NCBI GenBank assembly: GCA_022843485.1
Contig: JALHNM010000001.1
Coordinates: 744,001 to 808,000 of the forward strand
From: Fimbriimonadaceae bacterium
Lineage (GTDB): Bacteria; Armatimonadota; Fimbriimonadia; Fimbriimonadales; Fimbriimonadaceae
Reading direction: 5' to 3'
Length of the DNA: 64,000 bases
The position numbers were made by a program, and so were the translations under genes. Positions 1 to 64,000 of the stretch are shown here, one piece after another (within the stretch, counting starts at the first letter, position 1; the number at the start of each line of letters is the position of its first letter). The notes under the pieces are model-generated. The model saw only the letters and a program-made list of their open reading frames with translations. It had not been told where the DNA came from and did not search any database.

Positions 1-235
1 CCCCGACTCCGAGCAGGAGGTAAGGGCGGGAGAGTGTTCCGGTCATCCACTTCATAGTCGGTTCCTAAGGCTGTCTACGAGAAGACGCTTGGGCCGTCAC
101 GCCGCATCGGGTGCCCTGGCCGGGGCGCCTTCTCCCTACTGCCTGGAACCCTCTTGGCGGCCGGAATGGTTCCGTGGACCTGCGGAGGTCCTTCTGGGGT
201 GAGGACTGGAGCCGGAATGGGCAGATGAAATGGAA
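1..235. other. Non-coding or unassigned window edge
   Basis: Open frames exist on both strands here, but they are arginine/proline-rich and look like GC-driven shadows. I see no recognisable gene, RNA or repeat. This stretch lies downstream of the minus-strand secreted-protein gene and its terminator. Confidence 0.4.
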
Positions 236-260
236 ACGGCCCCCCGGATTGGGGGGCCGT
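236..260 (-). terminator. Rho-independent-type terminator of the secreted-protein gene
   Basis: A perfect 10-bp GC stem (ACGGCCCCCC with GGGGGGCCGT) encloses a 5-nt loop. It lies 25 nt past the stop codon of the minus-strand gene, and on that strand the stem is followed by TTTCC. The stem strength and position support termination; the short T-run makes it imperfect. Confidence 0.7.
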
Positions 261-285
261 CTTCGTTCGGTGGGCTTCGGTCGGC

Positions 286-1794
286 TTAGCGGCCGAGGGT
301 CCAGCGGACGAGGGTCGTTTCCTTGCAGACGTTCGGGTTCGGCACCGGGCCGACGATGCGGATCGTCTGCTTGGCCCGCAGGGCCCCGGCCGGGCCGACG
401 AGCCGGCTCAGGGTGCCGGTGCCGTTCACGGTGCGGGTCGTGAGCGTCGTGTTGAGGTTGACCTGGTTGAAGTCGGTCGTGTCGAAGAGGTTGGTCTGAT
501 AGTTGAAGACCTGGAGGGTCTGCTGGACCAGGCCGCCGACCGTCGAGCGGCTGCGGACGTCGAGCTTGAAGCTGCTCGGCGAGGCGACCGTGGTCGAGCC
601 GAGGTAGTCGACCTCGATGATGCGGGCCGGGTCGTTCGGGACGATGAACCGGCACACGCGGAGTCGGTTGTTGTCGTCGCCGCGCAGGCTGTTCACGTCA
701 CCGGCGTCGACGCGGCCGCGGAGGCGGTTGAAGCTGGTCGGGAAGACCTCTTCGGCGGCCGAGGCGAACTCAGCGATCGAGGCGTCGTAGGTGTTCGTGC
801 CGGCGTTCCAGCGGTAGAGGACGAACTTGTTCGTCGGACCGTTGAAGCCCGGGATCACATTGCGCTCGTCGACGGTCGGGTTGAGGACCGTACCGGCCTC
901 GTTCATGCGGGCACCGTAGATGAGCTGACCCGCGTAGCGGCGATAGCCGTCCGGGGTCTGCGGGTTGCTGTCGATGCCGTCGGTCGGGGCGCCCGGGATC
1001 GGGACGATCGTGCCGAAGTCGATCGGGGTGCTCGTGCCGAAGATCGGGTCCGACTCGAACGTGGGGTCGCCCTTGAAGAGGCCGATGCTGAGGGTCTGGC
1101 CGCGCTCGACCGGGATGCCCTCGCCGGTGCCCGAGGTGGTGCGGCGGAAGGCGGGGCCGGGCGGGTCGGTCGTGCCGGCGTCCGTGCGGAAGGCGCCGAT
1201 GGCGCTATAGGCCATCGCGATGTCGCGCGGCTGGAACGTGAACGAACCCTGGGCGTTCGTGATCGTCGTGCCGTTGCGGAACACGAGCACCTGGACGCTG
1301 TGGAACGGCTCCTGGCCCTCGCGGCTGCCGCCGAAGCTCTTCGTCTGGACGATCGTGGCGGCGTAGAAGTCGGCCGTGTCGTTCTCGATGACCTTGCTCA
1401 CCTGGCCCGCGCGGCTGGCCTGGTTCAGGTCCTCACCGAGGAAGCTGATGCGGGGAAGGGCGGCCGCGTGCGTCTGGCTGTACATGCGCCAGGTGTTCTC
1501 CTGGCTGTCGTACGTGTTGACCACGCCGTCGGTGCGGAGCCAGTTGATGTGACCGTTAGTCGCGAGGTTGAGCTCCGAGTACGTCTGGCCCCAGAAGAAG
1601 ACGGGGGCGACGAGGGCGGGGCGGATGATGTAGCTGTCGTCGGCGTCGCCGCCGATAAAGTTGTTGGTGCTCGTGGCCTGGTCGAGGATGACGAACCGGC
1701 CGCCGGTGGTGTCGGGGTCGATGATCCAGGCCGAAGCGGCGCCCGCGATGGCGGCGACGGCGGCGATGCTGAGGGTACGAACGAGGTTGCGCAT
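286..1794 (-). CDS. Secreted protein of unknown function with a lineage-specific C-terminal domain
   Basis: This 502-residue protein has a typical signal peptide (basic start, hydrophobic stretch to about residue 22, AxA-like cleavage near GAASA). Residues about 65-200 (FFWGQTYSELNLATNGHINW, later LPRISFLGEDLN) resemble NIDO-type extracellular domains, but I cannot confirm that. The last ~140 residues (LRVCRFIVPN, FNYQTNLFDTT) match the C-terminus of the lectin-like protein at 52.4-53.6 kb, so this is probably a shared extracellular domain. The start is supported by AGGAGA 7 nt upstream. The gene is monocistronic, with a terminator downstream and TTAA motifs upstream. Confidence 0.75.
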   Translation of the reverse strand: MRNLVRTLSIAAVAAIAGAASAWIIDPDTTGGRFVILDQATSTNNFIGGDADDSYIIRPALVAPVFFWGQTYSELNLATNGHINWLRTDGVVNTYDSQENTWRMYSQTHAAALPRISFLGEDLNQASRAGQVSKVIENDTADFYAATIVQTKSFGGSREGQEPFHSVQVLVFRNGTTITNAQGSFTFQPRDIAMAYSAIGAFRTDAGTTDPPGPAFRRTTSGTGEGIPVERGQTLSIGLFKGDPTFESDPIFGTSTPIDFGTIVPIPGAPTDGIDSNPQTPDGYRRYAGQLIYGARMNEAGTVLNPTVDERNVIPGFNGPTNKFVLYRWNAGTNTYDASIAEFASAAEEVFPTSFNRLRGRVDAGDVNSLRGDDNNRLRVCRFIVPNDPARIIEVDYLGSTTVASPSSFKLDVRSRSTVGGLVQQTLQVFNYQTNLFDTTDFNQVNLNTTLTTRTVNGTGTLSRLVGPAGALRAKQTIRIVGPVPNPNVCKETTLVRWTLGR

Positions 1795-2111
1795 CAGTGT
1801 TCTCCTTTCGCCCCGGCTCCCGTGCGTCGGCGGTGCCGACCTGGGTCCCGGGGGTGTCCGCGAACGTGCGGTCGAACGACGGGGTCACTCCCCCGTCACC
1901 GAAGACCGCCCGACTCCGGGCACGTCACGAAGTATCGCGAAAGGGGCCCTCCTTAACAATTCGATAGCGAGACGTTAACGTTCCGTTAACGAAAAAGGGA
2001 CAAGAGCCCCTGGTAACCGGCGTCCCGCTAGGCCATTAAGCGCGCGGGAGGGTTGACGGGTCTCGCCGCACTATCACTTTATCGACGCTAAAATCTACCC
2101 AGAAGACTCAC
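1795..2111. other. Divergent intergenic region
   Basis: This is the shared upstream region of the secreted-protein gene (minus) and the prepilin gene (plus). It is locally AT-richer than the coding DNA and holds the TTAA-type motif at 1974-1990 plus a partial copy near 1952-1964. No coding sequence is credible here. Confidence 0.6.
1974..1990 (-). promoter_or_regulatory. TTAA-N7-TTAA motif, copy 1
   Basis: On the minus strand this reads GTTAACGGAACGTTAAC. It matches the motif found before three other genes for exported proteins in the window, but lies about 180 nt before the start codon rather than about 60 nt. It could be an operator or activator site; the binding factor is unknown. Confidence 0.45.
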
Positions 2112-2128
2112 CTTAATGAATCGTTAAC
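2112..2128 (+). promoter_or_regulatory. TTAA-N7-TTAA motif, copy 2
   Basis: CTTAATGAATCGTTAAC ends 60 nt before the chosen start of the prepilin gene. The same spaced TTAA pair sits 58-59 nt before the start codons at 24393 and 53554, so the position relative to the gene is conserved. Confidence 0.5.
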
Positions 2129-2188
2129 ATGAAGCGGCCACATTACGCTTCGCTGCGCCGGGCCTTCGCGGCGCGTGTCGGAGGCCTC

Positions 2189-3049
2189 ATGAGGAACCGC
2201 GCGTTCACGCTCATCGAACTTCTCGTCGTCATCGCCATCATCGCCATTCTCGCCGCCATCTTGTTCCCCGTGTTCGCGCAAGCGAAGTCGGCCGCCATCC
2301 GTACCCAGAACCTGTCCAACGTCAAGCAGCTCGGCGTCGTCTGGTTCTTGTACGGCGGCGACAACGACGACCGGATGGAGGTCATCACCAACACCGAGGA
2401 CGGGAACGAGAGCGACCGCTTCGGGTTCCAAGGCGTGATGCAGCCCTACATCAAGAACTGGGAGGTCATGTTCGACCCGGCCCGGACGCTCAAATCGAAC
2501 GACGCGAACGGCCCGTACGACTGCAACAGCCGGTGGACCGGTAACCGGTGCTTGGGCTACTCCACCAACTTCGGCCTCTGGAGCTACTCGGCCGGCCGCG
2601 GCTCGTACTTGAACCGGGATGGCTGGTGGGTCGGTCGGAGCTACTCTGAGGTCGTCAGCCCTTCCGAGTACATTCTGCTCGGGAACACGAACGACGAGCG
2701 CCTTTACACGCTCTCGCCATACTTCCAAGACATCGACGCGAGAGCCAGGTGCGGCCGAAACTTCGGCGCTACTGTTGAAGGACTGAAGTGCGGTGCCTCG
2801 ACCGTGCGCCACGGCGGCCGGTACGCCTACGTGATGTTCGACGGGCACGCCAAGCAGATGCTCGTTGACGCCTACTCGGTGGGCGTCGCCCGTGTTCGCT
2901 TCACGATCATGCCCGTGAAGCCGAACGAACTCGCCATGATGTGCCGTGACCTCGAGTCGGTCGGCGGTGGCGGATGGGAGGCGACCCTGACGTGTCAACA
3001 GGTCGTCGACCAGACCGTCTCGACCCGGCGACGGATCCGCGACCTCTGA
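2189..3049 (+). CDS. Prepilin-type N-terminal methylation protein (DUF1559-like)
   Basis: From the chosen start the protein is 286 residues. It begins [20 protein letters not shown], the class III prepilin signal, with cleavage expected before Phe and an Ala rather than Gly at -1. The hydrophobic N-terminal helix is followed by a globular domain ending in an [14 protein letters not shown] segment typical of these abundant pseudopilin-like surface proteins. An in-frame ATG at 2129 exists but would place a basic leader before the prepilin signal and abut the TTAA motif, so 2189 is preferred. The stop codon overlaps the next gene by one base (TGATG). Confidence 0.85.
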
Positions 3050-3210
3050 TGCGAGCGCTCCTACTCGTCCTCTGTCTCGTCCCGTTCCTCGGCGGCTGCG
3101 CTGCCGAGGAATCGGCCCCCGAAGCGGTCGATAAAGCGACGCGCGAGAACCCGCAAGAGGCCAAAGCCGACATCATGTCGATGCCCGAAGGCCGCCCCGA
3201 GCCGAAGTAG
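3049..3210 (+). CDS. Small lipoprotein
   Basis: The 53-residue product starts [20 protein letters not shown], a lipoprotein signal peptide with a LGGC lipobox. The mature peptide is short, charged and probably disordered. Its ATG overlaps the stop of the prepilin gene (TGATG), so the two are likely translationally coupled. The function is unknown. Confidence 0.65.
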   Translation: MRALLLVLCLVPFLGGCAAEESAPEAVDKATRENPQEAKADIMSMPEGRPEPK

Positions 3211-3219
3211 GGGCCGACC

Positions 3220-4248
3220 CTAGCGGCGGAAGGCGTCGAGGAGCCCCTCGACGACTTCCGCCGGCAGCGGGTCCCCGATCACCGTCTCGGGCGCGAACCA
3301 GACGCCGTGGCGGTCCTGCCGCCTCCACTCACGCGACCCCGGCTCCTCGCGCTTCAGCCGTCCGTTCGCCCATTGGTAGATGGTCACGGCGACCATCCCG
3401 TCCGAGAGACGGAGGGCCAAGTGGGTGGTGCCTTCGGTACCGACCAAGTGGCTCGCGTGGACTCGGAACCCGTACGGGAGGGTCTTCGGGAGGCGGGGGG
3501 TAAAGCCCAGGGCCTTCCGCGCGCTAGTGCCCGATCCCATGCCCCGCGGGCCCGGGTTCACCACCCGCCGGAGCCGGTCCTCCGATTCAGGCAACTCAAG
3601 CGGGTCGTCCTCCCCCGCCCGGCTGTAGACGACTGACTTTGTATCGACGAACCGCACTGGTCGCTCGCCCTCGGTCTGCACCTCGTAGCGGAGCACAACG
3701 TCGCGGGACTCGTCCACGAACAAGCGCCGGGTCGGCATCGGCTCATGGCGGGGCGTCAACTCGATGACCCGCACGGTGCGTCCGGCCACCCGCTCCCGCT
3801 GTCCAAACTCGACCGAGTAGTTGGCTCCGATGAGCGGGAGTCGCCACGCGATAGCGGGCTGGAACCGCACGGGTGAAGGCTGGTACAGCACCGTCGACTG
3901 GTCGGGCATGTAGGTCCGGAGGGTTTGGGCGTCGTCGATGCTCGTGATGCCCTGCATGCTGAAGGGTTGGAGCACGGTGACCATCATCCCCTTGTCTCCC
4001 GCCAGCCGGACCTTGAGCAGGAGCCGGGGACCGTCCGCGTCGAGATTGCGGCTTTGGACGAGGACGCAGTGGACGGTTCGTTGGGACTCGAGGGCGCGGC
4101 GCAGGGTGGCGAGGGCTCGATCGTCCGTCCCCGCCCAGGCGACGGTGGTCAGGGCGAGCCACCCCGCCCCGACCAGGAGCTTAACGGCCGCCAAAGCTAG
4201 CCGGGAGCACCGGCGTGGCGCCGCCCAACGGGTCAGATCCGATGACAT
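3220..4248 (-). CDS. RseB/MucB-like periplasmic regulator of sigma factor activity
   Basis: The product is 342 residues with a signal peptide ending near TTVAWAG. The following LolA/RseB-type beta domain carries TLRTYMPDQSTVLYQPSP and a FVDESRDVVLRYEV strand, and the C-terminal half matches the MucB/RseB second domain. In known systems RseB binds the anti-sigma factor and senses envelope stress; here it follows an ECF sigma factor and anti-sigma factor, which fits. The ATG used overlaps the anti-sigma gene by 68 bp; a TTG at 4194, just before the signal peptide, is an alternative start. Confidence 0.75.
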   Translation of the reverse strand: MSSDLTRWAAPRRCSRLALAAVKLLVGAGWLALTTVAWAGTDDRALATLRRALESQRTVHCVLVQSRNLDADGPRLLLKVRLAGDKGMMVTVLQPFSMQGITSIDDAQTLRTYMPDQSTVLYQPSPVRFQPAIAWRLPLIGANYSVEFGQRERVAGRTVRVIELTPRHEPMPTRRLFVDESRDVVLRYEVQTEGERPVRFVDTKSVVYSRAGEDDPLELPESEDRLRRVVNPGPRGMGSGTSARKALGFTPRLPKTLPYGFRVHASHLVGTEGTTHLALRLSDGMVAVTIYQWANGRLKREEPGSREWRRQDRHGVWFAPETVIGDPLPAEVVEGLLDAFRR

Positions 4249-4642
4249 ACGCTTGGTCGGCCACCGAATCGACGGCGGCGATCGGTGGTTGGCTCACCGG
4301 GGCCAAGGGGCGGCGGGACGGGTCGGCGTTGGCGAGCGCGATCATAGCAAGGGCGGCCCCGGCCACGGCACAGGCACCGATCCCGGCGAGGGCGGGGACG
4401 CGAGTCTGGCGGCGTGTGGCGGCCTCGGCTCGGACCGCTGCCTTGAGCCTGGCTTCGAGGCCGGGGGGCGGTTCGAGGCTAGGCATCGCCTCGAGGGCCT
4501 GCTTGATTTCGATGAGCCGGTCCCTCTCGGCGGCGCACTGGGGACATTGGGCGACATGGGCCCGCACGGCGAGAGCCTCTCGGCCGCTGAGTTCGCCGTC
4601 GACGTAGGCCGAGAGCCCCTGGCCCGCCCGGACACAGGTCAT
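4181..4642 (-). CDS. Anti-sigma factor with zinc-finger (ZAS/zf-HC2) domain
   Basis: The 153-residue protein starts MTCVRAGQGLSAYVDGELSG and contains the HxxxCxxC zinc motif (HVAQCPQCAAE) of anti-sigma factors. A single transmembrane helix (about residues 83-100, ALAGIGACAVAGAALAMIAL) is followed by an extracytoplasmic Pro-rich tail. It presumably holds the adjacent ECF sigma factor inactive at the membrane. Its ATG overlaps the sigma factor stop (ATGA), supporting this start over the upstream ATG at 4675. Confidence 0.88.
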   Translation of the reverse strand: MTCVRAGQGLSAYVDGELSGREALAVRAHVAQCPQCAAERDRLIEIKQALEAMPSLEPPPGLEARLKAAVRAEAATRRQTRVPALAGIGACAVAGAALAMIALANADPSRRPLAPVSQPPIAAVDSVADQAYVIGSDPLGGATPVLPASFGGR

Positions 4643-5214
4643 TGGGCTAGCCCTCCCTGTCGCTCCAGGAAGCACCGGAGCTGCTTCCGTCCTCGGTGGA
4701 TGCGGGACCGAACGGTGCCGACGGACGTGTCCATCGCCTCCGCGACCTCCTCATAGGAAAGACCCTCGATGTCCGCGAGCACGACGGCGGTGCGGAACTC
4801 GGGGGTCATGGCGGAGAGGCCGACTTGGAGCGGCTCGGCCAACGTCGCTTCCATGAGTGCGGCGTCGGCTTTGGCTTCAGGGTCGGGGAACTCCCAGGCC
4901 CGGCTCTCGTCGTGGCCGGCTGCGTCCAGACTGACCGTCTTGAGCCGCGACTTTCGCCGGGCCGAGTCGATCTGAATGTTCGTCATGATCCGGTAGAGCC
5001 AACTCGTGAACGGCAGCGCCTCGTCGTACCGGTGGAAGAACCGGAAGGCCCGGACGTAGGTCTCTTGGAGGAGATCCTCGGCGTCGGAGGCGTTGCCCGC
5101 CATCCGGTAGGCCATGTTGTAGGCCTGCCGCTGGGTGTCGCCCATGAGACGCTCGAACAGCGCGGTTCGATCCTCTCGTTCCCTTACCAGGCCCTTGACC
5201 CACGTTGATAGCAT
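4639..5214 (-). CDS. RNA polymerase ECF sigma factor (RpoE-like)
   Basis: The product is 191 residues, the usual ECF length. Region 2 is visible in YRMAGNASDAEDLLQETYVR and FTSWLYRIMTNIQIDSARR; region 4 in MTPEFRTAVVLADIEGLSYEEVAE and the helix GTVRSRIHRGRKQLR. The start MLSTWVKGLV is chosen because the upstream extension is Arg/Pro-rich shadow and lies within holB. The order sigma, anti-sigma, RseB-like is the classic envelope-stress module. Confidence 0.92.
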   Translation of the reverse strand: MLSTWVKGLVREREDRTALFERLMGDTQRQAYNMAYRMAGNASDAEDLLQETYVRAFRFFHRYDEALPFTSWLYRIMTNIQIDSARRKSRLKTVSLDAAGHDESRAWEFPDPEAKADAALMEATLAEPLQVGLSAMTPEFRTAVVLADIEGLSYEEVAEAMDTSVGTVRSRIHRGRKQLRCFLERQGGLAQ

Positions 5215-5234
5215 CCGATCCTCCCTCGCCGAGT

Positions 5235-6209
5235 CTACGACCCGGAACGGCCTCCCTGTTCCCGGTTGGGACCCACCCCAGTGACTTTGCGGGCGGTGGC
5301 TTCGGCGAAGAGGGCGTCGAAAACGGGACCGGCGTTGAGGTTCTGCAGCACGAGCCGGTGAGCCTCGACGGCGGCGAGGGCGAGGTCCGGTCGGTCCGGG
5401 GCCTCGGCCCGGAACCAAGCGGCGGCGCACCGCAGCGCCTCGGCCTGGGCGGCCCGGGCGGTCGAATCGCGGGAGGCCGCGAGCCGTTCGGCCGCGTCAC
5501 GGTAGCGCCAAGCCAGCCCGAGGGCCCCTCCGGCCGGAGCCGTGGGGATCAGGTCGAGTACCGCGAGCAGGCCCTCGTACGCCGCGGCGTGGGCGCGGAC
5601 CGTCTCGGCGAGCCCGGGAGTCGGACCGAACAGCCGCTCCATCCGACCCGACGGGGCCCACTCTTCGGCGGTGGGCAGCTCGCAGGCCACCGCCAGGCAC
5701 CGGGACCTGACCGTCGGCATCACCCGACTCAGCTCCGCGGTCGTGAGGATCACCTTCCCGTGCGGGTGGGGCTCTTCAAGCGTCTTGAGGAGGGCGTTGG
5801 CGGCGTCGCGGTTGAGCCGGTCGGCGGACCGGATGAGGAACACCTTGTGCCGGGCCATCAGCGGGGGCGAACGGAAGAACTCGATCAGCGGCACGACGGC
5901 GTGCTCCTCCGAGCCCTCCGGCCTTGCGCTGCGCGCTTGGACCGCGCTCAGCTTGATCTGGGCGCTCGGCCCAGCGGGTGCGACTTCCTGGAAGTCGACG
6001 GCCCGCCCGGCGTCGAACGCTTTGCCGACGGGGTCGTCGGGGCCCCGCACGAGCCAGACCCGAGCGAGTTCCCGCGCGACGTCGTCCATGCCCGCCCCGT
6101 CTTGGCCGTAGAACAAGACGGCGTGCGCGTGGCTGGTGCCCTCGGCGAGGGCGTGCAGGACGCGCCGGGCCCCGTGGAGGCCAGGGCGGTCAGAAACGGT
6201 GGAACCCAT
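5235..6209 (-). CDS. holB: DNA polymerase III subunit delta'
   Basis: This is a 324-residue clamp-loader subunit. Diagnostic segments are FLIRSADRLNRDAANALLKT, LEEPHPHGKVILTT, and the SRC motif in VMPTVRSRCLAV that contacts a neighbouring subunit's ATP. The P-loop region (YGQDGAGMDDVARE) lacks the Lys of a working Walker A motif, as is common for delta', and no zinc-binding cysteine cluster is apparent. It overlaps darA by 20 bp. The darA-holB neighbourhood is also seen in Firmicutes. Confidence 0.9.
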   Translation of the reverse strand: MGSTVSDRPGLHGARRVLHALAEGTSHAHAVLFYGQDGAGMDDVARELARVWLVRGPDDPVGKAFDAGRAVDFQEVAPAGPSAQIKLSAVQARSARPEGSEEHAVVPLIEFFRSPPLMARHKVFLIRSADRLNRDAANALLKTLEEPHPHGKVILTTAELSRVMPTVRSRCLAVACELPTAEEWAPSGRMERLFGPTPGLAETVRAHAAAYEGLLAVLDLIPTAPAGGALGLAWRYRDAAERLAASRDSTARAAQAEALRCAAAWFRAEAPDRPDLALAAVEAHRLVLQNLNAGPVFDALFAEATARKVTGVGPNREQGGRSGS

Positions 6210-6519
6210 CGACGTCTAGAACGAAGATCACGGCGCCTCCCACCGGGACCTTGAGCGGGGCGGGGAGGAATCCGCCGGTGGCCGCGCCCTCGTACGGTGC
6301 GACGTTCACGACCTGCTCCCGGGCACAGCAGTTCGCCTCGAAGATCTCCTTGACGAGCTCGACCTGCTCGTCCGGGACGCCGACGAGGAGGGTCGTGTTG
6401 CCCTCTCGGAGGAACCCCCCCGTCGAGCCGATCGCCGTGGACTTGATCCCCTCCTTGACGAGCGCGTCCGTGACCCGGTTGCGGTCACGAGTGTGGACGA
6501 TAGCGACGACGAGCTTCAT
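6190..6519 (-). CDS. darA: Cyclic-di-AMP receptor protein (PII-like, DarA/PstA family)
   Basis: The 109-residue protein matches DarA over its whole length: MKLVVAIVHTRDRNRVTDAL, STGGFLREGNTTLLVGV, a CCAREQ segment, and the end GGAVIFVLDVDGFHRF. The family forms PII-like trimers that bind cyclic-di-AMP, so the organism probably makes this second messenger. The start is set at the Met directly before KLVVAI. It overlaps holB downstream and follows the sugar isomerase gene. Confidence 0.9.
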   Translation of the reverse strand: MKLVVAIVHTRDRNRVTDALVKEGIKSTAIGSTGGFLREGNTTLLVGVPDEQVELVKEIFEANCCAREQVVNVAPYEGAATGGFLPAPLKVPVGGAVIFVLDVDGFHRF

Positions 6520-6552
6520 GCGGACCACCCGGGCCTAACCCTTAAGACGTCC

Positions 6553-7614
6553 TTAGGGCACCGAAGCGAGCTCGTTCTTGAGGGTGTTGATCGAATCGAT
6601 GGTCTCCGGGTCGACGCCGTTCAGCGCGGCGAGGTAGAGCGACACGAAATCGCCGAGCAGTGTGAGGCTGATGATCCGTTCGACCAGGGCCGACCCCAGG
6701 GCGTGGGCGTGGACCGTCGTCGTCACTCCGTCCGTGAGCCGGGCCACGACCTCGGCCCGTTTCTTCATCTTCGCGCTCTCGGTGCCGTCCTGCAGCACGA
6801 CCGTGACCCACGACGCGACCCCTTGGCCGTCGGCCTTCACCCACCCGAGGATCTCGTTGTGGCAGAGCTCGGGGAACGTGTGGGAGAAGGTCATGTTCTT
6901 CGAGTTCTCGTTGATCTGCCCTTTCCACCGGTTCGCGACGGCCCCTTGCCAGGGCCCGAGCCCGTAGAGAACGCTCACCTTGCCGTGCAGAGTCTCGGCG
7001 AGCCTCTTGGCGGGGTTTTGGTCTGCGGGCGTCTCGACCCCCCACTTCGCGACCCCCTCGCGGAGGACGGCGAACAGGGCGTCGTAGTCCTGGGCGGGGA
7101 GCAGACCGAGCGTCTCGCAGACCGCGAGCACGGGCACGAACAGATAGGCGAGGGCGGTGCGGGGGGGCTGGCCACCGGGGATGAGAACGAGCGGGAACCC
7201 GTCCTCGCGGGCCATCTCGGCCAGCTTGCCGCCGCTCGCGACGACGATGATCGGGCACCCCCGCCCCCGGGCGTCGAGGTAGGCCGAGACGGTCTCCTCG
7301 GTGTTGCCCGAGTAGCTCACGACGACCACAAGCGTCCCCGGCCCACAGTAAGCGGGGAGGTGGTAGTCCCGGTTCACGAGGAACGGCACCTTGCCCTGCG
7401 CTTCGAACAGCGCCTTGACGAAGTCGCCGCCCGCCGCCGATCCGCCGAGCCCACTGAGCACGACGAGGTCGGGTCGCGTCCTCCCCGAAGGCACCGGGGC
7501 TGACCGAGCGATCTCGAGGGCCTTCGCGCATTGGTCGGGGAACGTGGCGGTGAGCCCGTACATCCCTTTCGGGTCGAGCCGGGTGACGAATGCGGAATCG
7601 TCGAGAGGGTTCAT
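6553..7614 (-). CDS. Bifunctional phosphoglucose/phosphomannose isomerase
   Basis: The 353-residue protein has a SIS domain with LVVLSGLGGSAAGGDF (near residue 51) and the phosphate-binding SYSGNTEE motif (100-107). The C-terminal half (WKGQINENSKNMTFSHTFPE) matches the archaeal-type bifunctional glucose/mannose-6-phosphate isomerase family. It interconverts fructose-6-P with glucose-6-P and mannose-6-P in the cytoplasm. It sits between ssb and darA in a minus-strand series. Confidence 0.88.
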   Translation of the reverse strand: MNPLDDSAFVTRLDPKGMYGLTATFPDQCAKALEIARSAPVPSGRTRPDLVVLSGLGGSAAGGDFVKALFEAQGKVPFLVNRDYHLPAYCGPGTLVVVVSYSGNTEETVSAYLDARGRGCPIIVVASGGKLAEMAREDGFPLVLIPGGQPPRTALAYLFVPVLAVCETLGLLPAQDYDALFAVLREGVAKWGVETPADQNPAKRLAETLHGKVSVLYGLGPWQGAVANRWKGQINENSKNMTFSHTFPELCHNEILGWVKADGQGVASWVTVVLQDGTESAKMKKRAEVVARLTDGVTTTVHAHALGSALVERIISLTLLGDFVSLYLAALNGVDPETIDSINTLKNELASVP

Positions 7615-7659
7615 GGGTTCGAGTCGGTCGTCAGGCTCTGGCGGGGGTGACGGGGCGGC

Positions 7660-8073
7660 TCACTCTTCGGCGAACGGGTCGTACTCGTCGGCGGCGGGCA
7701 CGCTCCCGCCTCCGGCGGTCACGGCAGCCCGGGCCGGGGCCCCTCCGCCGCCGTCCTCGCGGGGCCGGTCGAGCCCCTGGACGTTGTCGGCGACGACCTC
7801 GACGGTCTCCTTTTCCACGCCGTCTTGGGTCGTGTACTTGCGTTGCTGGAGACGTCCGTCGATGGCGACGAGCCGACCCTTCGTGAGGTAGTTCGCGACG
7901 AAGTCGGCGGTCTGGCCCCAAGCGCTGATGCGGAAGAAGTCCGCTTCGACCCCGTCTTGGCCCTTCACACGGCGATCGACCGCGATGCTGAAGCCGACGA
8001 CGTGCTTGCCGGTGGTGGTCGTGCGCAGTTCGGGGTCGCGGGTGAGCCGACCGATCAGGATCACCCGGTTCAT
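7660..8073 (-). CDS. ssb: Single-stranded DNA-binding protein
   Basis: The product is 137 residues, starting MNRVILIGRLTRDPELR. It contains the OB-fold landmarks FFRISAWGQTADFVANYLTK and ends in an acidic DEYDPFAEE tail, a variant of the usual SSB C-terminal tip that recruits partners (the classic tip ends DIPF). Its ATG lies 2 nt after the rpsF stop, so the two are cotranscribed. The usual rpsR does not follow. Confidence 0.93.
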   Translation of the reverse strand: MNRVILIGRLTRDPELRTTTTGKHVVGFSIAVDRRVKGQDGVEADFFRISAWGQTADFVANYLTKGRLVAIDGRLQQRKYTTQDGVEKETVEVVADNVQGLDRPREDGGGGAPARAAVTAGGGSVPAADEYDPFAEE

Positions 8074-8075
8074 GC

Positions 8076-8378
8076 TCACGCGGGGACCTCCTCGCGGATG
8101 AAGATGCGGTGGCGGACGATGTCGTCGCTGATGCGCATGAGGCGGCTCAGCTCGGCCGGGACCGGGGCGGGCGCCTCGAAGTGCATGAGGATGTAGTTCC
8201 CGTCGCGGTGACCGTCGATCTCGTAGGCCAGCTTGCGCTTGTCCCACTTGCCGGCCGACTCGACCGTACCGCCGTTCTTCTCGACGACGGCCTTGAACTG
8301 GTCGGCGATCTTTTGGACGTCCTCGTCGCTCAGGTTGCCGGCGACGATGTAAAGGGCTTCGTACTTCTTCTGGTTCAT
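8076..8378 (-). CDS. rpsF: 30S ribosomal protein S6
   Basis: The 100-residue protein starts MNQKKYEALYIVAG and has the S6 pattern GKWDKRKLAYEIDGHRDGNY with MHFEAP and MRISDDIVRHRIF. It binds 16S rRNA in the 30S platform, normally with S18. It heads the minus-strand series rpsF-ssb. The longer upstream reading frame lacks any S6 similarity. Confidence 0.95.
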   Translation of the reverse strand: MNQKKYEALYIVAGNLSDEDVQKIADQFKAVVEKNGGTVESAGKWDKRKLAYEIDGHRDGNYILMHFEAPAPVPAELSRLMRISDDIVRHRIFIREEVPA

Positions 8379-8529
8379 GGGCTCCCTATGGACCGCTGTT
8401 CGGCGCCCGGATTGGGCGCAGAGAGCGGGAAGGAGGGTACCCCGTCCGGGACCCTGCCCTAGGGCGGGAACGCTCGGGCCGGGCCGAGGGGTAACGGCTC
8501 TTACCCCCGACTGGGGGAGGAGAAGAACG

Positions 8530-9321
8530 ATGACACACTCTCGTGCGACGACTTTGGTCAGCCTTGCGCTGGCCGCGACGATGGTGACAGGGCTCGCCGT
8601 CTCCCAGCCGACGCTCCCGTTCGCGCTGAGCCCCCAGGAGCGCAGCCAGGAGGGCCGGGTCACCAAGAGCTTCCGGGACGCCAGCGTCACCGAAGTCCTC
8701 GAGTGGCTCCAGTCCCAGGGCGTGGACTTCGTGGTCGAGACCTCGACCGTGCCGAAGGACAAGCGGGTCACCATGAGCGTGAGCGACGCAGCGCCGGACG
8801 ACGTCGTGCGAGCTGTGGCCTCGGCCCTTGGGCTCGTCGCACAAAAGAACGGGTCGGTCTACTCGTTCCGCCCCGGCTTGGGCGCCCTCGCCTGGTCGGA
8901 ACGGGGCCCCGCGCCGGAGGGGCTCCTTGCCCTGCCGCCCATTACGGGGCTCGACCCCGAGGCCATGGAGCGACTGGAGCGGATCGCCCCTGAGCTGCAG
9001 AAGCGGTTCGAGGGCCTCGGCGAGGAGTTCAGCAAGCGGTTCGAGGACATGGGGCCGGAGATGGAGCGACGGTTCCGGGAGCGGATGCCGGAGGCGCCCG
9101 CTGGCCCCGAGGCTCGCATCGCCGTCCCGCGGCTCGGAGGGATCGCTAAGCTCGCCGAGACCCTGACCGAGGAGCAATGGAAGACGCACGAGAAGAAGGG
9201 CTACCTCACGCCGGACGACCTGACCCCGGAGCAACGCCGGCTGGTCGGCCTGCTGCCGAAGGGGGCGTTCACGATCGTCGTCGAGCGCGACGGCAAGCGG
9301 CTGACCTTGAAGGGTGAGTGA
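8530..9321 (+). CDS. Secreted protein with a secretin/TonB short N-terminal-like (STN) domain
   Basis: The 263-residue product has a signal peptide (to about residue 25) and, at about residues 45-100, the STN pattern: FRDASVTEVLEWLQSQGVDF, MSVSDAAPDDVVRAVASALG, NGSVYSF. Such domains occur at the N-terminus of secretins and TonB receptors. Here they are followed by a Glu/Arg-rich helical segment and a short C-terminal domain, with no secretin barrel. It may be a periplasmic adaptor. The start is supported by GGGGGAGGAG upstream. Confidence 0.7.
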   Translation: MTHSRATTLVSLALAATMVTGLAVSQPTLPFALSPQERSQEGRVTKSFRDASVTEVLEWLQSQGVDFVVETSTVPKDKRVTMSVSDAAPDDVVRAVASALGLVAQKNGSVYSFRPGLGALAWSERGPAPEGLLALPPITGLDPEAMERLERIAPELQKRFEGLGEEFSKRFEDMGPEMERRFRERMPEAPAGPEARIAVPRLGGIAKLAETLTEEQWKTHEKKGYLTPDDLTPEQRRLVGLLPKGAFTIVVERDGKRLTLKGE

Positions 9322-9328
9322 GCCTCGG

Positions 9329-9544
9329 TCAAGGGCCCGGGGGCGGTTCCCCGGGCTCTGCCGCGCGGCGGGCTCGCTCTCGCTCGGCCCGGGTCCGGTT
9401 GGCCCGGGTTCGAAGCGTGAGGGCGAGCCACGCCCCGCCGATGAAGAGCGGCACGACCACGAACATCCCGATGAGGAGCGGGAGCCGCATCTCCTCGGCC
9501 CGTTCGGCGCCGGTCTGGGCGATCAGGGCGACTAGGGCGTTCAC
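9329..9544 (-). CDS. Small single-pass membrane protein
   Basis: This 71-residue peptide has one clear transmembrane helix (LPLLIGMFVVVPLFIGGAWL, about residues 21-40) followed by a highly basic Arg-rich cytoplasmic stretch. It lies 42 nt downstream of another small membrane protein gene on the same strand, probably in one operon. No family is recognised. Confidence 0.55.
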   Translation of the reverse strand: MNALVALIAQTGAERAEEMRLPLLIGMFVVVPLFIGGAWLALTLRTRANRTRAERERARRAAEPGEPPPGP

Positions 9545-9586
9545 CGCCCCATGATCCCCGGCCAGGGAGTGGGGCGGTGGGGCCGC

Positions 9587-9955
9587 TCAGTCCCCGCCGC
9601 CGCCCCCGCCGTCTCCGCCGCCGCCATCGCCCCCACCCCAGTCGATGCCGCCGCTCTCTCCCCGACCCCCGAAGTCCCCGTCCCAGTCCGTATCGGCTTT
9701 GTTGCCGCGAGACCCCTGTCCCCCGTGAAAGGCGAAGTCGCCCGATCCCGAGTCGGACCAAGCGGTCGAGTCGCGGCCCGCGTGGCCGTCTGGCGAGCGG
9801 CGGGTGGATCGGACGACGAGGGCGATGCCCAAGAGCACGACGAGGACAACCAGGCCAGGAAGGAGGATCGACTGAGCCAGGTTGCCAGAAGCTGCGTTCG
9901 CGACGATCGAGGTCTCCACAGCAAGAGTGCGTCGTAGCGGTAAGGCGGGTTGCAC
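9587..9955 (-). CDS. Small membrane protein with Gly/Asp-rich tail
   Basis: The 122-residue product has one hydrophobic helix (about residues 28-47, SILLPGLVVLVVLLGIALVV), then a polar tail ending in a Gly/Asp repeat of the TPM/DUF-type surface tails. An in-frame GTG at 9919 would give a shorter N-terminus. The function is unknown. It is upstream of the 71-residue membrane protein. Confidence 0.55.
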   Translation of the reverse strand: MQPALPLRRTLAVETSIVANAASGNLAQSILLPGLVVLVVLLGIALVVRSTRRSPDGHAGRDSTAWSDSGSGDFAFHGGQGSRGNKADTDWDGDFGGRGESGGIDWGGGDGGGGDGGGGGGD

Positions 9956-10013
9956 GGCCGGGACGGCCCAGCGACCGGGAACCCGCCACCTGTGCGGGGC
10001 CTAGAAGACCGTC

Positions 10014-10613
10014 GTGAACACGCCGCTCCACATCCTGGGCCTCTCGGGCAGTGCCCGCACCGAGTCCCACAACCTCCGCCTCCTGCGACTCGTCATGGGA
10101 CGCCTTGCCGACCAAGGCCACACCGTCGAGCAGTTCGACTTTCGAGCCAACCCGCTGCCGATGTACGATGGGGACGACGAGGCAGGGACGGGGCTACCCG
10201 AGAACGCACGGCTCCTGAAGGCCAAGGTCAAGGCGGCCGACGGCGTGATCATCGCATCGCCCGAGTACAACGCCGCGATCAGCCCGCTCCTCAAGAACGC
10301 CATCGACTGGACGTCCCGCTTCGACGAGCAGACGAAGGAGGGCAGCCCCTGGGGAGGCAAGGTGGTGGCGCTGGTGTCGGCCTCGCCGGGCCCGATGGGG
10401 GGTCTCCGGGGCCTTTACGTCGTGCGGCAGGTGCTCCACAACCTCGACGCCATGGTCATCCCTGAGCAGACGTCGGTCGGACTGGCGTTCGAGGCGTTCG
10501 ACGAGCAGGGCGGACTCAAGGACGAGCGCACGAGCGGGTTCCTGGACGCGACGTTAAGTCGTTTCCTGGAGGTCGCGCGGGCGCTGCGAGCGGCGACGCC
10601 CGCGTCGGTGTGA
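10014..10613 (+). CDS. NADPH-dependent FMN reductase family protein
   Basis: The 199-residue protein is a flavodoxin-like oxidoreductase. It has the phosphate-binding LGLSGSARTESHN loop at the N-terminus and the IIASPEYNAAISPLLKNAID motif that shapes the FMN site. Such enzymes reduce FMN, quinones or azo compounds with NAD(P)H in the cytoplasm. The GTG at 10014 is the start; it is monocistronic. Confidence 0.88.
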   Translation: MNTPLHILGLSGSARTESHNLRLLRLVMGRLADQGHTVEQFDFRANPLPMYDGDDEAGTGLPENARLLKAKVKAADGVIIASPEYNAAISPLLKNAIDWTSRFDEQTKEGSPWGGKVVALVSASPGPMGGLRGLYVVRQVLHNLDAMVIPEQTSVGLAFEAFDEQGGLKDERTSGFLDATLSRFLEVARALRAATPASV

Positions 10614-10825
10614 CGGTCGCAGCCCCGGGCGGGTCGCCGCCCGGGGGCCCGGCCGTTCGGGTCAGGGGTCGGGCAACGGCAGGAACTGGAACCTCGGGGC
10701 CAGGGAGAGTTCGGCGGCCGAGTCGCCCCCAGAGTCGAAGTTCGCCCCAGCGATACGGCGGGAACCTGTACCGAGCGGCGGCCCGAGCCCGCACTTCGGC
10801 CAGGGTGCGGGGTAGAACGTGAATT
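10614..10825 (+). other. Intergenic region before icd
   Basis: A GC-rich spacer with no credible gene. TAGAAC at 10813-10818 lies 7 nt before the icd ATG and resembles the TANNNT box of the leaderless genes in this window, but ends in C. Confidence 0.35.
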
Positions 10826-12274
10826 ATGCCCGCGCGCGTGCCCATCACCGTCGCCTATGGAGACGGCATCGGCCCTGAGATCATGACCGCCACCTTCCGG
10901 GTGCTCGAAGCGGCCGGGGCCCGAATCGAGCCGGAAGTCATCGAGATCGGTGAGAAGGTCTACCTGAAGGGTGTGAGCGCCGGGATCGAGGACAGCTCCT
11001 GGGACAGCCTTCGGCGGACGAAGGTCTTCCTGAAGGCCCCGATCACCACGCCGCAGGGCGGGGGCTTCAAGAGCCTCAACGTCACCGTCCGCAAGACGCT
11101 AGGCCTCTTCGCGAACGTGCGCCCGTGCGCGAGCTACTCTCCGTTCATCGCGACCCGGCACCCTGGGATGGACGTGGTCATCGTCCGCGAGAACGAGGAG
11201 GACCTCTACGCCGGGATCGAGCACCAGCAGACCGACGATGTGGTCCAGTGCATCAAGATCATCACCCGACCCGGCAGCGAGAAGATCGTCCGGTACGCCT
11301 TCGAATACGCCCGGCAGAACGGCCGCAAGAAGGTCAGCTGCATGACGAAGGACAACATCATGAAGCTCACGGACGGGCTGTTCCACCGGGTGTTCGACGA
11401 GATCGGCGTCGAGTACCCCGAGATCGAGAAGGAGCACTGGATCATCGACATCGGGGCGGCCCGGCTCGCCGACACGCCGAACATCTTCGACGTCATCGTC
11501 ACGCCGAACCTGTACGGGGACATCATCAGCGACATCGCGGCCCAGATCACGGGGTCGGTCGGCCTTGGCGGGAGTGCGAACATTGGCACGAGCTGCTCGA
11601 TGTTCGAGGCGATCCACGGGTCCGCCCCGCCCATCGCGGGCAAGAACGTCGCAAACCCGAGCGGGCTCCTCCTCGCCGCGGTGATGATGCTCATCCACAT
11701 CGGGCAGCCGGAAGAGGCCGAGGCCATCCACAACGCCTGGCTCAAGACCCTGGAGGACGGTGTCCACACCCAGGACATCTACAACCAGGCCGTCAGCAAG
11801 GAGGTCGTGGGCACGCAGGAGTTCGCCGAGGCCGTGGTCGCCCGTCTCGGAAAGAGGCCGACGACCCTCAAGCCCGTCGACTACGACAAGACTTCGAAAG
11901 CGGCGCTCACGATCCCGGACCCCGTGCTTCAACCGGCCAAGAAGAAGGAGATCGTCGGCATCGACGTGTTCCTCCACCGGCGACAGTGCTCGGCCGACTC
12001 GATCGCCGAGGTCATGGTCCCCGTCGGCGGCGACGCGTTCGAGCTTAAGATGATCACGAACCGGGGCGTCAAGGTCTGGCCGGACGGGATGCCGGAGACC
12101 TACTGCACGGACCACTGGCGGTGCCGGTACATGGCCAGGGCAGGATCGGTGACGCACGCCCAGATCCTCGAACTCATGGGCCGGGTCTTGGACACGGGCC
12201 TCGACTTCATCAAGACCGAGCACCTGTGCTCGTTCGACGGGACCCCGGGGTTCTCGCTCGGTCAAGGTCAGTAG
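10826..12274 (+). CDS. icd: NADP-dependent isocitrate dehydrogenase (Thermus type)
   Basis: The 482-residue protein shows the isopropylmalate/isocitrate dehydrogenase fold: VAYGDGIGPEIMTATF at the start, the substrate-binding NVTVRKTLGLFANVRP, VIVRENEEDLYAGIEH, the metal-site VIVTPNLYGDIISDIAAQ, and FEAIHGSAPPIAGK. A ~140-residue C-terminal extension (from about 340) as in Thermus thermophilus IDH is present. It converts isocitrate to 2-oxoglutarate in the TCA cycle; aconitase is encoded at 35.4 kb. Confidence 0.9.
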   Translation: MPARVPITVAYGDGIGPEIMTATFRVLEAAGARIEPEVIEIGEKVYLKGVSAGIEDSSWDSLRRTKVFLKAPITTPQGGGFKSLNVTVRKTLGLFANVRPCASYSPFIATRHPGMDVVIVRENEEDLYAGIEHQQTDDVVQCIKIITRPGSEKIVRYAFEYARQNGRKKVSCMTKDNIMKLTDGLFHRVFDEIGVEYPEIEKEHWIIDIGAARLADTPNIFDVIVTPNLYGDIISDIAAQITGSVGLGGSANIGTSCSMFEAIHGSAPPIAGKNVANPSGLLLAAVMMLIHIGQPEEAEAIHNAWLKTLEDGVHTQDIYNQAVSKEVVGTQEFAEAVVARLGKRPTTLKPVDYDKTSKAALTIPDPVLQPAKKKEIVGIDVFLHRRQCSADSIAEVMVPVGGDAFELKMITNRGVKVWPDGMPETYCTDHWRCRYMARAGSVTHAQILELMGRVLDTGLDFIKTEHLCSFDGTPGFSLGQGQ

Positions 12275-12349
12275 GGGGCTCCCTGACGAGTGCCGAAAAG
12301 GTCAAGGATCGGGTCAGGCCCTCAGGGACCGGGAAGGGCGAAGGGGCGT

Positions 12350-12355
12350 TAGACT
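12350..12355 (+). promoter_or_regulatory. TANNNT -10 box of a leaderless promoter (egtD)
   Basis: TAGACT is followed by exactly 6 nt and the egtD ATG, so transcription should begin at or next to the start codon. AAGG in the 6-nt gap is a possible but poor Shine-Dalgarno site. Confidence 0.5.
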
Positions 12356-12361
12356 AAGGCA

Positions 12362-13372
12362 ATGGTGCCCCTGACCCGCGCTCCTGGCCGAGAGTCCGAC
12401 CGCCTCCGGTTCGTCGAAGTCCCGCGGGGCCACCCAGGGGCGACCTTGGCCGAAGCCGTCCGTACGGGGCTGGGGTCGTCTCCGAAGACACTCCCGAGCC
12501 TGTTCTTCTACGACGACGAGGGGTCGGCGCTCTTCGACCTGATCACCCAGCTCCCTGAGTACACACCGACCCGGTGCGAGCTCGAAATCCTGCAGGCGTC
12601 GGCCAACGAGATCGTCCGCTCGGTGCACGGGCCCTGCGAGATCGTCGAGTTCGGCAGCGGGAGCGGGGTCAAGACGCGGACGCTCATCGAGGCGGCCCTG
12701 GGGCGGCAGGGGAGCTTGCAGTACGTCCCGATCGACGTGTCCGGCGACTACCTTCGCGCCTCGGCGGCGGCGCTCCTGGCGGACTACCCCGAGCTCGAAG
12801 TCACGGCGCTCGCGGCCGAGTACCGAGACGGTCTCGCCGCGCTCCCTCCCACCGATCGCCCGCGCCTCGTGACCTTCATGGGGAGCAACCTCGGCAACAT
12901 GGAGTTCTGCGAGGCGGCCCAGTTCTTGGGCGACGTCCGGGCGGCGATGGGGCCGCACGACCGCCTCCTCCTGGGGGTCGACCTCGTGAAGGACACGGAC
13001 ACGGTCTGGGCCGCCTACAACGACCGGGCGGGGGTCACGGAACGGTTCAACAAGAATGTGCTCGCCAGGGTGAACCGCGAGCTCGGGGCGGACTTCGACC
13101 TGGAGGCGTTCGGGCACTGGGCGCCCTATGTGCCGGGCAAAGACCGGATCGAGATGCACCTCGTCGCCCGGCGTGAGGCGGTCGTCCGGGTCGAGGCGCT
13201 CGGAGAGACCTACCGGTTCGAGGCGGGGGAGTCCGTGCGGACCGAGATCAGCCAGAAGTACACGCTGGAGTCGCTGCAGGCCACGTGCCTGGTGGGCGGG
13301 TTCGGTATCGAGCGCGTCTGGCACGATCGGCAGGGGTGGTTCGCGGTCGCGCTCTGTAGGCCGGTGGCCTGA
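12362..13372 (+). CDS. egtD: L-histidine N-alpha-methyltransferase (ergothioneine biosynthesis)
   Basis: The 336-residue protein matches EgtD: FFYDDEGSALFD with LPEYTPTRCE (about 48-73), the SAM-binding EFGSGSG (96-102), and FMGSNLGNM. EgtD trimethylates the amino group of histidine to hercynine with SAM. It overlaps egtB by one base (TGATG) and the pair forms a two-gene operon. Confidence 0.92.
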   Translation: MVPLTRAPGRESDRLRFVEVPRGHPGATLAEAVRTGLGSSPKTLPSLFFYDDEGSALFDLITQLPEYTPTRCELEILQASANEIVRSVHGPCEIVEFGSGSGVKTRTLIEAALGRQGSLQYVPIDVSGDYLRASAAALLADYPELEVTALAAEYRDGLAALPPTDRPRLVTFMGSNLGNMEFCEAAQFLGDVRAAMGPHDRLLLGVDLVKDTDTVWAAYNDRAGVTERFNKNVLARVNRELGADFDLEAFGHWAPYVPGKDRIEMHLVARREAVVRVEALGETYRFEAGESVRTEISQKYTLESLQATCLVGGFGIERVWHDRQGWFAVALCRPVA

Positions 13373-14592
13373 TGGTGGCGACGGGACGGAAGGAGACTCT
13401 GGCCGCCCGGCTCTCGGCGGTGCGCGAGCGGACGCTCCGGTTAATGGACCGCGTGCCCGAGGGCCTCTGGCGCGAGCGGGTGCACGGGTTCTACTCGCCC
13501 ATCGGGTGGCACTTCGGGCACATCGGCCGGACTGAGGAGCACTGGGTCCAGGTCGCTGCCCTCGGACGGGAGCCCTTCGACGCCGGGCTGTCGTTCCTCT
13601 ACGAGGACCGGCCCGACAACCCGAAAGACAACCGGACGACGGTGCCGATGCCGGACGCGTGCCGGGCCTATCTGGAGGAGACCCGGCGGCGAGTGCTCGC
13701 CTCCCTGTGGGATGCGGACCTCGACTCGCCCGACCCCCTCGTGCAGGACGGTTATGGGTGGGAGTTCGCGCTCCTGCACGAGTGTCAGCACCAAGAGACG
13801 ATCGTCGAGCTGCTCTGCCTCCTTGCCCGTTCTGCTTCGCCTTCCTCGCCGGAACCTGCTCGGGCGGAGGATGACGGGGGGGTGGAGGCAGAGTTCGTCC
13901 CGATCCCCGGGCACCGGTTTACGATGGGGAGTTCGGAGGCGGCGGCTTACGACAACGAGCGCGAGCCGCACGAGGCGGAGGTCGAAGGGTTCGAGCTCGC
14001 GGCCACGCCGGTCACGGTCTCAGAGTGGCGGAGGTTCATCGGCGAGGGTGGCTACCTTCGGGCCGAGCTCTGGAGCCCCGAGGGCTGGGCGTGGCGAGAA
14101 GCAGAGGCGGCGGAGCGGCCGTTCTACTGGCTCGCGGACAGGGGTCGCGAGTTCGGCCCGGACGGCGTGCGCACGCTCGACGGGCGTGAGCCGGTGCAAG
14201 GGGTGTCCTGGTTCGAGGCCGAGGCCTATGCCCGGTGGGTGGGCGCGCGGCTGCCGACCGAGGTCGAGTGGGAGGCGGCCTGGGCGTACGCGGGGGCCGA
14301 AGGGGCGTTCGGCCAGGATCCGCTCCACCCTTCGCCACTACCTCCAGGCCCCGGTTTGCGGGCGATGCGGGGCGGGGTGTGGGAGTGGTGCGCGAGCCCC
14401 TTCCTGCCCTACCAGGGCTTCCGGGCGTTCCCTTACGACGGGTACTCGAAGGATCACATGAAGGGGGCGCACCGTGTGTGCCGCGGGGGCTCCTGGGCGA
14501 CCTCCCCGCTCATCGCCCGCCGGACGTTCCGGAACTGGTACGTCCCGGGGTATCGCCAGGGGTTCTTGGGCCTCCGGCTCGCCCGGGGTTGA
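13372..14592 (+). CDS. egtB: EgtB-type sulfoxide synthase, non-heme iron enzyme
   Basis: The 406-residue protein has an N-terminal DinB-like four-helix domain with the iron ligands in GWHFGHIGRTEEH (H47/H50) and HECQHQE (H136, H140), and a C-terminal formylglycine-generating-enzyme (SUMF1) domain with EFVPIPGHRFTMGSS and RVCRGGSWATSP. EgtB joins hercynine to a thiol donor with O2. No egtC-like amidohydrolase is nearby, which may mean cysteine rather than gamma-glutamylcysteine is the donor; this is inference. Confidence 0.9.
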   Translation: MVATGRKETLAARLSAVRERTLRLMDRVPEGLWRERVHGFYSPIGWHFGHIGRTEEHWVQVAALGREPFDAGLSFLYEDRPDNPKDNRTTVPMPDACRAYLEETRRRVLASLWDADLDSPDPLVQDGYGWEFALLHECQHQETIVELLCLLARSASPSSPEPARAEDDGGVEAEFVPIPGHRFTMGSSEAAAYDNEREPHEAEVEGFELAATPVTVSEWRRFIGEGGYLRAELWSPEGWAWREAEAAERPFYWLADRGREFGPDGVRTLDGREPVQGVSWFEAEAYARWVGARLPTEVEWEAAWAYAGAEGAFGQDPLHPSPLPPGPGLRAMRGGVWEWCASPFLPYQGFRAFPYDGYSKDHMKGAHRVCRGGSWATSPLIARRTFRNWYVPGYRQGFLGLRLARG

Positions 14593-14597
14593 GGGGC

Positions 14598-14623
14598 CCT
14601 ATAAGTCTTATAAGACCTATAGG
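14598..14623. terminator. Bidirectional terminator-like inverted repeat between egtB and hutU
   Basis: The convergent genes are separated by a 26-bp near-perfect inverted repeat: outer CCTATA/TATAGG around the perfect 12-bp palindrome GTCTTATAAGAC (14605-14616). The segment is strikingly AT-rich for this genome. An alternative pairing of AGGGGCC with GGCCCCT closes the whole gap. It likely ends transcription from both sides. Confidence 0.55.
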
Positions 14624-14635
14624 ATACATAGGCCC

Positions 14636-16288
14636 CTACCCCCTCGCTTCGTCCATCGGCACTTTGACGCCGTGCTCCTGGGCGAAGGTGGTGGCTTCTT
14701 CGTAGCCCGCGTCCACGTGGCGGACGACGCCCATGCCGGGGTCGCTCGTGAGCACTCGCTCGAGCCGGAAGGCCGAGTTCGGCGTGCCGTCCGCCACCAC
14801 GACCATCCCGGCGTGGAGGGAGTAGCCGATCCCGACGCCGCCGCCGTTGTGCACCGAGACCCAGCTCGCGCCAGCGGCCGTGTTCACGAGGGCGTTGAGG
14901 ATCGGCCAGTCGGCGACGGCGTCGCTGCCGTCGCGCATCGCCTCGGTCTCCCGGTTCGGCGACGCGACCGAGCCGCAGTCGAGGTGGTCCCTCCCGATGA
15001 CGACCGGGGCTTGGAGCTCGCCCCGGGCGACGAGGTCGTTCATCGCCAGCCCGAACTCGGCCCGTTCGCCGTAGCCTAGCCAACAGATCCGGCAAGGCAG
15101 CCCTTGGAACTGGATCTTTCGCCCGGCGAGTTCGAGCCAGCGCTGGAGCCCCTCGTTCTCCGGGAACATCTCGCGGGCCAGGCGGTCGGTGCGGGCGATG
15201 TCGGCCGGGTCTCCGCTGAGCGCGGCCCACCGGTACGGGCCCTTGCCCTCGCAGAAGAGGGGCCGGATGTACTCAGGCACGAACCCCGGGATCGCGAAGG
15301 CGTCGGCCACCCCCGCCTGTTGGGCATAGGCCCGGATGTTGTTGCCGTAGTCGAAGGCGACCGCCCCCATGCGCTTGAGGTCGAGCATGGCCTGAACATG
15401 AGTGCCCATCGCCGCGATCGAGCGCCGGGTGTAGCCCTCTGGGTCGGTGCGTCGGAGCCCTTGGGCCTCGGTCAGGGTGAGCCCGTTCGGGACGTAGCCG
15501 TTCAGGGGGTCGTGGGCGCTGGTCTGGTCGGTCACGACGTCGGGCACGATCCCCCGCCGGACGAGCTCGGGCAGGAGGTCGGCCGCGTTCCCGACGAGCC
15601 CTACACTGAGGTTGGGTCGGCCTTCAAGGAGGGCGAGCGCCTCGTCCAAGGTGTCGGCCCGCCGGTCGAGGTAGCCCGTGTCGAGCCGCTTCTGGATCCG
15701 GGCGGGGTCGACTTCGACCCCGAGGAACGCGGCGCCGGCCATCGTCGCGGCGAGTGGTTGGGCCCCGCCCATGCCTCCGAGCCCGGCCGTCAGCACGAGG
15801 CGGCCGGCGAGGGTCCCTCCGAAGTGGCGACGGGCGCAGGCGACGAACGTCTCGTACGTGCCTTGGACGATGCCCTGCGAGCCGATGTAGATCCACGACC
15901 CGGCGGTCATCTGCCCGTACATCATGAGGCCCTTATGGTCGAGCTCGTGGAAGTGCTCCCAGTTCGACCATCGGCCGACGAGGTTGGAATTGGCGAGCAG
16001 GACCCGGGGGGCGAGGTCGTGTGTGCGGAAGACGGCGACGGGCTTACCGGACTGGACGAGCAGGGTCTCGTCGTCCTTGAGCTCGCGGAGGGTGCGGACG
16101 ATGGCCTCGTAGCTCGGCCAGTCGCGGGCGGCCTTGCCGGTGCCGCCGTACACGACGAGCTCGTCGGGACGCTCCGCGACCTCGGGGTCAAGGTTGTTCA
16201 TCAACATCCGGAGGGCGGCCTCTTGGTGCCACCCCAGACAGCTCTTCTCGGTGCCCCTCGGGGCACGGATCGCCTCGCGCACGGCCAT
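14636..16288 (-). CDS. hutU: Urocanate hydratase
   Basis: The 550-residue product is full length for the family. It has [20 protein letters not shown] at the start, the NAD-binding [34 protein letters not shown], and [14 protein letters not shown] with [14 protein letters not shown]. It hydrates urocanate to imidazolonepropionate in histidine degradation. No other hut gene is in the window. TAGAAT lies 6 nt before the ATG, so the mRNA is probably leaderless. Confidence 0.95.
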
Positions 16289-16294
16289 GACGCC

Positions 16295-16300
16295 ATTCTA
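16295..16300 (-). promoter_or_regulatory. TANNNT -10 box of a leaderless promoter (hutU)
   Basis: On the minus strand TAGAAT is followed by 6 nt and the hutU ATG. No Shine-Dalgarno sequence fits in the gap, which supports leaderless initiation. Confidence 0.55.
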
Positions 16301-16670
16301 CGGGGTCGGAGGGCCAGGGTGCGTCGGCGTGGGAGCGAGGAACTGGGAATGCGGATTGGGGATCGCGGATTGCGGGTCACGGTGGGCGACGCTCTGCGGC
16401 GCCTGCCGACCGCGGGTTCGCTCGGTGCCAGGGCCGTACCGGACGCCCCCTCTCCACGGTGCCTTCGGCCCGCAGAACGCCCGCACGACGCCCGCACAAC
16501 GCCCGAAAACCCGCTTTTCGGGCGTTGTGCGGGCTTTCTTCGGACTCTTTGCGGGCCGAAGGCACCGGGTGGAGGACGACCGGGCCTGGGGCAGAGGACG
16601 GGTGGGGTAGGCGCAGCCGAGCCTGAAAATGGAGTGGAGGGGCGAGAGGGGACTGGGGTTGAGAGGCCTT
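16301..16670. other. Non-coding region between hutU and tRNA-Pro
   Basis: No credible gene is present: frames on both strands are open only because of inverted-repeat symmetry and high GC. It contains the nested inverted repeat at 16452-16574. Confidence 0.6.
16452..16574. repeat. Nested inverted-repeat element
   Basis: An outer inverted repeat (16452-16474 with 16550-16574, sharing GGTGCCTTCGGCCCGCA and its complement) encloses a perfect inner hairpin with 20-bp arms (16490-16509 and 16515-16534) and a 5-nt loop. The inner arms end in AAAA/TTTT and are followed by TTTCTT, so the inner hairpin resembles a strong terminator. The double nesting is more than a terminator needs. Confidence 0.7.
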
Positions 16671-16747
16671 TGGTCGGGGCAGCGGGATTTGAACCCACGA
16701 CCTCTTCCCCCCCAGAGAAGCGCGCTACCAAACTGCGCTATGCCCCG
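16671..16747 (-). tRNA. tRNA-Pro (anticodon GGG), CCA encoded
   Basis: The minus strand folds as a full cloverleaf: acceptor CGGGGCA/TGCCCCG, D-arm GCGC/GCGC, anticodon loop CTGGGGG closed by CTTCT/GGAAG, and T-loop TTCAAAT. Positions 34-36 are GGG, giving proline. The 3' CCA is encoded at 16673-16671. A TACAGT -10-like box lies 12 nt upstream (16760-16765, minus). Confidence 0.93.
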
Positions 16748-16789
16748 ACGGCAGGCTTCACTGTACCCCGATTCCCCAGCCGCCGGGGC

Positions 16790-16837
16790 GTAGCACGGGC
16801 TTCTAGCCCGTGGTGTCCCAGGCTTCCAGCCTGGGAC
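16790..16837 (-). repeat. Dual-hairpin 3' element, copy A (downstream of lspA)
   Basis: Two adjacent hairpins follow the lspA stop directly: GTCCCAGGC/GCCTGGGAC and CACGGGC/GCCCGTG, each with a 5-nt loop. The same arrangement occurs after the isomerase gene at 61.8 kb, in the same orientation relative to its upstream gene. It may be a transcript 3'-end structure or a dispersed repeat. Confidence 0.7.
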
Positions 16838-17359
16838 TCACTCGCTCAGGCCCGGTTCCTGGGCCGGTTTCTTCGCGAAGGCGTCCCGGATCCCGTGCAG
16901 GACGAGAAGGGTACCGGCGGCGGTGATGCAGACGTCGGCGATGTTGAAGACCGGGAAGTTGATCGCCCGGATCCAGAACATGTCCGTCACCCGGCCCATC
17001 CAGAGGCGGTCGATGAGGTTCCCGACCGCCCCCGAGGCGAGCAGCGCGGCGGTCACGTGGTTGACCGTGGCCTGATGGGGGTGCCGGAAGCTGTACCAAG
17101 TCGCCGCCCCCGCGATCAGGATCGCCACCGGGGCCAGGAACACCCCCGCCCCCTGGAACAGCCCGAACGCCACGCCCTCGTTGTAGACGAGCTTGAGCTC
17201 GAACACCCCGGGCCACAGCGGGTGGATGCTGCGCCCCTCGACGCCGCCGGTCACGCCCCGGGCCCAGGCCTTGACGACCTGGTCGACGGCCAGCAGCGCG
17301 AGGGCAACGAGCAGGAACCCCCAGGGCCGGGCCTCGGGCCGGGGCCGACCTGCGCTCAC
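16838..17359 (-). CDS. lspA: Lipoprotein signal peptidase (signal peptidase II)
   Basis: From the GTG at 17359 the product is 173 residues, normal for LspA. It has four hydrophobic segments, the NEGVAFGLF motif, and the catalytic aspartates in GNLIDRLWMGRVTD and FNIADV. It cleaves prolipoproteins in the membrane. The GTG overlaps the ileS TGA (GTGA), which decides the start over an upstream ATG inside ileS. Confidence 0.93.
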   Translation of the reverse strand: MSAGRPRPEARPWGFLLVALALLAVDQVVKAWARGVTGGVEGRSIHPLWPGVFELKLVYNEGVAFGLFQGAGVFLAPVAILIAGAATWYSFRHPHQATVNHVTAALLASGAVGNLIDRLWMGRVTDMFWIRAINFPVFNIADVCITAAGTLLVLHGIRDAFAKKPAQEPGLSE

Positions 17360-20115
17360 AGCCCGAGCACCGTCCGGTCGCGGGCCGAGAGCGGTAGGGT
17401 CTGCCCGTTCAGCGTCACTTCGGCCACGTCCTCGCGGACGAGGCGGCTCCGGGCGCACTCCTTCCAGTCGGTCGCCTCGAACGCCGGCTCCTGAAGGTCA
17501 GGCGCGAAACGGACGCCCGCCACTTTGAGGAACAGCGGGAGGTCGCGCTCGATCGCCAGCAGGTGGGCTCGCGCGTCGGGGTCGTCCGGGAGGGTGACGA
17601 GCACGTGCCGCGGGTCCTTGACCCCGCTCGCGTTGCGCCAGCCCTCGAGCCGGGCGAGGACCCACCCTCGGTACTGCTCCAAGAACCAGTCGACGGCCTG
17701 CCCGTAGGTGTCGGGCGCCACCGCCCCCGGTCGGTCGAGGGCTTCGAGGAACACGGTTTGGCGTCGCTCGATCCCAGGGATCCGGGCGTAGACCTCCTCC
17801 GCGGTGTGGGGGAGGACCCAGGCCACGAGCTTGACCAGCCGCACCAGCACCTCGCGGCAGGCGGCCTGTCCGGACCTCCGCGAGGGCCAGTCCTTGCCGT
17901 CGCAGTACATCCGGTCCTTGATCGCGTCGAGGTAGAAGGCGGAGAGCTCGTTCGAGCAGAAGTCGTGGACGCGGCGGAGCGAGAGGTGGAAGGCGTAGCG
18001 CTCCCAGTCCTGCCAGCAGGCCTCGACCAGCCGGTCCGTCGCCGCCACGACCCATCGGTCGAGCGGCTCGGTGACCTCCTCGCCCCCGGGGGCGTCGTAG
18101 AGGTTCATCAAGAGGAACCGCAACGTGTTCCGGATGCGCCGGTAGCCCTCTCCCGCCGCCTTGAGGAGGTCCTCGCCCATGGGGACGTCGTGCTCGAAGT
18201 CGACGCTCCCCGCCCAGTAGCGCAGGACGTCGGCGCCGCTGGTCTCGCAGACCTTCACGGGGTCAACGACGTTGCCGACCCGCTTGGACATCTTCTGCCC
18301 TTCCGAGTCGATGACCATGCCGTGGGTCGCGCAGGCGCGGTAGGGGCACTGGTCGCGGGTGGCGGTGCCGAGGATGAGCGACACGTTGAACCAGCCCCGG
18401 TGTTGGTCCGACCCCTCCAGGTAGAGGTCGGCGGGCCAGTCCTCCTTCCACTCGGGTTCGACGTTCCCCTCGAGCACGGCCAGGGCGGTCGAGCCGCTGT
18501 CGAACCAGACGTCGAACACGTCGGTCTCCTTGGTGAAGGCGGTCTCGCCGGTCTCCGGGTGGGCGTAGCCGGGCGGGAGGAACTCGTGGGGCTCGCGGAT
18601 GAACCAAGCGTCGCTGCCCTCGCGTTCGATGAGCCGGGCGACGGCCTCGATCGCGACGGGATCGAGGGCGGGTTTGCCGGACTCGGCGCCGAAGAGCACA
18701 GGGATGCCGACGCCCCAGGGCCGTTGGCGGCTCACGCACCAGTCGGGCCGGCCCGCGATCATGCCGCGAAGCCGGGTGTGGCCGCTCCGGGGGAACCAGC
18801 CGAGGTCGGCGTCGATCTCGGCCAGCATACGCTCGCGAAGGCCGTCGTGGTCGATGGAGAGGAACCACTGCTCGGTCGCCCGGAAGATCACGGGCTGGCC
18901 GTCGCGCTCGGCGTGGGGGTAGCTGTGGCGGTAGTCGTGGGCGGCCAGCAGGGCCCCGAGCTCGCGGAGTCGGTCGACGATGACGGTGTCGCCCTTCTTG
19001 TAGAAGAGTCCCGCGAACTCGCCCGCCTCCTCGGTCAACACCCCGCGGCCATCGACGGGGCACAGGACGGGCAGCCCGTACTTGGCGCCGGTCAGGAAGT
19101 CTTCGCGGCCGTGCCCGGGGGCGGTGTGGACTATGCCGGTGCCGTCCTCGGTCGTGACGTAGTCGGCGAGCACCGCCACCGAGTCACGGTCGTAGACCGG
19201 GTGCTTGAACCGCGCCCCCTCCACCTCTGCCCCTTTGAACCGGGCCACGACCTCAGGCGAGTCCCAGCCCACCTCATCGCTCACGCGGGCGAGCAGGTCT
19301 TCGAGCACGAGGTAGTGGTCGTCGCCAACCCGAGCCAGGACGTAGGTGAACTCCGGGTGCAGGGCGACGGCCAGGTTCGCGGGGATCGTCCAGGGCGTCG
19401 TCGTCCAGATGACCGCGTACACGTTCGGCACGCCCACGAGCGGGCCCACCGCGCCGTCCGGTCGGAGCGGGAAGCGGACGGTGATCGCCTTGCTCGTGAC
19501 GTCCTGGTAGACGATCTCGGTGTCGGCGAGGGCGGTCTGGCTGGTGGGGGACCAGAGCACCGGTCGCAGGCCGCGGTAGACGTAGTCCCGTTCGACGAGC
19601 CGCTTGAAGACGCGCACGATCTCGGCCTCGAAGCGGTAGTCCATCGTCCGGTAGGGCTTCTCCCAGAGCCCGAACACTCCGATTCGCTTGAACTGCTCGG
19701 TCTGGATCTCGACGTAGCGCTGGGCGTGGTCGCGGCAGGCCTGCCTGAGCTCGGGGACGGTCGGCGTCACCTTCTGCTCGTGGAACTTCTTCATCACCGC
19801 CTGCTCGATCGGTAGGCCGTGGTTGTCGAAGCCCGGCACGTACGGGCACCGGTAGCCCATCACCGTCCGGGTCTTGATCGCGAAGTCTTTGAGGAGCTTG
19901 TTGAGGGCGGTGCCGGTATGGATCGGGCTGTTCGTGTACGGCGGGCCGTCGTGGAGGAGGAACCGGGGAGCGCCCCTGCGTTCGTCCTGGAGGAGCCGGT
20001 AAACCCCGATCTCGTCCCAACGCGCTTGGATCTCTGGCTCGCGCAGGGGGAGGTCGGCCTTCATGGGAATGCCGAAGGACGCGTCGGGGAGGTTCAGGGT
20101 CGCCTTGAGGTCCAT
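17356..20115 (-). CDS. ileS: Isoleucyl-tRNA synthetase
   Basis: The 919-residue protein is a full class I synthetase: PYVPGFDNHGLPIE, an editing domain with WTTTPWTIPANLAV and TAPGHGREDF, DVWFDSGS, DLYLEGSDQHRGWF, and the KMSKR loop (GQKMSKRVGN). The HIGH signature reads IHTGTALN (H66-T67-G68-T69), so its second His is replaced by Thr. The C-terminal zinc cysteines of E. coli IleRS are absent. It is followed by the overlapping lspA. Confidence 0.93.
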   Translation of the reverse strand: MDLKATLNLPDASFGIPMKADLPLREPEIQARWDEIGVYRLLQDERRGAPRFLLHDGPPYTNSPIHTGTALNKLLKDFAIKTRTVMGYRCPYVPGFDNHGLPIEQAVMKKFHEQKVTPTVPELRQACRDHAQRYVEIQTEQFKRIGVFGLWEKPYRTMDYRFEAEIVRVFKRLVERDYVYRGLRPVLWSPTSQTALADTEIVYQDVTSKAITVRFPLRPDGAVGPLVGVPNVYAVIWTTTPWTIPANLAVALHPEFTYVLARVGDDHYLVLEDLLARVSDEVGWDSPEVVARFKGAEVEGARFKHPVYDRDSVAVLADYVTTEDGTGIVHTAPGHGREDFLTGAKYGLPVLCPVDGRGVLTEEAGEFAGLFYKKGDTVIVDRLRELGALLAAHDYRHSYPHAERDGQPVIFRATEQWFLSIDHDGLRERMLAEIDADLGWFPRSGHTRLRGMIAGRPDWCVSRQRPWGVGIPVLFGAESGKPALDPVAIEAVARLIEREGSDAWFIREPHEFLPPGYAHPETGETAFTKETDVFDVWFDSGSTALAVLEGNVEPEWKEDWPADLYLEGSDQHRGWFNVSLILGTATRDQCPYRACATHGMVIDSEGQKMSKRVGNVVDPVKVCETSGADVLRYWAGSVDFEHDVPMGEDLLKAAGEGYRRIRNTLRFLLMNLYDAPGGEEVTEPLDRWVVAATDRLVEACWQDWERYAFHLSLRRVHDFCSNELSAFYLDAIKDRMYCDGKDWPSRRSGQAACREVLVRLVKLVAWVLPHTAEEVYARIPGIERRQTVFLEALDRPGAVAPDTYGQAVDWFLEQYRGWVLARLEGWRNASGVKDPRHVLVTLPDDPDARAHLLAIERDLPLFLKVAGVRFAPDLQEPAFEATDWKECARSRLVREDVAEVTLNGQTLPLSARDRTVLGL

Positions 20116-20165
20116 GCCGTCTGGCCTGGGAGTGTACCGGGCAGGCGTGGGGGGCCCGGTCGGCG

Positions 20166-21074
20166 TCAGGCTCGGGGGGCGGCGAGCCCGTTGGCCCCGG
20201 GTCGGAGGCCGAGCCGGCTACTCAGGACTGCGAGCGCATCGGTAGGGTCGGCGGTCTCGAGAGGCAACCGCGGGGCTGGGCACGCCAACGTGCCGAGGGC
20301 GTGGAGCAGGGCCTTGTTGAGCGCGGGCTGGACCCCGCCCCGCAGCGCGGCGAGCACAGGGGCGAGCACCCGGTCCTTGACCCGGGCCCCGTCCTGGTCG
20401 CCCGCCGCCCAACGACGGACGATCTCGACCAGCCAGGTGGGGACCACGTTGGCGGCGCCACTGATCGTGCCGTCCCAGCCGGCCTCTAGGGCGGGGACGA
20501 GGAGCGTTTCGTCACCGACGAACAGCCTCCTAGGGGAGGGGAGGGCCTGGCGGTAGGCGAGGACGTTGTCCGGGTCCCCGCTGCTGTCCTTCGCCCCGGC
20601 TATGCGCTCGTGTCCCGCCAAGGAGCCCAGGAACTCGGGCGAGAGGGTGATCCCGGTCATCCGCGGGAAGTTGTAGGCCAGGATCGGGATCGGCGAGGCG
20701 TCGGCGAGGCGCAGGAACCACTCGCGCAGACCAGCCTCCGAGGCGAAGCGGAAGTAGGCGGGGGGCATGACGAGGGCGGCCGAAGCCCCCGCCTTCCCGG
20801 CCTGGGCGCAGAGCCAGCGGGCTTCGTCGAGGCTAGGGGAGGCGACCCCTGCGATGCGCACGAGCGGCCCGGCGAGAGGAGCCGTGTCCCGTACGATGTC
20901 CCGCTTCTCGACCGCCGAGAGCGAGGGGCCTTCGCCGTTCGTCCCCGCGAGGACGACACCGGCGCACCCGGCCGCCTCGAAACCGGCCAGGAGCCGGGCG
21001 AGGGAGGCGAGATCGACCCGGTCGTTCGGGTCCAGTGGGGTGACGGCGGCGGGGTAGACGCCCGGGGTGAGCAC
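20166..21074 (-). CDS. Dihydrodipicolinate synthase/N-acetylneuraminate lyase family aldolase
   Basis: The 302-residue TIM-barrel protein has LAGTNGEGPSLS, the catalytic Tyr in LAYNFPRMTG and the Schiff-base Lys in IAGAKDSSGD. Members are dihydrodipicolinate synthases, sialic acid lyases or keto-acid aldolases; the exact substrate cannot be told from sequence. The start is a GTG exactly where transcription from the TATAAT box should begin. Confidence 0.82.
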   Translation of the reverse strand: MLTPGVYPAAVTPLDPNDRVDLASLARLLAGFEAAGCAGVVLAGTNGEGPSLSAVEKRDIVRDTAPLAGPLVRIAGVASPSLDEARWLCAQAGKAGASAALVMPPAYFRFASEAGLREWFLRLADASPIPILAYNFPRMTGITLSPEFLGSLAGHERIAGAKDSSGDPDNVLAYRQALPSPRRLFVGDETLLVPALEAGWDGTISGAANVVPTWLVEIVRRWAAGDQDGARVKDRVLAPVLAALRGGVQPALNKALLHALGTLACPAPRLPLETADPTDALAVLSSRLGLRPGANGLAAPRA

Positions 21075-21080
21075 GGAGGC

Positions 21081-21088
21081 ATTATAAT
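21081..21088. promoter_or_regulatory. Bidirectional -10 box ATTATAAT
   Basis: The palindromic octamer contains TATAAT on both strands. On the minus strand the box is 6 nt from the GTG start of the aldolase gene (leaderless); on the plus strand it is about 70 nt before the CBS-domain gene. No good -35 is seen on either strand. Confidence 0.5.
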
Positions 21089-21159
21089 GGGCCCGTGCAC
21101 GAGGGCGAACCTCCCCCGACCAGCCTTAGCCGGACAGAGGGCACCCCTCTTCGCACCCT

Positions 21160-22455
21160 ATGAGCGCCGAAGCGACTACGACCCTCGTCCTCAGCGTCCT
21201 CCTGCTGCTCGCGAACGCCTTCTTCGTGGCCGCCGAGTACGGTCTGGTCTCGGCCCGGCGCAGCAAGGTGGAGGCCTTGGCCAAAAAGGGCAACCGCCGA
21301 GCCCGGGCCGTCATGAAGGCGTACGACGAGCTCTCGACGTTCGTGGCCGGGGTTCAGGTGTGCATCACCGTGGTCGGGATCGGCATCGGGGCCCTGACCG
21401 AACCGGCGCTCTCGAAGGCCCTCGAGCCGATGCTCGGGTTCCTCCCGGACTGGCTCTTGACGTTGGTCTCCGTGTTCCTTGTGGCGTACCCGTTGGTCGT
21501 GCTCGGTGAGTTGCTCCCCAAGTATGTGACCCTCCAGCACCCCGAGCGGATCGCGCTTGCGACGGTGGGCCCGCAGCGGGTGATCAACACGATCCTGATG
21601 CCGCTGGTGTGGCTCATCCGGAAGACGGGGGAGGGCATCGTCCGGCTAGTGGGGGTTCGGCCGGAGGACGCCGAGGGCCAGGGGCTCTCGCGTGAGGAAC
21701 TGGCCTTGCTCTTGCGGTCCAGCTCCGAGGACGGCCACTTCGACGAGGCCCAGGCGTCGGTCGTCAACAAAGCCCTGAACCTCGACCGGCTCGACGCGAG
21801 CGACGTGCTCATCCACCGCCTGGACATCAAGTGGGTCGACCTCTCGCTCGACCGGGCGGGGCTGCTCGCGGCGCTCAAGACGATCCCTCACTCCAGGATC
21901 CCGGTGTGCGATGGGGACATCGACGAGGTGGTAGGGGTCGCTTACCTCCAGGACATCGTGCGCCACCTCGATGAACCGGGGTTCTCGTTGGGGGCGATCA
22001 TGCGGCCGGCCGAGTTCGTCCCGGAGAACCTTTCGCTGGACAAAGTGGTGACCCGGATGCGGGACACCCGGACGCAGATCCTCTTCGTGCGGGACGAGTA
22101 TGGGGGTACGTCGGGCCTCTTGACGCTCGAGGACGTGGTCGAGGAGGTGTTCGGCGAGCTAGAGGACTCGCTCGAGAGCGAACGGCCGCAGATCGAGCGG
22201 ACGAACCCGAGGCGGGTCACGGCCCGGGCCGACGTCCGGTACGACGAACTGCTCCAGTTCCTTCGCCGCGACGACGACGAGGGGCCGTTCACGACTGAGA
22301 CCCTAGCGGAGATCGTGATCGACGCGCTCGGACGGGTGCCGAGGGTGGGGGACTCGGTCGACGTGCCACTCGGCACGCTGAAGGTCGAGAACATGGCCCG
22401 CAGGCGGGTCACGCGCATCGCCCTGGTCGAATCCCCCCCGCGAGTCGAGAGTTGA
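21160..22455 (+). CDS. CNNM/CorC (UPF0053, hemolysin-C-like) transmembrane CBS protein
   Basis: The 431-residue protein has an N-terminal DUF21 membrane domain (AFFVAAEYGLVSARRSK, then helices to about residue 165), paired CBS domains (IHRLDIKWVDLS, IPVCDGDIDEVVGVAYLQD, LFVRDEYGGTSGLLTLEDVV) and a C-terminal CorC-HlyC domain. Relatives export Mg2+/Co2+ or sense cations. It is divergent from the aldolase gene and convergent with the prepilin gene. Confidence 0.88.
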   Translation: MSAEATTTLVLSVLLLLANAFFVAAEYGLVSARRSKVEALAKKGNRRARAVMKAYDELSTFVAGVQVCITVVGIGIGALTEPALSKALEPMLGFLPDWLLTLVSVFLVAYPLVVLGELLPKYVTLQHPERIALATVGPQRVINTILMPLVWLIRKTGEGIVRLVGVRPEDAEGQGLSREELALLLRSSSEDGHFDEAQASVVNKALNLDRLDASDVLIHRLDIKWVDLSLDRAGLLAALKTIPHSRIPVCDGDIDEVVGVAYLQDIVRHLDEPGFSLGAIMRPAEFVPENLSLDKVVTRMRDTRTQILFVRDEYGGTSGLLTLEDVVEEVFGELEDSLESERPQIERTNPRRVTARADVRYDELLQFLRRDDDEGPFTTETLAEIVIDALGRVPRVGDSVDVPLGTLKVENMARRRVTRIALVESPPRVES

Positions 22456-22526
22456 CGGCCGCCCCCGGCGCCGTGGATCGGCACGGCTACTGGGGGAAGC
22501 GCGTGGTCAAAACACTGGGGACCCGG

Positions 22527-23291
22527 TCAATCGCAGACCCCGTACCAGGTGCCTGACCAACTGTCCGGGTTGGGGTCGTTGGACCGCTTCCCGTCCCAAC
22601 TCACGACGTGCGCGTCGAACCCGCCCGAGGTCGTGACGAACCGAGCGGAGCCGTCGATGAACACGACGGTGCCCCCGGTCGGCGACCACTGTCGGTAGAA
22701 GTCGAACGGCGCGTCGCAGTCGTACCCGTACTTCGCGCAGCCCGGGTCGAGCCGCCGCGAGAAGAACGGGAACACCTCGACCCGGATGGCCCGCGCCTCC
22801 GACGGCAATTCGACCATGGACTCGGTGACGCGCTGGTCGTAGTCGAGCGGCGTGTTGTTCTGGCGCGAGAAGCCCTTGACGACGGTGTGGAGGCACCGGG
22901 TGAACCGGTAGCTCGAGCCGTACGCAGTCCAGTAGTCGCGGCTCCCGGGGACGTCGCGTTGCTGGTAGGGGGTGCCGGCGTCGTTGGGAGACCGGAAGAT
23001 CTCCTGGTTCTTGGTGTAGGCGAGCAGGAGGCGCTCGGTGCCGAAGTGGCCGGGGTCTTTGGGGCCGGGCTGGGTGTTGTAGGCGTGGAAGATCGGCATC
23101 GTGTCGTCGTTGTCGCCCAGGTAGAGCTTGACGGAAAGGCCGATCTGGCGGGCGTTGCTAAGGCAGGAGGTGTTCTTGGCCGCCTGCTTCGCCTGGGCGA
23201 AAACGGGGAACAGGATGGCGGCGAGGATCGCGATGATGGCGATCACGACGAGGAGTTCGATGAGCGTGAAGCCCTTTCGACGTTCGTTCAT
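22527..23291 (-). CDS. Prepilin-type protein behind a TPP riboswitch
   Basis: The 254-residue product starts [20 protein letters not shown], a canonical class III prepilin signal with Gly at -1, followed by the usual [20 protein letters not shown] and an extracellular domain with [14 protein letters not shown] near the end. It resembles the other DUF1559-like proteins here, with no thiamine-related motif I can see. It is the only gene downstream of the TPP riboswitch, and the next gene is convergent. A weak AGGA precedes the start. Confidence 0.88.
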
Positions 23292-23313
23292 TGTGGTGTC
23301 CTAGAACGAACAC

Positions 23314-23341
23314 GCGCCGTCCCGCGATCGCTGGACGGCGC
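23314..23341 (-). terminator. Expression-platform hairpin of the TPP riboswitch
   Basis: Between the aptamer and the gene a 9-bp stem (GCGCCGTCC/GGACGGCGC) can form. Its 5' arm overlaps an alternative stem pairing 23357-23362 with 23337-23342 (GGCGCT/AGCGCC), so the two are mutually exclusive, as in terminator/antiterminator switches. Only a weak T-rich tract (GTTCGTTCT) follows, so control could also act on translation. Confidence 0.5.
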
Positions 23342-23377
23342 TGCCGGTGGGGTTCAAGCGCCCCTGGGGCCTCGTCG

Positions 23378-23471
23378 CCGCAATCCCTCCGCTGGCATGA
23401 CCCAGATCAGGTTCAAGGGGACAGTCCCGTCATTCCGGGATCATCTCAGCCTCACTCGGCACCCCCTGCGG
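23378..23471 (-). promoter_or_regulatory. TPP (THI-box) riboswitch aptamer
   Basis: On the minus strand the RNA has the conserved THI-box order: P1 CCGCA/TGCGG, GGGGTGCC, CTGAGA (23444-23449), the ACCTGATCTGGGT core (23400-23412) and ATGCCAGCGGAGGG (23385-23398). P3-like pairing TCCCGGAATGACGGGA lies between. It is complete by eye and very close to the consensus. The only downstream gene, 86 nt away, is a prepilin-type gene rather than a thiamine gene. Confidence 0.93.
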
Positions 23472-23501
23472 ACACTACGTGTTCTGCCTTAACATACGAC
23501 A

Positions 23502-23528
23502 AGGCCGCCCGGACAAACCGGACGGCCT
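23502..23528 (-). terminator. Terminator of the upstream prepilin gene
   Basis: An 11-bp stem (AGGCCGTCCGG with CCGGGCGGCCT, one G-U) with a 5-nt loop follows the prepilin gene ending at 23557. It separates that gene from the TPP riboswitch, which therefore needs its own promoter in the ~30 nt between them. Confidence 0.6.
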
Positions 23529-23556
23529 AGTGCTTTTGGGCCTCTTTGGGAGGGCC

Positions 23557-24393
23557 TTAGGGGCAGGCGACGGTGTCTTCCGAGTCGGTGATACCGGTGC
23601 CCGGGACGCCGTGCAGGTCGTTGTAGGGGTTCGCAGCCGTGCTGGTGACGGCTTGGAGCTGGGCGTTCGACTTGCAGAGGCCGTCCGGCGGGCAGGCCTG
23701 GGTATCGCGGCGCCAGTTGTAGTAGCGGGCGGCCCGGCTGCCGGTCGGGGTCGTGAACTCGGACCCGATGTTCGATACGCCGCCCCACTTCACGTACTTC
23801 GTGCTGGTGTCGGCGAAGTTGACCACGAGCCCGTCCTGGTGGCGAGCCTGGGCAAGGAACGTGAAGTAGTCCAGGGTCTGCTCTCGCTGGCGGATGTAGC
23901 CGTCGAAGAACATGATCGTCTGCGTCTGGGTCTCAAGAGTGCTTTGGTTGGTGACCGGCGTGAACCGCGTCTTGACCCGGCAGAGGTTGTCGCCGAACAG
24001 GCCGAGGTTCGGGACGTAGCTGGCGAACTCGACCCGGTCGTTGCGGAGCCGGAGGTCGCTCAGGCGCTGCTTCCAGCTCTGACCCGGGGCGCCGTCGGAC
24101 GGGCTGACCAGGATCTGCACGTTCTTCATGTACGGCTGCAGCAGGTCGTAGACCGAGACGACCTTGGGGGGGGTCCCGTCGAACACCAGGTAGGCGCTCT
24201 GCGGCATCGTGTCGTCGTAGTCCCCGAGGTAGAGCTGGACGGAGGTGCCGACCTGCTTCAGGTTGCTCGTGGACTGGGTCTTCTTCGCCGCTTCCTTCGC
24301 CTGGGCGAAGACGGGGAAGAGGATGGCGGCGAGGATCGCGATGATCGCAATGACGACCAGGAGTTCGATCAGGGTGAAGGCGCGCTTCTGCAT
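23557..24393 (-). CDS. Prepilin-type N-terminal methylation protein
   Basis: The 278-residue protein starts [20 protein letters not shown] (Ala at -1) and continues [20 protein letters not shown], matching the other pseudopilin-like proteins in the window. The C-terminal half has [15 protein letters not shown] and a Cys-containing tail. It is presumed to be exported and displayed on, or released from, the cell surface. The TTAA motif lies 58 nt before its start and a terminator follows it. Confidence 0.85.
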
Positions 24394-24451
24394 AAACGTG
24401 TCTCGTCGGGGGCCGCGCTCTGGGCGCTCGTCGTTGGACGGTGCCTGCGGC

Positions 24452-24467
24452 GTTAAGGTTCGTTAAC
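24452..24467 (-). promoter_or_regulatory. TTAA-N6-TTAA motif, copy 3
   Basis: In gene orientation GTTAACGAACCTTAAC ends 58 nt before the ATG of the prepilin gene. It differs from the other copies by one base of spacing. Confidence 0.5.
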
Positions 24468-24561
24468 GACCCGGAGGGTTCGTTATACCGCCTACGGTGC
24501 CAAAAGCGACCTCGTCGGCCAGTTTCTGGCCCGATCTGGCAAATCTGCTTCCCTGGGGGAC

Positions 24562-25311
24562 ATGATGGGGGGCGTGCGGATCGGAGTCCAACTCTACACC
24601 CTTCGGAGCCTCCTTGAGGCTGACTTTCCCGGAACCTTGCGGCGTTTGGCGCAAGGAGGGTACCGGTCGGTGGAGACGGCGGGCCTGCACGGCCGTACCC
24701 CGGAAGAGTTCCGGGCCGTGCTCGACGAGTACGGTCTCCAGGCGGTCTCGTCGCACGTCGGCCTCGGCGAATTGCGGGCAAAGGTCCCGGATGTGGCTGC
24801 TGGGCTTAGGACCCTTGGCAGCCAATGGGCGGTGGTGCCCTGGGTCGGCAAGGACGAGTACGGGCCGGGCTGGGCGACCTTCGCCGCGTCGCTGGCGCCA
24901 CTCAGCGACGCCCTCATCCGGCAAGGACTCGCATTGGGCTACCACAACCACGCGTTCGAGTTCGAACCGGAGGGGGGGAGGCCCGGGTACGAAGTGTTCT
25001 GGGAAGCGACCCCGCCCGGGGTCATCGCGCAACTGGACCTCTACTGGGTTTGGGACGCCGGGCAGGATCCGGTGGCCTGGCTCAGAAGGCTCAAGGGCCG
25101 CGTTCCCCTGACCCACTTTAAGGACGGGCACCGGGGGGCGAAGTTCACGCCCGTGGGTGAAGGGGAACTGGACTGGGCCGCGATCGTGCCCGCCGCCCGG
25201 GAGGCTGGGGTGAAGTGGGCGATCGTCGAGCTCGACGAGTCCCCTCGCGACCCGCTGGACTGCGTCCTGGCGAGCCGCGAGTACCTCCTGCGCCAGGGCC
25301 TGGAGGACTGA
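24562..25311 (+). CDS. Sugar phosphate isomerase/epimerase family (AP endonuclease 2-like TIM barrel)
   Basis: The 249-residue protein shows the family pattern: IGVQLYTLRSLLEADFPGTL, GYRSVETAGLHG, LGYHNHAFEFEP, AQLDLYWVWDAG, LTHFKDGHRG and IVELDESP. The metal-binding His/Glu/Asp set of xylose isomerase-like barrels is intact. Probable role is isomerisation or epimerisation of a sugar or inositol derivative. A GGGGG tract before the tandem ATGs serves as ribosome binding site; the second ATG is equally possible. Confidence 0.82.
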   Translation: MMGGVRIGVQLYTLRSLLEADFPGTLRRLAQGGYRSVETAGLHGRTPEEFRAVLDEYGLQAVSSHVGLGELRAKVPDVAAGLRTLGSQWAVVPWVGKDEYGPGWATFAASLAPLSDALIRQGLALGYHNHAFEFEPEGGRPGYEVFWEATPPGVIAQLDLYWVWDAGQDPVAWLRRLKGRVPLTHFKDGHRGAKFTPVGEGELDWAAIVPAAREAGVKWAIVELDESPRDPLDCVLASREYLLRQGLED

Positions 25312-25347
25312 CCCGGAATCGCCGCGCTCGCCGGGCCGTCTAGGGGA

Positions 25348-25620
25348 TTGGGCATGGGCAACCGGACGAAGTGGGCGGTGGTGGCAGCGGTCGTGGGGGT
25401 TGGGCTCGGGCTGGTGCTCAGCGCACGACCCTGGGGCCAGGCCTCGGCCGAGCGCGAGCGCACCGCTGAGGCGACCCGTGAAATGCAGGCCGAGGAGGCG
25501 CGGCGGGCCGGGCTCGAGCGCCAGGTCGCGGCCGCCCAGAGCCCCGTCGGCCGAGAGCGCACCGTCCGCGAACGGGGCTACGTGCGGCCCGACGAACGGC
25601 CGGTGGAGTCCTCGCGGTGA
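25348..25620 (+). CDS. Small membrane coiled-coil protein, possibly DivIC/FtsB-like
   Basis: The 90-residue product has an N-terminal transmembrane helix (WAVVAAVVGVGLGLVLSA), then a charged helical stretch (residues 35-68) and the end GRERTVRERGYVRPDERPVE, reminiscent of the septum-formation-initiator tail in which an ARE-lG-v-pgE pattern follows the coiled coil. This is a suggestion only. Its TGA overlaps the next gene's GTG (GTGA). Confidence 0.55.
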   Translation: MGMGNRTKWAVVAAVVGVGLGLVLSARPWGQASAERERTAEATREMQAEEARRAGLERQVAAAQSPVGRERTVRERGYVRPDERPVESSR

Positions 25621-26294
25621 CCCTCGCCCTGGCCTTCGCGCTCGCGGCCGAGCCGGTTACTTTGCGCTACCGGCTGATCGAGGGCGACGTGGTGCGGCGG
25701 GTGGTCGTCCGCGAGTACCGGGGGCCTGCAAATGGCGAAAGCCTACGGGTCGAGGAGCAGGTCGAGTGGCGGGTCGGTCCGTCCGGTGACGGCAAGCTTT
25801 GGCCGGTCGAGACGCACGCCCGCCCAGTGCGGTATGCGCTCGACGGGACCGAACTCCCGCCCCCGACGGCCGAATTGGGCCTCGTCCTGACCGAGTCCCG
25901 CGACGTGAGGGGCCAGGTCCGCGACCGCCGGCCCGTCCAAGTGGAGGCCGTCGGCGGGGGCTCGGCGGAACGGGCGCTCGATATCGTCTACCTCGCCGCT
26001 CCCGTCGTGGTCGGGCAGACCTGGGAGCGTTCTGTCGGGTTCGACGATACGACGCGGACCCCGGCCGCGGTCTGGCGGTGGACCCTCACCGAGCTCACCC
26101 CAACCGCAGCGACCCTCGCCTTCACGTTCAAGGAGGTCGAGGCCCTCGTCCCCGTGACCGCCCAGGGGACGGCCCGTATCGACCGGGCGACGGGTTGGCC
26201 GGTCGAGATGGACGCCACGGTGGAGGACACCTTCGTCCCCGGCGACGAGGAGGGCGGGCGCGTATCGTTACGGGTCACTTTGCGCCGGCCGTGA
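25617..26294 (+). CDS. Secreted protein of unknown function
   Basis: The 225-residue product has a short signal-like start (TLALAFALAAEP) and then mainly beta-strand sequence (VTLRYRLIEGDVVRRVVV, VWRWTLTELTPTAATLAFTF, TARIDRATGWPVEMDATVED). The last segment resembles beta-sandwich proteins annotated DUF6263-like, but I am not sure. It is translationally coupled to the coiled-coil protein and 22 nt before the YifB gene. Confidence 0.6.
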   Translation: MTLALAFALAAEPVTLRYRLIEGDVVRRVVVREYRGPANGESLRVEEQVEWRVGPSGDGKLWPVETHARPVRYALDGTELPPPTAELGLVLTESRDVRGQVRDRRPVQVEAVGGGSAERALDIVYLAAPVVVGQTWERSVGFDDTTRTPAAVWRWTLTELTPTAATLAFTFKEVEALVPVTAQGTARIDRATGWPVEMDATVEDTFVPGDEEGGRVSLRVTLRRP

Positions 26295-26316
26295 CCCACG
26301 TGCCATCCTTAGCAGG

Positions 26317-27825
26317 ATGATCGCCCAGGCCCAGACGGCGACCCTTAGCGGGATCGACGCGATCCCCGTCACGGTCGAGGTCGACATCCAGAACGGCGCC
26401 CCGAAGTTCGTCATGGTCGGCCTGCCGGACAAGGCGGTGCAAGAGAGCCAGGATCGGGTGCAGACCGCGATCCGCAACTCCGACCTAAGCTTCCCGTACA
26501 CCAAGATCGTCTGTAACCTGGCCCCGGGGGACGTGCGGAAGGAGGGGCCGTGGCTCGACCTCGCCATCGCAATGGCGATCCTGGCCGCGAGCGGGCAGGT
26601 GCCGATGGCGGGGCTGGACGGGTCGCTGTTCGCGGGCGAGCTGGGTCTGGACGGTGCGCTAAGGCCCATCGACGGGGCGGTGAACCTCGCGTTGCTCTGC
26701 CGGGCCAGGGGGGACAGCCGGCTCATCGTCCCCATCGCGAACGCGGCCGAGGCGGCTGTGACCCCGGAGGTCGAGGTGTACGGGGTGCGGTCGCTCATCG
26801 AGGCGGTCGAACTCTTGAACGGCTCGTTGACCGTCACTCCCTTCCGCCACGCCGACGCGGCCCCACCGCGCATCGAGTACGAGGTCGATTTCGCGGACGT
26901 CAAGGGCCAGACGCACGCGATCCGTGCCCTCGAGATCGCCGCCGCCGGTGGCCACAACGTGATCATGACGGGCCCGCCAGGCTCCGGCAAGACGATGTTG
27001 GCCCGGAGGCTGCCGACGATCTTGCCGCTGCTCACCCTGGACGAGGCCATCGAGGTGACTCGGGTCCACAGCTCGTCCGGGACTCGGAGCGGGCGCGAGG
27101 GGCTGGTTTGGGAGCGGCCGTTCCGCTCGCCGCACCACACGTCGAGCTACGCGGCGGTGGTGGGCGGGGGGAAGACGCCCCGGCCCGGGGAGGTGAGCCT
27201 CGGCCACCTCGGGGTTCTGTTCCTCGACGAGATGCCCGAGTTCGACCGCGACGTCCTGGAGGCCCTCCGCCAGCCGCTCGAGGACGGGGTCGTGACCGTC
27301 TCTCGGGTGACCGCGACCGTGGACTTCCCGGCCGAGTGCATGCTCGTGGGGGCGTTGAACCCCTGCCCGTGCGGCTTCAAGGGCTACCCAGAGGCGAAGT
27401 GTGTGGGGGCGGCCCTGTGCGACCGGTACCTGGCCAAGCTGAGCGGGCCCCTGCTCGACCGCGTCGATCTCCACTTGACCGTCCCCCGCCTCAAGCCCGA
27501 GGAACTGACGGGCAAGCCGACCGGCGAGCCCTCTGCCCGGATCCGCGAACGGGTGAGCAAGGCGCGCGACACGCAGCGGGCGCGGTTCGGCAAGGCCAAG
27601 GTCAACGCGAAGATGACCCCCCGGGAGGTCAAGGAGGGGGTGGCGATGGACGACGACTGCCGGGAGTTCATGAAGCTGGTGGCGGGGCGGTTGAACCTCT
27701 CCGCGCGGGTCTACGACCGGGTGCTCAAGGTTGGGCGCACGATCGCCGACCTCGCGGGGAGCCCGGAGGTCCGCCGCGAGCACCTGGCCGAGGCGGTCCA
27801 GTTTCGTGGTCAGGACGCGGGCTAG
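26317..27825 (+). CDS. YifB/ComM family Mg-chelatase-like AAA+ ATPase
   Basis: The 502-residue protein matches YifB/ComM across its length: N-terminal Lon-protease-like domain (VDIQNGAPKFVMVGLPDKAV), Walker A GPPGSGKT (219-226), Walker B in LFLDEMPEF, the FRSPHHTSSYAAVVGGG segment, and MLVGALNPCPCGFKG. ComM drives branch migration during natural transformation. No other competence gene is visible here. Confidence 0.92.
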   Translation: MIAQAQTATLSGIDAIPVTVEVDIQNGAPKFVMVGLPDKAVQESQDRVQTAIRNSDLSFPYTKIVCNLAPGDVRKEGPWLDLAIAMAILAASGQVPMAGLDGSLFAGELGLDGALRPIDGAVNLALLCRARGDSRLIVPIANAAEAAVTPEVEVYGVRSLIEAVELLNGSLTVTPFRHADAAPPRIEYEVDFADVKGQTHAIRALEIAAAGGHNVIMTGPPGSGKTMLARRLPTILPLLTLDEAIEVTRVHSSSGTRSGREGLVWERPFRSPHHTSSYAAVVGGGKTPRPGEVSLGHLGVLFLDEMPEFDRDVLEALRQPLEDGVVTVSRVTATVDFPAECMLVGALNPCPCGFKGYPEAKCVGAALCDRYLAKLSGPLLDRVDLHLTVPRLKPEELTGKPTGEPSARIRERVSKARDTQRARFGKAKVNAKMTPREVKEGVAMDDDCREFMKLVAGRLNLSARVYDRVLKVGRTIADLAGSPEVRREHLAEAVQFRGQDAG

Positions 27826-27919
27826 GCCGCCGACCGGCCCATGGCCGTCAGGAGGCCCCCCTATCCTATTCACGGGGGTTGGACGACGCCCCCTCGGGCG
27901 CTGCCCAGGAGACACCCAG

Positions 27920-28312
27920 ATGAACCCATCACAGATCCTCTCGATCCTCCTCCGCCTCGGGGGCGACCTCAGCGACGGCGGCAAGTGGCAGGCCTCGCAC
28001 CGCATCGACGGCGCCCAGACGGCCGAGCGGCCGAAAGTGACGTCGTTCCGGTGCGGGCTGCAGGACGGAAAGCCCTGGCTCGCCTTCGAGTTCACCGAGC
28101 CGGACGGCGCCCACACGCTCCGTGGCGAGGTCAACATCGGCGGCGGCGCGGAGACGATTAAGTACGACGGCCAGGACGTCGATGACGACGACGTGATCCT
28201 GTCCTACCGCCTCCGCGGGGCCCAGATCCGGGGCGTGGTCGAGTTCGAGTTCGTGTCCGGCGGCAAGACCCACCGGTACCGCTTCGACGCCACCGTGGCC
28301 CGGCTCGTCTGA
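27920..28312 (+). CDS. Conserved hypothetical small soluble protein
   Basis: The 130-residue product starts MNPSQILSILLRLGG, has no signal peptide, and is rich in beta-strand pattern (SFRCGLQDGKPWLAFEF, EVNIGGGAETIKYD, GVVEFEFVSGGKTHRYRF). It contains the acidic run DVDDDDV. I do not recognise a family. CAGGAGA upstream supports this start; the longer frame overlaps the YifB gene. Confidence 0.6.
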   Translation: MNPSQILSILLRLGGDLSDGGKWQASHRIDGAQTAERPKVTSFRCGLQDGKPWLAFEFTEPDGAHTLRGEVNIGGGAETIKYDGQDVDDDDVILSYRLRGAQIRGVVEFEFVSGGKTHRYRFDATVARLV

Positions 28313-28355
28313 CGCTCGGCGGGCTCGGGCCAGGGGCGGCCGACCCCTAGTTACC

Positions 28356-28555
28356 CATGCCGCCGCCCTCCGGGCGGTGGCATGCCCGTCCCGGGCATGG
28401 TTTCTCGGGCGTCCCGCCCGAGGGGAAGGCCGTGCCAGGGGCGTCCCCGGCCCCGGTTCCCGGGGCGGCTCGCCCCAACGTATGCTCCCTACCCTCGCCC
28501 TGGCCGCCGGAGCACGGCTCCGGGGTCCGGGGAGCGGGTCGCGGACCCGCGCTCC
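28356..28555. repeat. Array of short hairpins with 3-nt loops
   Basis: At least seven perfect or near-perfect hairpins are packed in 200 bp. Stems: 28356-28384 (13 bp, loop TCC), 28381-28399 (8 bp, TCC), 28404-28422 (8 bp, TCC), 28450-28466 (7 bp, TTC), 28462-28476 (6 bp, GCT), 28507-28523 (7 bp, ACG), 28531-28555 (GCG). Some share an arm with the next. It fills the gap between two same-strand genes. The function is unknown. Confidence 0.75.
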
Positions 28556-28596
28556 GGGTGGGCGTCGCCCTCGGGGGGTACGGGGCCCGGGCGGGG

Positions 28597-28602
28597 TACG
28601 CT
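28597..28602 (+). promoter_or_regulatory. TANNNT -10 box of a leaderless promoter (DUF4127 gene)
   Basis: TACGCT is followed by 6 nt and the ATG at 28609, the same geometry as at hutU, egtD and acnA. The G-run in the gap (CGGGGG) leaves a Shine-Dalgarno reading possible. Confidence 0.4.
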
Positions 28603-28608
28603 CGGGGG

Positions 28609-30414
28609 ATGCCGAAGGGCTGGCTCCCGTTGATCCTGACCGTCTGGAGCCTCACGCCCTCGCTCGCGGCCGACCTGAGGAATCGCGTCGCGCTCGACGA
28701 CCGGGCAGCCACGACCAAGGTCACGAAGACGACCGGGGCCTTGGCCGGTGTCTCGGCGGGAATGCCCCCGGCAGCGCCGCTGAACCGGTTCACCGGGCCC
28801 GACCTCCCGAAGCGCGTCCTGCTCGTGCCGCTCGACGACCGGCCCGCAACGACGCAGTTCACCCAAATGATCGGGGCGCTGGCCGGGGTCTCGGTGGAGA
28901 CGCCCCCGGCCGAGCTGCTCGGCCGGTTCACGCAGCCCGGTCGGCCGGAGGCGATCCTCGCCTGGGTGGAGCCGCGGATCCGAGAGTACGACGCGGTCGT
29001 CCTCAACTCGGACATGGTGGCCTACGGGGGTCTGATCGCGAGCCGGACCGACCGCACCTCGTACAGCCTGGCGATCAAGCGCCTGCGCACCTGGTGGCGC
29101 ATTCGCCGCGAGGCCCCGGACACCGAGGTCTACGCCTTCAGCACGCTCACCCGGTTGGCCCCCACCGCCACCCAGGCGAGCTCGGGCTGGCGGATGGACC
29201 TCGCCCGGTTCGTCGAGCTCCGCGAGCAGTACCGGACGGAGAAGACCCCGGAGCTCGAGAACCGGCTCGTCCGGCTCGCCCAGAAGATCCCGGCCGGGGA
29301 GCTGGGCCGCTACGACCGCATCCGGGACCGGAACCACCGCGTCCAGCGCGAACTGCTGCGGATGACCGCGGCCGGTGCCTTCGACGCGATGAGCCTGGGG
29401 CAAGACGACGCCCGGCCCATCGGGCCCCACGTGCCCGAGACCGCTCGGCTCAAGGCGATGGCCCGCAACCTGGGGATCACCGCCAAGGCCGCGTTCGTCG
29501 AAGGGATCGACCAGATCGGCAACCTGCTGCTGAGCCGGGCGCTGGCCGTCCACGCGGGGTGGCAGCCGGCGGTGCGGGTGGTCTACGCCGACGAGGCAGG
29601 GCGGCAGAAGGTGGCGTTCTACGAGTCCGACACCGTCGACAACAGCCTGCTCGACCAGATCACAGGGAGCGGCGCGCGGGTCGCCCGGCCGGGTGAGGCC
29701 TACGATTACTCGCTCTACGTGAACACCCCGGACCCCCGCGAGTACGCGCTCGACGCCTTTCTCACCTCGATGAAGAGCGAGGTCGACCAGGGGATGCCAG
29801 TGGCCGTGGCGGACGTGAACCTGGGAGGGAGCGGCACCGCCGACCCGAGGGTCTACGACGCCCTCACCGACCAGGGCCGCTCGTCCCGCGTCCTCGCCTA
29901 TGCGGGATGGAACACCGCGGGCAACACGATGGGCACGACCATTCCGGCCGCGAACGTGTACCTGCTCGCCCGGCGGCAGGGCGTCGACCCGGTGCAGCGC
30001 GAAGTCGCCCTGCGGACGTTCATCCTCCACCGGCTCGTCAACGACTTCGAGTACCACCGCTTCGTGCGCCCCCTGGCCTACGGGCTCATCGACCGCACGC
30101 CTGGCGCCAGCCGCGAAGAGACGACCGGCCCGGCCTTCGCGAAGGTGGACGACCTCGTCCGCACCGACCTCGGCGAGCGGCTGGAGCGGCGGTTCCGCGA
30201 GCAGCTCCTGGGCACCAAGTTCTTCGCCGGCCCCCGGCAGTACGAGGTCACGGCGCTGCGCGACGTCGATATCCGATTGCCTTGGCCCCGAGCGTACGAG
30301 GTGAAGCTGGACTTCCGAATCGACGTCTCCCCGGTCGCGCCCGCTGCACAGGCCCCTGCACCCGGCGCCGGTGGTGGAACGTCTGGTAGACAGATGGAGA
30401 CTCCTGGCCGATGA
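28609..30414 (+). CDS. DUF4127 family protein with duplicated N-terminal segment
   Basis: The 601-residue protein has a signal peptide (LPLILTVWSLTPSLAAD) and DUF4127 landmarks: RVLLVPLDDRPATTQF, VVLNSDMVAYGGLIASR, QDDARPIGPH, VVYADEAGRQK, and YAGWNTAGNTMGTTIPAA. The family is of unknown activity. Codons 22-64 (28672-28800) are an in-frame tandem copy of the next 46 codons (28801-28938) lacking three residues and the RP of DDRPATT. The ATG is chosen because the longer upstream frame runs through the hairpin array. It overlaps ruvA (ATGA). Confidence 0.8.
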   Translation: MPKGWLPLILTVWSLTPSLAADLRNRVALDDRAATTKVTKTTGALAGVSAGMPPAAPLNRFTGPDLPKRVLLVPLDDRPATTQFTQMIGALAGVSVETPPAELLGRFTQPGRPEAILAWVEPRIREYDAVVLNSDMVAYGGLIASRTDRTSYSLAIKRLRTWWRIRREAPDTEVYAFSTLTRLAPTATQASSGWRMDLARFVELREQYRTEKTPELENRLVRLAQKIPAGELGRYDRIRDRNHRVQRELLRMTAAGAFDAMSLGQDDARPIGPHVPETARLKAMARNLGITAKAAFVEGIDQIGNLLLSRALAVHAGWQPAVRVVYADEAGRQKVAFYESDTVDNSLLDQITGSGARVARPGEAYDYSLYVNTPDPREYALDAFLTSMKSEVDQGMPVAVADVNLGGSGTADPRVYDALTDQGRSSRVLAYAGWNTAGNTMGTTIPAANVYLLARRQGVDPVQREVALRTFILHRLVNDFEYHRFVRPLAYGLIDRTPGASREETTGPAFAKVDDLVRTDLGERLERRFREQLLGTKFFAGPRQYEVTALRDVDIRLPWPRAYEVKLDFRIDVSPVAPAAQAPAPGAGGGTSGRQMETPGR

Positions 30415-31004
30415 TCGCCCGCCTGTCGGGCCCGGTGTTGGAGACGGCCGATGGGCGGCTGGTCGTCGAGTGCGGCGGGGTGGGTTACGAGGTCAACGTG
30501 CCTGCGTCGGTGGCGCTCGCCTTTCGCGAAGGCGATCTGGCCCTGCTCTGGGTGCGCCAGGTGGTGCGCGAGGACGACGTCGCGCTCTATGGGTTCCTCG
30601 ACGCGGATCAGCGGCGGGTGTTCGACCTGCTGCGGGAGGTCAAGGGGTGCGGGCCGAAGACCTCGCTCGGGGTGTTGAGCGATCTGGGGGCGGACGGCGC
30701 GGCGGCCGCGATCGTGACCCAAGACGCCCGGGCGCTGACCAGGGTGAGCGGGATCGGGCCGCGACTCGCCGAGCGCATCCTCCTGGAGCTCAAGGACAAG
30801 ATCGGCGAGGTGGACCTGGAGCGTCGGGTGCGGGCCGCGACTCGGGTCGCCGTCGTCGCCGTGCCCGAGGACGAGCTCGTCGACGCCCTGCTTGCGCTCG
30901 GGTACCGCCGACCCGAGGCGGAAGCGGCCGCCGCCTCCGCCCGTGACGCCCACTCCGAGGTCGAAGACCAGCTGAGGGCCGCCCTCCGGAGCCTGCGCCG
31001 ATGA
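30411..31004 (+). CDS. ruvA: Holliday junction branch migration protein RuvA
   Basis: The 197-residue protein starts [20 protein letters not shown], has the N-terminal OB fold with [10 protein letters not shown], the paired helix-hairpin-helix motifs ([38 protein letters not shown]) and a C-terminal RuvB-binding helix bundle. The tetramer holds the four-way junction for RuvB. Its ends overlap DUF4127 and ruvB by 4 bp each. Confidence 0.95.
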
Positions 31005-32044
31005 GCCGCAACGAGGCTCTCGACCCCGCCGGCCGACGCGACGAGCGCCTGGTCGAGCTCTCGCTCCGCCCGCGCAGGCTGGCCGAGTTCATCGGGCAGG
31101 AGACGATCAAGGGGAACCTGTCCGTCTTCCTCCAGGCGGCCCGGGAGCGCGACGAACCGCTCGACCACCTGTTGCTCTATGGCCCGCCGGGGCTCGGCAA
31201 GACGACCTTGGCCCAGATCGTAGCGAACGAGATGGGGGCGCCTCTCCACGTCACGAGCGGCCCCGCGATCGAGCGCCCCGGCGACCTCGTGGGCATCCTC
31301 ACGAACCTCGACCCGGGGAGCGTGCTCTTCGTGGACGAGATCCACCGCTTGGCCCGCCCGGTCGAGGAGATCCTCTACCCGGCAATGGAGGACCGCAAGG
31401 TGGACGTGATGATCGGGAAAGGCCCCGCCGCCCGGTCGATCCGCCTCGAGGTGCCCGCGTTCACGGTCGTGGGGGCGACCACGAGGCAGGGGCTGCTGTC
31501 CGGGCCGCTGCGCGACCGGTTCGGGATCGTCATGAGCTTCACGTTCTACGACGAGCGGGCCCTGTTCGAGATCGTGACGCGGTCGGCGGACATCCTCGGG
31601 TTCCAGATCGATGCCGAGGGGGCAGAGGAGATCGCCCGTCGGTCCCGCGGGACGCCCCGCATCGCGAACCGCATCCTGCGCCGGGTGCGCGACTTTGCCC
31701 AGGTCGACGGGCGGGTCACGATCGACCGCGGGGCCGCCCGGCGGGCCCTCGCCGCGCTCGAGATCGACGACCTCGGGCTCGACCGCATCGACCGGGCGAT
31801 CCTTGAGGCCATCGTGCGCCGGTTCCAGGGGGGTCCGGTCGGGCTCGAGACCCTCGCCGCCACGACCGGCGAAGACGCGGGGACCCTGGAGGACGTCTAC
31901 GAGCCGTACCTCATGCAAAGGGGCCTCCTCCACCGCACCCCGCGTGGCCGGTGCGCCACGCCAGACGCCTACCGCCACCTCGGCGAGACCCCACCCACCC
32001 CCACCCGCGAGAACCCGGGCGAACAGGACGGACTGGGTCTCTAG
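31001..32044 (+). CDS. ruvB: Holliday junction DNA helicase RuvB
   Basis: The 347-residue AAA+ motor has [19 protein letters not shown], Walker A GPPGLGKT (61-68), Walker B in [26 protein letters not shown] and the C-terminal winged helix ([18 protein letters not shown]). It drives branch migration on RuvA-bound junctions. It is translationally coupled to ruvA by an ATGA overlap. Confidence 0.96.
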
Positions 32045-32138
32045 CGCCAGTCGGTGAGCCGCACCCCGGGGATTGCCTTGCCGCCAAAGGAGGTCGGTCC
32101 CTGATTGGCTGGGCGAATTGTCCCAACGCCGCGACCCC

Positions 32139-33446
32139 CTAGCCGCCCTGGGTGGGCCAGGCGGCGTGGAAGGTGGTGCCCTTGCCTTCGTTGCGCACGG
32201 CCCGGATCTGGCCACCGCGGCCTTCAACGAGGCGCTTGCACATGGCGAGCCCGATGCCGAACCCGCCGAGCTCGCGGCTGCGGCCCGGGTCGGTGCGGTA
32301 GAAGCGGTCGAACACCCGCTCCTCGAGGCCCTCGGGCACCCCGGGCCCCTCGTCGGAGACGGTCAGCCTCGCCCAGTCGCCGTCGGGCCCGAAACGGAGG
32401 CCCACGGTCGACCCGGCGGGCGCGTGGCGGAGGGCGTTACTGAGGAGGTTGTCGGCGACCCGGTCGAGTTCGAGCGGCAGGGCGAGCAGGGCGGCCGACT
32501 CCACATCCGCGGCGAGCTCGACGCCCTTGTCCCTATAGAGCGACCACCACCGGTCGAGCGCGGCCGAGACGACGGGGGCGCCGTCGAACGGCTCGGCCTC
32601 CATCACGGGCGACTGGTGGCTCATGAGCAGGGTCTCGACGAGGTCGCTCAGGCGTCGGCTCTCGGCGAGGAGTTGCCGCAGGAGGGCCTCGTACTCCTCG
32701 GTCCGACGGGGGCGCAAAAGGGCGGTCTCGAGTTTGCCGCGGAGGATCGTCAAGGGTGTTCGCAGCTCGTGGGCGGCGTCGCCGATGAACCGCTCGTGGG
32801 CGACCACCCCGTGCTCGATGCGTTCGAGGAAGGCGTTGAGGGCCCGGGCGAGCTGGCCGAACTCCGGGTCGTCGGGCACAGCGAGTCGTGCCTGACCCGG
32901 TGCGCCGCTGAGCCGCCCCGCCTCTGTCGTCATATCGATGAGCGGCTGGAACGTGCGGCTCACGGTCACCCACCCCACCGCGCCGCCGAGGAGCGTCAGC
33001 GGGATCCAGACGAGGGCGAGCAGGAGCGTCAGCCCCTGCGCCTGCTCCCGGGCGACCTTCCGGTTCACGGCGACGACGATCCTCCCTTCGGCGAAGTCCT
33101 CGCTCAGGTAGCGGACTCCGACGTACTCCTCCCCCCGCGACTCGAGGGTTCCCCGGCCGACGGCGTGGGGTACGGCGAACGGCCCGGCCTGACCCAGCTT
33201 CCGCCCTTCCTTGTCGAAGAAGCCGATGGCCGCCGCCCTCCGGCCGCGGATGACCTCCTGCATCGCCTCTTCGGGCGACCGCTTCTGGACCTCCGCCCGG
33301 TAGTCGGCCAGGATCTCGCCGATCTGGGCGTCCGTCGTTCGCTCTTCCAGCCGGACGTAGGCCACGACGACGGAGGTGAAGGTGGCGGCGAGCACCAGCC
33401 CCACGACCGCCGAGACGAGGAGGGTCAGCCTAAGTTTGTGGCTCAC
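32139..33446 (-). CDS. Sensor histidine kinase
   Basis: The 435-residue protein has a transmembrane helix near residues 8-30, an extracytoplasmic sensor region to about 137, a second helix (140-163), a HAMP-type linker, a HisKA domain with the phosphoacceptor in GDAAHELRTPLT (H226), and a HATPase domain (NLLSNALRHAP, DEGPGVPEGL, GFGIGLAMCKRLVE). It overlaps the response regulator by 17 bp. The signal is unknown. Confidence 0.92.
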   Translation of the reverse strand: MSHKLRLTLLVSAVVGLVLAATFTSVVVAYVRLEERTTDAQIGEILADYRAEVQKRSPEEAMQEVIRGRRAAAIGFFDKEGRKLGQAGPFAVPHAVGRGTLESRGEEYVGVRYLSEDFAEGRIVVAVNRKVAREQAQGLTLLLALVWIPLTLLGGAVGWVTVSRTFQPLIDMTTEAGRLSGAPGQARLAVPDDPEFGQLARALNAFLERIEHGVVAHERFIGDAAHELRTPLTILRGKLETALLRPRRTEEYEALLRQLLAESRRLSDLVETLLMSHQSPVMEAEPFDGAPVVSAALDRWWSLYRDKGVELAADVESAALLALPLELDRVADNLLSNALRHAPAGSTVGLRFGPDGDWARLTVSDEGPGVPEGLEERVFDRFYRTDPGRSRELGGFGIGLAMCKRLVEGRGGQIRAVRNEGKGTTFHAAWPTQGG

Positions 33447-34125
33447 CGGCCTCGCCCTCCCCGTCGGCGAGCCGGTAGCCGACGCCGCGCTCGGTGTGGA
33501 GGAGGCGGGGTCGCCCCGGTCGCTCGAGCTTGATCCGCAGGTAGTTCATGTAGACCGGCACGACGTTCGAAGTCTTGTCGTCGGGGTCGTCCCATACGTG
33601 CTCCATGATCTCGGCCCGGGTCACGACCTTGCCCTTGTGCTTCATGAGGTACTCGAGCAGTTCGTACTCACGGGGGGAGAGGTCGACCTTGCGCCCGGCC
33701 CGTGTGACCCGGTGGGTGACGGGGTCGAGCTCGAGGTCGCCGGCGGTCAGCTTGAGGCCTTCCGCCCCGGACCGGCGCAGCAACGACCGGACTCGGGCGA
33801 GGAACTCTTGGAGCTCGAACGGCTTGGCCAGGTAATCGTCCGCCCCGGCGTCGAGGCCGCGCACCCGGTCTTCGAGCGAGCCACGGGCGGTGAGCATGAG
33901 GATGGGCGTGCGGACGTCGGCCGCCCGGGCGTCGGCGAGCACCTTCAGGCCGTCGATGTCCGGCAGCATCCCGTCGAGCACGGCGAGGTCGTAGGTGTGC
34001 GTCAGCAACTCGGTCAGGCCCGAAGCACCGGTCACGACCAGTCGAGGTTGATAATCGCACTCGGCGAGGGCCTCGGCCAAGAACTCGGCCACCATCGGCT
34101 CGTCTTCGACGATCAGGATCTTCAC
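33430..34125 (-). CDS. OmpR/PhoB-family response regulator
   Basis: The 231-residue protein has a receiver domain with the acidic pair in IVEDEPMVAE, phosphorylatable D51 (LAVLDGMLPD), and K101 in DDYLAKPF. The C-terminal winged helix shows LSPREYELLEYLMKHKGKVV and VVPVYMNYLRIKLER with HTERGVGYRL. It is the partner of the overlapping histidine kinase gene downstream. Confidence 0.94.
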   Translation of the reverse strand: MKILIVEDEPMVAEFLAEALAECDYQPRLVVTGASGLTELLTHTYDLAVLDGMLPDIDGLKVLADARAADVRTPILMLTARGSLEDRVRGLDAGADDYLAKPFELQEFLARVRSLLRRSGAEGLKLTAGDLELDPVTHRVTRAGRKVDLSPREYELLEYLMKHKGKVVTRAEIMEHVWDDPDDKTSNVVPVYMNYLRIKLERPGRPRLLHTERGVGYRLADGEGEAGEPQT

Positions 34126-34237
34126 GTGTGTGGCGAAGTTTAGACCAGTCGAACGCGATAGACGTTCGGCCGATGGTTACGGGGTCTTGTAGCCGTTCTC
34201 CACGCCGGCCCCCACCGGGATACACTCACTGCCTCCA

Positions 34238-35152
34238 ATGAAGCCGATCACCGGGACGTTCCTCGACGAGATCACGCACGACATTCCGAGCCAGAACTGG
34301 GGGCGGCAGGAGTGGCGGCGGGAGTTCGAGCTGTACCGGCGGATCGGGGTCGACACGCTCGTGCTCATCCGTAGCGGGTACCAGGACCGGTGCGTGTTCC
34401 CGGCGCGGTCGGTGCCGGGGCTGTTGCCGGTCTACGAGGACTTGGGACGGCTCTTCCTGGACCTCGCGGAGGAGTTCGGCCTGGGGCTCTGGTGGGGCAC
34501 GTTCGACTCGGGCACGTACTGGCTGCGGGACTCGTGGTGGCGTGAGGTCGAGCTCAACAAACCGTTCATCGACGAGGTCGTGGAGCGGTACGGGTCTTCA
34601 CCCGCGTTCAAGGGGTGGTACCTGTGCCACGAGACGGGGAGCCACTCCCACCACGTGGCCCGGCTCTTTCGCGAGATCGGCGGCCACTGCCGGGCCGCGC
34701 TCGACCGGCCTGTGTTGATCTCGCCGTACCCGATGGGGACGAAGCAGTTCGCGGCGGGGGCGGCGTTCAGCTTGGCCGAGACGTTCGAGCACTGGGACCG
34801 GATCTTCGCCGAGGCGGGGGGGGCGTTCGACGTGTGTGCGTTCCAGGACGGGCAGATCCAGTACCGGGAGTTGCCGGAGTTCCACGCGGGGATGCGGGAG
34901 CTGGCCGACCATTACGGGTTCGCGCTTTGGGCGAACGTGGAGTCCTTCGACCGGGACATGCCCATCAAGTTCCCCCCGGCGGACTGGCGGTACTTGCGGC
35001 TCAAGATGGAGCGGGCCTCGCTCGTGGCCGAGAAGCTCGTTACGTTCGAGTTCGCCCACTTCCTTTCGCCGCACTCCTGCTACCCGGCGGCGCACAACCT
35101 GTTCCGGCGGTACTGCGAGGCCTTGTGCTTGGACCCGGAGGCTCTGGCCTAA
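34238..35152 (+). CDS. DUF4434-like TIM-barrel protein (putative glycosidase relative)
   Basis: The 304-residue protein starts GTFLDEITHDIPSQNW and has IGVDTLVLIRSGYQ, LGLWWGTFDSG, FKGWYLCHETGSHSHH, VCAFQDGQIQYRELPEF and LWANVESFDRD, the pattern of DUF4434 domains in the glycoside-hydrolase-like barrel clan. No signal peptide is present, so a cytosolic role is likely. The substrate is unknown. Confidence 0.75.
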   Translation: MKPITGTFLDEITHDIPSQNWGRQEWRREFELYRRIGVDTLVLIRSGYQDRCVFPARSVPGLLPVYEDLGRLFLDLAEEFGLGLWWGTFDSGTYWLRDSWWREVELNKPFIDEVVERYGSSPAFKGWYLCHETGSHSHHVARLFREIGGHCRAALDRPVLISPYPMGTKQFAAGAAFSLAETFEHWDRIFAEAGGAFDVCAFQDGQIQYRELPEFHAGMRELADHYGFALWANVESFDRDMPIKFPPADWRYLRLKMERASLVAEKLVTFEFAHFLSPHSCYPAAHNLFRRYCEALCLDPEALA

Positions 35153-35155
35153 CCC

Positions 35156-35178
35156 GGCGCTCCGGCTCCGGAGGCGCC
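35156..35178 (+). terminator. Hairpin downstream of the DUF4434-like gene
   Basis: GGCGCTCCGG pairs with CCGGAGGCGCC (one bulge) four bases after the stop codon. There is no T-run, so it may be a 3'-end stabiliser rather than an intrinsic terminator. Confidence 0.4.
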
Positions 35179-35238
35179 CCTCCCAGGCCCCGAAATCCAG
35201 TAGACACGCGACGGGCTTTTGAGGGGGTGCGTAGCAGG

Positions 35239-35290
35239 GTGTTACCACCGATGTACCACGCTGTCACCACGCTGTCACCACGGATGGCAC
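35239..35290 (+). repeat. Short iteron-like tandem repeats upstream of acnA
   Basis: Five consecutive units of 9-11 nt share a G-TGT-ACCAC pattern; two adjacent units are identical (GCTGTCACCAC at 35260-35270 and 35271-35281). They lie about 110-160 nt before the aconitase start and contain no gene. They could be binding sites or a small satellite. Confidence 0.5.
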
Positions 35291-35384
35291 GTGTTAGGTT
35301 CAAAAACCTCGAGTGACCCGCCGAGGTACGTCTACCTAGTTTGGACGGATACCGGGCGTCACCGGGGCTTGTGCCCGGGCCGGG

Positions 35385-35390
35385 TACCTT
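35385..35390 (+). promoter_or_regulatory. TANNNT -10 box of a leaderless promoter (acnA)
   Basis: TACCTT is followed by 6 nt (CTGGGT) and the acnA ATG, with no ribosome binding site in the gap. Confidence 0.5.
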
Positions 35391-35396
35391 CTGGGT

Positions 35397-38075
35397 ATGG
35401 ACAGCTTCGGGACGCGACAGACCCTCGACCTGGCCGGGAAGCCGACCGTCGTCTTCTCCCTCCCCGCCCTCGCGGCGCAGGGGCACGACCTCACCCGACT
35501 GCCGTTCTCGCTGAAGGTGCTCCTTGAGAACGTCCTGCGCAACGAGGACGGCCTCAAGGTCACCAAGGGCGACGTCCAGGCGATCCTCGAGTGGCGCGCC
35601 GAGGCCGAGCCGGACCGCGAGATCAGCTACACCCCGGCCCGGGTGCTGCTCCAGGACTTCACCGGGGTGCCGTGCGTGGTCGACCTCGCGAGCATGCGCG
35701 ACGCGATGGCGGCCCTCGGCGGCGACCCCGCGAAGATCAACCCGCTCCAGCCGGCCGAGCTCGTGATCGACCATAGCGTCCAGGTGGACTCCTACGGCTC
35801 GGACGCCGCCGCCCAGGTCAACCTTGACCTCGAGTACGAGCGGAACAACGAGCGTTACGAATTCCTGAAGTGGGGACAGGGTGCGTTCAAGAACTTTAAG
35901 GTAGTGCCTCCGAACACGGGGATCTGTCACCAGGTGAACCTTGAGTACCTGGCGCGGGTGGTGTTCGACGCCGAGGGCGTCGCCTACCCCGACACGCTCG
36001 TCGGGACGGACAGCCACACGACGATGATCAACGGGCTCGGCGTGCTCGGGTGGGGCGTCGGCGGGATCGAGGCAGAGGCAGCGATGCTCGGCCAGCCGGT
36101 GAGTATGCTCCTGCCGCAGGTCGTCGGGTTCAAGATCACGGGCAAGCTGCGCGAGGGCGCGACGGCCACCGACCTCGTACTCACCGTGACCGAGATGCTG
36201 CGCAAGCACGGGGTCGTCGGGAAGTTCGTGGAGTTCTACGGCCCCGGCATCGCCAACATGCCGCTGGCCGATCGCGCGACGATCGCCAACATGGCCCCCG
36301 AGTACGGGGCGACCTGCGGGCTGTTCCCGATCGACGCCGAGACCCTGCGCTACCTCCGCCAGAGCGGGCGCGAGGAGGGGCAGGTCGCCCTTGTGGAGGC
36401 CTACGCCCGGGCCCAGGGGATGTTCCACACCCCCGACGCCCCGGAGGCGCAATACTCAAGCACGCTGCAGCTCGACCTGGCGGACGTCGTGCCCAGCGTG
36501 GCCGGCCCGAAGCGACCGCAAGACCGCTCGCCGCTCGGCCAGGCCCGGGAGAGCTTCTTCGCCGCCTTCCCCAACGCACGGCCCGGCAGCGACGCAGCCT
36601 CGGGCGGCGGTACGGCGGTGCTGGAGCGGACGGCGACGGATCGACTCACCCACGGGAGCGTCGTCATCGCGGCGATCACGAGTTGTACGAACACGAGCAA
36701 CCCAAGCGTGATGGTGGCGGCCGGTCTCGTGGCCCAGAAGGCGAACGCGCTCGGGCTCAAGCCCCGGGCGTGGGTCAAGACCAGCCTCGCGCCCGGGTCG
36801 AAGGTCGTCACCGAGTACCTCCGAGCGGCGGGGCTCCTCGAGGAGCTGGATTCGCTCGGGTTCAACGTCGTGGGCTACGGCTGCACGACCTGCATCGGGA
36901 ACAGCGGCCCGCTCCCCGAGGACGTGAGCAAGGCCGTCCAGGAGAGCGACCTCACCGTGGTGTCCGTGCTGAGCGGGAACCGGAACTTCGAGGGCCGCGT
37001 GAACCAGGAGGTCAAGGCGAACTACCTCATGTCGCCACCGCTCGTCGTCGCCTATGCCCTCGCGGGGACGATCGACGTGGACCTCACGAAGGACCCGATC
37101 GGCCAGCGGCCGGACGGTACCGAGGTCTTCCTCGCCGACGTCTGGCCGAGCCAGGCCGAGATCGCGGAGTGCGTCGAGCGGCACATCACCCGCGAGATGT
37201 TCCAGAAGTCGTACGCCACCGTGTTCGACGGGGACGAGAAGTGGAAGTCGATCCAGGTCACCGGCGGGGAGCGCTACGACTGGGCCCCCGACTCGACCTA
37301 CGTGAAGCGGGGGCCCTACTTCGACGGGATCGGCCGCGAGCCCCGGGAGCACGTGGAGGACCTTGCGGGGCTCAAGTGCCTAGCGTTACTCGGCGACTCG
37401 ATCACCACCGACCACATCAGCCCCGCCGGGTCGATCAAGGCCAACTCGCCGGCGGGGGGCTACCTCGTCGAGCGGGGGGTCCGGCCGCACCTCTTCAACA
37501 GCTACGGCAGTCGGAGGGGGAACCACGAGGTGATGATCCGGGGCACGTTCGCCAACGTCCGGCTGCGCAACCAGCTCGCTCCCGGGACGGAAGGCGGGTT
37601 CACGACGTGCCCTCCGGGGGGCGAGGTCACCACGGTGTTCGAGGCGGCCGAGAGGTACGCCGCCGAGGGCACCGGGCTTATCGTCATCGCCGGGAAGGAG
37701 TACGGGACCGGGTCGAGTCGGGACTGGGCGGCTAAGGGCACTCTGCTCCTGGGCGTGAAGGCCGTGCTCGCCGAGAGCTTCGAGCGCATCCACCGCTCGA
37801 ACCTGGTGGGCATGGGCGTACTGCCGTTGCAGTTCGCAAACGGCGCCACCGCCGCGAGCCTCGGCCTGACCGGCACCGAGGAGTACGCCTTGGTCGGTTT
37901 CCGGGAGGCGTTCGAGTCGGGGTTCAAGGAGGGGAAGACCCTCCCGATGCGGGCGACCGATGCCGGCGGCCACGCGATCGAGTTCTCCGTCACGGTACGG
38001 ATCGACACGCCGATGGAGGCCCAGTACTACCGGCACGGCGGGATCCTCCCGTTCGTGCTGCGCCAGTTGCTCTGA
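35397..38075 (+). CDS. acnA: Aconitate hydratase AcnA
   Basis: The 892-residue enzyme is full length for the AcnA/IRP1 type. It shows [36 protein letters not shown], and the iron-sulfur cysteines in [13 protein letters not shown] and [11 protein letters not shown], with the C-terminal swivel domain carrying [13 protein letters not shown]. It isomerises citrate to isocitrate for the TCA cycle and links functionally to icd at 10.8 kb. Confidence 0.96.
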
Positions 38076-38080
38076 GCCTA

Positions 38081-38108
38081 TCCCCCGGGGCCTGCTCGCT
38101 CCGGGGGA
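38081..38108 (+). terminator. Hairpin downstream of acnA
   Basis: TCCCCCGG pairs perfectly with CCGGGGGA across a 12-nt loop, beginning 5 nt after the acnA stop and ending 8 nt before the next gene. There is no T-run. It may terminate acnA or reduce read-through into the deacetylase gene. Confidence 0.45.
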
Positions 38109-38116
38109 CTCCCTCT

Positions 38117-39109
38117 ATGAGGCCCGTCGCCACCCTTCGGCCGTTGCTCGCCGGTGCCGTCTTGGTCGCCGGTGGTGTGGCCTGTACGCCCGGTGGGGGC
38201 CTGTCGTCTGTGACGGCCCTCCGCCCTCCCGCCTCGCTGGACCGCACCGAGCCGGCACCGCCCCGGGAGGAGGAGCCTGCCCGCCCCCGACCGGCCGTCG
38301 ACCCCCGGCTCTTGCCCGACACGATCGTGCGGGGGGACCCGCGGCGGAAGCAGGTCGCCTTGACCTTCGACGACGGGCCCCACCCCGGCTACACCGACCG
38401 GCTGCTCACGCTCCTGTCCGCGTTCGACTGCCCGGCCACGTTCTTCGTGATCGGTCGGAACGTCGAGGCGAGTCCGGCGGTCGTGGCACGGGCGGTTCGG
38501 CTGGGGGTCGAGATCGGGAACCACACGTGGAACCACCGCCGCTTGACGGGGCTCTCGGACGAGGAGGTGCGGGCGGAACTCGCGACGACGTCCACCCTGA
38601 TTGAGCGGGTGACGGGTCGGCGGCCAGTCTGGTACCGCCCTCCGGGGGGGCAGCGCGACGCCGAGGTCGGGGCCGCGGCGCGTTCGCTCGGGCTGAGGCT
38701 CGCGCTCTGGTCCGCCGAGGGGGCGGACTACACGACCTTCGCGGGCAACCCCCACGCCGAGACGATCCTGCGCAACGTCCTGCGCAACGTGCACCCAGGG
38801 GCGGTGGTCATCCTCCACGACCCGATGCCCGGCACCTTGCAGGTCCTTCCCTCGATCATCCTCGCGCTCCGCCTGCAAGGGTACGAGTTCGTGACGTTGA
38901 GCGAGCTGGCCGCCCAGCCTGGGGCGGTCACGACGGGGTCGCCGGCCGTACGGCGGAACCCGGCCCTGGCCCGCCGGGAGCTCGAGCGGATCGGGTATCT
39001 TCCGGGGCTCACTCAAGGGAAGCCGCATGAGAATCCGCAACAAAGAGCTCCGCAACCGCCGGCGACGAAAGGTCAAGCGCGTGAAGGAGTTGATCAAGGA
39101 GGCCGTTGA
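38117..39109 (+). CDS. Polysaccharide deacetylase (NodB domain) lipoprotein
   Basis: The 330-residue product has a lipobox-like VAGGVAC near residue 22 and a NodB domain: ALTFDDGPHPGYTDRLL, EIGNHTWNHRRL, RPPGGQRD and VVILHDPMPG, so all metal and catalytic motifs of carbohydrate esterase family 4 are present. It probably deacetylates peptidoglycan or another envelope glycan. The last 28 codons overlap the next gene in another frame. Confidence 0.88.
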   Translation: MRPVATLRPLLAGAVLVAGGVACTPGGGLSSVTALRPPASLDRTEPAPPREEEPARPRPAVDPRLLPDTIVRGDPRRKQVALTFDDGPHPGYTDRLLTLLSAFDCPATFFVIGRNVEASPAVVARAVRLGVEIGNHTWNHRRLTGLSDEEVRAELATTSTLIERVTGRRPVWYRPPGGQRDAEVGAAARSLGLRLALWSAEGADYTTFAGNPHAETILRNVLRNVHPGAVVILHDPMPGTLQVLPSIILALRLQGYEFVTLSELAAQPGAVTTGSPAVRRNPALARRELERIGYLPGLTQGKPHENPQQRAPQPPATKGQAREGVDQGGR

Positions 39110-39383
39110 GCTCGCGAAGTCGGGCAAAAAGGCGCCGAAGGGCCAGCGCACCGCCGAGCCCCGCGCCCCCAAGCGACCCGCCCCGAAGGCCGTGAAGGAC
39201 GAGGCCGCCGCTCCGGCCGCCGACAAGCCCAAGCGGGCCCCGAAGGCCAAGAAGACCGAGGACACGGCTCCGGCGGCGCCCGCTGAGGCTCCTGTCGATG
39301 CTGCTGTCGCCGCTCCGGCCGAGACCCCGTCGGATGCCCCCGCCGTCGCCGAGGCCCCGGCCGAACCGTCGGACGCGGGCTAA
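39027..39383 (+). CDS. Basic Lys/Ala/Pro-rich protein (histone H1-like composition)
   Basis: The 118-residue product begins with a strongly basic helix (IRNKELRNRRRRKVKRVKEL, residues 3-22) and ends in an Ala/Pro/Glu-rich tail with AxAPA-type repeats. Such composition is seen in bacterial H1-like proteins and in tails of ribosome-associated proteins; the N-terminus faintly recalls ribosomal protein S20. It overlaps the deacetylase gene by 83 bp. The reading frame choice rests on its coherent composition beyond the overlap. Confidence 0.6.
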   Translation: MRIRNKELRNRRRRKVKRVKELIKEAVELAKSGKKAPKGQRTAEPRAPKRPAPKAVKDEAAAPAADKPKRAPKAKKTEDTAPAAPAEAPVDAAVAAPAETPSDAPAVAEAPAEPSDAG

Positions 39384-39459
39384 GCCCCCGGTTCGCCCCC
39401 TCTCCGGGCCGAGCCGGCAACGGCGAGGGGCCCGACGAGCGTAGGACAGGCGACCGGTC

Positions 39460-41223
39460 ATGAAGCTGCCCCCCTTCGCCACGAGCCCTCCCCACCTTGG
39501 CCAGGGCTCGGCCGATCCCGGGGCCCTCGAGGGCCTGGCGGCGTACCTACGGGACCACCCGGAGACCGACAAGGACGACGTCCCGACGTTGGCCGAGCGG
39601 TTCGGGGTGCCGACCCCGTTCTTGACGAGCGTGGTGGAAGGGCTCCGTGTCCCCCCGCCCGCTCGGCCTTGGTACGAGGTCGCGCTCGTCGGCGCGTGGT
39701 CGTGGCTCTCGGAGGTGGGGGCGCGGCTTGCGAACTGGGCCCGGTCGATCACCGACCGCCCGCTCGTGTTCGTCGCCTGGACGGGCGTCCTCTTTGTCCT
39801 TCTGTCCGTGGTCATCGAGAGCTTGCCGCTCCCGTTCCGGCTCGACTCGACCCTCGTGACGGGGAGCCTGCTCGTGGTCTGCCTTGGGATGCACCTGGCC
39901 TGCTACGCCCGTTTCGGCATCGTGCGGTACCCGGCGTACGGGGCGGTGATGGCGTTCGTCGCGCTGCTCCTGGGCCAGGTCGCGACCTTGAGCGTGGCCG
40001 ATCCCCGGCAGCGGGTGGTTCTGGCCCTGGTGGTCTCGGCGCTGTTGGCGTTCGTCTATGGAGGCCTGGGTGCGGCGGCGGCGGTCATCGGTGCCTGGGG
40101 CCGGGTGCGCCGGGCGCGTCGGGCGCGGTTCGCCCAGAGCCGGCAGGAGATGCTCGACCGCCTCTTCGAGCTCAAGGAGCGGCTGCGGTCGCTCCCCGAG
40201 GGCTCGACGGCCCTCGACCCACCGCCGGGGCGGCTCGTCGTCTGGGCGAGCCGCCCCGACTACCCGCTCCTTGCGTTCGCGGTCGGGTTCGGGGCGGGGT
40301 TCGTGCGGGTGGTCGCGGTGGCGCTCGGTCGGCTTGCGGACCCCACGCTCGGCAGCGTGACCCTGCTCACGCTGTTCTTCAACCTTGGGGGCGGGGTGCT
40401 TGGTCTGGCCCTGTTCGCATTCGCGACCGGCCTTGCCCGATCGGCCAGGGCCGCCGTGGTCGCGGCCCTGTGTGTCTTCGCCGGGTTGACCTTGGCCACG
40501 GGGTTGCCTCTCGGCCCGTTTGGGCCGGGGTACCTGGTGCGCAGCGTCTCGAGCCCGGGCATGATCCTAGGGGCGGCTCTGGTCGCCGGGTTCGGGCTCG
40601 TGGTCGGGCTCGCCACCGCTCTTCAGCGGCACACCGAACGCGAGGGCCTGCTTCGAGGCGACGACCCGGCGGCGATGCTCGCAGAGCGGGTGCTGCTCGA
40701 ACGGCGGCTCCAATCGGCGGGCGGTGAGACGTGCGTGATGTCCGTCGACGTCGCCAAGAGCACGAAGATGAAGGAGGGCGCCGACCCGCTCATCGTCGAG
40801 TGGACGTTCCGGGAGTACCAGCGGCTAGTCGCACGGGCGACGGAGGCGGAAGGGGGCGACGTGCTCTCGACGACCGGGGACGGGGCGGTGTGCAGCTTCA
40901 ACCACCCTGCGTCGGCCCTCGCTGCGGCCCGGCGGCTCCACTCCGAGCTCCCACGGTTCAACCAGCGCGTCAACCGGCTCAAGGACCCGTTCCGGTTGCG
41001 GGTCGGGCTGCACAGCGACCAGGTCCAAGCCGCTCTCGGCGACGTTCAGTTCACGCACGCCATCGACGTCGCCGCCCACGTCCAGAAGCACGCCCCCGTC
41101 GGCGGCATCCTCGTCACCGAGGCCGTGGCCTCCCGTCTGCCCGAGGAAGGCTTGGCCGCCCTCCGCGAGACCGTCGAAGGGTGCAACGTCTTCCTCGTCG
41201 TCAACCCGACGCTAGGCGCATGA
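39460..41223 (+). CDS. Membrane-bound class III adenylate/guanylate cyclase
   Basis: The 587-residue protein has an N-terminal ~85-residue cytoplasmic part (with helix-turn-helix-like DVPTLAERFGVPTPFLTS), about eight hydrophobic segments between residues 100 and 390, and a C-terminal cyclase domain with metal-binding Asp in MSVDVAKSTKM and STTGDGAVCSF. The C-terminus QFTHAIDVAAHVQKHAPVGG matches family members. It probably makes cAMP or cGMP. Its stop overlaps the lipB start (ATGA). Confidence 0.85.
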   Translation: MKLPPFATSPPHLGQGSADPGALEGLAAYLRDHPETDKDDVPTLAERFGVPTPFLTSVVEGLRVPPPARPWYEVALVGAWSWLSEVGARLANWARSITDRPLVFVAWTGVLFVLLSVVIESLPLPFRLDSTLVTGSLLVVCLGMHLACYARFGIVRYPAYGAVMAFVALLLGQVATLSVADPRQRVVLALVVSALLAFVYGGLGAAAAVIGAWGRVRRARRARFAQSRQEMLDRLFELKERLRSLPEGSTALDPPPGRLVVWASRPDYPLLAFAVGFGAGFVRVVAVALGRLADPTLGSVTLLTLFFNLGGGVLGLALFAFATGLARSARAAVVAALCVFAGLTLATGLPLGPFGPGYLVRSVSSPGMILGAALVAGFGLVVGLATALQRHTEREGLLRGDDPAAMLAERVLLERRLQSAGGETCVMSVDVAKSTKMKEGADPLIVEWTFREYQRLVARATEAEGGDVLSTTGDGAVCSFNHPASALAAARRLHSELPRFNQRVNRLKDPFRLRVGLHSDQVQAALGDVQFTHAIDVAAHVQKHAPVGGILVTEAVASRLPEEGLAALRETVEGCNVFLVVNPTLGA

Positions 41224-41858
41224 GAGTCATCGACCTGGGGCGGATGGGTTACGAGGCGGCGTGGGACGTCCAGCGGGAGGTGGCCGAGTTGGTGCTCTCG
41301 GGGGCAGAGGACGCGTTGCTCGTGGTCGAGCACGACCCCGTGCTGACTCTGGGGGCCGCGTTCCAGGAGTCGAACCTCCTGCTGCCCGCCGACGAGTACC
41401 GGTCACGGGGGATCGACGTCGTTCGGACGGACAGGGGGGGCGACGTGACGTACCACGGGCCGGGCCAGCTGGTCGTGTACCCAGTGTTCGACCTCAACCG
41501 GCACGGCCGCGACCTCCACCGGTGGATGCGGGGCCTTGAGGAGGCGGTGATCCTGGCCGTCGGCGAGTTCGGCCTTGCCGGGTGGCGGTTCCCCCCGCAC
41601 ACCGGGGTCTGGGTGGGCGACCCGGGGACGGGCGCCCGCAAGGTGGCGGCGATCGGGGTCAAGGTCCGCAGGTGGGTCAACCTACACGGCGTCGCGCTCA
41701 ACTGCGACGCCGACCTCTCGCCGTTCGGGCTCATCGTGCCCTGCGGGATCCAGGGGTTCGGGGTGACGTCGATCGCTCAGGAGACGGGGCGGACCGTGAC
41801 CGTCGAGGACGCGAAGGCCCCGATCGAGCGGGCGTTCCGGGCGACCTTCCCCGGGTGA
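41220..41858 (+). CDS. lipB: Octanoyl-[ACP]:protein N-octanoyltransferase
   Basis: The 212-residue enzyme has RGGDVTYHGPGQLVVYPVFD, the active-site Lys in GARKVAAIGVKV, and the catalytic Cys in LIVPCGIQGFGVTS. LipB transfers octanoate from ACP to lipoyl domains in lipoate synthesis. The ATG at 41220 overlaps the cyclase stop, which sets the start; lipA is not in the window. Confidence 0.94.
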   Translation: MRVIDLGRMGYEAAWDVQREVAELVLSGAEDALLVVEHDPVLTLGAAFQESNLLLPADEYRSRGIDVVRTDRGGDVTYHGPGQLVVYPVFDLNRHGRDLHRWMRGLEEAVILAVGEFGLAGWRFPPHTGVWVGDPGTGARKVAAIGVKVRRWVNLHGVALNCDADLSPFGLIVPCGIQGFGVTSIAQETGRTVTVEDAKAPIERAFRATFPG

Positions 41859-41894
41859 CGCCCCTAGCACAGGGGGGCGCCACCCGGGTGGCCC

Positions 41895-42755
41895 TCAGGT
41901 GTTGGCCTCGCCGCCGATGATCCCGGAGAGGTCGACGGGCAGCGTGTAGGTGTCGCACTCGGCCTGGCCGCGGGGGCAGCCGCTGCGGGACTTGCCCTCG
42001 ATCTTGCCGTTCCGGCCATGGCGTTTGGCGTGACCGTCGGCGAAGCTCACGTTGAAGCCGTCTCCGTGGCGAGGGGCGCCGGGCATAATGACCCCGCCGA
42101 AGAGCCCTTGGCGGAGCAGGTCTTGCAGCGTCGGCCGGCGGAAGCCCTTCATGATCTCGCCCTCCGGCATCTGGGGCAGGAGCCAGAACGCGTCGTAGAA
42201 GGCGACCGTCTTGGACGGCTCCTCGATCTGGCCGCTGTGGATGACGGGGTCCTCGGAGTGGAGCGAGGCGATGCCGGGGTCCTGGAAGAGGGCCCAGTTG
42301 AACCCGTAGGATGACTGCTCGGAGAACTTCGTGAACCGAACGTTCGGGGGCTGGGCGATGCCGAACGTCCAGGGGAAGAGGTTGGCCAGGTTCACCGCTC
42401 CCGGTTTGCTCGGGCACTGCATGACGTCCTTGCTCTTTGTGTAGGGCTCGTGGGCGTCGAACACGGTGAAGAAATCGTTGTCCGTCGTGAAGATGAGCGT
42501 GATGACGTTCGCCCCGCTGCCACCCAGGTCGCGCTGGCGGCTGTACATGCTTTGGGCGAAGTAGTCGTCGTGGTCGTTGATGTAAAGCTGCACGGCCGTG
42601 GCGAGCTGCTTTGCGTTGGACAGGCAGCTACTGGCCTTCGCCGCCTCCTTCGCTTGGGCGAAGACGGGGAAGAGGATCGCGGCGAGGATCGCGATGATGG
42701 CGATGACGACGAGAAGTTCGATCAGAGTGAACGCGCGATGAGTTTTCATGGGCAC
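41895..42755 (-). CDS. Prepilin-type N-terminal methylation protein
   Basis: The 286-residue product starts [20 protein letters not shown] (Ala at -1), continues [20 protein letters not shown], and has the late [18 protein letters not shown] segment typical of the DUF1559-like family. It lacks the TTAA motif of two other prepilin genes; its promoter may be CATAAT at 42784-42789 (minus), with GAGGTG as ribosome binding site. Confidence 0.85.
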
Positions 42756-42820
42756 CTCGGGTCAGGAGCGGCCAGGACGGCCCCATTATGACGCCCTGCG
42801 CGGGTAGATTGCGACTGCCC

Positions 42821-42982
42821 ATGAATTGGCTCCGCGTGATCGTCTGCATCGTCCTTCCCCCCTTGGCGGTCGTGGATAAGGGAGTCAAGCCCGTGATCCT
42901 GACGGCTGTGCTCACGTTCCTCGGGTACATCCCCGGTGTCGTGAGCGCCCTGGTCTACACCTCGATGCCCCCGCGGGGGTGA
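42821..42982 (+). CDS. YqaE/Pmp3 family small membrane protein
   Basis: The 53-residue protein (MNWLRVIVCIVLPPLAVVDK, then two hydrophobic helices with LTFLGYIPGVVSALVY) matches the UPF0057/Pmp3 family of stress-linked plasma membrane proteolipids. The start is the Met directly before NWLR. TAGATT at 42805-42810 lies 10 nt upstream, so the transcript leader is very short. Confidence 0.85.
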   Translation: MNWLRVIVCIVLPPLAVVDKGVKPVILTAVLTFLGYIPGVVSALVYTSMPPRG

Positions 42983-43028
42983 GGGGGCCGGCGCCGAGCG
43001 GCGACGGCCCTGGGGTGGTCGTACCGCC

Positions 43029-43430
43029 TTAGTTCGGCATGATCACGGTGTCGATCACGTGGATGACCCCGTTGTCGGCCTCGACGTCGGTCGCGGTAAT
43101 GTTTGCGCCCTCGATCTTGGGGCCGCCGTCCGCGCTGATCTTGGCCGTTCCGCCCTGGACGGTCGTGACCTCGCTCATCCCCATGACCTCGGCGGCCATG
43201 TGCTTGCCCGCGACGACGTGGTAGGTCAGGATCGCGGTGAGCTTGTCCTTGTCGGCGAGGACGGCGTTGAGCGTCTCGGCGTCGATCTTGGCGAACGCCT
43301 CGTCGGTCGGGGCGAAGACGGTGAAGGGGCCGGCGCCCTTGAGCGTGTCGACGAGGCCCGCTTCGGTGACGGCCTTGGCGAGGGTGTTGAAGGAGCCGTG
43401 GTTAACGGCGATGTCCACGATGTCTGGCAT
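43029..43430 (-). CDS. Fasciclin (FAS1) domain protein
   Basis: The 133-residue product is a single FAS1 domain: [50 protein letters not shown] and the end [13 protein letters not shown]. It lacks a signal peptide, unusual for a domain normally found in secreted adhesion proteins. The start at MPDI is chosen because the upstream extension is not family-like. Confidence 0.9.
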
Positions 43431-43446
43431 AGTTGTTCGGGTCCTT

Positions 43447-43467
43447 GGGGGCCGGTTGTCGGCCCCC
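43447..43467 (-). terminator. GC hairpin between uvrC and the fasciclin gene
   Basis: GGGGGCCG pairs with CGGCCCCC across a 5-nt loop, 16 nt before the fasciclin ATG and 75 nt after uvrC. It may be the uvrC terminator or a 5'-leader structure of the fasciclin mRNA; no T-run follows. Confidence 0.4.
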
Positions 43468-43542
43468 ATTTAGCTACTCGGGCACGGGGGCCAGCGTCCC
43501 GGGCTTAGCCTCGGCTTAACACGGGCTGGGGCCATTGGCAGG

Positions 43543-45435
43543 TCAGTCGCGACGAAGGAACTCGCGCACGGACTCGGCCTGCCGCCGGGTGAGCGTGGGG
43601 ACGGCGGCGATCTCTTCGACCGAGGCCCGCCGGATCGCCTCGATCGAGCCGAACGTCCGCAACAGGAGCCGGCGCTTCTTAGGCCCGATCCCCGGGATCT
43701 CGTCGAGGATCGAGCCTTGGATCGGCTTGTCGCGGAGCTTGCGGTGGTAGGCCAGGGCGAAGCGGTGCGCCTCGTCGCGCAGCCGCCGCAACAGCATGAG
43801 CCCGGGCGAGGTCAGCGGGAGGACGACTTCCCGGAACCTCGGCGAGGCCCCCTCTTCGCCCGCGTCCGAAGGGAGCGGCTCCGGGCCCTGCGCCGGTAGG
43901 TACAGGATCTCCTGCTTCTTGGCCAGGCCCACCATCGGCACGGTCAGCCCCAGCGCGTCTCGGGCCGCCAGGGCGGCCGAGAGCTGCCCCTTGCCCCCGT
44001 CGATCATCATGAGGTCGGGCAGCCGGGCGAACTTCTCGTCCCCGTCGAGGTAGGCCCGTAGCCGTCGGGTCACGACCTCCTTCATCATCGCGAAGTCGTC
44101 CGGCGACTCGGGCGTGTAGCGCACTTTGAACCGCCGGTACTCGGCCTTCGCCGCCTCCCCGTTCTCCGCCACGACCATCGAGCCGACTGGCGCCTTGCCC
44201 TGGGTGTTCGAGATATCGTAGCCCTCGATGCGGAGCGCCGGGGTCGGCAGGGCGAGGGCCTCGGTGAGCTGCCCCACCGCCTCTTCGACCCATGCCTCTT
44301 TCTGGTCGAGCTCCATCGAGAACGCGCGCAGGGCCTGCTCGGCGTTCTGGGCGGCGAGCTCCACGAGCCGCAGCCCCTCCCCGCCTTGGGGCACCTCCAC
44401 CGTCACCGCCGACCCCCGTTTCTGGCGCAGCCAGGACTGGACGATGTGCCGCTCGACGATCTCCACCGGCAGCAGAACTTCGCGCGGGACTTCGGGAGCG
44501 TCGGCGTAGTACTGCTTGACGAACTCCTGTACCGCCTCGCCCGGGGCGACCTCCCTGCTGCCGTCGAGCATGTAGTGGCGCTGGCCGATGAGCCGCCCGC
44601 CCCGGATGTAGAGGATCTGCACCGCCGAGCCCCGGTCGTCCTTGACCACGGCGAGCACGTCCCGGTCCTGCCCGTCCCCGCTCAGCACCTTTTGCTTCTC
44701 GAGCACGCCCTCGAGCGCGGCGATCCGGTCGCGGGTCTTGGCCGCCTTCTCGAACTCGAGTTCCTCGGCCTGCCGCCCCATCTCGGCCCGAAGCTCGTCG
44801 ATCAGCCCCGTCTCCTTGCCCTCCAGGAACCGCTGAACCTGCCCGATGACCTCGGCGTACTCGGCCTTCGGGCTCAGTCCGGCGCAAGGGGCGAGGCACT
44901 GACCGAGGTGGTGATAGAGGCAGGGCTTCTGCTCGGCCCGGCCGCTCCAGCTCTTGCCGCAGGGGATGAGGGGGAACACCTTGTGGAGCAGGCGCAGGGT
45001 GTCGCGCACGGCCCAGGTGCTGGCGTAGGGCCCGAAGACCTTGCCCGCCCCCCGCTTGGGGTGCCGGGTGAAGAGCACCCGGGGGTAGGCCTCCTTGGTC
45101 ACCACGATGTAGGGGTAGCTCTTGTCGTCGCGGAGGAGGACGTTGTAGGGCGGGCGGTGCTCCTTGATGAGGTTGCACTCGAGCACGAGGGCCTCAAGCT
45201 CGGAGTCGACCACGATCCACTCGATGTCCTGCACCCGCGCGACCATGCGGGCGATGCGGGGGCTGTGCTTGGCGCTGGGCTGGAAGTAGCTCCGGACGCG
45301 GTTCTTGAGGCTGATCGCCTTGCCGACGTAGAGCACTTCGCCCTTCTCGTCGCGGTAGAGGTAGCACCCGGGCGAGCCGGGCACCGACTTCAGGCGCTCG
45401 GCGACGCTGTCGGGCAGGGCTCGGGTCTTGGGCAC
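43543..45435 (-). CDS. uvrC: Excinuclease ABC subunit C
   Basis: The 630-residue protein has an N-terminal GIY-YIG nuclease (PGCYLYRDEKGEVLYVGKA), a UvrB-binding UVR helix (ELEFEKAAKTRDRIAALEGV), the C-terminal RNase H-like nuclease (IEGYDISNTQGKAPVGSMVV, MIDGGKGQLSAA) and tandem helix-hairpin-helix (LDEIPGIGPKKRRLLLRTFG). It makes both incisions in nucleotide excision repair. Confidence 0.95.
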   Translation of the reverse strand: MPKTRALPDSVAERLKSVPGSPGCYLYRDEKGEVLYVGKAISLKNRVRSYFQPSAKHSPRIARMVARVQDIEWIVVDSELEALVLECNLIKEHRPPYNVLLRDDKSYPYIVVTKEAYPRVLFTRHPKRGAGKVFGPYASTWAVRDTLRLLHKVFPLIPCGKSWSGRAEQKPCLYHHLGQCLAPCAGLSPKAEYAEVIGQVQRFLEGKETGLIDELRAEMGRQAEELEFEKAAKTRDRIAALEGVLEKQKVLSGDGQDRDVLAVVKDDRGSAVQILYIRGGRLIGQRHYMLDGSREVAPGEAVQEFVKQYYADAPEVPREVLLPVEIVERHIVQSWLRQKRGSAVTVEVPQGGEGLRLVELAAQNAEQALRAFSMELDQKEAWVEEAVGQLTEALALPTPALRIEGYDISNTQGKAPVGSMVVAENGEAAKAEYRRFKVRYTPESPDDFAMMKEVVTRRLRAYLDGDEKFARLPDLMMIDGGKGQLSAALAARDALGLTVPMVGLAKKQEILYLPAQGPEPLPSDAGEEGASPRFREVVLPLTSPGLMLLRRLRDEAHRFALAYHRKLRDKPIQGSILDEIPGIGPKKRRLLLRTFGSIEAIRRASVEEIAAVPTLTRRQAESVREFLRRD

Positions 45436-45480
45436 TTGGTCACGGGCTCCGGGCCGGGCGCGGGCCCGGGGTCGGAGGGA

Positions 45481-45555
45481 TGGTGGGCGGTACAGGACTT
45501 GAACCTGTGACCCCTACAGTGTCATTGTAGTGCTCTACCACTGAGCTAACCGCCC
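45481..45555 (-). tRNA. tRNA-Val (anticodon GAC), CCA encoded
   Basis: The minus strand folds with acceptor GGGCGGT/ACCGCCC, D-arm GCTC/GAGC, anticodon stem CTACA/TGTAG with loop ATGACAC (anticodon GAC) and T-loop TTCAAGT. The 3' CCA is encoded at 45483-45481. Confidence 0.94.
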
Positions 45556-45567
45556 GCAGGGAGACGT

Positions 45568-45597
45568 AGTATGCCCCCCCGCTGCCGCTCAGTGCAA
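45568..45597 (-). promoter_or_regulatory. Promoter of tRNA-Val
   Basis: On the minus strand TTGCAC (-35) and CATACT (-10) are separated by 18 nt, with the -10 box 12 nt before the mature tRNA 5' end. tRNA-Pro has its -10-like TACAGT at the same 12-nt distance. Confidence 0.6.
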
Positions 45598-45655
45598 GCC
45601 CCCCGGGCCCCCCGGCACCCCCGGGCACCCGCCATGATCCCCAAGGGGCACATCG

Positions 45656-46714
45656 GTGGAGTGGTACGTCGCGGCGGTCGGGGGGGTGTATGGGCTGCTC
45701 CTCGTCGTGGCCCTCACCAACGCCCTGCTCGTCCCCCGTGTGGCCGGGCCCCGGCAAGCCCCAGGGGCCCGGCTATACGTCCTGATCCCCGCCCGCGACG
45801 AGGCGCAGAACCTTCCGCTGTGCCTGCCCCCGCTCGTGGCGGCCGGGGCGCAGGTGTTCGTGTTCGACGACGAGTCGAGCGACGGTACGGCCGAGGTCGC
45901 GGCCTCGCTGGGGGCGACCGTCGTCCGTGCCGCCGGGCCGCCGCCCCCGGGCTGGACGGGCAAGAACCGCGCCTGCCACGAGCTGGCCAAGGTCGCGAGC
46001 GAGGCCTCCCCCGCCTCATGGCTGCTGTTCCTGGATGCCGACACCCGCCCTGAGCCCGGCTTCATCGAGGCGATGGCCAGGCTCGCCGAGACCGAGCGTG
46101 CCCCGGTCGTGACCGGCTTCCCCCGCTTCCTGCCTGGGGCCGGGCTGGAGCCGGCCTACCTGAGCTGGGTGCCGTGGCTGTTGCTGGCGACCAACCCCTT
46201 CGGCCTCGTCCGCCTCACCGGGGCCGGGCACAACGGGTTCACCAACGGCCAGGTCACGCTCTGGGAGGCCCGGGCCTACTGGGAGATCCGCCCCCACGAG
46301 CGGGTCGCCGGGCGGATCCTGGAGGACGTGCTCATCGGCCGCCTCCTCGCCCGCGAGCGGCGGAGGGTGGGGGTGGTCGACCTCTCGCGGGTGCTCGGGG
46401 TGCGCATGTACCCCCGCCTGCGCGAGGCGGTGGACGGGATGTCGAAGAACTCCTACGAGATCACTGGCTCAGTGGCGGGGTCGGTGGCGCTGGCGCTGTT
46501 CCTGGTCGGGGTGGCGTGGGGTTGGCTCGTGTGGTGGCCGCTGCTCGGGCTGCTCGTAGCGGGGAAGCTGGTCACCGACGCCAAGGTGCGCACCCCTCTC
46601 TGGGTCTCCCCCCTCGCCCCCCTCACCCTCACCGCCGCCGCCCTCACCGTCCTCCGCTCGATCGCCTGGCACAAGACGGGCCGGGTCACCTGGAAGGGCC
46701 GGCGGTACGGGTAG
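45656..46714 (+). CDS. Family 2 glycosyltransferase, membrane-associated (CrtQ-like)
   Basis: The 352-residue product has an N-terminal membrane helix, a GT-A domain with YVLIPARDEAQNLPLCL and VFVFDDESSDGTAEVA, the DxD motif in WLLFLDADTRPEPGF, GHNGFTNGQV, and C-terminal membrane helices (about 268-330). It resembles CrtQ-type transferases that glycosylate carotenoids or lipids; the acceptor is not identifiable. The start is a GTG. Confidence 0.83.
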   Translation: MEWYVAAVGGVYGLLLVVALTNALLVPRVAGPRQAPGARLYVLIPARDEAQNLPLCLPPLVAAGAQVFVFDDESSDGTAEVAASLGATVVRAAGPPPPGWTGKNRACHELAKVASEASPASWLLFLDADTRPEPGFIEAMARLAETERAPVVTGFPRFLPGAGLEPAYLSWVPWLLLATNPFGLVRLTGAGHNGFTNGQVTLWEARAYWEIRPHERVAGRILEDVLIGRLLARERRRVGVVDLSRVLGVRMYPRLREAVDGMSKNSYEITGSVAGSVALALFLVGVAWGWLVWWPLLGLLVAGKLVTDAKVRTPLWVSPLAPLTLTAAALTVLRSIAWHKTGRVTWKGRRYG

Positions 46715-46835
46715 TCGGGTGTGTTGTGGACTTGGTGGTGAGTCTCGATGTGGGCTGACCCGTCTTTAGACCGTTGAGGATCGGTAACCCGGCACTCGGG
46801 GTGTTAGCCCCTACTGCGGTCGACCCGGCCCAGGC

Positions 46836-48752
46836 TCAGCGCCTCTGGGGTGCGGGCCGTCCCGTCTGGCGGCGGGCTTGCGGGGTCGCTCGTTTCTGCG
46901 CGACCTCGGCCCTGGGGTCGTAGTCGATCCCCATCTCCTTGGGCATGCCGTGAAGCTCGGGGTGTTGGTACTTGCCTCGCTCGTCGGCGTCTTTTGCCAC
47001 CTCGACCGGAGCGCCGTTCTGGCGGACCCAGGCGTCGTTACGGGTCGCCTTGACCTCCCAGTCGACCTTTACGCGGCCTTTGCTCGTACGGATCCGGAAC
47101 GTGTTGCCGGTGAACTCGCCGACTCGCTTCACCATCACGAAGTCCTCGCTGGAATCGACGACGGTGAGCTGGACGCGCGGATCCTTGTTGATCTCCATGA
47201 AGTAGTCGGGGAGGACGACCGTCGCCCAGCCGTTGGCGTCCGTCACCGCCGTGCCGTCATAAACGTTCTTCGGAACCGGACCCTCGGTGCAGTAGTGCTT
47301 GAGGTACTTGTTCGCCGGGTCGAGCGGGTGGTCGATGACGAACGACTTGGTGCCGCTCGCCCCAAAGGCTCCACTCGAGAAGACTCCAAACCCATTTGGA
47401 TCGGGGTTGAAGCCGCGCACGCCGTTGGTCGAACTCCCGTCAGAAGCGTCAGCGACGCCATAGACGCCGCGCCCGGGGCTCGTGCGGGCCTGGCCCCAGA
47501 CTCCGTAGGCCGTCGGGCCGTTGTTGTTGAAGGCGTCGGCGTAGACCCCGCGGTAGTTGCTGAAACCGGTGACGCCGGTACCGTTCACCCCGCCGCTGGT
47601 GCCCTCGACCCCAGACCCATCGGTGCTATTGGAAAAGCCCCGCACGCCAACCCCAGAAGTGTTCTGGGCGACTGATCTCCCATAGACGCCCGAGTCTCGG
47701 CCTTGGGCCTCAATGCCGTAGATTTCGCCGAAGAAATCACCGCCGCGGTAGTCCCCTTGCACAACCAAAGCGGTCGAATCCTGTAAGCCGGCCACCGTTG
47801 AGACGATCGATGCGACGATCAGCCCGTTGGACTCGGCCCGCAGGGCCTCGCCCGAAGTCGAGTTGAACAACCCGCCGATGCCCGACGCGCTCCGTCCGTA
47901 GACGCCACGACCGCTCGTGCTGTCGCTTTGCCCGAAGACGCCATAGGTCGTCCCCGTGGCGGCGCCCGCATAGCCGAAAACACCACGTCCCGACGTGCTG
48001 CTCGTCTCAAAGCGTCCGCCGAACGTCGTGCCGGTCGCCGCAGTGTTGAACCCCGATACGCCGCTTCCGGCGGTGCTCGCCGATCGGAACCGGCCCCCCC
48101 AGTTCAGGCCCGTTGTCGCGGTGGAGTCACCATAGACGCCCGCTCCAGACGTGGATGCCGTTTCGCCGTAGACGCCGTAGCCCGTCCCGGTCGCAAGGGT
48201 CGATCTGCCGAAGACACCGTATGTCCCCGCCGAGTTGGCGAAGACGCCGTATCCGCTCACGCTGTCCGAGTCGAAGAAGCCCCCATAGTTGGTGCCGGTG
48301 GTGGCATTTGCGAGCCCGAGGACGGCTCTTCCGGACGTGCTCTGCGACTCTCCGAACACGCCGTAGGCGGCACCGGTCGTCGCGGAGGCGAGCCCATAGA
48401 CGCCCCTCCCGGTCGTGCTCGAGTTTGTGCCCGAGACGATCGCGCCGATTGCGACAGAGCCGCTCAGGTTCAAAGGGTTGGGGACGCCTTGCAAGAACGC
48501 GGTCGAGTCGAGTCCGTCGAGGAGCGTGGCGTTGACGCCGGTGACCCCCGCTCCGCCCCCGACGAACTGCCCGGCCCGGGCGGTGCCCGTGACGTTCGAG
48601 TTCCCAGTCTGGGGCACGCCCGGCGAAGCCGTCTGGAGCTGGACGAAGGAAGGCAGCGTCCCCCCGACCTGGGTCGAGGCGTGCCGGGTCGTGACGACGA
48701 GCAGCGAAAGGACCGTCAGAGAAACGGCGCCGTATCCGAAGTGTTTTTTCAT
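46836..48752 (-). CDS. Secreted repeat protein with QVGGTLP module and tail-fibre-like C-terminal domain
   Basis: This 638-residue protein has a signal peptide, then QVGGTLPSFVQLQ (28-40) and GNSNVTGT, NATLLDGLDSTAFLQG, and about twelve degenerate ~20-residue repeats of the form GRGVxGxxxxxTGxxYGVFG, suggestive of a beta-helical stalk. The C-terminal ~150 residues (FVIDHPLDPANKYLKHY, VLPDYFMEINKDPRVQLTVV, KGRVKVDWEVKATRND) form a globular domain found in fibre-like proteins. It is paralogous to the next minus-strand gene. The overall layout suggests a surface fibre. Confidence 0.72.
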   Translation of the reverse strand: MKKHFGYGAVSLTVLSLLVVTTRHASTQVGGTLPSFVQLQTASPGVPQTGNSNVTGTARAGQFVGGGAGVTGVNATLLDGLDSTAFLQGVPNPLNLSGSVAIGAIVSGTNSSTTGRGVYGLASATTGAAYGVFGESQSTSGRAVLGLANATTGTNYGGFFDSDSVSGYGVFANSAGTYGVFGRSTLATGTGYGVYGETASTSGAGVYGDSTATTGLNWGGRFRSASTAGSGVSGFNTAATGTTFGGRFETSSTSGRGVFGYAGAATGTTYGVFGQSDSTSGRGVYGRSASGIGGLFNSTSGEALRAESNGLIVASIVSTVAGLQDSTALVVQGDYRGGDFFGEIYGIEAQGRDSGVYGRSVAQNTSGVGVRGFSNSTDGSGVEGTSGGVNGTGVTGFSNYRGVYADAFNNNGPTAYGVWGQARTSPGRGVYGVADASDGSSTNGVRGFNPDPNGFGVFSSGAFGASGTKSFVIDHPLDPANKYLKHYCTEGPVPKNVYDGTAVTDANGWATVVLPDYFMEINKDPRVQLTVVDSSEDFVMVKRVGEFTGNTFRIRTSKGRVKVDWEVKATRNDAWVRQNGAPVEVAKDADERGKYQHPELHGMPKEMGIDYDPRAEVAQKRATPQARRQTGRPAPQRR

Positions 48753-48841
48753 GAAGTGTTCCGACCCGCCAGGTGAGGGCCTAGTCTATCGTCTCAAGAT
48801 CCCAACTCAGCCATGCTTGAACCGAAACCTAGTGGATTCAC

Positions 48842-50419
48842 CTACGGTCGACTGACCCGACTGTCGTCATTGGCACCAGGCCTTGGGATGTAGTCCATGC
48901 CCAGGCTCACGGGTTTTCCGTAGAGCTCAGGATGTTGATACTTCCCTCGTTCTAGGCCGTGTTTTTCGACGACGTCCCTGATCTTCTTGGCACGGACGTA
49001 GAGGTCGTTGCGATCGGCCTTCACTTCCCAAGAGACTTCTACCGATGGTTTGTTCGTCCGGATCCGGAACCGGTCGCCCTTGATCTTTTGGACGACCTTC
49101 GCCCAGATGAAGTCGTTCGAGTCGGTTTCGTCCACAACGGTCAACTGGTACTTGAAGTTCGTGTTGATCTCCGCGAAGTAGTCGGGGAGCTCGACCCAAG
49201 CGTAGCCCTTCGAGTCGGTAACGACGTTCCCGACATAAAAGTTCTGCGGCACAGGGCTTTCAGCCGCGTAGTGGAGTAGATACTTGTTCTCAGGGTCGAA
49301 CGGATGGTCGATGCGGAAGGACTTGACGCCCGTCGCACCAAGTTCACCTACAGCGAACACACCATAGCCGTCGGGGCTGTCCGTTTGACCGCGCACTCCG
49401 TAGTTGACGCCAGTGTTCCGGTTGTTCAAGCCGTAGACGCCCCGGCCGAAGTCGCTGTCCGACTCGAAGCGGCCGCCGTACCCCAGGCCCGTGTCGGCGA
49501 AGTTTTCACCGAAGACACCGATGCCATCGCTGCTGAAGACTTGGCCCAACAGGCCGTAGGTGGAACCCGTGGAGGACGTCGCCAAGCCAAAGGCTCCTCG
49601 ACCGGTCGTGCTGTCGCTCTCAAACCGGCCCCCGTAGTTCACCCCGGCGGTGGCTGTCGCACCGCCAAAGACTCCGCGTCCACTTAAACTCGCACTCTCG
49701 AACCGTCCGCCGTAGTTGAGCCCACCCGTGTTCGTCGCCAAGCCCCGCACTCCGATCCCCGTGTTGCTCCTCGTTTGGAAGAAACCACCAAAGTTGTTCC
49801 CTGAGTTCGCGATCGCAAAGCCAAAGACTCCAGTCCCAGTCGTGCTGTTGTTCTCGAACATCCCGCCATAGGTCGTACCGCTCGTCGCCGTGGACAGGCC
49901 GTACGCCCCTATACCGGTCGAACTTTCGCTCTCAAACCGACCGCCGTACGTCACTCCAGTCGATGCTGTCGCGGCCCCGAAGACGCCTCTTCCGTTCACA
50001 CTCGAGTTCGTGCCCCAGACTCCGTATGTGGCTCCTGTCGACGCCGTGGAGACGCCCTTGACGCCAGCCGTACCGAGGTTAGTGTTGCTGCCGCTCGTGC
50101 CGGTGATCGTCGGTGTAATCTGCGATCCACTGAGGCTCAACGGATTAGGGACGCCTTGCAAGAACGCGGTCGAGTCGAGCCCGTCGAGGAGGTTTGCGTT
50201 GACGTTGGTCAAGCCACCGCCACTGCCGATAAACTGACCGGCGATGGACGTGCCGCTGATGTTCGAGTTGCCGGTCTGCGCCGCACCAGGCGTGGACGTC
50301 TGAAGCTGCACGAACCCCGGAAGCGTCCCCCCGACCTGGGTCTGGGCATTGCGGGTTGTCACTGCGAGGAGCGCAAGGACGCCGAGCGCGGTGGCTGTGA
50401 ATCCGGTGGACAGTCTCAT
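48842..50419 (-). CDS. Secreted repeat protein, paralogue with QVGGTLP module
   Basis: From the chosen start the protein is 525 residues: signal peptide, QVGGTLPGFVQLQ (28-40), NANLLDGLDSTAFLQGVPNP, then about ten ~20-residue repeats (GVFGxAxAxTGxxYGGRFES) and the same C-terminal domain as its neighbour (FRIDHPFDPENKYLLHYAAE, ELPDYFAEINTNFKYQLTVV, RGKYQHPELYGKPVSLG). The start is the ATG at the signal peptide; the longer frame adds a Trp-rich non-signal leader. The pair most likely arose by duplication. Confidence 0.72.
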   Translation of the reverse strand: MRLSTGFTATALGVLALLAVTTRNAQTQVGGTLPGFVQLQTSTPGAAQTGNSNISGTSIAGQFIGSGGGLTNVNANLLDGLDSTAFLQGVPNPLSLSGSQITPTITGTSGSNTNLGTAGVKGVSTASTGATYGVWGTNSSVNGRGVFGAATASTGVTYGGRFESESSTGIGAYGLSTATSGTTYGGMFENNSTTGTGVFGFAIANSGNNFGGFFQTRSNTGIGVRGLATNTGGLNYGGRFESASLSGRGVFGGATATAGVNYGGRFESDSTTGRGAFGLATSSTGSTYGLLGQVFSSDGIGVFGENFADTGLGYGGRFESDSDFGRGVYGLNNRNTGVNYGVRGQTDSPDGYGVFAVGELGATGVKSFRIDHPFDPENKYLLHYAAESPVPQNFYVGNVVTDSKGYAWVELPDYFAEINTNFKYQLTVVDETDSNDFIWAKVVQKIKGDRFRIRTNKPSVEVSWEVKADRNDLYVRAKKIRDVVEKHGLERGKYQHPELYGKPVSLGMDYIPRPGANDDSRVSRP

Positions 50420-50732
50420 GTTCTTAACCAACGTCCTGGCCAGCCAGGGCCACGAGTGATCGAGTTTCCCATGTCGGAACCGAAATTGGGGCCATCGGAG
50501 CAGAAAGCCGGTATCTGTGGCCTGAAAAAGGGGGGCGCTTCCCACTCCCGCGCCGGACCTCAATGGCTTTCAGGCGGACTCTGAAGCCGTCGAGATCACC
50601 GTATCGGCGACGTGTCGTAACAACACTGCGGTAAAAGGTGCGCTTGCGGCTCTATACTGTTGAGGCTAGCGTCCCGTGACGCCGGAGTTCTGACGGTTGA
50701 GCTTCGGTCTTCGGGTCGCCTGGAGACAGCCC
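50420..50732. other. Divergent intergenic region
   Basis: No gene is credible. A TATACT -10-like box at 50653-50658 (plus) lies 74 nt before the start of the plus-strand gene, which has GGAGA as ribosome binding site. Nothing comparable is obvious for the minus-strand gene. Confidence 0.5.
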
Positions 50733-52088
50733 ATGAACCAGACCGCGCGCATCTCGCTCGTCGCCATCGGCGCCTTGGCCAGCGTCGGCCTCGTCGCCCT
50801 CTTCTCCTTACCGGCCGTTGCCCAGGTGGGCGGCACGCTGCCCGCCTTTGTCGCCCTGCAGACCCAGTCGCCCGGCACCCCGCAAGTCGGCAACTCGAAC
50901 ATCGACGGGATCGCCGCTGCCGATCGGGTCGTCGCCCGCACTGGCGTCTCCACCCCCGCCCTCACCATCGGCAACTCCCAGCCGGGCTTCCCGATCCAAT
51001 TCCCGAACGCCACGGGCAGCAAGGTCTCGCTCTTCGGCCAGAGCGGCAACCACTACGGCATGGGTGTGCAGAACTTTCTGTACCAAATCTACGCCGACTC
51101 GCCCGCCGCCAGCATCGCCTTCGGCCATGGCTCCAGCGAGGCCTTCACCGAGGTCGCCCGGTTCACCGGCAGCGGTCGGCTCGGCATCGGCACGACCAGT
51201 CCCGGTGTCGAGCTCGACGTCAACGGCCGGATCCGCATGCGGACAAACCCGGTCTCGAACGGCGTGATGGTCGGCGACAACAACGGGTTTGCGTCGTGGA
51301 ACCTGGTCGGCGCCAACTCGCTCCAGTTCGACGCAGGCTCCCTCAACCGGGTGACGAACAACAGCTTCTCGATCGGCAGCAACGGCATGGCCGGAGCCGC
51401 GGCCAAACGCATCGAACTGTTCCGCACTGGCTCGGCCCAGCCCATGATCCGGCTCAACCCTGTCCCGGGCAATAACGGAGAGGTCACGGTCTACGGCAGC
51501 AACGACAGCCTGAACGTCCAACTCAGCGGCCTCGGCGTCGACGGTCGGCGCGGGTTCGTCTCGGTCTATGACGAAGCGTCCCTCAGCCTTGCCGCGATGT
51601 ACGTGGACTCGAACCGCCAGGGCCGCATCCAGGCGACGGTCAAGACCTTCCGCGTGCCCGACCCGACCGAGCCCAAGAAGGACATCGTCTACGCCTGCAT
51701 CGAAGGCCCCGAGGCGGCGATGTACACCCGCGGCACCGGCCGGCTCGCCTCGGGCAAGGCGCGCGTCAGCCTGCCCGACCACTTCCTCAAGCTCGCCAAC
51801 CTGCAGACCATGACCGTCCACCTCACGCCGCGCGGCGACTGCGAGGGCCTCTTCTACCAGCGCGACGGCAACGCCATCGTCGTCCGCGAGCTCCGCAAAG
51901 GCACGTCATCGGTCGAGTTCGACTGGGAAGTCAAGGCCGTGCGTAGCGGGTTCGAAGACTTCAAGGTCTATGAAGACTGGGACGACAACCCCGCCGTCTC
52001 CAACCACCCCCTCGAGCCGCAGTGGAAAGCCAGGCTCCAGGCCATCGCCGAGTCCAAAGCCCGACAAACCAACCCCCCCCCCCCCTAA
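50733..52088 (+). CDS. Secreted QVGGTLP-module protein with fibre-like C-terminus
   Basis: The 451-residue product has a signal peptide, QVGGTLPAFVALQ (31-43) with GNSNIDGI, a central region with SGRLGIGTTSPGVELDVNGR typical of phage-tail/endosialidase-chaperone-associated proteins, and a C-terminal domain (YACIEGPEAAMYTRGTGRL, MTVHLTPRGDCEGL, VEFDWEVKAVRSG) related to that of its two neighbours. It lacks the Gly-rich 20-residue repeats. Its coding end is a 13-C tract. Confidence 0.72.
   Translation: MNQTARISLVAIGALASVGLVALFSLPAVAQVGGTLPAFVALQTQSPGTPQVGNSNIDGIAAADRVVARTGVSTPALTIGNSQPGFPIQFPNATGSKVSLFGQSGNHYGMGVQNFLYQIYADSPAASIAFGHGSSEAFTEVARFTGSGRLGIGTTSPGVELDVNGRIRMRTNPVSNGVMVGDNNGFASWNLVGANSLQFDAGSLNRVTNNSFSIGSNGMAGAAAKRIELFRTGSAQPMIRLNPVPGNNGEVTVYGSNDSLNVQLSGLGVDGRRGFVSVYDEASLSLAAMYVDSNRQGRIQATVKTFRVPDPTEPKKDIVYACIEGPEAAMYTRGTGRLASGKARVSLPDHFLKLANLQTMTVHLTPRGDCEGLFYQRDGNAIVVRELRKGTSSVEFDWEVKAVRSGFEDFKVYEDWDDNPAVSNHPLEPQWKARLQAIAESKARQTNPPPP
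52073..52085 (+). repeat. C13 homopolymer at the end of a coding sequence
   Basis: Thirteen consecutive C residues encode the terminal prolines just before the TAA. One-base slippage would bypass this stop and alter or extend the C-terminus. Confidence 0.85.
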
Positions 52089-52101
52089 CCACCCCACCCC
52101 C

Positions 52102-52215
52102 CTACACCACCACCCGCCCCAGCCATAAGAGCCCCGCCGCCTCCTCGACGAGCCGGATGGCTGCCGCGTAAGCCCCCGGCCCCACCGGCACCGTCACCGT
52201 CAGCCCCCCCGGCTT
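52102..52215 (-). pseudogene. Truncated duplicate of the DUF6266-like gene 3' end
   Basis: About 37 codons reading GGLTVTVPVGPGAYAAAIRL and ending AGLLWLGRVVV match the last 41 codons of the gene at 53877-55016, with a four-codon deletion. The upstream continuation of the frame is unrelated. It appears to be a 3'-end remnant left by duplication or recombination. Confidence 0.75.
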
Positions 52216-52310
52216 GGACTGGGGGGGCCGCCGGGTCTTCTCGCGCTGTCCAAGGGCTTGTGGGACGACTGTAGAACAGTGCCCCAACGGGCGACCGCTC
52301 AATCGAGCCC

Positions 52311-52384
52311 CAATCTTACGAGGGTTGAGGCATGAGGGGGCCCGCCGGTGAGAGAGCCCCAACCCTGCGAGGGTTGAGGCATGT
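52311..52384 (-). repeat. Two copies of the AACCCT-GCG-AGGGTT hairpin repeat
   Basis: Near-identical ~24-nt units at 52311-52334 and 52360-52383 (CAACCCTGCGAGGGTTGAGG in the second) are spaced 49 nt apart. The second begins 14 nt after the stop of the lectin-like gene. A third, fully palindromic copy is at 53830-53860. Two units are too few for a CRISPR array. Confidence 0.7.
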
Positions 52385-52396
52385 GAAGGGCCCAGG

Positions 52397-53554
52397 TTAC
52401 TGCAACTCCCACTCCACGAGATCCATGGCGTGGCACCAAACCGCAAGCGCGGCAGGGCCGGTCTGGAAGACCTCATACCTTGCCAGCAGCGTACCGTCCG
52501 CGTCGACCAGGTCGTTTGCGTCCCTTCTCGCTTCGTAGCTGAGGCGAACAGGGGTCGTTCCGACCGTGTCTGAACCGAGCGTCGTGAACGTGTTTGTGCT
52601 GAAGTTGAAGGCTTGCGTCCGTATCCTGAAAGCGCCGTTCGTCAGCATGCGGGAGACGGTGGTCAACCGGTAGTTCGCGACGAACGGAAGGAACGTATTG
52701 CCCGCGACGATAACCGATACGGGCGGTACGGACTGGTTCGGGACGACGAACTTACAGACCTGCAGCTCGTCTCCGTCCTCGGTTACGAGGCTAAGTTCGT
52801 TGCCGCGCTGTAGCCGGCCTAGGGTCACGTCGAAGCTGAACGGGGGCTGCACCTCTGTGTTCGGCTTGAACGTCCAGCTGAGGATCTCGTGCCGGTCTGT
52901 GAGCGAACCGGTACAACCCGTGAATCCCACCCAGGCCTTTCCGTCGGCGAGAGCCATCTGCGTCTCCAGGGAGATTGGCACGCCAAGAACTGCGACGCCG
53001 TCGAGCACGACCGTCAAGATGCCAAGGCCCCCGTCATACACGATCGTTGCACGGCGAACGCCGCCGCGAAGGCCCGAGACCGGGGTCGAGCCCAAGAACA
53101 CCTGGTGATCGAGCGTCCCTCCGATTCCGCTAGCCGTCACGGCGACATGCTCGGATGCCGGGATAGGGTCGAACTCAGGGTTCCAAAACGTGTCGAACTC
53201 GATGGCGACGCCGTCCCTGATCGTGAAGTAACCGATGCCACCGCCGACCGGAAGGCTGCTCGCCGTGGGGCTCTCGTTCTGGACGACGAAGGCAAGCCCG
53301 TCGGCCCCATCGCCGTCCTTGATCTCGAACTCGAACTCAGTCTGAAACCCGTTACGTACGGATTGGCGAATCAAATGCCAGGCGGCTCCGGTCGCACCGA
53401 AGTCAGGCGGGGTCAGTTCGATCCGGCCATTGCTGTAGGCCGCCGTACCGACAAGGCTGATCGGCTCGGTACCGGTAAAGAAAGGGTACGTGAACTGGGC
53501 GTGGCAGACTGCCGTGCATGCTGCGACTATGGCAAGGCAAATGGACTTCTTCAT
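52397..53554 (-). CDS. Secreted protein with L-type (legume) lectin-like domain
   Basis: The 385-residue protein starts MKKSICLAIVAACTAVCHAQ, a good signal peptide, with GGGAG before the ATG. Residues about 20-235 fit a bacterial legume-lectin domain: FEFEIKDGDGADGLAFVVQN, GIGYFTIRDGVAIEFDTFWN, ATIVYDGGLGILTVVLDG and AWVGFTGCTGSLTDRHEILS. The last ~140 residues (LGRLQRGNELSL, LQVCKFVVPN, FNFSTNTFTT) share a domain with the secreted protein at 286-1794. It is likely a carbohydrate-binding surface protein. Confidence 0.78.
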   Translation of the reverse strand: MKKSICLAIVAACTAVCHAQFTYPFFTGTEPISLVGTAAYSNGRIELTPPDFGATGAAWHLIRQSVRNGFQTEFEFEIKDGDGADGLAFVVQNESPTASSLPVGGGIGYFTIRDGVAIEFDTFWNPEFDPIPASEHVAVTASGIGGTLDHQVFLGSTPVSGLRGGVRRATIVYDGGLGILTVVLDGVAVLGVPISLETQMALADGKAWVGFTGCTGSLTDRHEILSWTFKPNTEVQPPFSFDVTLGRLQRGNELSLVTEDGDELQVCKFVVPNQSVPPVSVIVAGNTFLPFVANYRLTTVSRMLTNGAFRIRTQAFNFSTNTFTTLGSDTVGTTPVRLSYEARRDANDLVDADGTLLARYEVFQTGPAALAVWCHAMDLVEWELQ

Positions 53555-53613
53555 TTCGATCTCCCACCGTTGGCATGAAAACCGGCCAACCGGATCCATT
53601 GTTCAGGACAGTA

Positions 53614-53630
53614 GTTAAGGAATCGTTAAG
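53614..53630 (-). promoter_or_regulatory. TTAA-N7-TTAA motif, copy 4
   Basis: In gene orientation CTTAACGATTCCTTAAC ends 59 nt before the lectin-like gene start, matching copies at 2112 and 24452 in sequence and position. Confidence 0.5.
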
Positions 53631-53829
53631 CTTCGCGTCGATCCTGCGTAACAGTCGGGGTGGGTGGCCAGGGTGACGGGATGGTCGTGCCCGGCCAACC
53701 TGGCTCGCACTCCTCACGGCCTCTCGAAGTAACGAACACAGGTCCCTTGTCGCGCACGTCGGGTCGCCTGGCCCGGTCGCTCCGGTGGCTCAGCAATCCG
53801 GGCCTGCCCTCCGGGCCAGGCCGGGCTTC

Positions 53830-53860
53830 CATGCCTCAACCCTGCGAGGGTTGAGGCATG
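53830..53860 (-). repeat. Perfect 14-bp hairpin downstream of the DUF6266-like gene
   Basis: CATGCCTCAACCCT and its exact complement flank a GCG loop, 16 nt past the stop codon of the minus-strand gene. It is the most complete member of the repeat family at 52311-52384 and may act as a 3'-end structure. Confidence 0.75.
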
Positions 53861-53876
53861 TGAACGTTGGTGGCCC

Positions 53877-55016
53877 CTAGACCACAACCCGCCCCAGCCA
53901 CAGCAACCCGGTCGCCTGCCCGGTGGCCGCTTCGACGAGCCTGATCGCGCAAGCATAAGTCCCTGGCCCCACCGGCACCGTCACCGTCAGCCCGCCCGGC
54001 TCGAACCGGGCGAACCGCTTCAGCCTCGCCTTCTTGGCCGAGAACCCGTCGCCGTGCGACCGCAGCCTCTGCAGGTAGAGCGCCGTCGCCACCCCCGGGG
54101 AGTTCGGTCGGTCGCTAGTGAACGCCACCCCTGAAGTCAGGGGTTCGGGGGTCGGGGTTAGGGGTTTCGGGGTTCGGGTTTCGGGGTTCGGGCTGTGGAC
54201 AGCGCTTTGTGGAGTTTGCTGAGCATCATTCCCGTGCGCGCCGCGTGGCTCTGCTCGTCCTCGGTCTTCAGGTCTGGGTAGACCATCGCCGTCAGCTTCA
54301 GAAGCGTCGCCAGTTCCGCCTGGCTCCCCCGAGCGACGCTCGGGAACTGGAGGTACTCCTTCCGTCCCGCCCGGGCATAGCCCTCCGCGATGTTCGCCGG
54401 GATCGAGACCGCCGCTCGCCGCATCTGGCTCGCAAGGCCATAAAGCTCCTCCTTCGGCAGCCTCCGGGTCAAGGAGTAGACCTTCTGCGCCGTCACCATC
54501 GCCAGTTGCCACACTTCCAACTCTTCGTAACTCCGCACTGCCCCCTAGTACCCGATCCCCACCCCCCGAAACCCGACCCCCCACACCCGAACCCCGATCC
54601 CCCGGCCCCGAACCCCGACCCCCGACAACCGAAACCCGAACCACCACATGGTCCCCCAGGAACCGCGACGCCGGGGGCAGCAGGGGTGGCCACTGCCCGG
54701 GGTTGAGCCGCATGAAGGTCAGCGCGAGCGATAGGAAGGCCGTGTTCGCCTGCGTCCGCTTGGCCCCCGGGCCGCCGGGTCCCGGCGTCGCCGCCCACTC
54801 CCGCCAGGCGTCCTGCTCGGCGGGGGTCAGGTTTCGGTAGAGCGCGACCGCCGCGTCGAAGTTCGCCCGCTGCTCGGTCTGGGCGGGGGTGCGGGGGTTC
54901 GCCACCCGGGGCCGCTCCCGCACGAACGTCCGCCCGTCCTCGGTCTGGTAGAAGAACGCGTTCCCCACCCGCCCCCTGATCGGCGGGAACAACCCGCCCT
55001 GCACGACTTCGGCCAT
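53877..55016 (-). CDS. DUF6266-like protein interrupted in frame by a four-helix-bundle element
   Basis: The frame has an N-terminal part (IRGRVGNAFFYQTEDGRTFV, RVANPRTPAQTEQRANFDAA, LTPAEQDAWREWAA) and a C-terminal part (FTSDRPNSPGVATALYLQRL, TVTVPVGPGTYACAIRLVEA) that align with the two halves of the protein at 59861-60538. Between them about 168 codons of Gly/Arg/Pro low-complexity sequence are the translation of an insertion. The reading frame stays open across it. The start is set at MAEVVQGG; an ATG at 55028 is possible. Confidence 0.7.
   Translation of the reverse strand: MAEVVQGGLFPPIRGRVGNAFFYQTEDGRTFVRERPRVANPRTPAQTEQRANFDAAVALYRNLTPAEQDAWREWAATPGPGGPGAKRTQANTAFLSLALTFMRLNPGQWPPLLPPASRFLGDHVVVRVSVVGGRGSGPGDRGSGVGGRVSGGGDRVLGGSAELRRVGSVATGDGDGAEGLLLDPEAAEGGALWPCEPDAASGGLDPGEHRGGLCPGGTEGVPPVPERRSGEPGGTGDASEADGDGLPRPEDRGRAEPRGAHGNDAQQTPQSAVHSPNPETRTPKPLTPTPEPLTSGVAFTSDRPNSPGVATALYLQRLRSHGDGFSAKKARLKRFARFEPGGLTVTVPVGPGTYACAIRLVEAATGQATGLLWLGRVVV
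54132..54640 (-). mobile_element. Putative IVS-like element with G-rich inverted repeats and four-helix-bundle gene
   Basis: The insertion is ~510 bp. Its ends are inverted, imperfect arrays of a GGGTTTCGGGGTTCGG-type unit: G-rich on the minus strand at 54541-54640 and C-rich at 54140-54192. It carries one gene for a 23S-rRNA-IVP-like protein. A CCCCTGA/TCAGGGG palindrome (54128-54143) marks the right junction. Boundaries come from alignment to the uninterrupted homologue at 59861 and are approximate. Confidence 0.65.
54158..54538 (-). CDS. Four-helix-bundle protein (23S rRNA intervening-sequence protein family)
   Basis: The 126-residue protein is a clear member of the IVP/S23 family: SYEELEVWQLAMVTAQKVYS, LPKEELYGLASQMRRAAVSI, PANIAEGYARAGRKEYLQF and ARGSQAELATLLKLTAMVY. 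The family includes proteins encoded in 23S rRNA intervening sequences and Avd of diversity-generating retroelements. A GTG start is preceded by AGGGGG. It is nested, same strand and different frame, inside the DUF6266-like gene. No reverse transcriptase is near. Confidence 0.88.
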   Translation of the reverse strand: MRSYEELEVWQLAMVTAQKVYSLTRRLPKEELYGLASQMRRAAVSIPANIAEGYARAGRKEYLQFPSVARGSQAELATLLKLTAMVYPDLKTEDEQSHAARTGMMLSKLHKALSTARTPKPEPRNP

Positions 55017-55028
55017 ACCCCAGATCAT

Positions 55029-55263
55029 CGGCTTCCCGCCCCCGGTCCATCACCCGTAGCCGCCCGCTCGCCGCTCGTTCGCCGCACAGTGGCCGCATGC
55101 TCTTCGACCACCCCACGACGATCCCCCCCTCGCCCCACCTCGATCGAACGATGGGTGCAGAGAAGGGCTCTCAAGGTGGCGAGCTGAAGGCAAAGAAGGT
55201 GAGGGCAAGGCAAGCGAACCGAATCGAGAGTCGGGCCACAATGGGAGCGAGACTCGGGAGAAC
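55029..55263. other. Divergent intergenic region before the STAND NTPase gene
   Basis: No gene is credible. The plus-strand gene has CGGGAGA as ribosome binding site just before its ATG; I could not identify a convincing promoter. Confidence 0.45.
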
Positions 55264-58200
55264 ATGGCAAGCCTGACCGGGATCCTGTCCGAAGCGATCA
55301 AGAACTTGGCGGCGATGGGGGGCACGGCCGACACGGCGAACAAAGTCGTAGGGGCCCTGAACCAGGCCCTACCCGGCTTCGCCGCCTGCGGGCTGGCGGC
55401 GTTCATGGGGTCCCCCGCCCTCCCGATCCTCGTGTTCACCGCGGCGACGGCCCTCGGGATCGCTGGCCAGCTTAAGGAGGCGAAGGATCAGGCAGAGCGG
55501 GACGCGGTGACGGACAAGTTCGTGCGAGACATCCGCGAGCCGTACAACTCAGCTCGTGAGGTCGCCCTCAAGCGGTGGCCTGACACCCCTCAGTTCGACG
55601 ACCTCAGCCTTGATTGGTTGAAGGTCCTCGAGGCAGTGGCCCAAGACGAGGCCGGCCGAGTCATCGACACGCTCTCCCGACAGAACCAGGAGTATTGGAA
55701 CTGGTTCGCGGACTACATCAAGCCGTTGCTCTCGGAGGTTTTGCTTGTCGCCCGCGGGATCGACGCCCCGCCTCTCTACGTGCCGAAGCCGGACAGGGAG
55801 ACGAATCTCTACCGGTTTGCCGACCAGCGGATCCCACTCCTAGGGCGGGACAAAGAGCAGGGGTGGCTGCGGGCGTTCCTGGACTCGACGGACGAATGCG
55901 CCTGGATGCTAGCCGTCGGCGGCGCGGGCTCGGGCAAGAGTCGGCTCGGGCTTTGGGCGGTCGAGCAAGCCTTGGCTAGGGGTTACGACGCCGGGTTTCT
56001 CGTTGGGGATCGGGCGTTCGATGGCTGGGGCGACTGGAAAGTGCGCCAGGACACCTTTGTGGTCGTGGACTACGTCTTGCGGCGCAGGGGCGACCTGGGG
56101 TTAGCCCTCCAGGCCCTGTTCCAGCGTGCTCAAGGCCACAGGGTGCGGGTGCTGCTCCTGGAGCGGGACACAGCTGGCACTTGGTACGACGGCCTTTCGG
56201 GGCCGGGCTTGCGTTCGACCCGATTTGACCCAACCGAGGGGCAGGACGCTGAAGTACTGTTGACTGACTGGGCGGAGAATCCGTTCGGTTTGCGGCGCTG
56301 GCTCGAGAGCCGTTCGCTCGAGAGCGCGGACGCAGGTGCTGCCAAGACCTGGAGTACTCGCTGGTTGGCGAAAAGTGCGGAATACACGGATCCGAAAGTT
56401 GGGGTTCCAGAAGGCTGGCAGAGGCTCCGGATACAGAGGTCTTCAGAACGTGAGTTCCTTTGGATCGACTTGAGGCGTATGGAGCCGCCCGGTGTGCGGC
56501 ACGTGTTTACGGAGCTCCTAAAGCTGGAACCGGTGCCTCGTCACTCGGCGGAGGCTCTTGCGGACGCCTTTCTGACCATAGAGCCGAATGGGCGGCCGCT
56601 CTTCGCCGCGTTCTACTTCGAGGCCGTCCGGGAGGGGAAGGACGTGACCGGCTGGTCGGCGACCGACTTGGCGAGTCACGTGGTGGACAAGGAGCTTGCC
56701 GACCGATGGCGCCCAGCCGGGCTCGAAGCCAAGCACGGGCACCTGGCCACTGTCGCTGCGGCGCTCAAAGGGGTAGCCAAGGGGACAACAGACGGGATCG
56801 CGTGCCTTGCCCCGTTCCTACCACCATGGGAGCTGGACCCCTGTTCAGTCTTAGGCTCTCTGGGAGGGGGCTTCGAACGGGAGGAGGCGTACCTCCCCGG
56901 GCTCGCGCCCGACTCACTCGCCGAGAGGTACGTACTTATGCGGCTCGAGGGGAAGGCCGACCTCGGCCAGCGGGTGGGACAAGCCCTAGAGACTTCGGGT
57001 GTACTGAAATGTCTGTGGTCGGAGGAGAACTGGGCGGGGGCACTGACCGACTTCGTTCTGCGGTGCGCACTCAGCCTCCCCACGTTTGACCGTCCGTTGG
57101 GGGCCCTTCTGGACACGGTACCGCCAGCGCAGCGTCAGCAGGTCGACGCCTTGGTGGCCGTAGCCAAAGTCGCGAGCGGCGCGACGCTCGCCGAAGCGAC
57201 GGGGCACGAGGGAGCCACGGCGAAGGAGGCCGCCAAGTTGATTGATCGATCGCAGGTTCTGGCCTTTGCCAGAGCGCTGTTCGCGAAGACCTACGGTCGA
57301 GAGGACAGCGACGAGGGGCGGGACACGTTGGCGCAACTCAGAGGCCTGCTCGAGGCTCACCCCAGCGAGCCACAGATCCGAGAGATGTTCGCCATGGCGT
57401 TGACGAATGCGATCCTCGAGATCTGGGACGACGGGGCGCGGGAGCAGCTGTTGGCGGAACTCCGAGCACTGGCTGGAGCCCACCCGAACGAGCGAGAGTT
57501 ACGGATCGAGCTAGCAAAGGGGCTTAGTAACTCGGCGCTCAGGCTTCAGGACGACCCTGAGCGCCTCAAGAACTTGCATGAGTTGATGGCCCTGCACGAC
57601 GCCCATAGAGGCGACCCGGAGTTGCGACTGGTTCTGGCCACGGCACTTAGCAATGCGGCCGGCAGGCTTCAGGAGGATCGGGATAGGGGGCAGAAGTTGG
57701 ATGAGCTCCACGCCCTGGCCGAGGCTCACCCTGGTGAGCCGCAGATATTGCTGCGATTGGCCACGGGGCTGACCAACGCTCTGGGACGTTTCGAGGACGG
57801 AGAACAGCGGAATCGCCGGCTGGCAGAGCTGAGGGCCCTGGCCGAGACCAAATCAGACTGGCCGGAGTTGCGCCTGCGACATGCCATGGGTTTGACCAAC
57901 ATCGTTGGCAAGCTCGAGGAAGCCGAGGAACGGGCTCGGCGGCTAGAGGAGCTGAGGGCCCTGGCCTTGGCACACCCGGGCGAGCTCGAACTTCGTCTGT
58001 GCCTTGCCAAAGGGCTCTTGAACGTGACTGTCAATCGAGAGACCACGCCGGTAGGAAGGACAGCGCTCGAGGAACTCCAGGCCCTTGCAGAGAAGCACTC
58101 TGGCGAGCCTGAATTGCGGGCCGTATGGTCTTGGGGCCTAACTAACGTGGCCGGGAGCTTAGTGGGCGACCGGGAGCGGCGGCTGCGGCTGGAACAGTTG

Positions 58201-58827
58201 CGGGCTTTGGCAGAGACCTATCCGAGCGAGCAGGAGCTCCGAATCTCTCTCGCCAAGGGGCTAACGAACTCGGTGGCTGAGTTCCTGTCTGTAGCGGAAA
58301 AGGAAGAACGGCTGGAGGAACTGCGGGCGCTCGCCGGGGCCCAACCGGGAGAACTGGGGGTGCGCCAGGAGCTAGCAAAGGGGCTTGTCAACCTGGTGTT
58401 CGACCTAGTGGATGACCCTGAGATACATCGGCGATTGGATGAGCTGCGAGCTTTGGCCTGGGATCACCCGGGCGAAGCACTTCTTCGGCTCTTCATGGCT
58501 CAAGGCATCAAGACCGCGGTGGGGAAGCTAAAGGATGACCGGGAGCGGGGCCGGTGGCTGGATGAGCTGAGAATCCTCGCCGAAGCGCACCCAGCTGATG
58601 CGGCCGTGCGACAGGAACTGGCCAACGGGCGGGCCAACATGGCCGTGATGGCGATCCAGGAGGGCGACAAAAGCAGCTTCTTGCATTGGCTTTGGACGGC
58701 TTGGTGGACTATGCAGCCGCCAGGGCCCGTGGTTGTCGATGTGTTTCGACGCGGGATCCTGTATGGAGTCCTTTCGGAGGCCGAGGCTCAGGCCATTCGA
58801 ACGGAACCTCCTAGCGGCCCGGCTTGA
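55264..58827 (+). CDS. STAND-type P-loop NTPase with eleven 41-residue helical repeats (NLR-like)
   Basis: The 1187-residue protein has a ~180-residue N-terminal domain with a hydrophobic stretch (about 37-69), a PLLGRDKEQGWLRAFL lead-in (191-206), Walker A GGAGSGKS (219-226), Walker B FVVVDY with D269, and RVRVLLLERD (293-302). Residues ~687-1135 are eleven TPR-like repeats of the form LEELRALAExHPGEPELRL-LAKGLTN. The nucleotide-switch plus repeat-sensor architecture resembles Avs/bacterial NLR antiphage proteins, with the N-terminal region as candidate effector. The function is inferred. Confidence 0.7.
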   Translation: MASLTGILSEAIKNLAAMGGTADTANKVVGALNQALPGFAACGLAAFMGSPALPILVFTAATALGIAGQLKEAKDQAERDAVTDKFVRDIREPYNSAREVALKRWPDTPQFDDLSLDWLKVLEAVAQDEAGRVIDTLSRQNQEYWNWFADYIKPLLSEVLLVARGIDAPPLYVPKPDRETNLYRFADQRIPLLGRDKEQGWLRAFLDSTDECAWMLAVGGAGSGKSRLGLWAVEQALARGYDAGFLVGDRAFDGWGDWKVRQDTFVVVDYVLRRRGDLGLALQALFQRAQGHRVRVLLLERDTAGTWYDGLSGPGLRSTRFDPTEGQDAEVLLTDWAENPFGLRRWLESRSLESADAGAAKTWSTRWLAKSAEYTDPKVGVPEGWQRLRIQRSSEREFLWIDLRRMEPPGVRHVFTELLKLEPVPRHSAEALADAFLTIEPNGRPLFAAFYFEAVREGKDVTGWSATDLASHVVDKELADRWRPAGLEAKHGHLATVAAALKGVAKGTTDGIACLAPFLPPWELDPCSVLGSLGGGFEREEAYLPGLAPDSLAERYVLMRLEGKADLGQRVGQALETSGVLKCLWSEENWAGALTDFVLRCALSLPTFDRPLGALLDTVPPAQRQQVDALVAVAKVASGATLAEATGHEGATAKEAAKLIDRSQVLAFARALFAKTYGREDSDEGRDTLAQLRGLLEAHPSEPQIREMFAMALTNAILEIWDDGAREQLLAELRALAGAHPNERELRIELAKGLSNSALRLQDDPERLKNLHELMALHDAHRGDPELRLVLATALSNAAGRLQEDRDRGQKLDELHALAEAHPGEPQILLRLATGLTNALGRFEDGEQRNRRLAELRALAETKSDWPELRLRHAMGLTNIVGKLEEAEERARRLEELRALALAHPGELELRLCLAKGLLNVTVNRETTPVGRTALEELQALAEKHSGEPELRAVWSWGLTNVAGSLVGDRERRLRLEQLRALAETYPSEQELRISLAKGLTNSVAEFLSVAEKEERLEELRALAGAQPGELGVRQELAKGLVNLVFDLVDDPEIHRRLDELRALAWDHPGEALLRLFMAQGIKTAVGKLKDDRERGRWLDELRILAEAHPADAAVRQELANGRANMAVMAIQEGDKSSFLHWLWTAWWTMQPPGPVVVDVFRRGILYGVLSEAEAQAIRTEPPSGPA

Positions 58828-59044
58828 CGAGTCGACTGCTCGGGTCATTTCCACTGAGGAGCTCGCCCGAGGGCTAGAAGGCGTCCTAGGCCTCATCGCG
58901 GTGCCTAGCTCTGCTCAGGTGAGATAAGGTGCCCTTCAGGGGTGACTGTCGGGAGCCTACAGACCAGCTCCGGTCGGCCGACGCTCGAGCGGGTTCGACG
59001 AGAAAAAAGCTCGACGCCCATCTTTCTCTCCTGCGCTCTTTCAG
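58828..59044. other. Intergenic region after the STAND gene
   Basis: No gene, terminator or repeat is recognised; the base composition is slightly less GC-rich towards the promoter at 59045. Confidence 0.4.
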
Positions 59045-59050
59045 TATAAT
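59045..59050 (+). promoter_or_regulatory. Consensus TATAAT -10 box
   Basis: A perfect TATAAT lies 9 nt before the GTG start of the small QVGGTLP gene, leaving at most about 3 nt of leader. No good -35 is seen at 16-18 nt spacing. Confidence 0.6.
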
Positions 59051-59059
59051 AGCTGCATC

Positions 59060-59548
59060 GTGAAACTCAGCTCCGCTCTCGCGGTCGGACTTGCCTCGGC
59101 GGCCGTCACGGCATTCGCTGTGCGTCAAGTGGGAGGCACCCTGCCTGCCTTTGTGCAGTTGCAGCCTTCGACCCCTGGGGTAGCACAACGCGGTCATGGT
59201 CATATTGACGGCGTCTTTATCGCCAGGGAGTTCCGTTCCTCGGCTGGAGGCGGCAGCGCCTTCAACACTTCCCCGGTCGCTATGGCAACGGTCCTCCTCG
59301 GCCAGAACGGTTGGGTTCTCCTCGCTCGGACGCCAGGTATCAAAATCGCTCGATCCGAGTCTAGATCGGTAAGTCTGAACGTCCCCGGTGTCACGAACGA
59401 CCCAACCGCCTACCTAGTTCTCGCTAGTGGCTCAGACACGCGGGCGAACGTTGCGGCAGGCATTGATGCGGAAAACCTCGTCAGTGCAGGATTTGGCGAA
59501 AGTGGAATGGCTGTCGGCTCAATCACTTTCGTGATTTATAAGCCCTGA
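59060..59548 (+). CDS. Small secreted QVGGTLP-module protein
   Basis: The 162-residue product has a short signal peptide and then QVGGTLPAFVQLQPSTPGVA (23-42) with GHGHIDGVFIA, the same mature N-terminus as the three larger proteins at 46.8-52.1 kb. The rest (LLARTPGIKIARSESRSVSL, TAYLVLASGSDTRANVAAGI) is predicted beta-rich and ends at FVIYKP, without fibre repeats. It shows that the N-terminal module is portable. Confidence 0.68.
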   Translation: MKLSSALAVGLASAAVTAFAVRQVGGTLPAFVQLQPSTPGVAQRGHGHIDGVFIAREFRSSAGGGSAFNTSPVAMATVLLGQNGWVLLARTPGIKIARSESRSVSLNVPGVTNDPTAYLVLASGSDTRANVAAGIDAENLVSAGFGESGMAVGSITFVIYKP

Positions 59549-59860
59549 TTCGACGCGAATCCTAACTGACCGTGTTGTCCGTAATCCTTGGGGCCAGGAT
59601 GCAGGCATCGCGCCGACGGATGGGTACTCCTCCCCCACTTGTTGCCCTCGTCGGAGGGGTACGGGGTGCCTACTGGACGCTGGAAGGTTTGCTGGGTTCT
59701 TGTGGGGGGTGTGGGGGCTGGTGAGATGGCTGTGGAATTGGGGCCTTATGGGCTTTGGCTCAATGCTGAGCGCGAGGGATGGGGAGCGGGCGACCGTTCT
59801 CGGTCTGGGGCGCAGGCGACAGTTCGTCGGAGTTGACCTCACCGTTGGGGGTGGCCGGTC
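59549..59860 (+). other. Intergenic region, no gene recognised
   Basis: Open frames here are GW-rich and look like noise. GTTGGGGGTGG before 59861 may serve as the ribosome binding site of the next gene. No repeat or RNA is recognised. Confidence 0.5.
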
Positions 59861-60538
59861 ATGATCGTCAAGTTGGGCATGGGGGTGAAGGCCTGGTCGG
59901 GCAAGGGCACGAACATGGTCTTCAACGACACTGAGTTCGGCACGGTGGGGCGCGACTATGTGATCCCGGCGAACCCGAACACGCCGCCGCAGGAGGCGGC
60001 TCGCTCTTACTTCAAGCGGGCGACCCAGGCCTTCGAGGTCTTGCCGAAGGCGAAGGTGGACGCTTGGAACGTCTACGCCTCGCAGTTCAAGACCCGGAAC
60101 AAGGTGGGCAAGTTGCGCGAGAAGAAGGGCCTGAACGTCTTCACCGCGTTGGCGACGAAGTTCCTGCAGGTGACCCCGAGCGGGACGATCCCGCAGGACC
60201 CGCCGACTTCGGACTTCAACGGGGACGGCGCGACCATCACGGTGACGGCGGGGACGGGCAAATTGACCTTCTCGAGCACCTTGCCCAATTCTAGCGGGGT
60301 GGTCACGGAGCTGCTCTTCCAGCGGCTCGTGAACGGCAACCGCAAGCCGGGCAGTGAGTACAAGACGGGGGCCTATGTAGCCTTCATCCCGGGGACTCTG
60401 AGCCGGGACGTGACGGTGCCGCCGGGGTTCTACGCCGCGGCGTACCGCTTCGTGCGGACGGCCACGGGGCAGCAGTCGGAGATCCGCAGCCTGCCGGTGA
60501 GCCAGGTCAACCTGGCCGTCGCCAAGCGCGCGGCCTGA
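59861..60538 (+). CDS. DUF6266-like protein, uninterrupted homologue
   Basis: The 225-residue protein has the pattern GKGTNMVFNDTEFG, VIPANPNTPPQEAARSYFKR, LPKAKVDAWNVYASQF, a mid-part FSSTLPNSSGVVTELLFQRL and the end DVTVPPGFYAAAYRFVRTAT. It aligns to both halves of the gene at 53877-55016 and so defines that insertion. The family is short, beta-rich in the C-terminal half and of unknown function; there is no signal peptide. Confidence 0.65.
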   Translation: MIVKLGMGVKAWSGKGTNMVFNDTEFGTVGRDYVIPANPNTPPQEAARSYFKRATQAFEVLPKAKVDAWNVYASQFKTRNKVGKLREKKGLNVFTALATKFLQVTPSGTIPQDPPTSDFNGDGATITVTAGTGKLTFSSTLPNSSGVVTELLFQRLVNGNRKPGSEYKTGAYVAFIPGTLSRDVTVPPGFYAAAYRFVRTATGQQSEIRSLPVSQVNLAVAKRAA

Positions 60539-60621
60539 TCTCGCGGGGAGTGGACGGGGTGGGCGGCGTGGGCTGCCCGCCAAGTCCGCCCCGCCCACCA
60601 AGCACACCCGCCTGCCCCCGG

Positions 60622-60627
60622 TAAGAT
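60622..60627 (+). promoter_or_regulatory. TANNNT -10 box of a leaderless promoter
   Basis: TAAGAT is followed by 7 nt and the ATG at 60635. The G-run in the gap leaves a Shine-Dalgarno reading possible. Confidence 0.45.
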
Positions 60628-60634
60628 CGGGGGC

Positions 60635-61765
60635 ATGGTGGTCACGCCTGCCACGCTCGCGTCGCTCGACTCGGTTTACGGGGGTTACCTGGAGGGGGAC
60701 TTGGTGGACGGGTTCCTCGCGGAGTTCGGGATCCCGTTCGCGGCGGGGCATTGGTGCGCGGGGGAGTTCGTCGACCGGTTCTGCCCTCGGGGCTACAACT
60801 CGGACGACCCGGGGTTCGACCCGAGCGAGGAGGCGCAGGTGGCCCGGATCGCGGCGGCGGGGATCAAGGGGGTCGAGTGGCACGAGGCCGTCTTCCTGGA
60901 CGCCCACGGGGCGCGGGACGGGGCGCGGGTGGAGGCGATCACGGCCGCGATGGCCCGGCACGAGGTGCGCCCGACGAACATGAACTTCAACACGTGGAGC
61001 GCGCCGAAGTTCAAGTACGGGGGGTTGACCCACCCAGACCCGGGGCGGCGGCGGGAGGCTCTGGACCAGATGCACGAGGGGGTGCGGGTGGCGAAGGAGA
61101 TCGGCTGCGGGAGCTGCAACACCTGGCCCGGGAGCGACGGCTGGGACTACCACTTCGAGGTGGACTACGGGCAGCGGCTGGGGTGGTTCATCGACGGCTG
61201 CACGGAGGTGGCGCAGGCCTGTGCGGCGGCGGGGCTGAAGTTCGGGACGGAGCCGAAGCAGTACGAGCCCCGGGAGGGGAACATGATCGTGAACACGGTG
61301 GCGAAGGCGGCGCTGGTGGCGATGGAGGTCAACCGGACGCTGGGGGCCACGGTCATGGGGGTGGTCATCGACTATGGCCACGAGCAGATGGTGGGGAACA
61401 CGCCGGCGGACTCGCTCTACACGCTGCGGCGGTTCGGGGTTCCGATCGCGAACTTCCACATCAACGGGGCGAAGTTCAACGCGAACGACGAGGACCGGAT
61501 CGCGGGGACGGACGACGTGTGGCGGCTGGTGGAGTTCTGCTACGCGGCGGTGGACACGGGGTACGAAGGGTGGTTCGGGCTGGACCAGTTCACGTACCGG
61601 ACGGAGCAGACGGTGTCGATGCGGCTCTCGATGGAGTTCTTCGCGAACTGCATGAAGAAGGCGCTGCGGATCTACGGGGATCGCGAGGCGCTTGCCGCGG
61701 CGCAGGCGACGGGGGACGCGGTGCAGACGATCCAGCTAGTGAAGCGGGCGATCTATAACGGGTAG
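60635..61765 (+). CDS. Xylose isomerase-like TIM-barrel sugar isomerase
   Basis: The 376-residue protein carries metal-ligand segments of the xylose isomerase-like family: GIKGVEWHEAVFLD, TNMNFNTWSAPKFKYGG, GCGSCNTWPGSDGWDY, FGTEPKQYEPREGN, MGVVIDYGHEQMVG and NFHINGAKFNANDEDRI. A sugar isomerase role is likely; the substrate is unknown. It is followed directly by the dual-hairpin element. Confidence 0.82.
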   Translation: MVVTPATLASLDSVYGGYLEGDLVDGFLAEFGIPFAAGHWCAGEFVDRFCPRGYNSDDPGFDPSEEAQVARIAAAGIKGVEWHEAVFLDAHGARDGARVEAITAAMARHEVRPTNMNFNTWSAPKFKYGGLTHPDPGRRREALDQMHEGVRVAKEIGCGSCNTWPGSDGWDYHFEVDYGQRLGWFIDGCTEVAQACAAAGLKFGTEPKQYEPREGNMIVNTVAKAALVAMEVNRTLGATVMGVVIDYGHEQMVGNTPADSLYTLRRFGVPIANFHINGAKFNANDEDRIAGTDDVWRLVEFCYAAVDTGYEGWFGLDQFTYRTEQTVSMRLSMEFFANCMKKALRIYGDREALAAAQATGDAVQTIQLVKRAIYNG

Positions 61766-61781
61766 GGGCGGGGGCTTCGGG

Positions 61782-61827
61782 CCCAGGCTGGAAGCCTGGG
61801 ACACCACGCCCTGGAAGGACGTGCTAC
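61782..61827 (+). repeat. Dual-hairpin 3' element, copy B
   Basis: CCCAGGC/GCCTGGG and CACGCCC/GGACGTG hairpins follow the isomerase stop by 16 nt. The first hairpin is identical to copy A (16790-16837); the second differs at several stem positions yet still pairs with G-U help. The orientation relative to the upstream gene is the same as for copy A. Confidence 0.7.
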
Positions 61828-61908
61828 GGGGGCGGGAGGTTTTACGGGATAAGACCTCACTAATCAGAGTCGAGAGGGGCTGTACCTTCGGGGCATACTT
61901 CGGGCGCG

Positions 61909-63696
61909 ATGAAGACGCTCTTCTCTGTGCTCGTGTTTGCCCTGGCCGGACTCGGGTGGGGACAGGACCCGCCGGACGGGAAGACCGGGAAGTGGGTGTA
62001 CAGCATGGCGTTGTCGGCGCGGGTAGAGTTCGCTTACAGATTCACCCAGGCTGGGGAGCGTACGATACTCGTGGACGAGTGCGTCAACCCGTGCAAGGGG
62101 GAGAAACACACGTCGCACCGCTCATGTGACCAGTCCTGCGACTACCAATGCCCTCACGGCTGGAGCGACGCTCCCGGGGCTCACTCGAAGACGATGCGCC
62201 CGATCTTGGGCGAGCTAGGGGCCCAGGGGGACGACCCCCCCGGACAGAGCCACAGCGACACGCTGGAGGACGCCTTCGACGCCTTCAACCTGCCCTCGGT
62301 CTTGCAGGCGGATTGGTTGCTAGACTGCTTGAAGGCCGAGTGCGAGAGGGTCTCTGGGAGGGCGGAAACAGTCTTTACCCCCGGCCACTGGAACAAGACC
62401 CCCTGTTCGTCGTCGCCACGGCTCGCCCGCGCCGACCGGTACATCCTAACCGTCGAGTACACACTGTTCGATAAACCTGGGAGCGGGCAGCCAGACGTCA
62501 AGGGGCCTTCGGGGACCCTCCGCTTCGAGGTGCTGTTCGCCGCGAAAGACTCGACCCAGATCAGGCAGGCCGTCGTCGCCTGCCGGTGCCAGGGGACGCA
62601 GGAGGAGGGGAAGGAGGTCGGGTGGATCCCGGGATGGACCACGGGGGGCGAGGACGAGTACGCCTGGTTCGACGACGGGACCGGGAAGAAGACCGTCACC
62701 AACGAGGTCATTGGCCGCTTCATCGAGACCATCGACCCGAAGGACATGAACAAGACGGTCTTCGTGTGCGTGACGCCGACACCGGGGAAGCTGTTCATCC
62801 CGGCAGGCTGGGAGCTCGACTCGGTCGATGGGAAGGTGCAGGACGTGCAGCTCTACCAGAACCTGGAGTGCGAGACGGTGTCCAGCCAGGACGCCCTGCT
62901 CGTGAGCCTGTTCCCTGGCTTCGGCACGGGCCACACGATCCGGACGCTCTGCCTCGAGATCGACAAGCCGGAGCCGCGACCGGGCACGGAGTTCAGGTTG
63001 GTGCCGCCGCGGTTACCTTCCTTGGCACGGCTCGCCCGATTCACCCGGCGCTCGCGGATGGTGGGCCCGGCCGACCAGGCACGGCTCTGGATCGCCACCG
63101 ATCAGGCCTCCTATGACCGCGTGGCCGAGGTCCTCTCGCCCAGCCCGGGCCCGGGCACCTACCTGCGGGAGATGCACCGTGCCGCTTTGGCGCTTGCGAT
63201 CCAGGTCGAGGACCCCAAGATCCAGAAGATCATGGAGCCGCGGCTGCTCCTCGCCGAGGACTTCAACGTGGACGCGGTGAAGTGGGCCTTCGGCACGATG
63301 ATCGGTGCGGACGCGGGGAAGACGTGTCGGTGGCTCCGAGGGCAGTCCTCGGCCCTGGGCGACGCGTTTGGGTGGGAGAAGCCTGAGCGCGCCGTGCAGC
63401 TCTTCGATACGCTCGTGGGCGTCCTCGCCGACGAGGGGACGAAGCTGGCGGCCGAGACGGCGGTGTGGCTCCTTTCGGAGGGGGCTCCGGCGGCGAACCG
63501 GCCCGCCCTCGCGGCTTCGGGCGGGGCCCAAAGGCTCGCGCTGTCGGCCGCCGGAGCGCGGGACGAGGGGGCCGCGACGGTGATCCGGGGCTGGCTCGAG
63601 AAGACGGACAGCCCGTTCAAAGTCATGGCGACCCCGGCTAGTCCGCCGCCCGACCCAGACCGGGTTCGGGCGGCGACGGGCGCGGGCCGGGTCTAG
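61909..63696 (+). CDS. Secreted protein of unknown function, Cys-rich N-terminal segment
   Basis: The 595-residue product has a signal peptide (MKTLFSVLVFALAGLGWGQD). Residues about 58-83 hold five Cys with His (CVNPC, SCDQSCDYQC), which could bind metal or form disulfides. The middle is beta-rich (RYILTVEYTLFDKPGSGQPD) and the C-terminal ~200 residues are helical. No family is recognised. Its stop overlaps the stop of convergent hflX by two bases (CTAG). Confidence 0.65.
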   Translation: MKTLFSVLVFALAGLGWGQDPPDGKTGKWVYSMALSARVEFAYRFTQAGERTILVDECVNPCKGEKHTSHRSCDQSCDYQCPHGWSDAPGAHSKTMRPILGELGAQGDDPPGQSHSDTLEDAFDAFNLPSVLQADWLLDCLKAECERVSGRAETVFTPGHWNKTPCSSSPRLARADRYILTVEYTLFDKPGSGQPDVKGPSGTLRFEVLFAAKDSTQIRQAVVACRCQGTQEEGKEVGWIPGWTTGGEDEYAWFDDGTGKKTVTNEVIGRFIETIDPKDMNKTVFVCVTPTPGKLFIPAGWELDSVDGKVQDVQLYQNLECETVSSQDALLVSLFPGFGTGHTIRTLCLEIDKPEPRPGTEFRLVPPRLPSLARLARFTRRSRMVGPADQARLWIATDQASYDRVAEVLSPSPGPGTYLREMHRAALALAIQVEDPKIQKIMEPRLLLAEDFNVDAVKWAFGTMIGADAGKTCRWLRGQSSALGDAFGWEKPERAVQLFDTLVGVLADEGTKLAAETAVWLLSEGAPAANRPALAASGGAQRLALSAAGARDEGAATVIRGWLEKTDSPFKVMATPASPPPDPDRVRAATGAGRV

Positions 63697-64000
63697 CCGG
63701 TCACCGCGTAGGCAGCGAGCTTAGCCCGCCACTCGGCGACGACCTCGGCTTCAAGGTAGACGCCGTCCTCGCGGTACTCCTCCTTCACCACCCGGCCGTA
63801 CTTGTGGCAGGCTTCGACGAGGCCGTTCTTGTCGTAGGGCAGGAGGGCCCGCACAAGGGTGTAGCGGTCGCGGACGGCCTTGTCCACCTTGGCGAGCAGG
63901 TCGTCGATGCCGGTGCCTTCTTTGGCCGAGACGGCGACGGAGTCGGGCCACTCGGCGACGAGTTGGCGGGCGAGGGTCGGGTCCTCCAGGGCGTCGACCT
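63693..64000 (-). CDS. hflX: GTPase HflX, C-terminal part (gene runs off the window)
   Basis: The frame is open to the window edge; 102 codons are visible. VAVSAKEGTGIDDLLAKVDK is the G5-region SAK motif of a GTPase, and LVRALLPYDKNGLVEACHKY with VVKEEYREDGVYLEAEV matches the HflX C-terminal domain. HflX is a ribosome-splitting GTPase used after stress. Confidence 0.85.
   Translation of the reverse strand, partial: VDALEDPTLARQLVAEWPDSVAVSAKEGTGIDDLLAKVDKAVRDRYTLVRALLPYDKNGLVEACHKYGRVVKEEYREDGVYLEAEVVAEWRAKLAAYAVTG

Follow-up and report, generated by a model that had tools for sequence, protein, structure and literature searches.

REP-type palindromes in a Fimbriimonadaceae bacterium: a hairpin array between comM and a DUF4127 gene, and RAYT transposases nested in host genes

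Between comM and a DUF4127 gene, the genome of a Fimbriimonadaceae bacterium carries a dense array of small hairpins that is very probably a cluster of REP-type mobile palindromes, accumulated at this site and moved by a transposase of one clade of RAYTs (REP-associated tyrosine transposases). The 47-nt core of the array is present in about 62 copies in the genome, is inserted here relative to a sister species, and occurs as inverted copies on both sides of a RAYT gene. The array, studied in a window of 64,000 nucleotides (the whole stretch of DNA that was analysed), is of a known kind, a REP cluster, in a new lineage, and it adds Fimbriimonadaceae-like Armatimonadota to the range of REP/RAYT elements. 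No paper joining repetitive extragenic palindromic with Armatimonadetes was found in an open-access literature search, subscription papers being outside its scope. If the proposed origin holds, it would explain why hairpins with changing stems and a constant 3-nt loop pile up in gaps between bacterial genes: their reader needs a tag, a loop and pairing, whatever the sequence of the stem. The part most worth following is that of the RAYTs nested in frame in host genes.

The hairpin array and its site

Seven perfect stems of at least 6 bp with 3-nt loops (TCC, TCC, TCC, TTC, GCT, ACG and GCG) were found at 28340-28570, reproducing exactly the count and the loops of a previous sequence-only reading of this DNA. 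Its range of 6-13 bp for the stems also holds, the longest being that of hairpin 1 (Table 1), of which the inner 6 bp are perfect and 12 of the 13 pairs are present in the RNA fold. As it had also claimed, neighbouring hairpins have arms in common; the 3' arm of hairpin 1 contains the GTGGC tag of the following unit. The same reading had named shuffled sequences of the same composition as a check, and none of 2000 dinucleotide shuffles of the array stretch reached seven such hairpins (mean 0.35, maximum 4). Hairpins with loops of 2, 4, 5, 6, 7 or 8 nt were not detected at 28340-28570 when loops of at least 5 nt with pairing ends were filtered out; without this filter, the 3-nt-loop hairpins of the array were recounted as five 5-nt loops. 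The rest of the window never contained more than three such hairpins per 200 bp, and in 20 stretches of 20 kb taken systematically from the genome, the peak was four 3-nt-loop hairpins per 200 bp.

The very G+C-rich gap that holds the array follows a 130-aa ORF, which ends at 28312, and runs up to the DUF4127 gene, which starts at 28609. A scan of the array revealed no promoter- or terminator-like site, nor a hairpin followed by a T run as in an intrinsic terminator, in agreement with the earlier statement that this is not a standard terminator. The accompanying statement that no gene is present can be accepted, with the reservation that the frame of the DUF4127 gene stays open through the array, as expected at such G+C content. 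When the whole window was scanned against Rfam, the sole matches to reach threshold were two tRNAs and one TPP riboswitch, so the array falls outside the known Rfam families.

In the sister species (G001), comM and the DUF4127 gene are 28 bp apart, compared with 783 bp in the window, which points to an insertion; the extra sequence of the window consists of the 130-aa ORF and the array. This ORF had no Pfam match and was absent beside DUF4127 in the 10 loci of relatives compared. Judged from this one sister genome, the array would have been inserted in the lineage of the window, with several units accreted. A lack of any such structure in relatives had been proposed as grounds for rejecting the array; the site is indeed empty in G001, but this signals a mobile insertion and not an artefact, since the 47-nt unit described below occurs elsewhere in other genera. 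By eye, the N-terminal part of the DUF4127 gene (window 28609-28940) was also seen to contain a partial self-repeat (LDDRxATT...RFT twice), which is present once in the G001 homologue.

Table 1. Positions of the features discussed (window coordinates unless a genome and contig are given)
Feature	Position	Strand	Remarks
REP unit E	16789..16835	+	R1 63.6 bits; CGTAGC tag, loops TCT/TCC; adjoins tRNA-Pro
TPP riboswitch	23366-23476	-	RF00059, 65.4 bits
YifB/ComM Mg-chelatase-like ATPase	26317..27825	+	PF01078, TIGR00368; upstream anchor; 78% identical in G001
Orphan 130-aa ORF	27920..28312	+	beside array in extra ~780 bp
Hairpin 1	28356..28384	+	13-bp stem including one G.T pair, loop TCC
REP unit A1	28376..28422	+	R1 65.1 bits; family alignment and covariation
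Degenerate A2-like REP unit	28431..28478	+	R1 33.5 bits; whole-genome E = 0.0013
Type B unit	28507..28555	+	R2 79.0 bits (copy in R2 seed)
DUF4127 gene	28609..30414	+	PF13552; downstream anchor; 74% identical in G001
REP unit E	61782..61828	-	R1 62.1 bits
metH RAYT	G000:C2:406305-407026 (L049)
Nested RAYTs with flanking REPs	G005:C1:285490-286212 (L112); G007:C27 (L182); G007:C6:736344-737036 (L113); L223-L302

The repeat unit, its families and the covariation of its stems

When the array was used as query against the genome to which the window belongs (G000; 2.96 Mb in 20 contigs), about 50 partial matches were obtained, corresponding to two separate pieces of it (window ~28377-28475 and window ~28499-28564). 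Reading of the copies, together with a scan for pairs of closely spaced hairpins, revealed a unit of 47 nt, in which GTRGC is followed by two hairpins with 3-nt loops, the first with a stem of 7 bp and the second with one of 8 bp, separated by a linker of 5 nt (GGTCC or GGTGT). It starts with six bases ending in GTGGC or GTAGC. As a scan for the 47-nt unit with a loose linker performed no better than shuffling (51 matches in a 400-kb sample compared with 49 after shuffling), covariance models were used instead. Model R1, built from a seed alignment of 32 copies that included the A1 unit and both E units of the window, gave 62 matches in the genome at E <= 0.01, or about 62 copies, three of them certain in the window.

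Three families share one geometry with different stems: A1 (loops TCC/TCC), A2 (GCC or GCT/GCT) and E (TCC/TCC, tag CGTAGC). The A1 unit of the array consists of the GTGGC tag, ATGCCCG-TCC-CGGGCAT, the linker GGTTT and CTCGGGCG-TCC-CGCCCGAG. In the A2-like unit the first stem is decayed and the tag reads GTGCC, with the hairpin GGGGCG-GCT-CGCCCC intact. The type B unit is a related one of 49 nt, with a 7-bp hairpin with ACG loop, a GGTCC linker and a longer GCG-loop hairpin with a 2-nt bulge. Its model, R2, gave 16 matches, which with those of R1 are dispersed over the 2.96 Mb. As nine aligned type B copies have no conserved GTRG tag at the foot, type B is described as REP-like only; a RAYT beside type B units was not seen in anything examined.

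Most copies give the impression of being intergenic, as judged from open frames, and the only coding copies found were in metH, carB and an M14 carboxypeptidase gene. Single in-frame units lie in the M14 carboxypeptidase gene (L018, C3:270870) and in carB (L199, C5:160910) of the window's genome. Because the genome is GC-rich, an in-frame test of all 62 units on open frames alone was uninformative except in the M14 carboxypeptidase case. A stretch of ~10 kb at G000:C12:19936-29774 (L009) holds 14 R1 units on one strand, mixed with the palindrome family CCCGGCCTGCCCTCCGGGTCAGGCCGGGCCACC. A tandem-repeat reading was rejected, as Tandem Repeats Finder reported no array with a 47-nt unit in this densest cluster.

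When at most the best 150 candidates per genome were scored with R1, matches at E <= 0.01 were present in four of 20 relatives: at least 22 in G005, 14 in G007, 5 in G011 and 46 in G014, those of G014 being palindromic tandem arrays partly double-counted across strands. Among the best candidates of the other 16, which include G001 of the same genus, there were no copies. In G014, contigs C11, C67 and C27 (L116, L103 and L118) contain tandem palindromic arrays (GTGGCATCGCCGTCCCGGCGAT...), several of them at contig ends; perhaps these arrays cause assembly breaks.

To quantify the pairing, 15 proposed pairs were followed in 32 distinct A and E units: 92.3% of the cells formed standard pairs, compared with 69.9% after shuffling, and 98 cells were double-changed, compared with 32.6, whereas all slid versions of the pairing were far worse. 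Within the A1, A2 and E families, both arms were changed in 48 cells, against 15.1 expected if they were independent, and 43 of these 48 were Watson-Crick (48 of the 53 extracted units were used, five having been dropped for register, and nine of the 62 copies lay outside). The stems of type B covary too. Stem pairs changed by half were almost absent, and the tag and loops are fixed while the stems vary between copies. The covariation supports the selection on structure that the sequence-only reading had proposed. Its description of stems that differ within a constant geometry is right on both counts, except that the stems are related to one another, as alternative paired versions of the 47-nt unit and of the related 49-nt unit, both found repeatedly over the genome.

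In the accessible part of its description (Di Nocera et al. 2013, PMC3733652), the GTAG-tagged REP superfamily is characterised by a GTRG head, stems of 6-13 bp, 2-3-nt loops in many families, alternative complementary residues in the stems, clusters, intragenic copies and association with RAYTs, all of them features common to the window units. Families A and E carry GTGGC or GTAGC, invariant or nearly so, and their stems of 7-8 bp with 3-nt loops correspond to the short GC-rich palindrome of that superfamily (5-13 bp stem, small loop). As far as that account goes, the window units differ in that a fixed unit of 47 nt is made up of two hairpins that point the same way. Classical BIMEs alternate the orientation of their REPs, whereas all the units of the array are on the + strand; inverted unit pairs exist in G005 and G011.

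RAYT transposases and the origin of the array

Three Y1 (PF01797) transposase genes are present in the window's genome, each flanked by its own palindrome family, and thus one genome houses three REP/RAYT systems. The RAYT on contig C2 is accompanied by A-type units with GCT loops at 406305 (+) and 406980 (-), in inverted orientation. Its HUH and Tyr motifs are intact (NHVH and YIEGNP), and it matches NF047646 (REP-associated tyrosine transposase) with E 3e-21, below the curated cut-off; a carB RAYT of G007 scores above this cut-off. The best PDB match of its predicted fold (pLDDT 92) was 4er8, a RAYT bound to a REP hairpin, and a phmmer search with the RAYT against PDB sequences found nothing. 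Own repeats inverted on both sides are the arrangement that defines a RAYT in the available text of Nunvar et al. 2010 (PMC2817692). The C2 locus has that of a REPtron, a Y1 gene with HUH and Tyr motifs between two inverted REPs of the same family, and in both cases REP abundance is tied to the RAYT. Unlike the REPtron as presented there, REP-RAYT-REP lies here and in many relatives in frame in a host gene and lacks a stop of its own. Y1 transposases were also noted at C6:21695-22021 (L050) and C1:648224-648412 (L051), each with its own unrelated palindrome family.

In G005 and G007, R1 units in opposite orientation lie ~650-675 bp apart around a RAYT, and in G006 a sister RAYT lies amid a dense array of 3-nt-loop hairpins like that of the window. 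A scan of named genomes with six clade RAYT queries gave 542 loci, of which the best 80, from many phyla, were kept. Among the GTRG hairpins beside these 80, 118 of 146 had 3-nt loops, mostly TCC or TCT, and the nearest locus belonged to a Fimbriimonadaceae bacterium. The suggestion of the sequence-only reading that analogues of REP/TnpA-REP be sought was thus correct.

The available part of a study of Stenotrophomonas maltophilia (PMC8266576) reports that TnpA-REP recognises a folded single strand with GTAG, a perfect 8-bp stem and a GCT loop; the first loop base is critical, stem mismatches affect or nearly abolish cutting, and changes in stem sequence have mild effects. For another RAYT in that study, an altered GTAG motif shifted the cutting site predictably. 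The group 3 REP of S. maltophilia is like the units found here in its 8-bp stem, 3-nt loop and GTAG tag, and its GCT loop recurs in the units that flank the resident RAYT. The S. maltophilia REP, as presented there, is a single hairpin of 23 nt with measured activity, whereas the present units are known from sequence alone, and in the array the loops of the intact A1 unit are TCC instead of GCT. As the loops of the resident RAYT's units also differ from those of A1, the A1 unit may have been mobilised by another relative of this RAYT, now absent.

In the most plausible course, the unit would be bound by a RAYT of this clade while folded as a single strand, most likely at the replication fork. 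The enzyme would read the 3-nt loop together with the GTRG tag, and need a paired stem of no particular sequence. After nicking beside the unit, it would paste the unit elsewhere. This requirement would hold the tag, loop and geometry while stems drift through compensated changes, and repeated insertion beside or into older units would give arrays with shared arms. A constant tag and loop with covarying stems is what is expected if the RAYTs here act like S. maltophilia TnpA-REP. Against this reading stand the loop difference between the A1 unit and the units of the resident RAYT, the type B unit, which has no GTRG tag and has ACG and GCG loops, the single strand shared by all the units of the array, unlike in classical BIMEs, and the extra 783 bp, which include the orphan ORF.

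An element that acts as RNA, with the hairpins stabilising or terminating a transcript or marking a processing site in it, and with the stems kept paired by RNA-level selection, is unlikely, although the array lies between two genes of the same strand, its + strand folds better than shuffles (z = -3.7, with z = -2.0 for the - strand) and published REPs can act on mRNA, according to the accessible part of PMC3733652. That part also reports frequent G.T pairs in stems and takes them to mark RNA function, whereas departures from perfect pairing here were balanced, with 9 G.T and 10 A.C. As RNA of the tag strand would tolerate G.T and not A.C, these small numbers give no sign that one RNA strand was selected. 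The units also occur in both orientations and within coding genes, the scan of the array found no terminator-like site, and nothing is present at the G001 site.

Slightly less likely still is a clustered regulatory or binding site of the host (for gyrase, an IHF-like or another protein) whose mobility belongs to the past only. A connection with gyrase has been reported for REPs elsewhere (PMC3733652, accessible part), but the lack of copies among the best candidates of 16 of 20 relatives, the same-genus G001 included, means that no general host function is evident.

The repeated foldback synthesis offered by the sequence-only reading, in which quasi-palindrome correction by template switching matches the arms and makes hairpins with no transposase, proved unnecessary and is very improbable. 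It would fit the scarcity of half-changed pairs and the shared arms, and such copying of arms may contribute to their matching, but it leaves unexplained the fixed GTRG tag, linker and 7/3/7 + 8/3/8 geometry at dispersed sites and the inverted flanking of RAYTs. Chance in a very G+C-rich gap was refuted and has a negligible probability, as the shuffles never exceeded four hairpins and the units form recognisable families, R1 with its 62 copies among them.

RAYTs nested in frame in host genes

The C2 RAYT and both of its flanking units form part of a single open frame of 853 aa, in which B12-binding domains are followed by the RAYT and then by the methionine synthase activation domain; in all 10 relatives with the gene, the site of the RAYT in metH is a short linker. 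In G005 and G007, a REP-flanked RAYT lies in frame in the linker of carB between the ATP-grasp and oligomerisation domains, and G007 has another in a GH38-like gene. When 40 of 47 RAYT matches in 21 genomes were examined, four loci had units of the 8-bp stem and 3-nt loop on both sides (the downstream unit of L113 in G007 was seen by R1 and in the hairpin list and not by the tag finder). These four were the four largest open frames, of at least 800 aa, compared with at most 350 aa for the other loci examined.

Among the best 80 of the 542 loci of the named-genome scan, 64 had a frame that was not edge-cut, and in 29 of these the open frame extended at least 100 aa on both sides of the RAYT; the set is biased toward nested RAYTs, because four of the six queries were nested. 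Pfam scans covered 39 frames, with flanks of at least 100 aa or edge-cut. The host domains were those of valyl-tRNA synthetase (nine, two cut), leucyl-tRNA synthetase (five), IspG (four), DNA methylases (four, one cut), DUF5107/TPR (three, one cut), MetH (two, one cut), CarB (two, both cut), DnaE (two, both cut), DUF1156 (two, one cut), radical SAM/DUF4080 (two), and AlaRS, Sua5, a weak UDPGP-like domain and a DEAD helicase (cut), with one each. Both HUH and Tyr motifs were present in 36 of the 39; the remaining three had HUH and lacked the exact Tyr motif searched.

Eight of the nine insertions in valyl-tRNA synthetase are at one site before the conserved VATTRPETMLGDTA, and one is elsewhere. 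As synonymous sites are saturated, dN/dS was replaced by a contrast of pN (0.11-0.32) with pS (about 0.71-0.89) for the RAYTs nested in this enzyme, some pairs of which diverge as slowly as the synthetase itself. These values suggest that nested RAYTs are maintained, although selection before insertion could give an equal signal. Strict monophyly of the nested RAYTs was not supported, as the tree required three changes and placed other RAYTs between them.

Taken together, we lean towards the view that the clade of RAYTs with 3-nt-loop REPs leads an intein-like life without splicing, in which REP-RAYT-REP, lacking its own stop, would sit in loops or linkers of essential enzymes, be expressed with the host gene, be hard to lose, last long enough to become common to several genera or to decay on site, and seed REP arrays like the present one. 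With about the same measure of confidence, its hosts would include methionine synthase, carbamoyl-phosphate synthase, valyl-, leucyl- and alanyl-tRNA synthetases, IspG, DnaE, Sua5 and DNA methylases. The likeness to inteins is confined to the in-frame position within essential genes, and no HINT/intein domain was among the Pfam matches of 43 fusion frames (the four and the 39). If true, nesting would give a transposase a novel means of ensuring its expression and escaping loss, and some proteins annotated as tRNA synthetases, CarB or MetH would hide a transposase domain.

REPs located within genes, tnpA-REP genes included, are already described (PMC3733652 and PMC6006769, in their accessible parts). 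In the second of these, on TnpA-Y1 class 2, REP insertions within tnpA-REP genes keep the reading frame, as they do here, and unexpectedly long proteins were discarded as fusions or annotation errors; whole REPtrons nested in host enzymes go unmentioned in its available text. An open-access literature search, with subscription papers outside its scope, found no description of RAYTs nested in frame in host enzymes.

No RAYT occupies the carB site in 18 of the 21 genomes. In the carB of G002 (L205), a decayed RAYT with the frame kept lies at the linker position used in G005 and G007, which points to a hot spot or to an insertion of some age.

Follow-up and report, generated by a model that had tools for sequence, protein, structure and literature searches.

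The window analysed here, a stretch of 64,000 nucleotides of Fimbriimonadaceae DNA, contains a DUF6266-like gene with a second gene nested inside it on the same strand.

Host gene, insert and IVP gene in the window

The host open reading frame (ORF), at 53877..55028 on the minus strand, has no stop codon and comprises 383 amino acids. Its N-terminal half (54627..55016, minus strand) and C-terminal half (53880..54131, minus strand) are homologous to uninterrupted relatives and are separated by an insert of 495 bp, or 165 codons (54132..54626, minus strand). The IVP/S23 four-helix-bundle gene, at 54158..54538 on the minus strand with its TIGR02436 domain at 54203-54514, is crossed by the host ORF in the +2 frame. 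The upstream arm (relative to the IVP gene; 54549..54642, minus strand) is G-rich on the gene strand and is built of degenerate units of approximately 7 bp, of the GGGTTTC/GGGGTTC type. The downstream arm (54140..54196, minus strand) is its reverse complement, C-rich on the gene strand, and the C-terminal tail of the IVP protein extends into it. The units vary between 6 and 8 bp and no single perfect repeat is present; nevertheless, the two arms align with a score of 49, compared with a best score of 26 among 30 dinucleotide shuffles. The RNA of the element folds somewhat more stably than its shuffles (z=-2.66).

An earlier note, made from the sequence alone, had placed an IVP/S23 gene inside a host gene on the same strand and in another frame, between inverted arrays, and both statements are borne out by the PF05635 and TIGR02436 matches, the host ORF at 53877-55028 and the arms at 54140-54196 and approximately 54549-54642. 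Its phrase 'nested in frame' applies to the host, the frame of which is kept, and not to the IVP gene, which lies in another frame. The host frame is open, as the note had it, over an insert that homology sets at 495 bp rather than approximately 510. The kinship that it drew between the host halves and the uninterrupted paralog in the same window (59861..60538, plus strand) also stands, albeit with a weak family label (Pfam DUF6266, E=0.009, under the gathering score).

The host family has approximately 20 paralogs in the source genome and up to 14 in related genomes. The closest relative of the host (genome G008; identity of 61-66%) has 18 bp at the insert site, and a paralog in the same genome has 24 bp. 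Other in-frame repeat inserts occupy the same loop in several host-family copies (L175-L178 and L182). Just 3' of the host gene, at 53830-53860, lies a 31-bp palindrome-like hairpin, CATGCCTCAACCCTGCGAGGGTTGAGGCATG, of which no second copy was found in the window with up to three mismatches allowed. No Rfam match at the locus exceeded the gathering score, and the presence of an intron or other known RNA element was rejected on this ground.

The IVP protein of the window matches PF05635 (E=1.6e-29; 102.7 bits against a cut-off of 33.8) and TIGR02436 (98 bits against a curated cut-off of 24), and has a solved relative in XCC0516 of Xanthomonas (PDB entry 2gsc, E=3.6e-22). The match to the Avd model is weak (16.4 bits, with a cut-off of 80). 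The IVP gene is the sole TIGR02436 gene of the 2.96-Mb source genome, and 25 of 61 relatives carry such a gene. No match to it was found among 50,697 phage records, which leaves carriage of the element by phages without support. In seven Chloroflexi genomes (G142, G193, G135, G154, G191, G124 and G163), IVP matches lie inside ORFs of 430-630 amino acids that are open in the IVP frame, and IVP fusions may exist there. To our knowledge, IVP/S23 proteins have gone for decades without an assigned function; binding of the inverted structure would be a guess at their role, by analogy with Avd.

Inverted arrays at IVP loci and their placement

A set of 207 distinct TIGR02436 loci was drawn from the 61 relatives, from a scan of genome contigs and from further genomes. 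Inverted arrays of short units (score of at least 28) are present at 173 of these loci, in many phyla, so that the arrays for which the earlier note would have searched the flanks of other family members are a general feature. An arm score of at least 30 was reached by 77% of 108 loci, versus 0.6% of 540 size-matched control segments; the controls were taken from the same loci because flank pairs mismatched across loci, many of which share similar units, make a poor null.

A period of 7 predominates among the arm units, and the word itself varies from locus to locus (CAGTTGG, GTCGTGA, CGTAAAT, GCGGTTTG, TGATGAAG and TAGGCAG, for example), so that a conserved terminal inverted repeat sequence is absent. 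Within one locus, both arms carry a common unit. This is seen in the groES-groEL spacer, where the units differ among genera while the arms of each copy match, and where the IVPs of several genera belong mostly to one clade. The lengths of the left and right arrays are correlated (Spearman 0.65, n=173), and 150 of 160 upstream arms (150:10) are rich in G on the coding strand. Mismatches between the arms show no G-U-compatible bias (93, versus 132 non-wobble transitions), which argues against base pairing in RNA as the cause of their similarity. We infer that the arms are maintained by copying at the DNA level rather than by selection for RNA pairing; replication slippage combined with fold-back copying would yield such matching.

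Most of the IVP elements are intercistronic, in sense orientation and beside the upstream stop codon. In 53 clear intergenic cases, both neighbours lie on the IVP strand in 41, both on the opposite strand in six, and the arrangement is mixed in six. The upstream stop codon is mostly within approximately 10 bp of the arm, and in Mesorhizobium, as read from the sequence, the arm unit TAGGCAG itself provides it. Reading of the flanking ORFs places elements between nuoC and nuoD, pheS and pheT, argC and argB, and groES and groEL. Six signature motifs of 23S rRNA are absent from all 207 loci, and the surroundings of the window copy match no rRNA family.

Copies inside genes, empty sites and arrays lacking an IVP gene

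At 14 loci, the element is spanned by a host ORF with 40 codons to either side. All of these ORFs are on the coding strand and read the element in +2 relative to the IVP gene, none in frame 0 or +1, and they were found partly because they are open. On the IVP tree, the copies located within genes group together, and the 14 cases therefore represent fewer independent events. The hosts are mainly Eco57I-type methylases, including the DISARM methylase DrmMI, with insertion in four different loops (assigned with Pfam and PADLOC), together with a DUF1156 methylase, carbamoyl-phosphate synthase and the DUF6266-like genes of the window and of genome G016. In two Fibrobacterota loci (L045 and L049), the element lies close to the 5' end of prepilin-like genes, likewise in +2. 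With arrays at 173 of 207 loci and a spanning host ORF at 14, the earlier idea of an IVS-like unit that enters protein-coding genes gains support. An antisense spanning ORF (L021) was dropped, as the locus has a GC content of 71% and no arms. One Anaerolineales methylase gene (L081) holds four in-frame inverted arrays that lack an IVP gene, in addition to one IVP element.

The frame rule was also seen where frame played no part in the selection: the +2 frame is open at 10 of 10 loci at which both flanks match one host protein, in a homology test that ignored frame but drew its hosts from the spanned cases and so is only partly independent. When the IVP codons were shuffled synonymously, the chance of a stop-free +2 frame was 0.01-0.65 per gene, with a product of 9e-14 over rows some of which are related. 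Overall, 20 of 123 IVP genes are stop-free in +2, against 4.6 expected.

Eight in-gene pairs whose members come from separate sites or genomes (the nearly identical L212 and L283 were left out) differ at codon positions 1, 2 and 3 of the IVP gene by 207, 146 and 476 changes, respectively, and thus mostly at the third. Identity in these pairs is 0.61-0.81 for the IVP protein and 0.32-0.59 for the host-frame (+2) peptide, in which Gly, Ser, Asp and Arg are abundant. Together, the third-position variation and the divergent peptide indicate that the IVP is selected as a protein, and that the host frame is selected only to stay open. A frame kept open fits translation by read-through; excision at the RNA level would not need it.

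One of the methylase loops is contiguous in ten genomes and carries in-frame inserts in approximately twenty, every measured length being a multiple of three. These inserts comprise natural loops, inverted arrays lacking an IVP gene (L328, L331, L333, L334, L339, L342 and L338) and one IVP element. The host family of the window likewise contains, at the same place, an in-frame inverted array without an IVP gene (L174). The earlier note had counted arrays of this kind against its proposal of a mobile unit; their presence at the same host loops (L174 and the methylase loop) gives a mixed outcome, in that such coincidence of place speaks less for chance than for relatives of the element that consist of arrays alone. 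The carB gene is uninterrupted across the junction in approximately 30 related genomes; the interrupted copy lies on a 3.6-kb contig that lacks the 5' part of carB, and for this reason the case carries no weight in our conclusions.

A presence/absence polymorphism was found between two Chloroploca genomes with flanks of 97-98% identity (L364 versus L363), only one of which has an element at the drmA-drmB junction (genes assigned with PADLOC). The counterpart has 142 bp of ordinary sequence there; where the element is present, the last part of drmA and the first part of drmB have been replaced by it. This single polymorphic site shows no target duplication, and no transposase was found for the element. 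In Moorena, two IVP copies of 92% identity at unrelated sites share only the ORF, from about position -25 to the stop codon, and their arms differ in sequence and even have opposite orientation; the IVP gene and the arms may thus be exchanged or move separately. Between two Moorena loci (L219 and L108), a 27-bp sequence, ACCTGATAGTTATGCAAACCGCCGTAA, is found between arm and gene in one and past the downstream array in the other, and in a further locus (L242) a second small palindromic repeat of the TGGCCACGCTACGCGAAC type lies inside the IVP gene itself. The Chloroploca polymorphism makes it likely that the element is mobile.

Proposed read-through element and known systems

We consider it probable that the insert in the window belongs to a widespread family of IVS-like, translationally transparent elements, which would be tolerated by read-through with no need for excision. 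In such an element, of approximately 0.45-0.65 kb, two inverted arrays of mostly 7-bp units enclose an IVP/S23 gene, and the element lies in sense orientation in transcribed units, either just past the stop codon of the upstream operon gene or within a reading frame. In the latter case, host ribosomes would translate through it in the +2 frame relative to the IVP gene, adding a hydrophilic stretch rich in Gly, Ser, Asp and Arg to a loop of the host protein, and the IVP, conserved in its own frame, would be made from an internal start. Slippage would alter the number of units, and copying between the arms or a fold-back step would keep them alike. As the arms would be re-copied as near-perfect inverted copies at the DNA level, the inverted structure is conserved and not its sequence, and the best reading is that recognition of the element rests on that structure. 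A broader proposal, which we advance tentatively and hold somewhat less likely to be right than wrong, is a bacterial class of mobile elements recognised by structure, for which any short-unit inverted array could serve as ends, whose ends would be remade on themselves, and which would insert in sense orientation with a +2 linker frame.

The explanation closest to the known rRNA elements is removal of the IVP segment from the mRNA through RNase III cleavage of a stem formed by the paired arms. It would account for an architecture like that of the rRNA IVS, with its RNase III-cut stem (PMC4990558), for the sense orientation and for the somewhat more stable fold of the RNA of the window's element. 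However, excision would free the host frame from staying open, yet the frame is open, which makes excision unnecessary, and the lack of G-U-compatible enrichment among arm mismatches also stands against it. Cut rRNA stays held together, whereas cut mRNA does not, and we know of no religation after such a cut in mRNA. Processing of the insert at the RNA level, which the earlier note had entertained, is therefore unlikely, and RNA excision is rejected as the main reason for tolerance in view of the open frame and the absence of wobble bias. That low-complexity sequence simply expands in tolerant loops and spacers, where IVP genes happen to lie and nothing is mobile, would suit the natural variable loops and IVP-less arrays in the same host loops, the variation of units between copies and the missing target duplication. 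It is quite unlikely given that IVP genes of many phyla, at sites unrelated to one another, are surrounded by arms, that IVP relatives from different phyla cluster although they lie in different genes, and that close Chloroploca genomes differ by presence and absence.

Mobilisation in trans by a reverse transcriptase (RT), with the IVP acting like Avd, can draw on the known homology to Avd (PMC10053308), on the weak model match of the window IVP and on the sense orientation. An RT (PF00078) was detected in just 10 of the 61 relatives and went undetected in 19 of the 25 IVP-bearing genomes, and the single RT match of the source genome is on another contig; RT dependence thus finds no support, and we regard this route as very improbable. 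The remaining reading, of G-quadruplex arrays that regulate neighbouring genes, is suggested by the G runs of the window's own G-rich arm and by the GGGAATC heptamers of Xanthomonas and Nostoc, which form quadruplexes in vitro (PMC4692102). A quadruplex motif occurs at just 55 of 173 loci, and 66 of 173 arms contain neither GGG nor CCC. Quadruplexes, which the earlier note had raised, are ruled out as a general feature or mechanism by these arms, and the reading is hardly credible.

Read-through elements of the kind proposed would give the IVP/S23 family a context, as part of an element that has inverted unit arrays and occurs in many phyla, both in operons and in frame within genes, and tie it to heptamer repeats that were known separately. 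The low-complexity inserts of DISARM and restriction-modification methylases would be explained, and overlapping genes that evolved for tolerance could be put to the test in a case in which one frame serves the element and the other is a linker of the host. If the structure-recognised class is real, an element can inhabit essential or defence genes without silencing them, and the rRNA IVS, the heptamer arrays of cyanobacteria and Xanthomonas, and low-complexity peptides of predicted proteins (GVGSRESGV...SPLPTPHS) would be united.

The rRNA IVS heptamers and the GGGAATC arrays are already known; in the open-access literature, we found no description that links non-rRNA IVP genes to such arrays or reports a fixed read-through frame. 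The IVS of 23S rRNA (Leptospira and Coxiella) resemble the present elements in that a long inverted repeat encloses an IVP gene in its loop, over approximately 430-500 bp, and in Coxiella the S23 ORF is preceded by tandem GACAGAT heptamers of strain-variable number and the stem is cut by RNase III (PMC4990558). The present elements, however, lie in protein-coding or intercistronic sequence and not in an rRNA gene, have arms that are arrays of locus-specific units, and have a host that would be read through, whereas the rRNA host is fragmented.

The GGGAATC/GGGGAYT heptamers of Xanthomonas and Nostoc (and the cyanobacterial STRR) share the period of 7 and form paired convergent arrays between aligned ORFs, adjoining stop codons, with the G-rich strand after the upstream stop and the opposite strand before the next ORF (PMC4692102). 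Their description, as quadruplex repeats, does not mention S23/IVP, whereas many of the arms reported here have no G runs and enclose an IVP gene. Avd of the diversity-generating retroelements has a homologous four-helix-bundle fold, as PF05635 is homologous to Avd (PMC10053308), but no RT or template repeat was found with the present element, and the window IVP is far under the Avd cut-off. Rickettsia palindromic elements (RPE) and other in-frame bacterial MITEs are, like the present element, palindromic and tolerated in frame inside ORFs (PMC2229807). The RPE, however, measure 105-146 bp, have a conserved sequence and carry no separate gene, whereas the present element has a conserved gene in another frame and arms of unconserved sequence.
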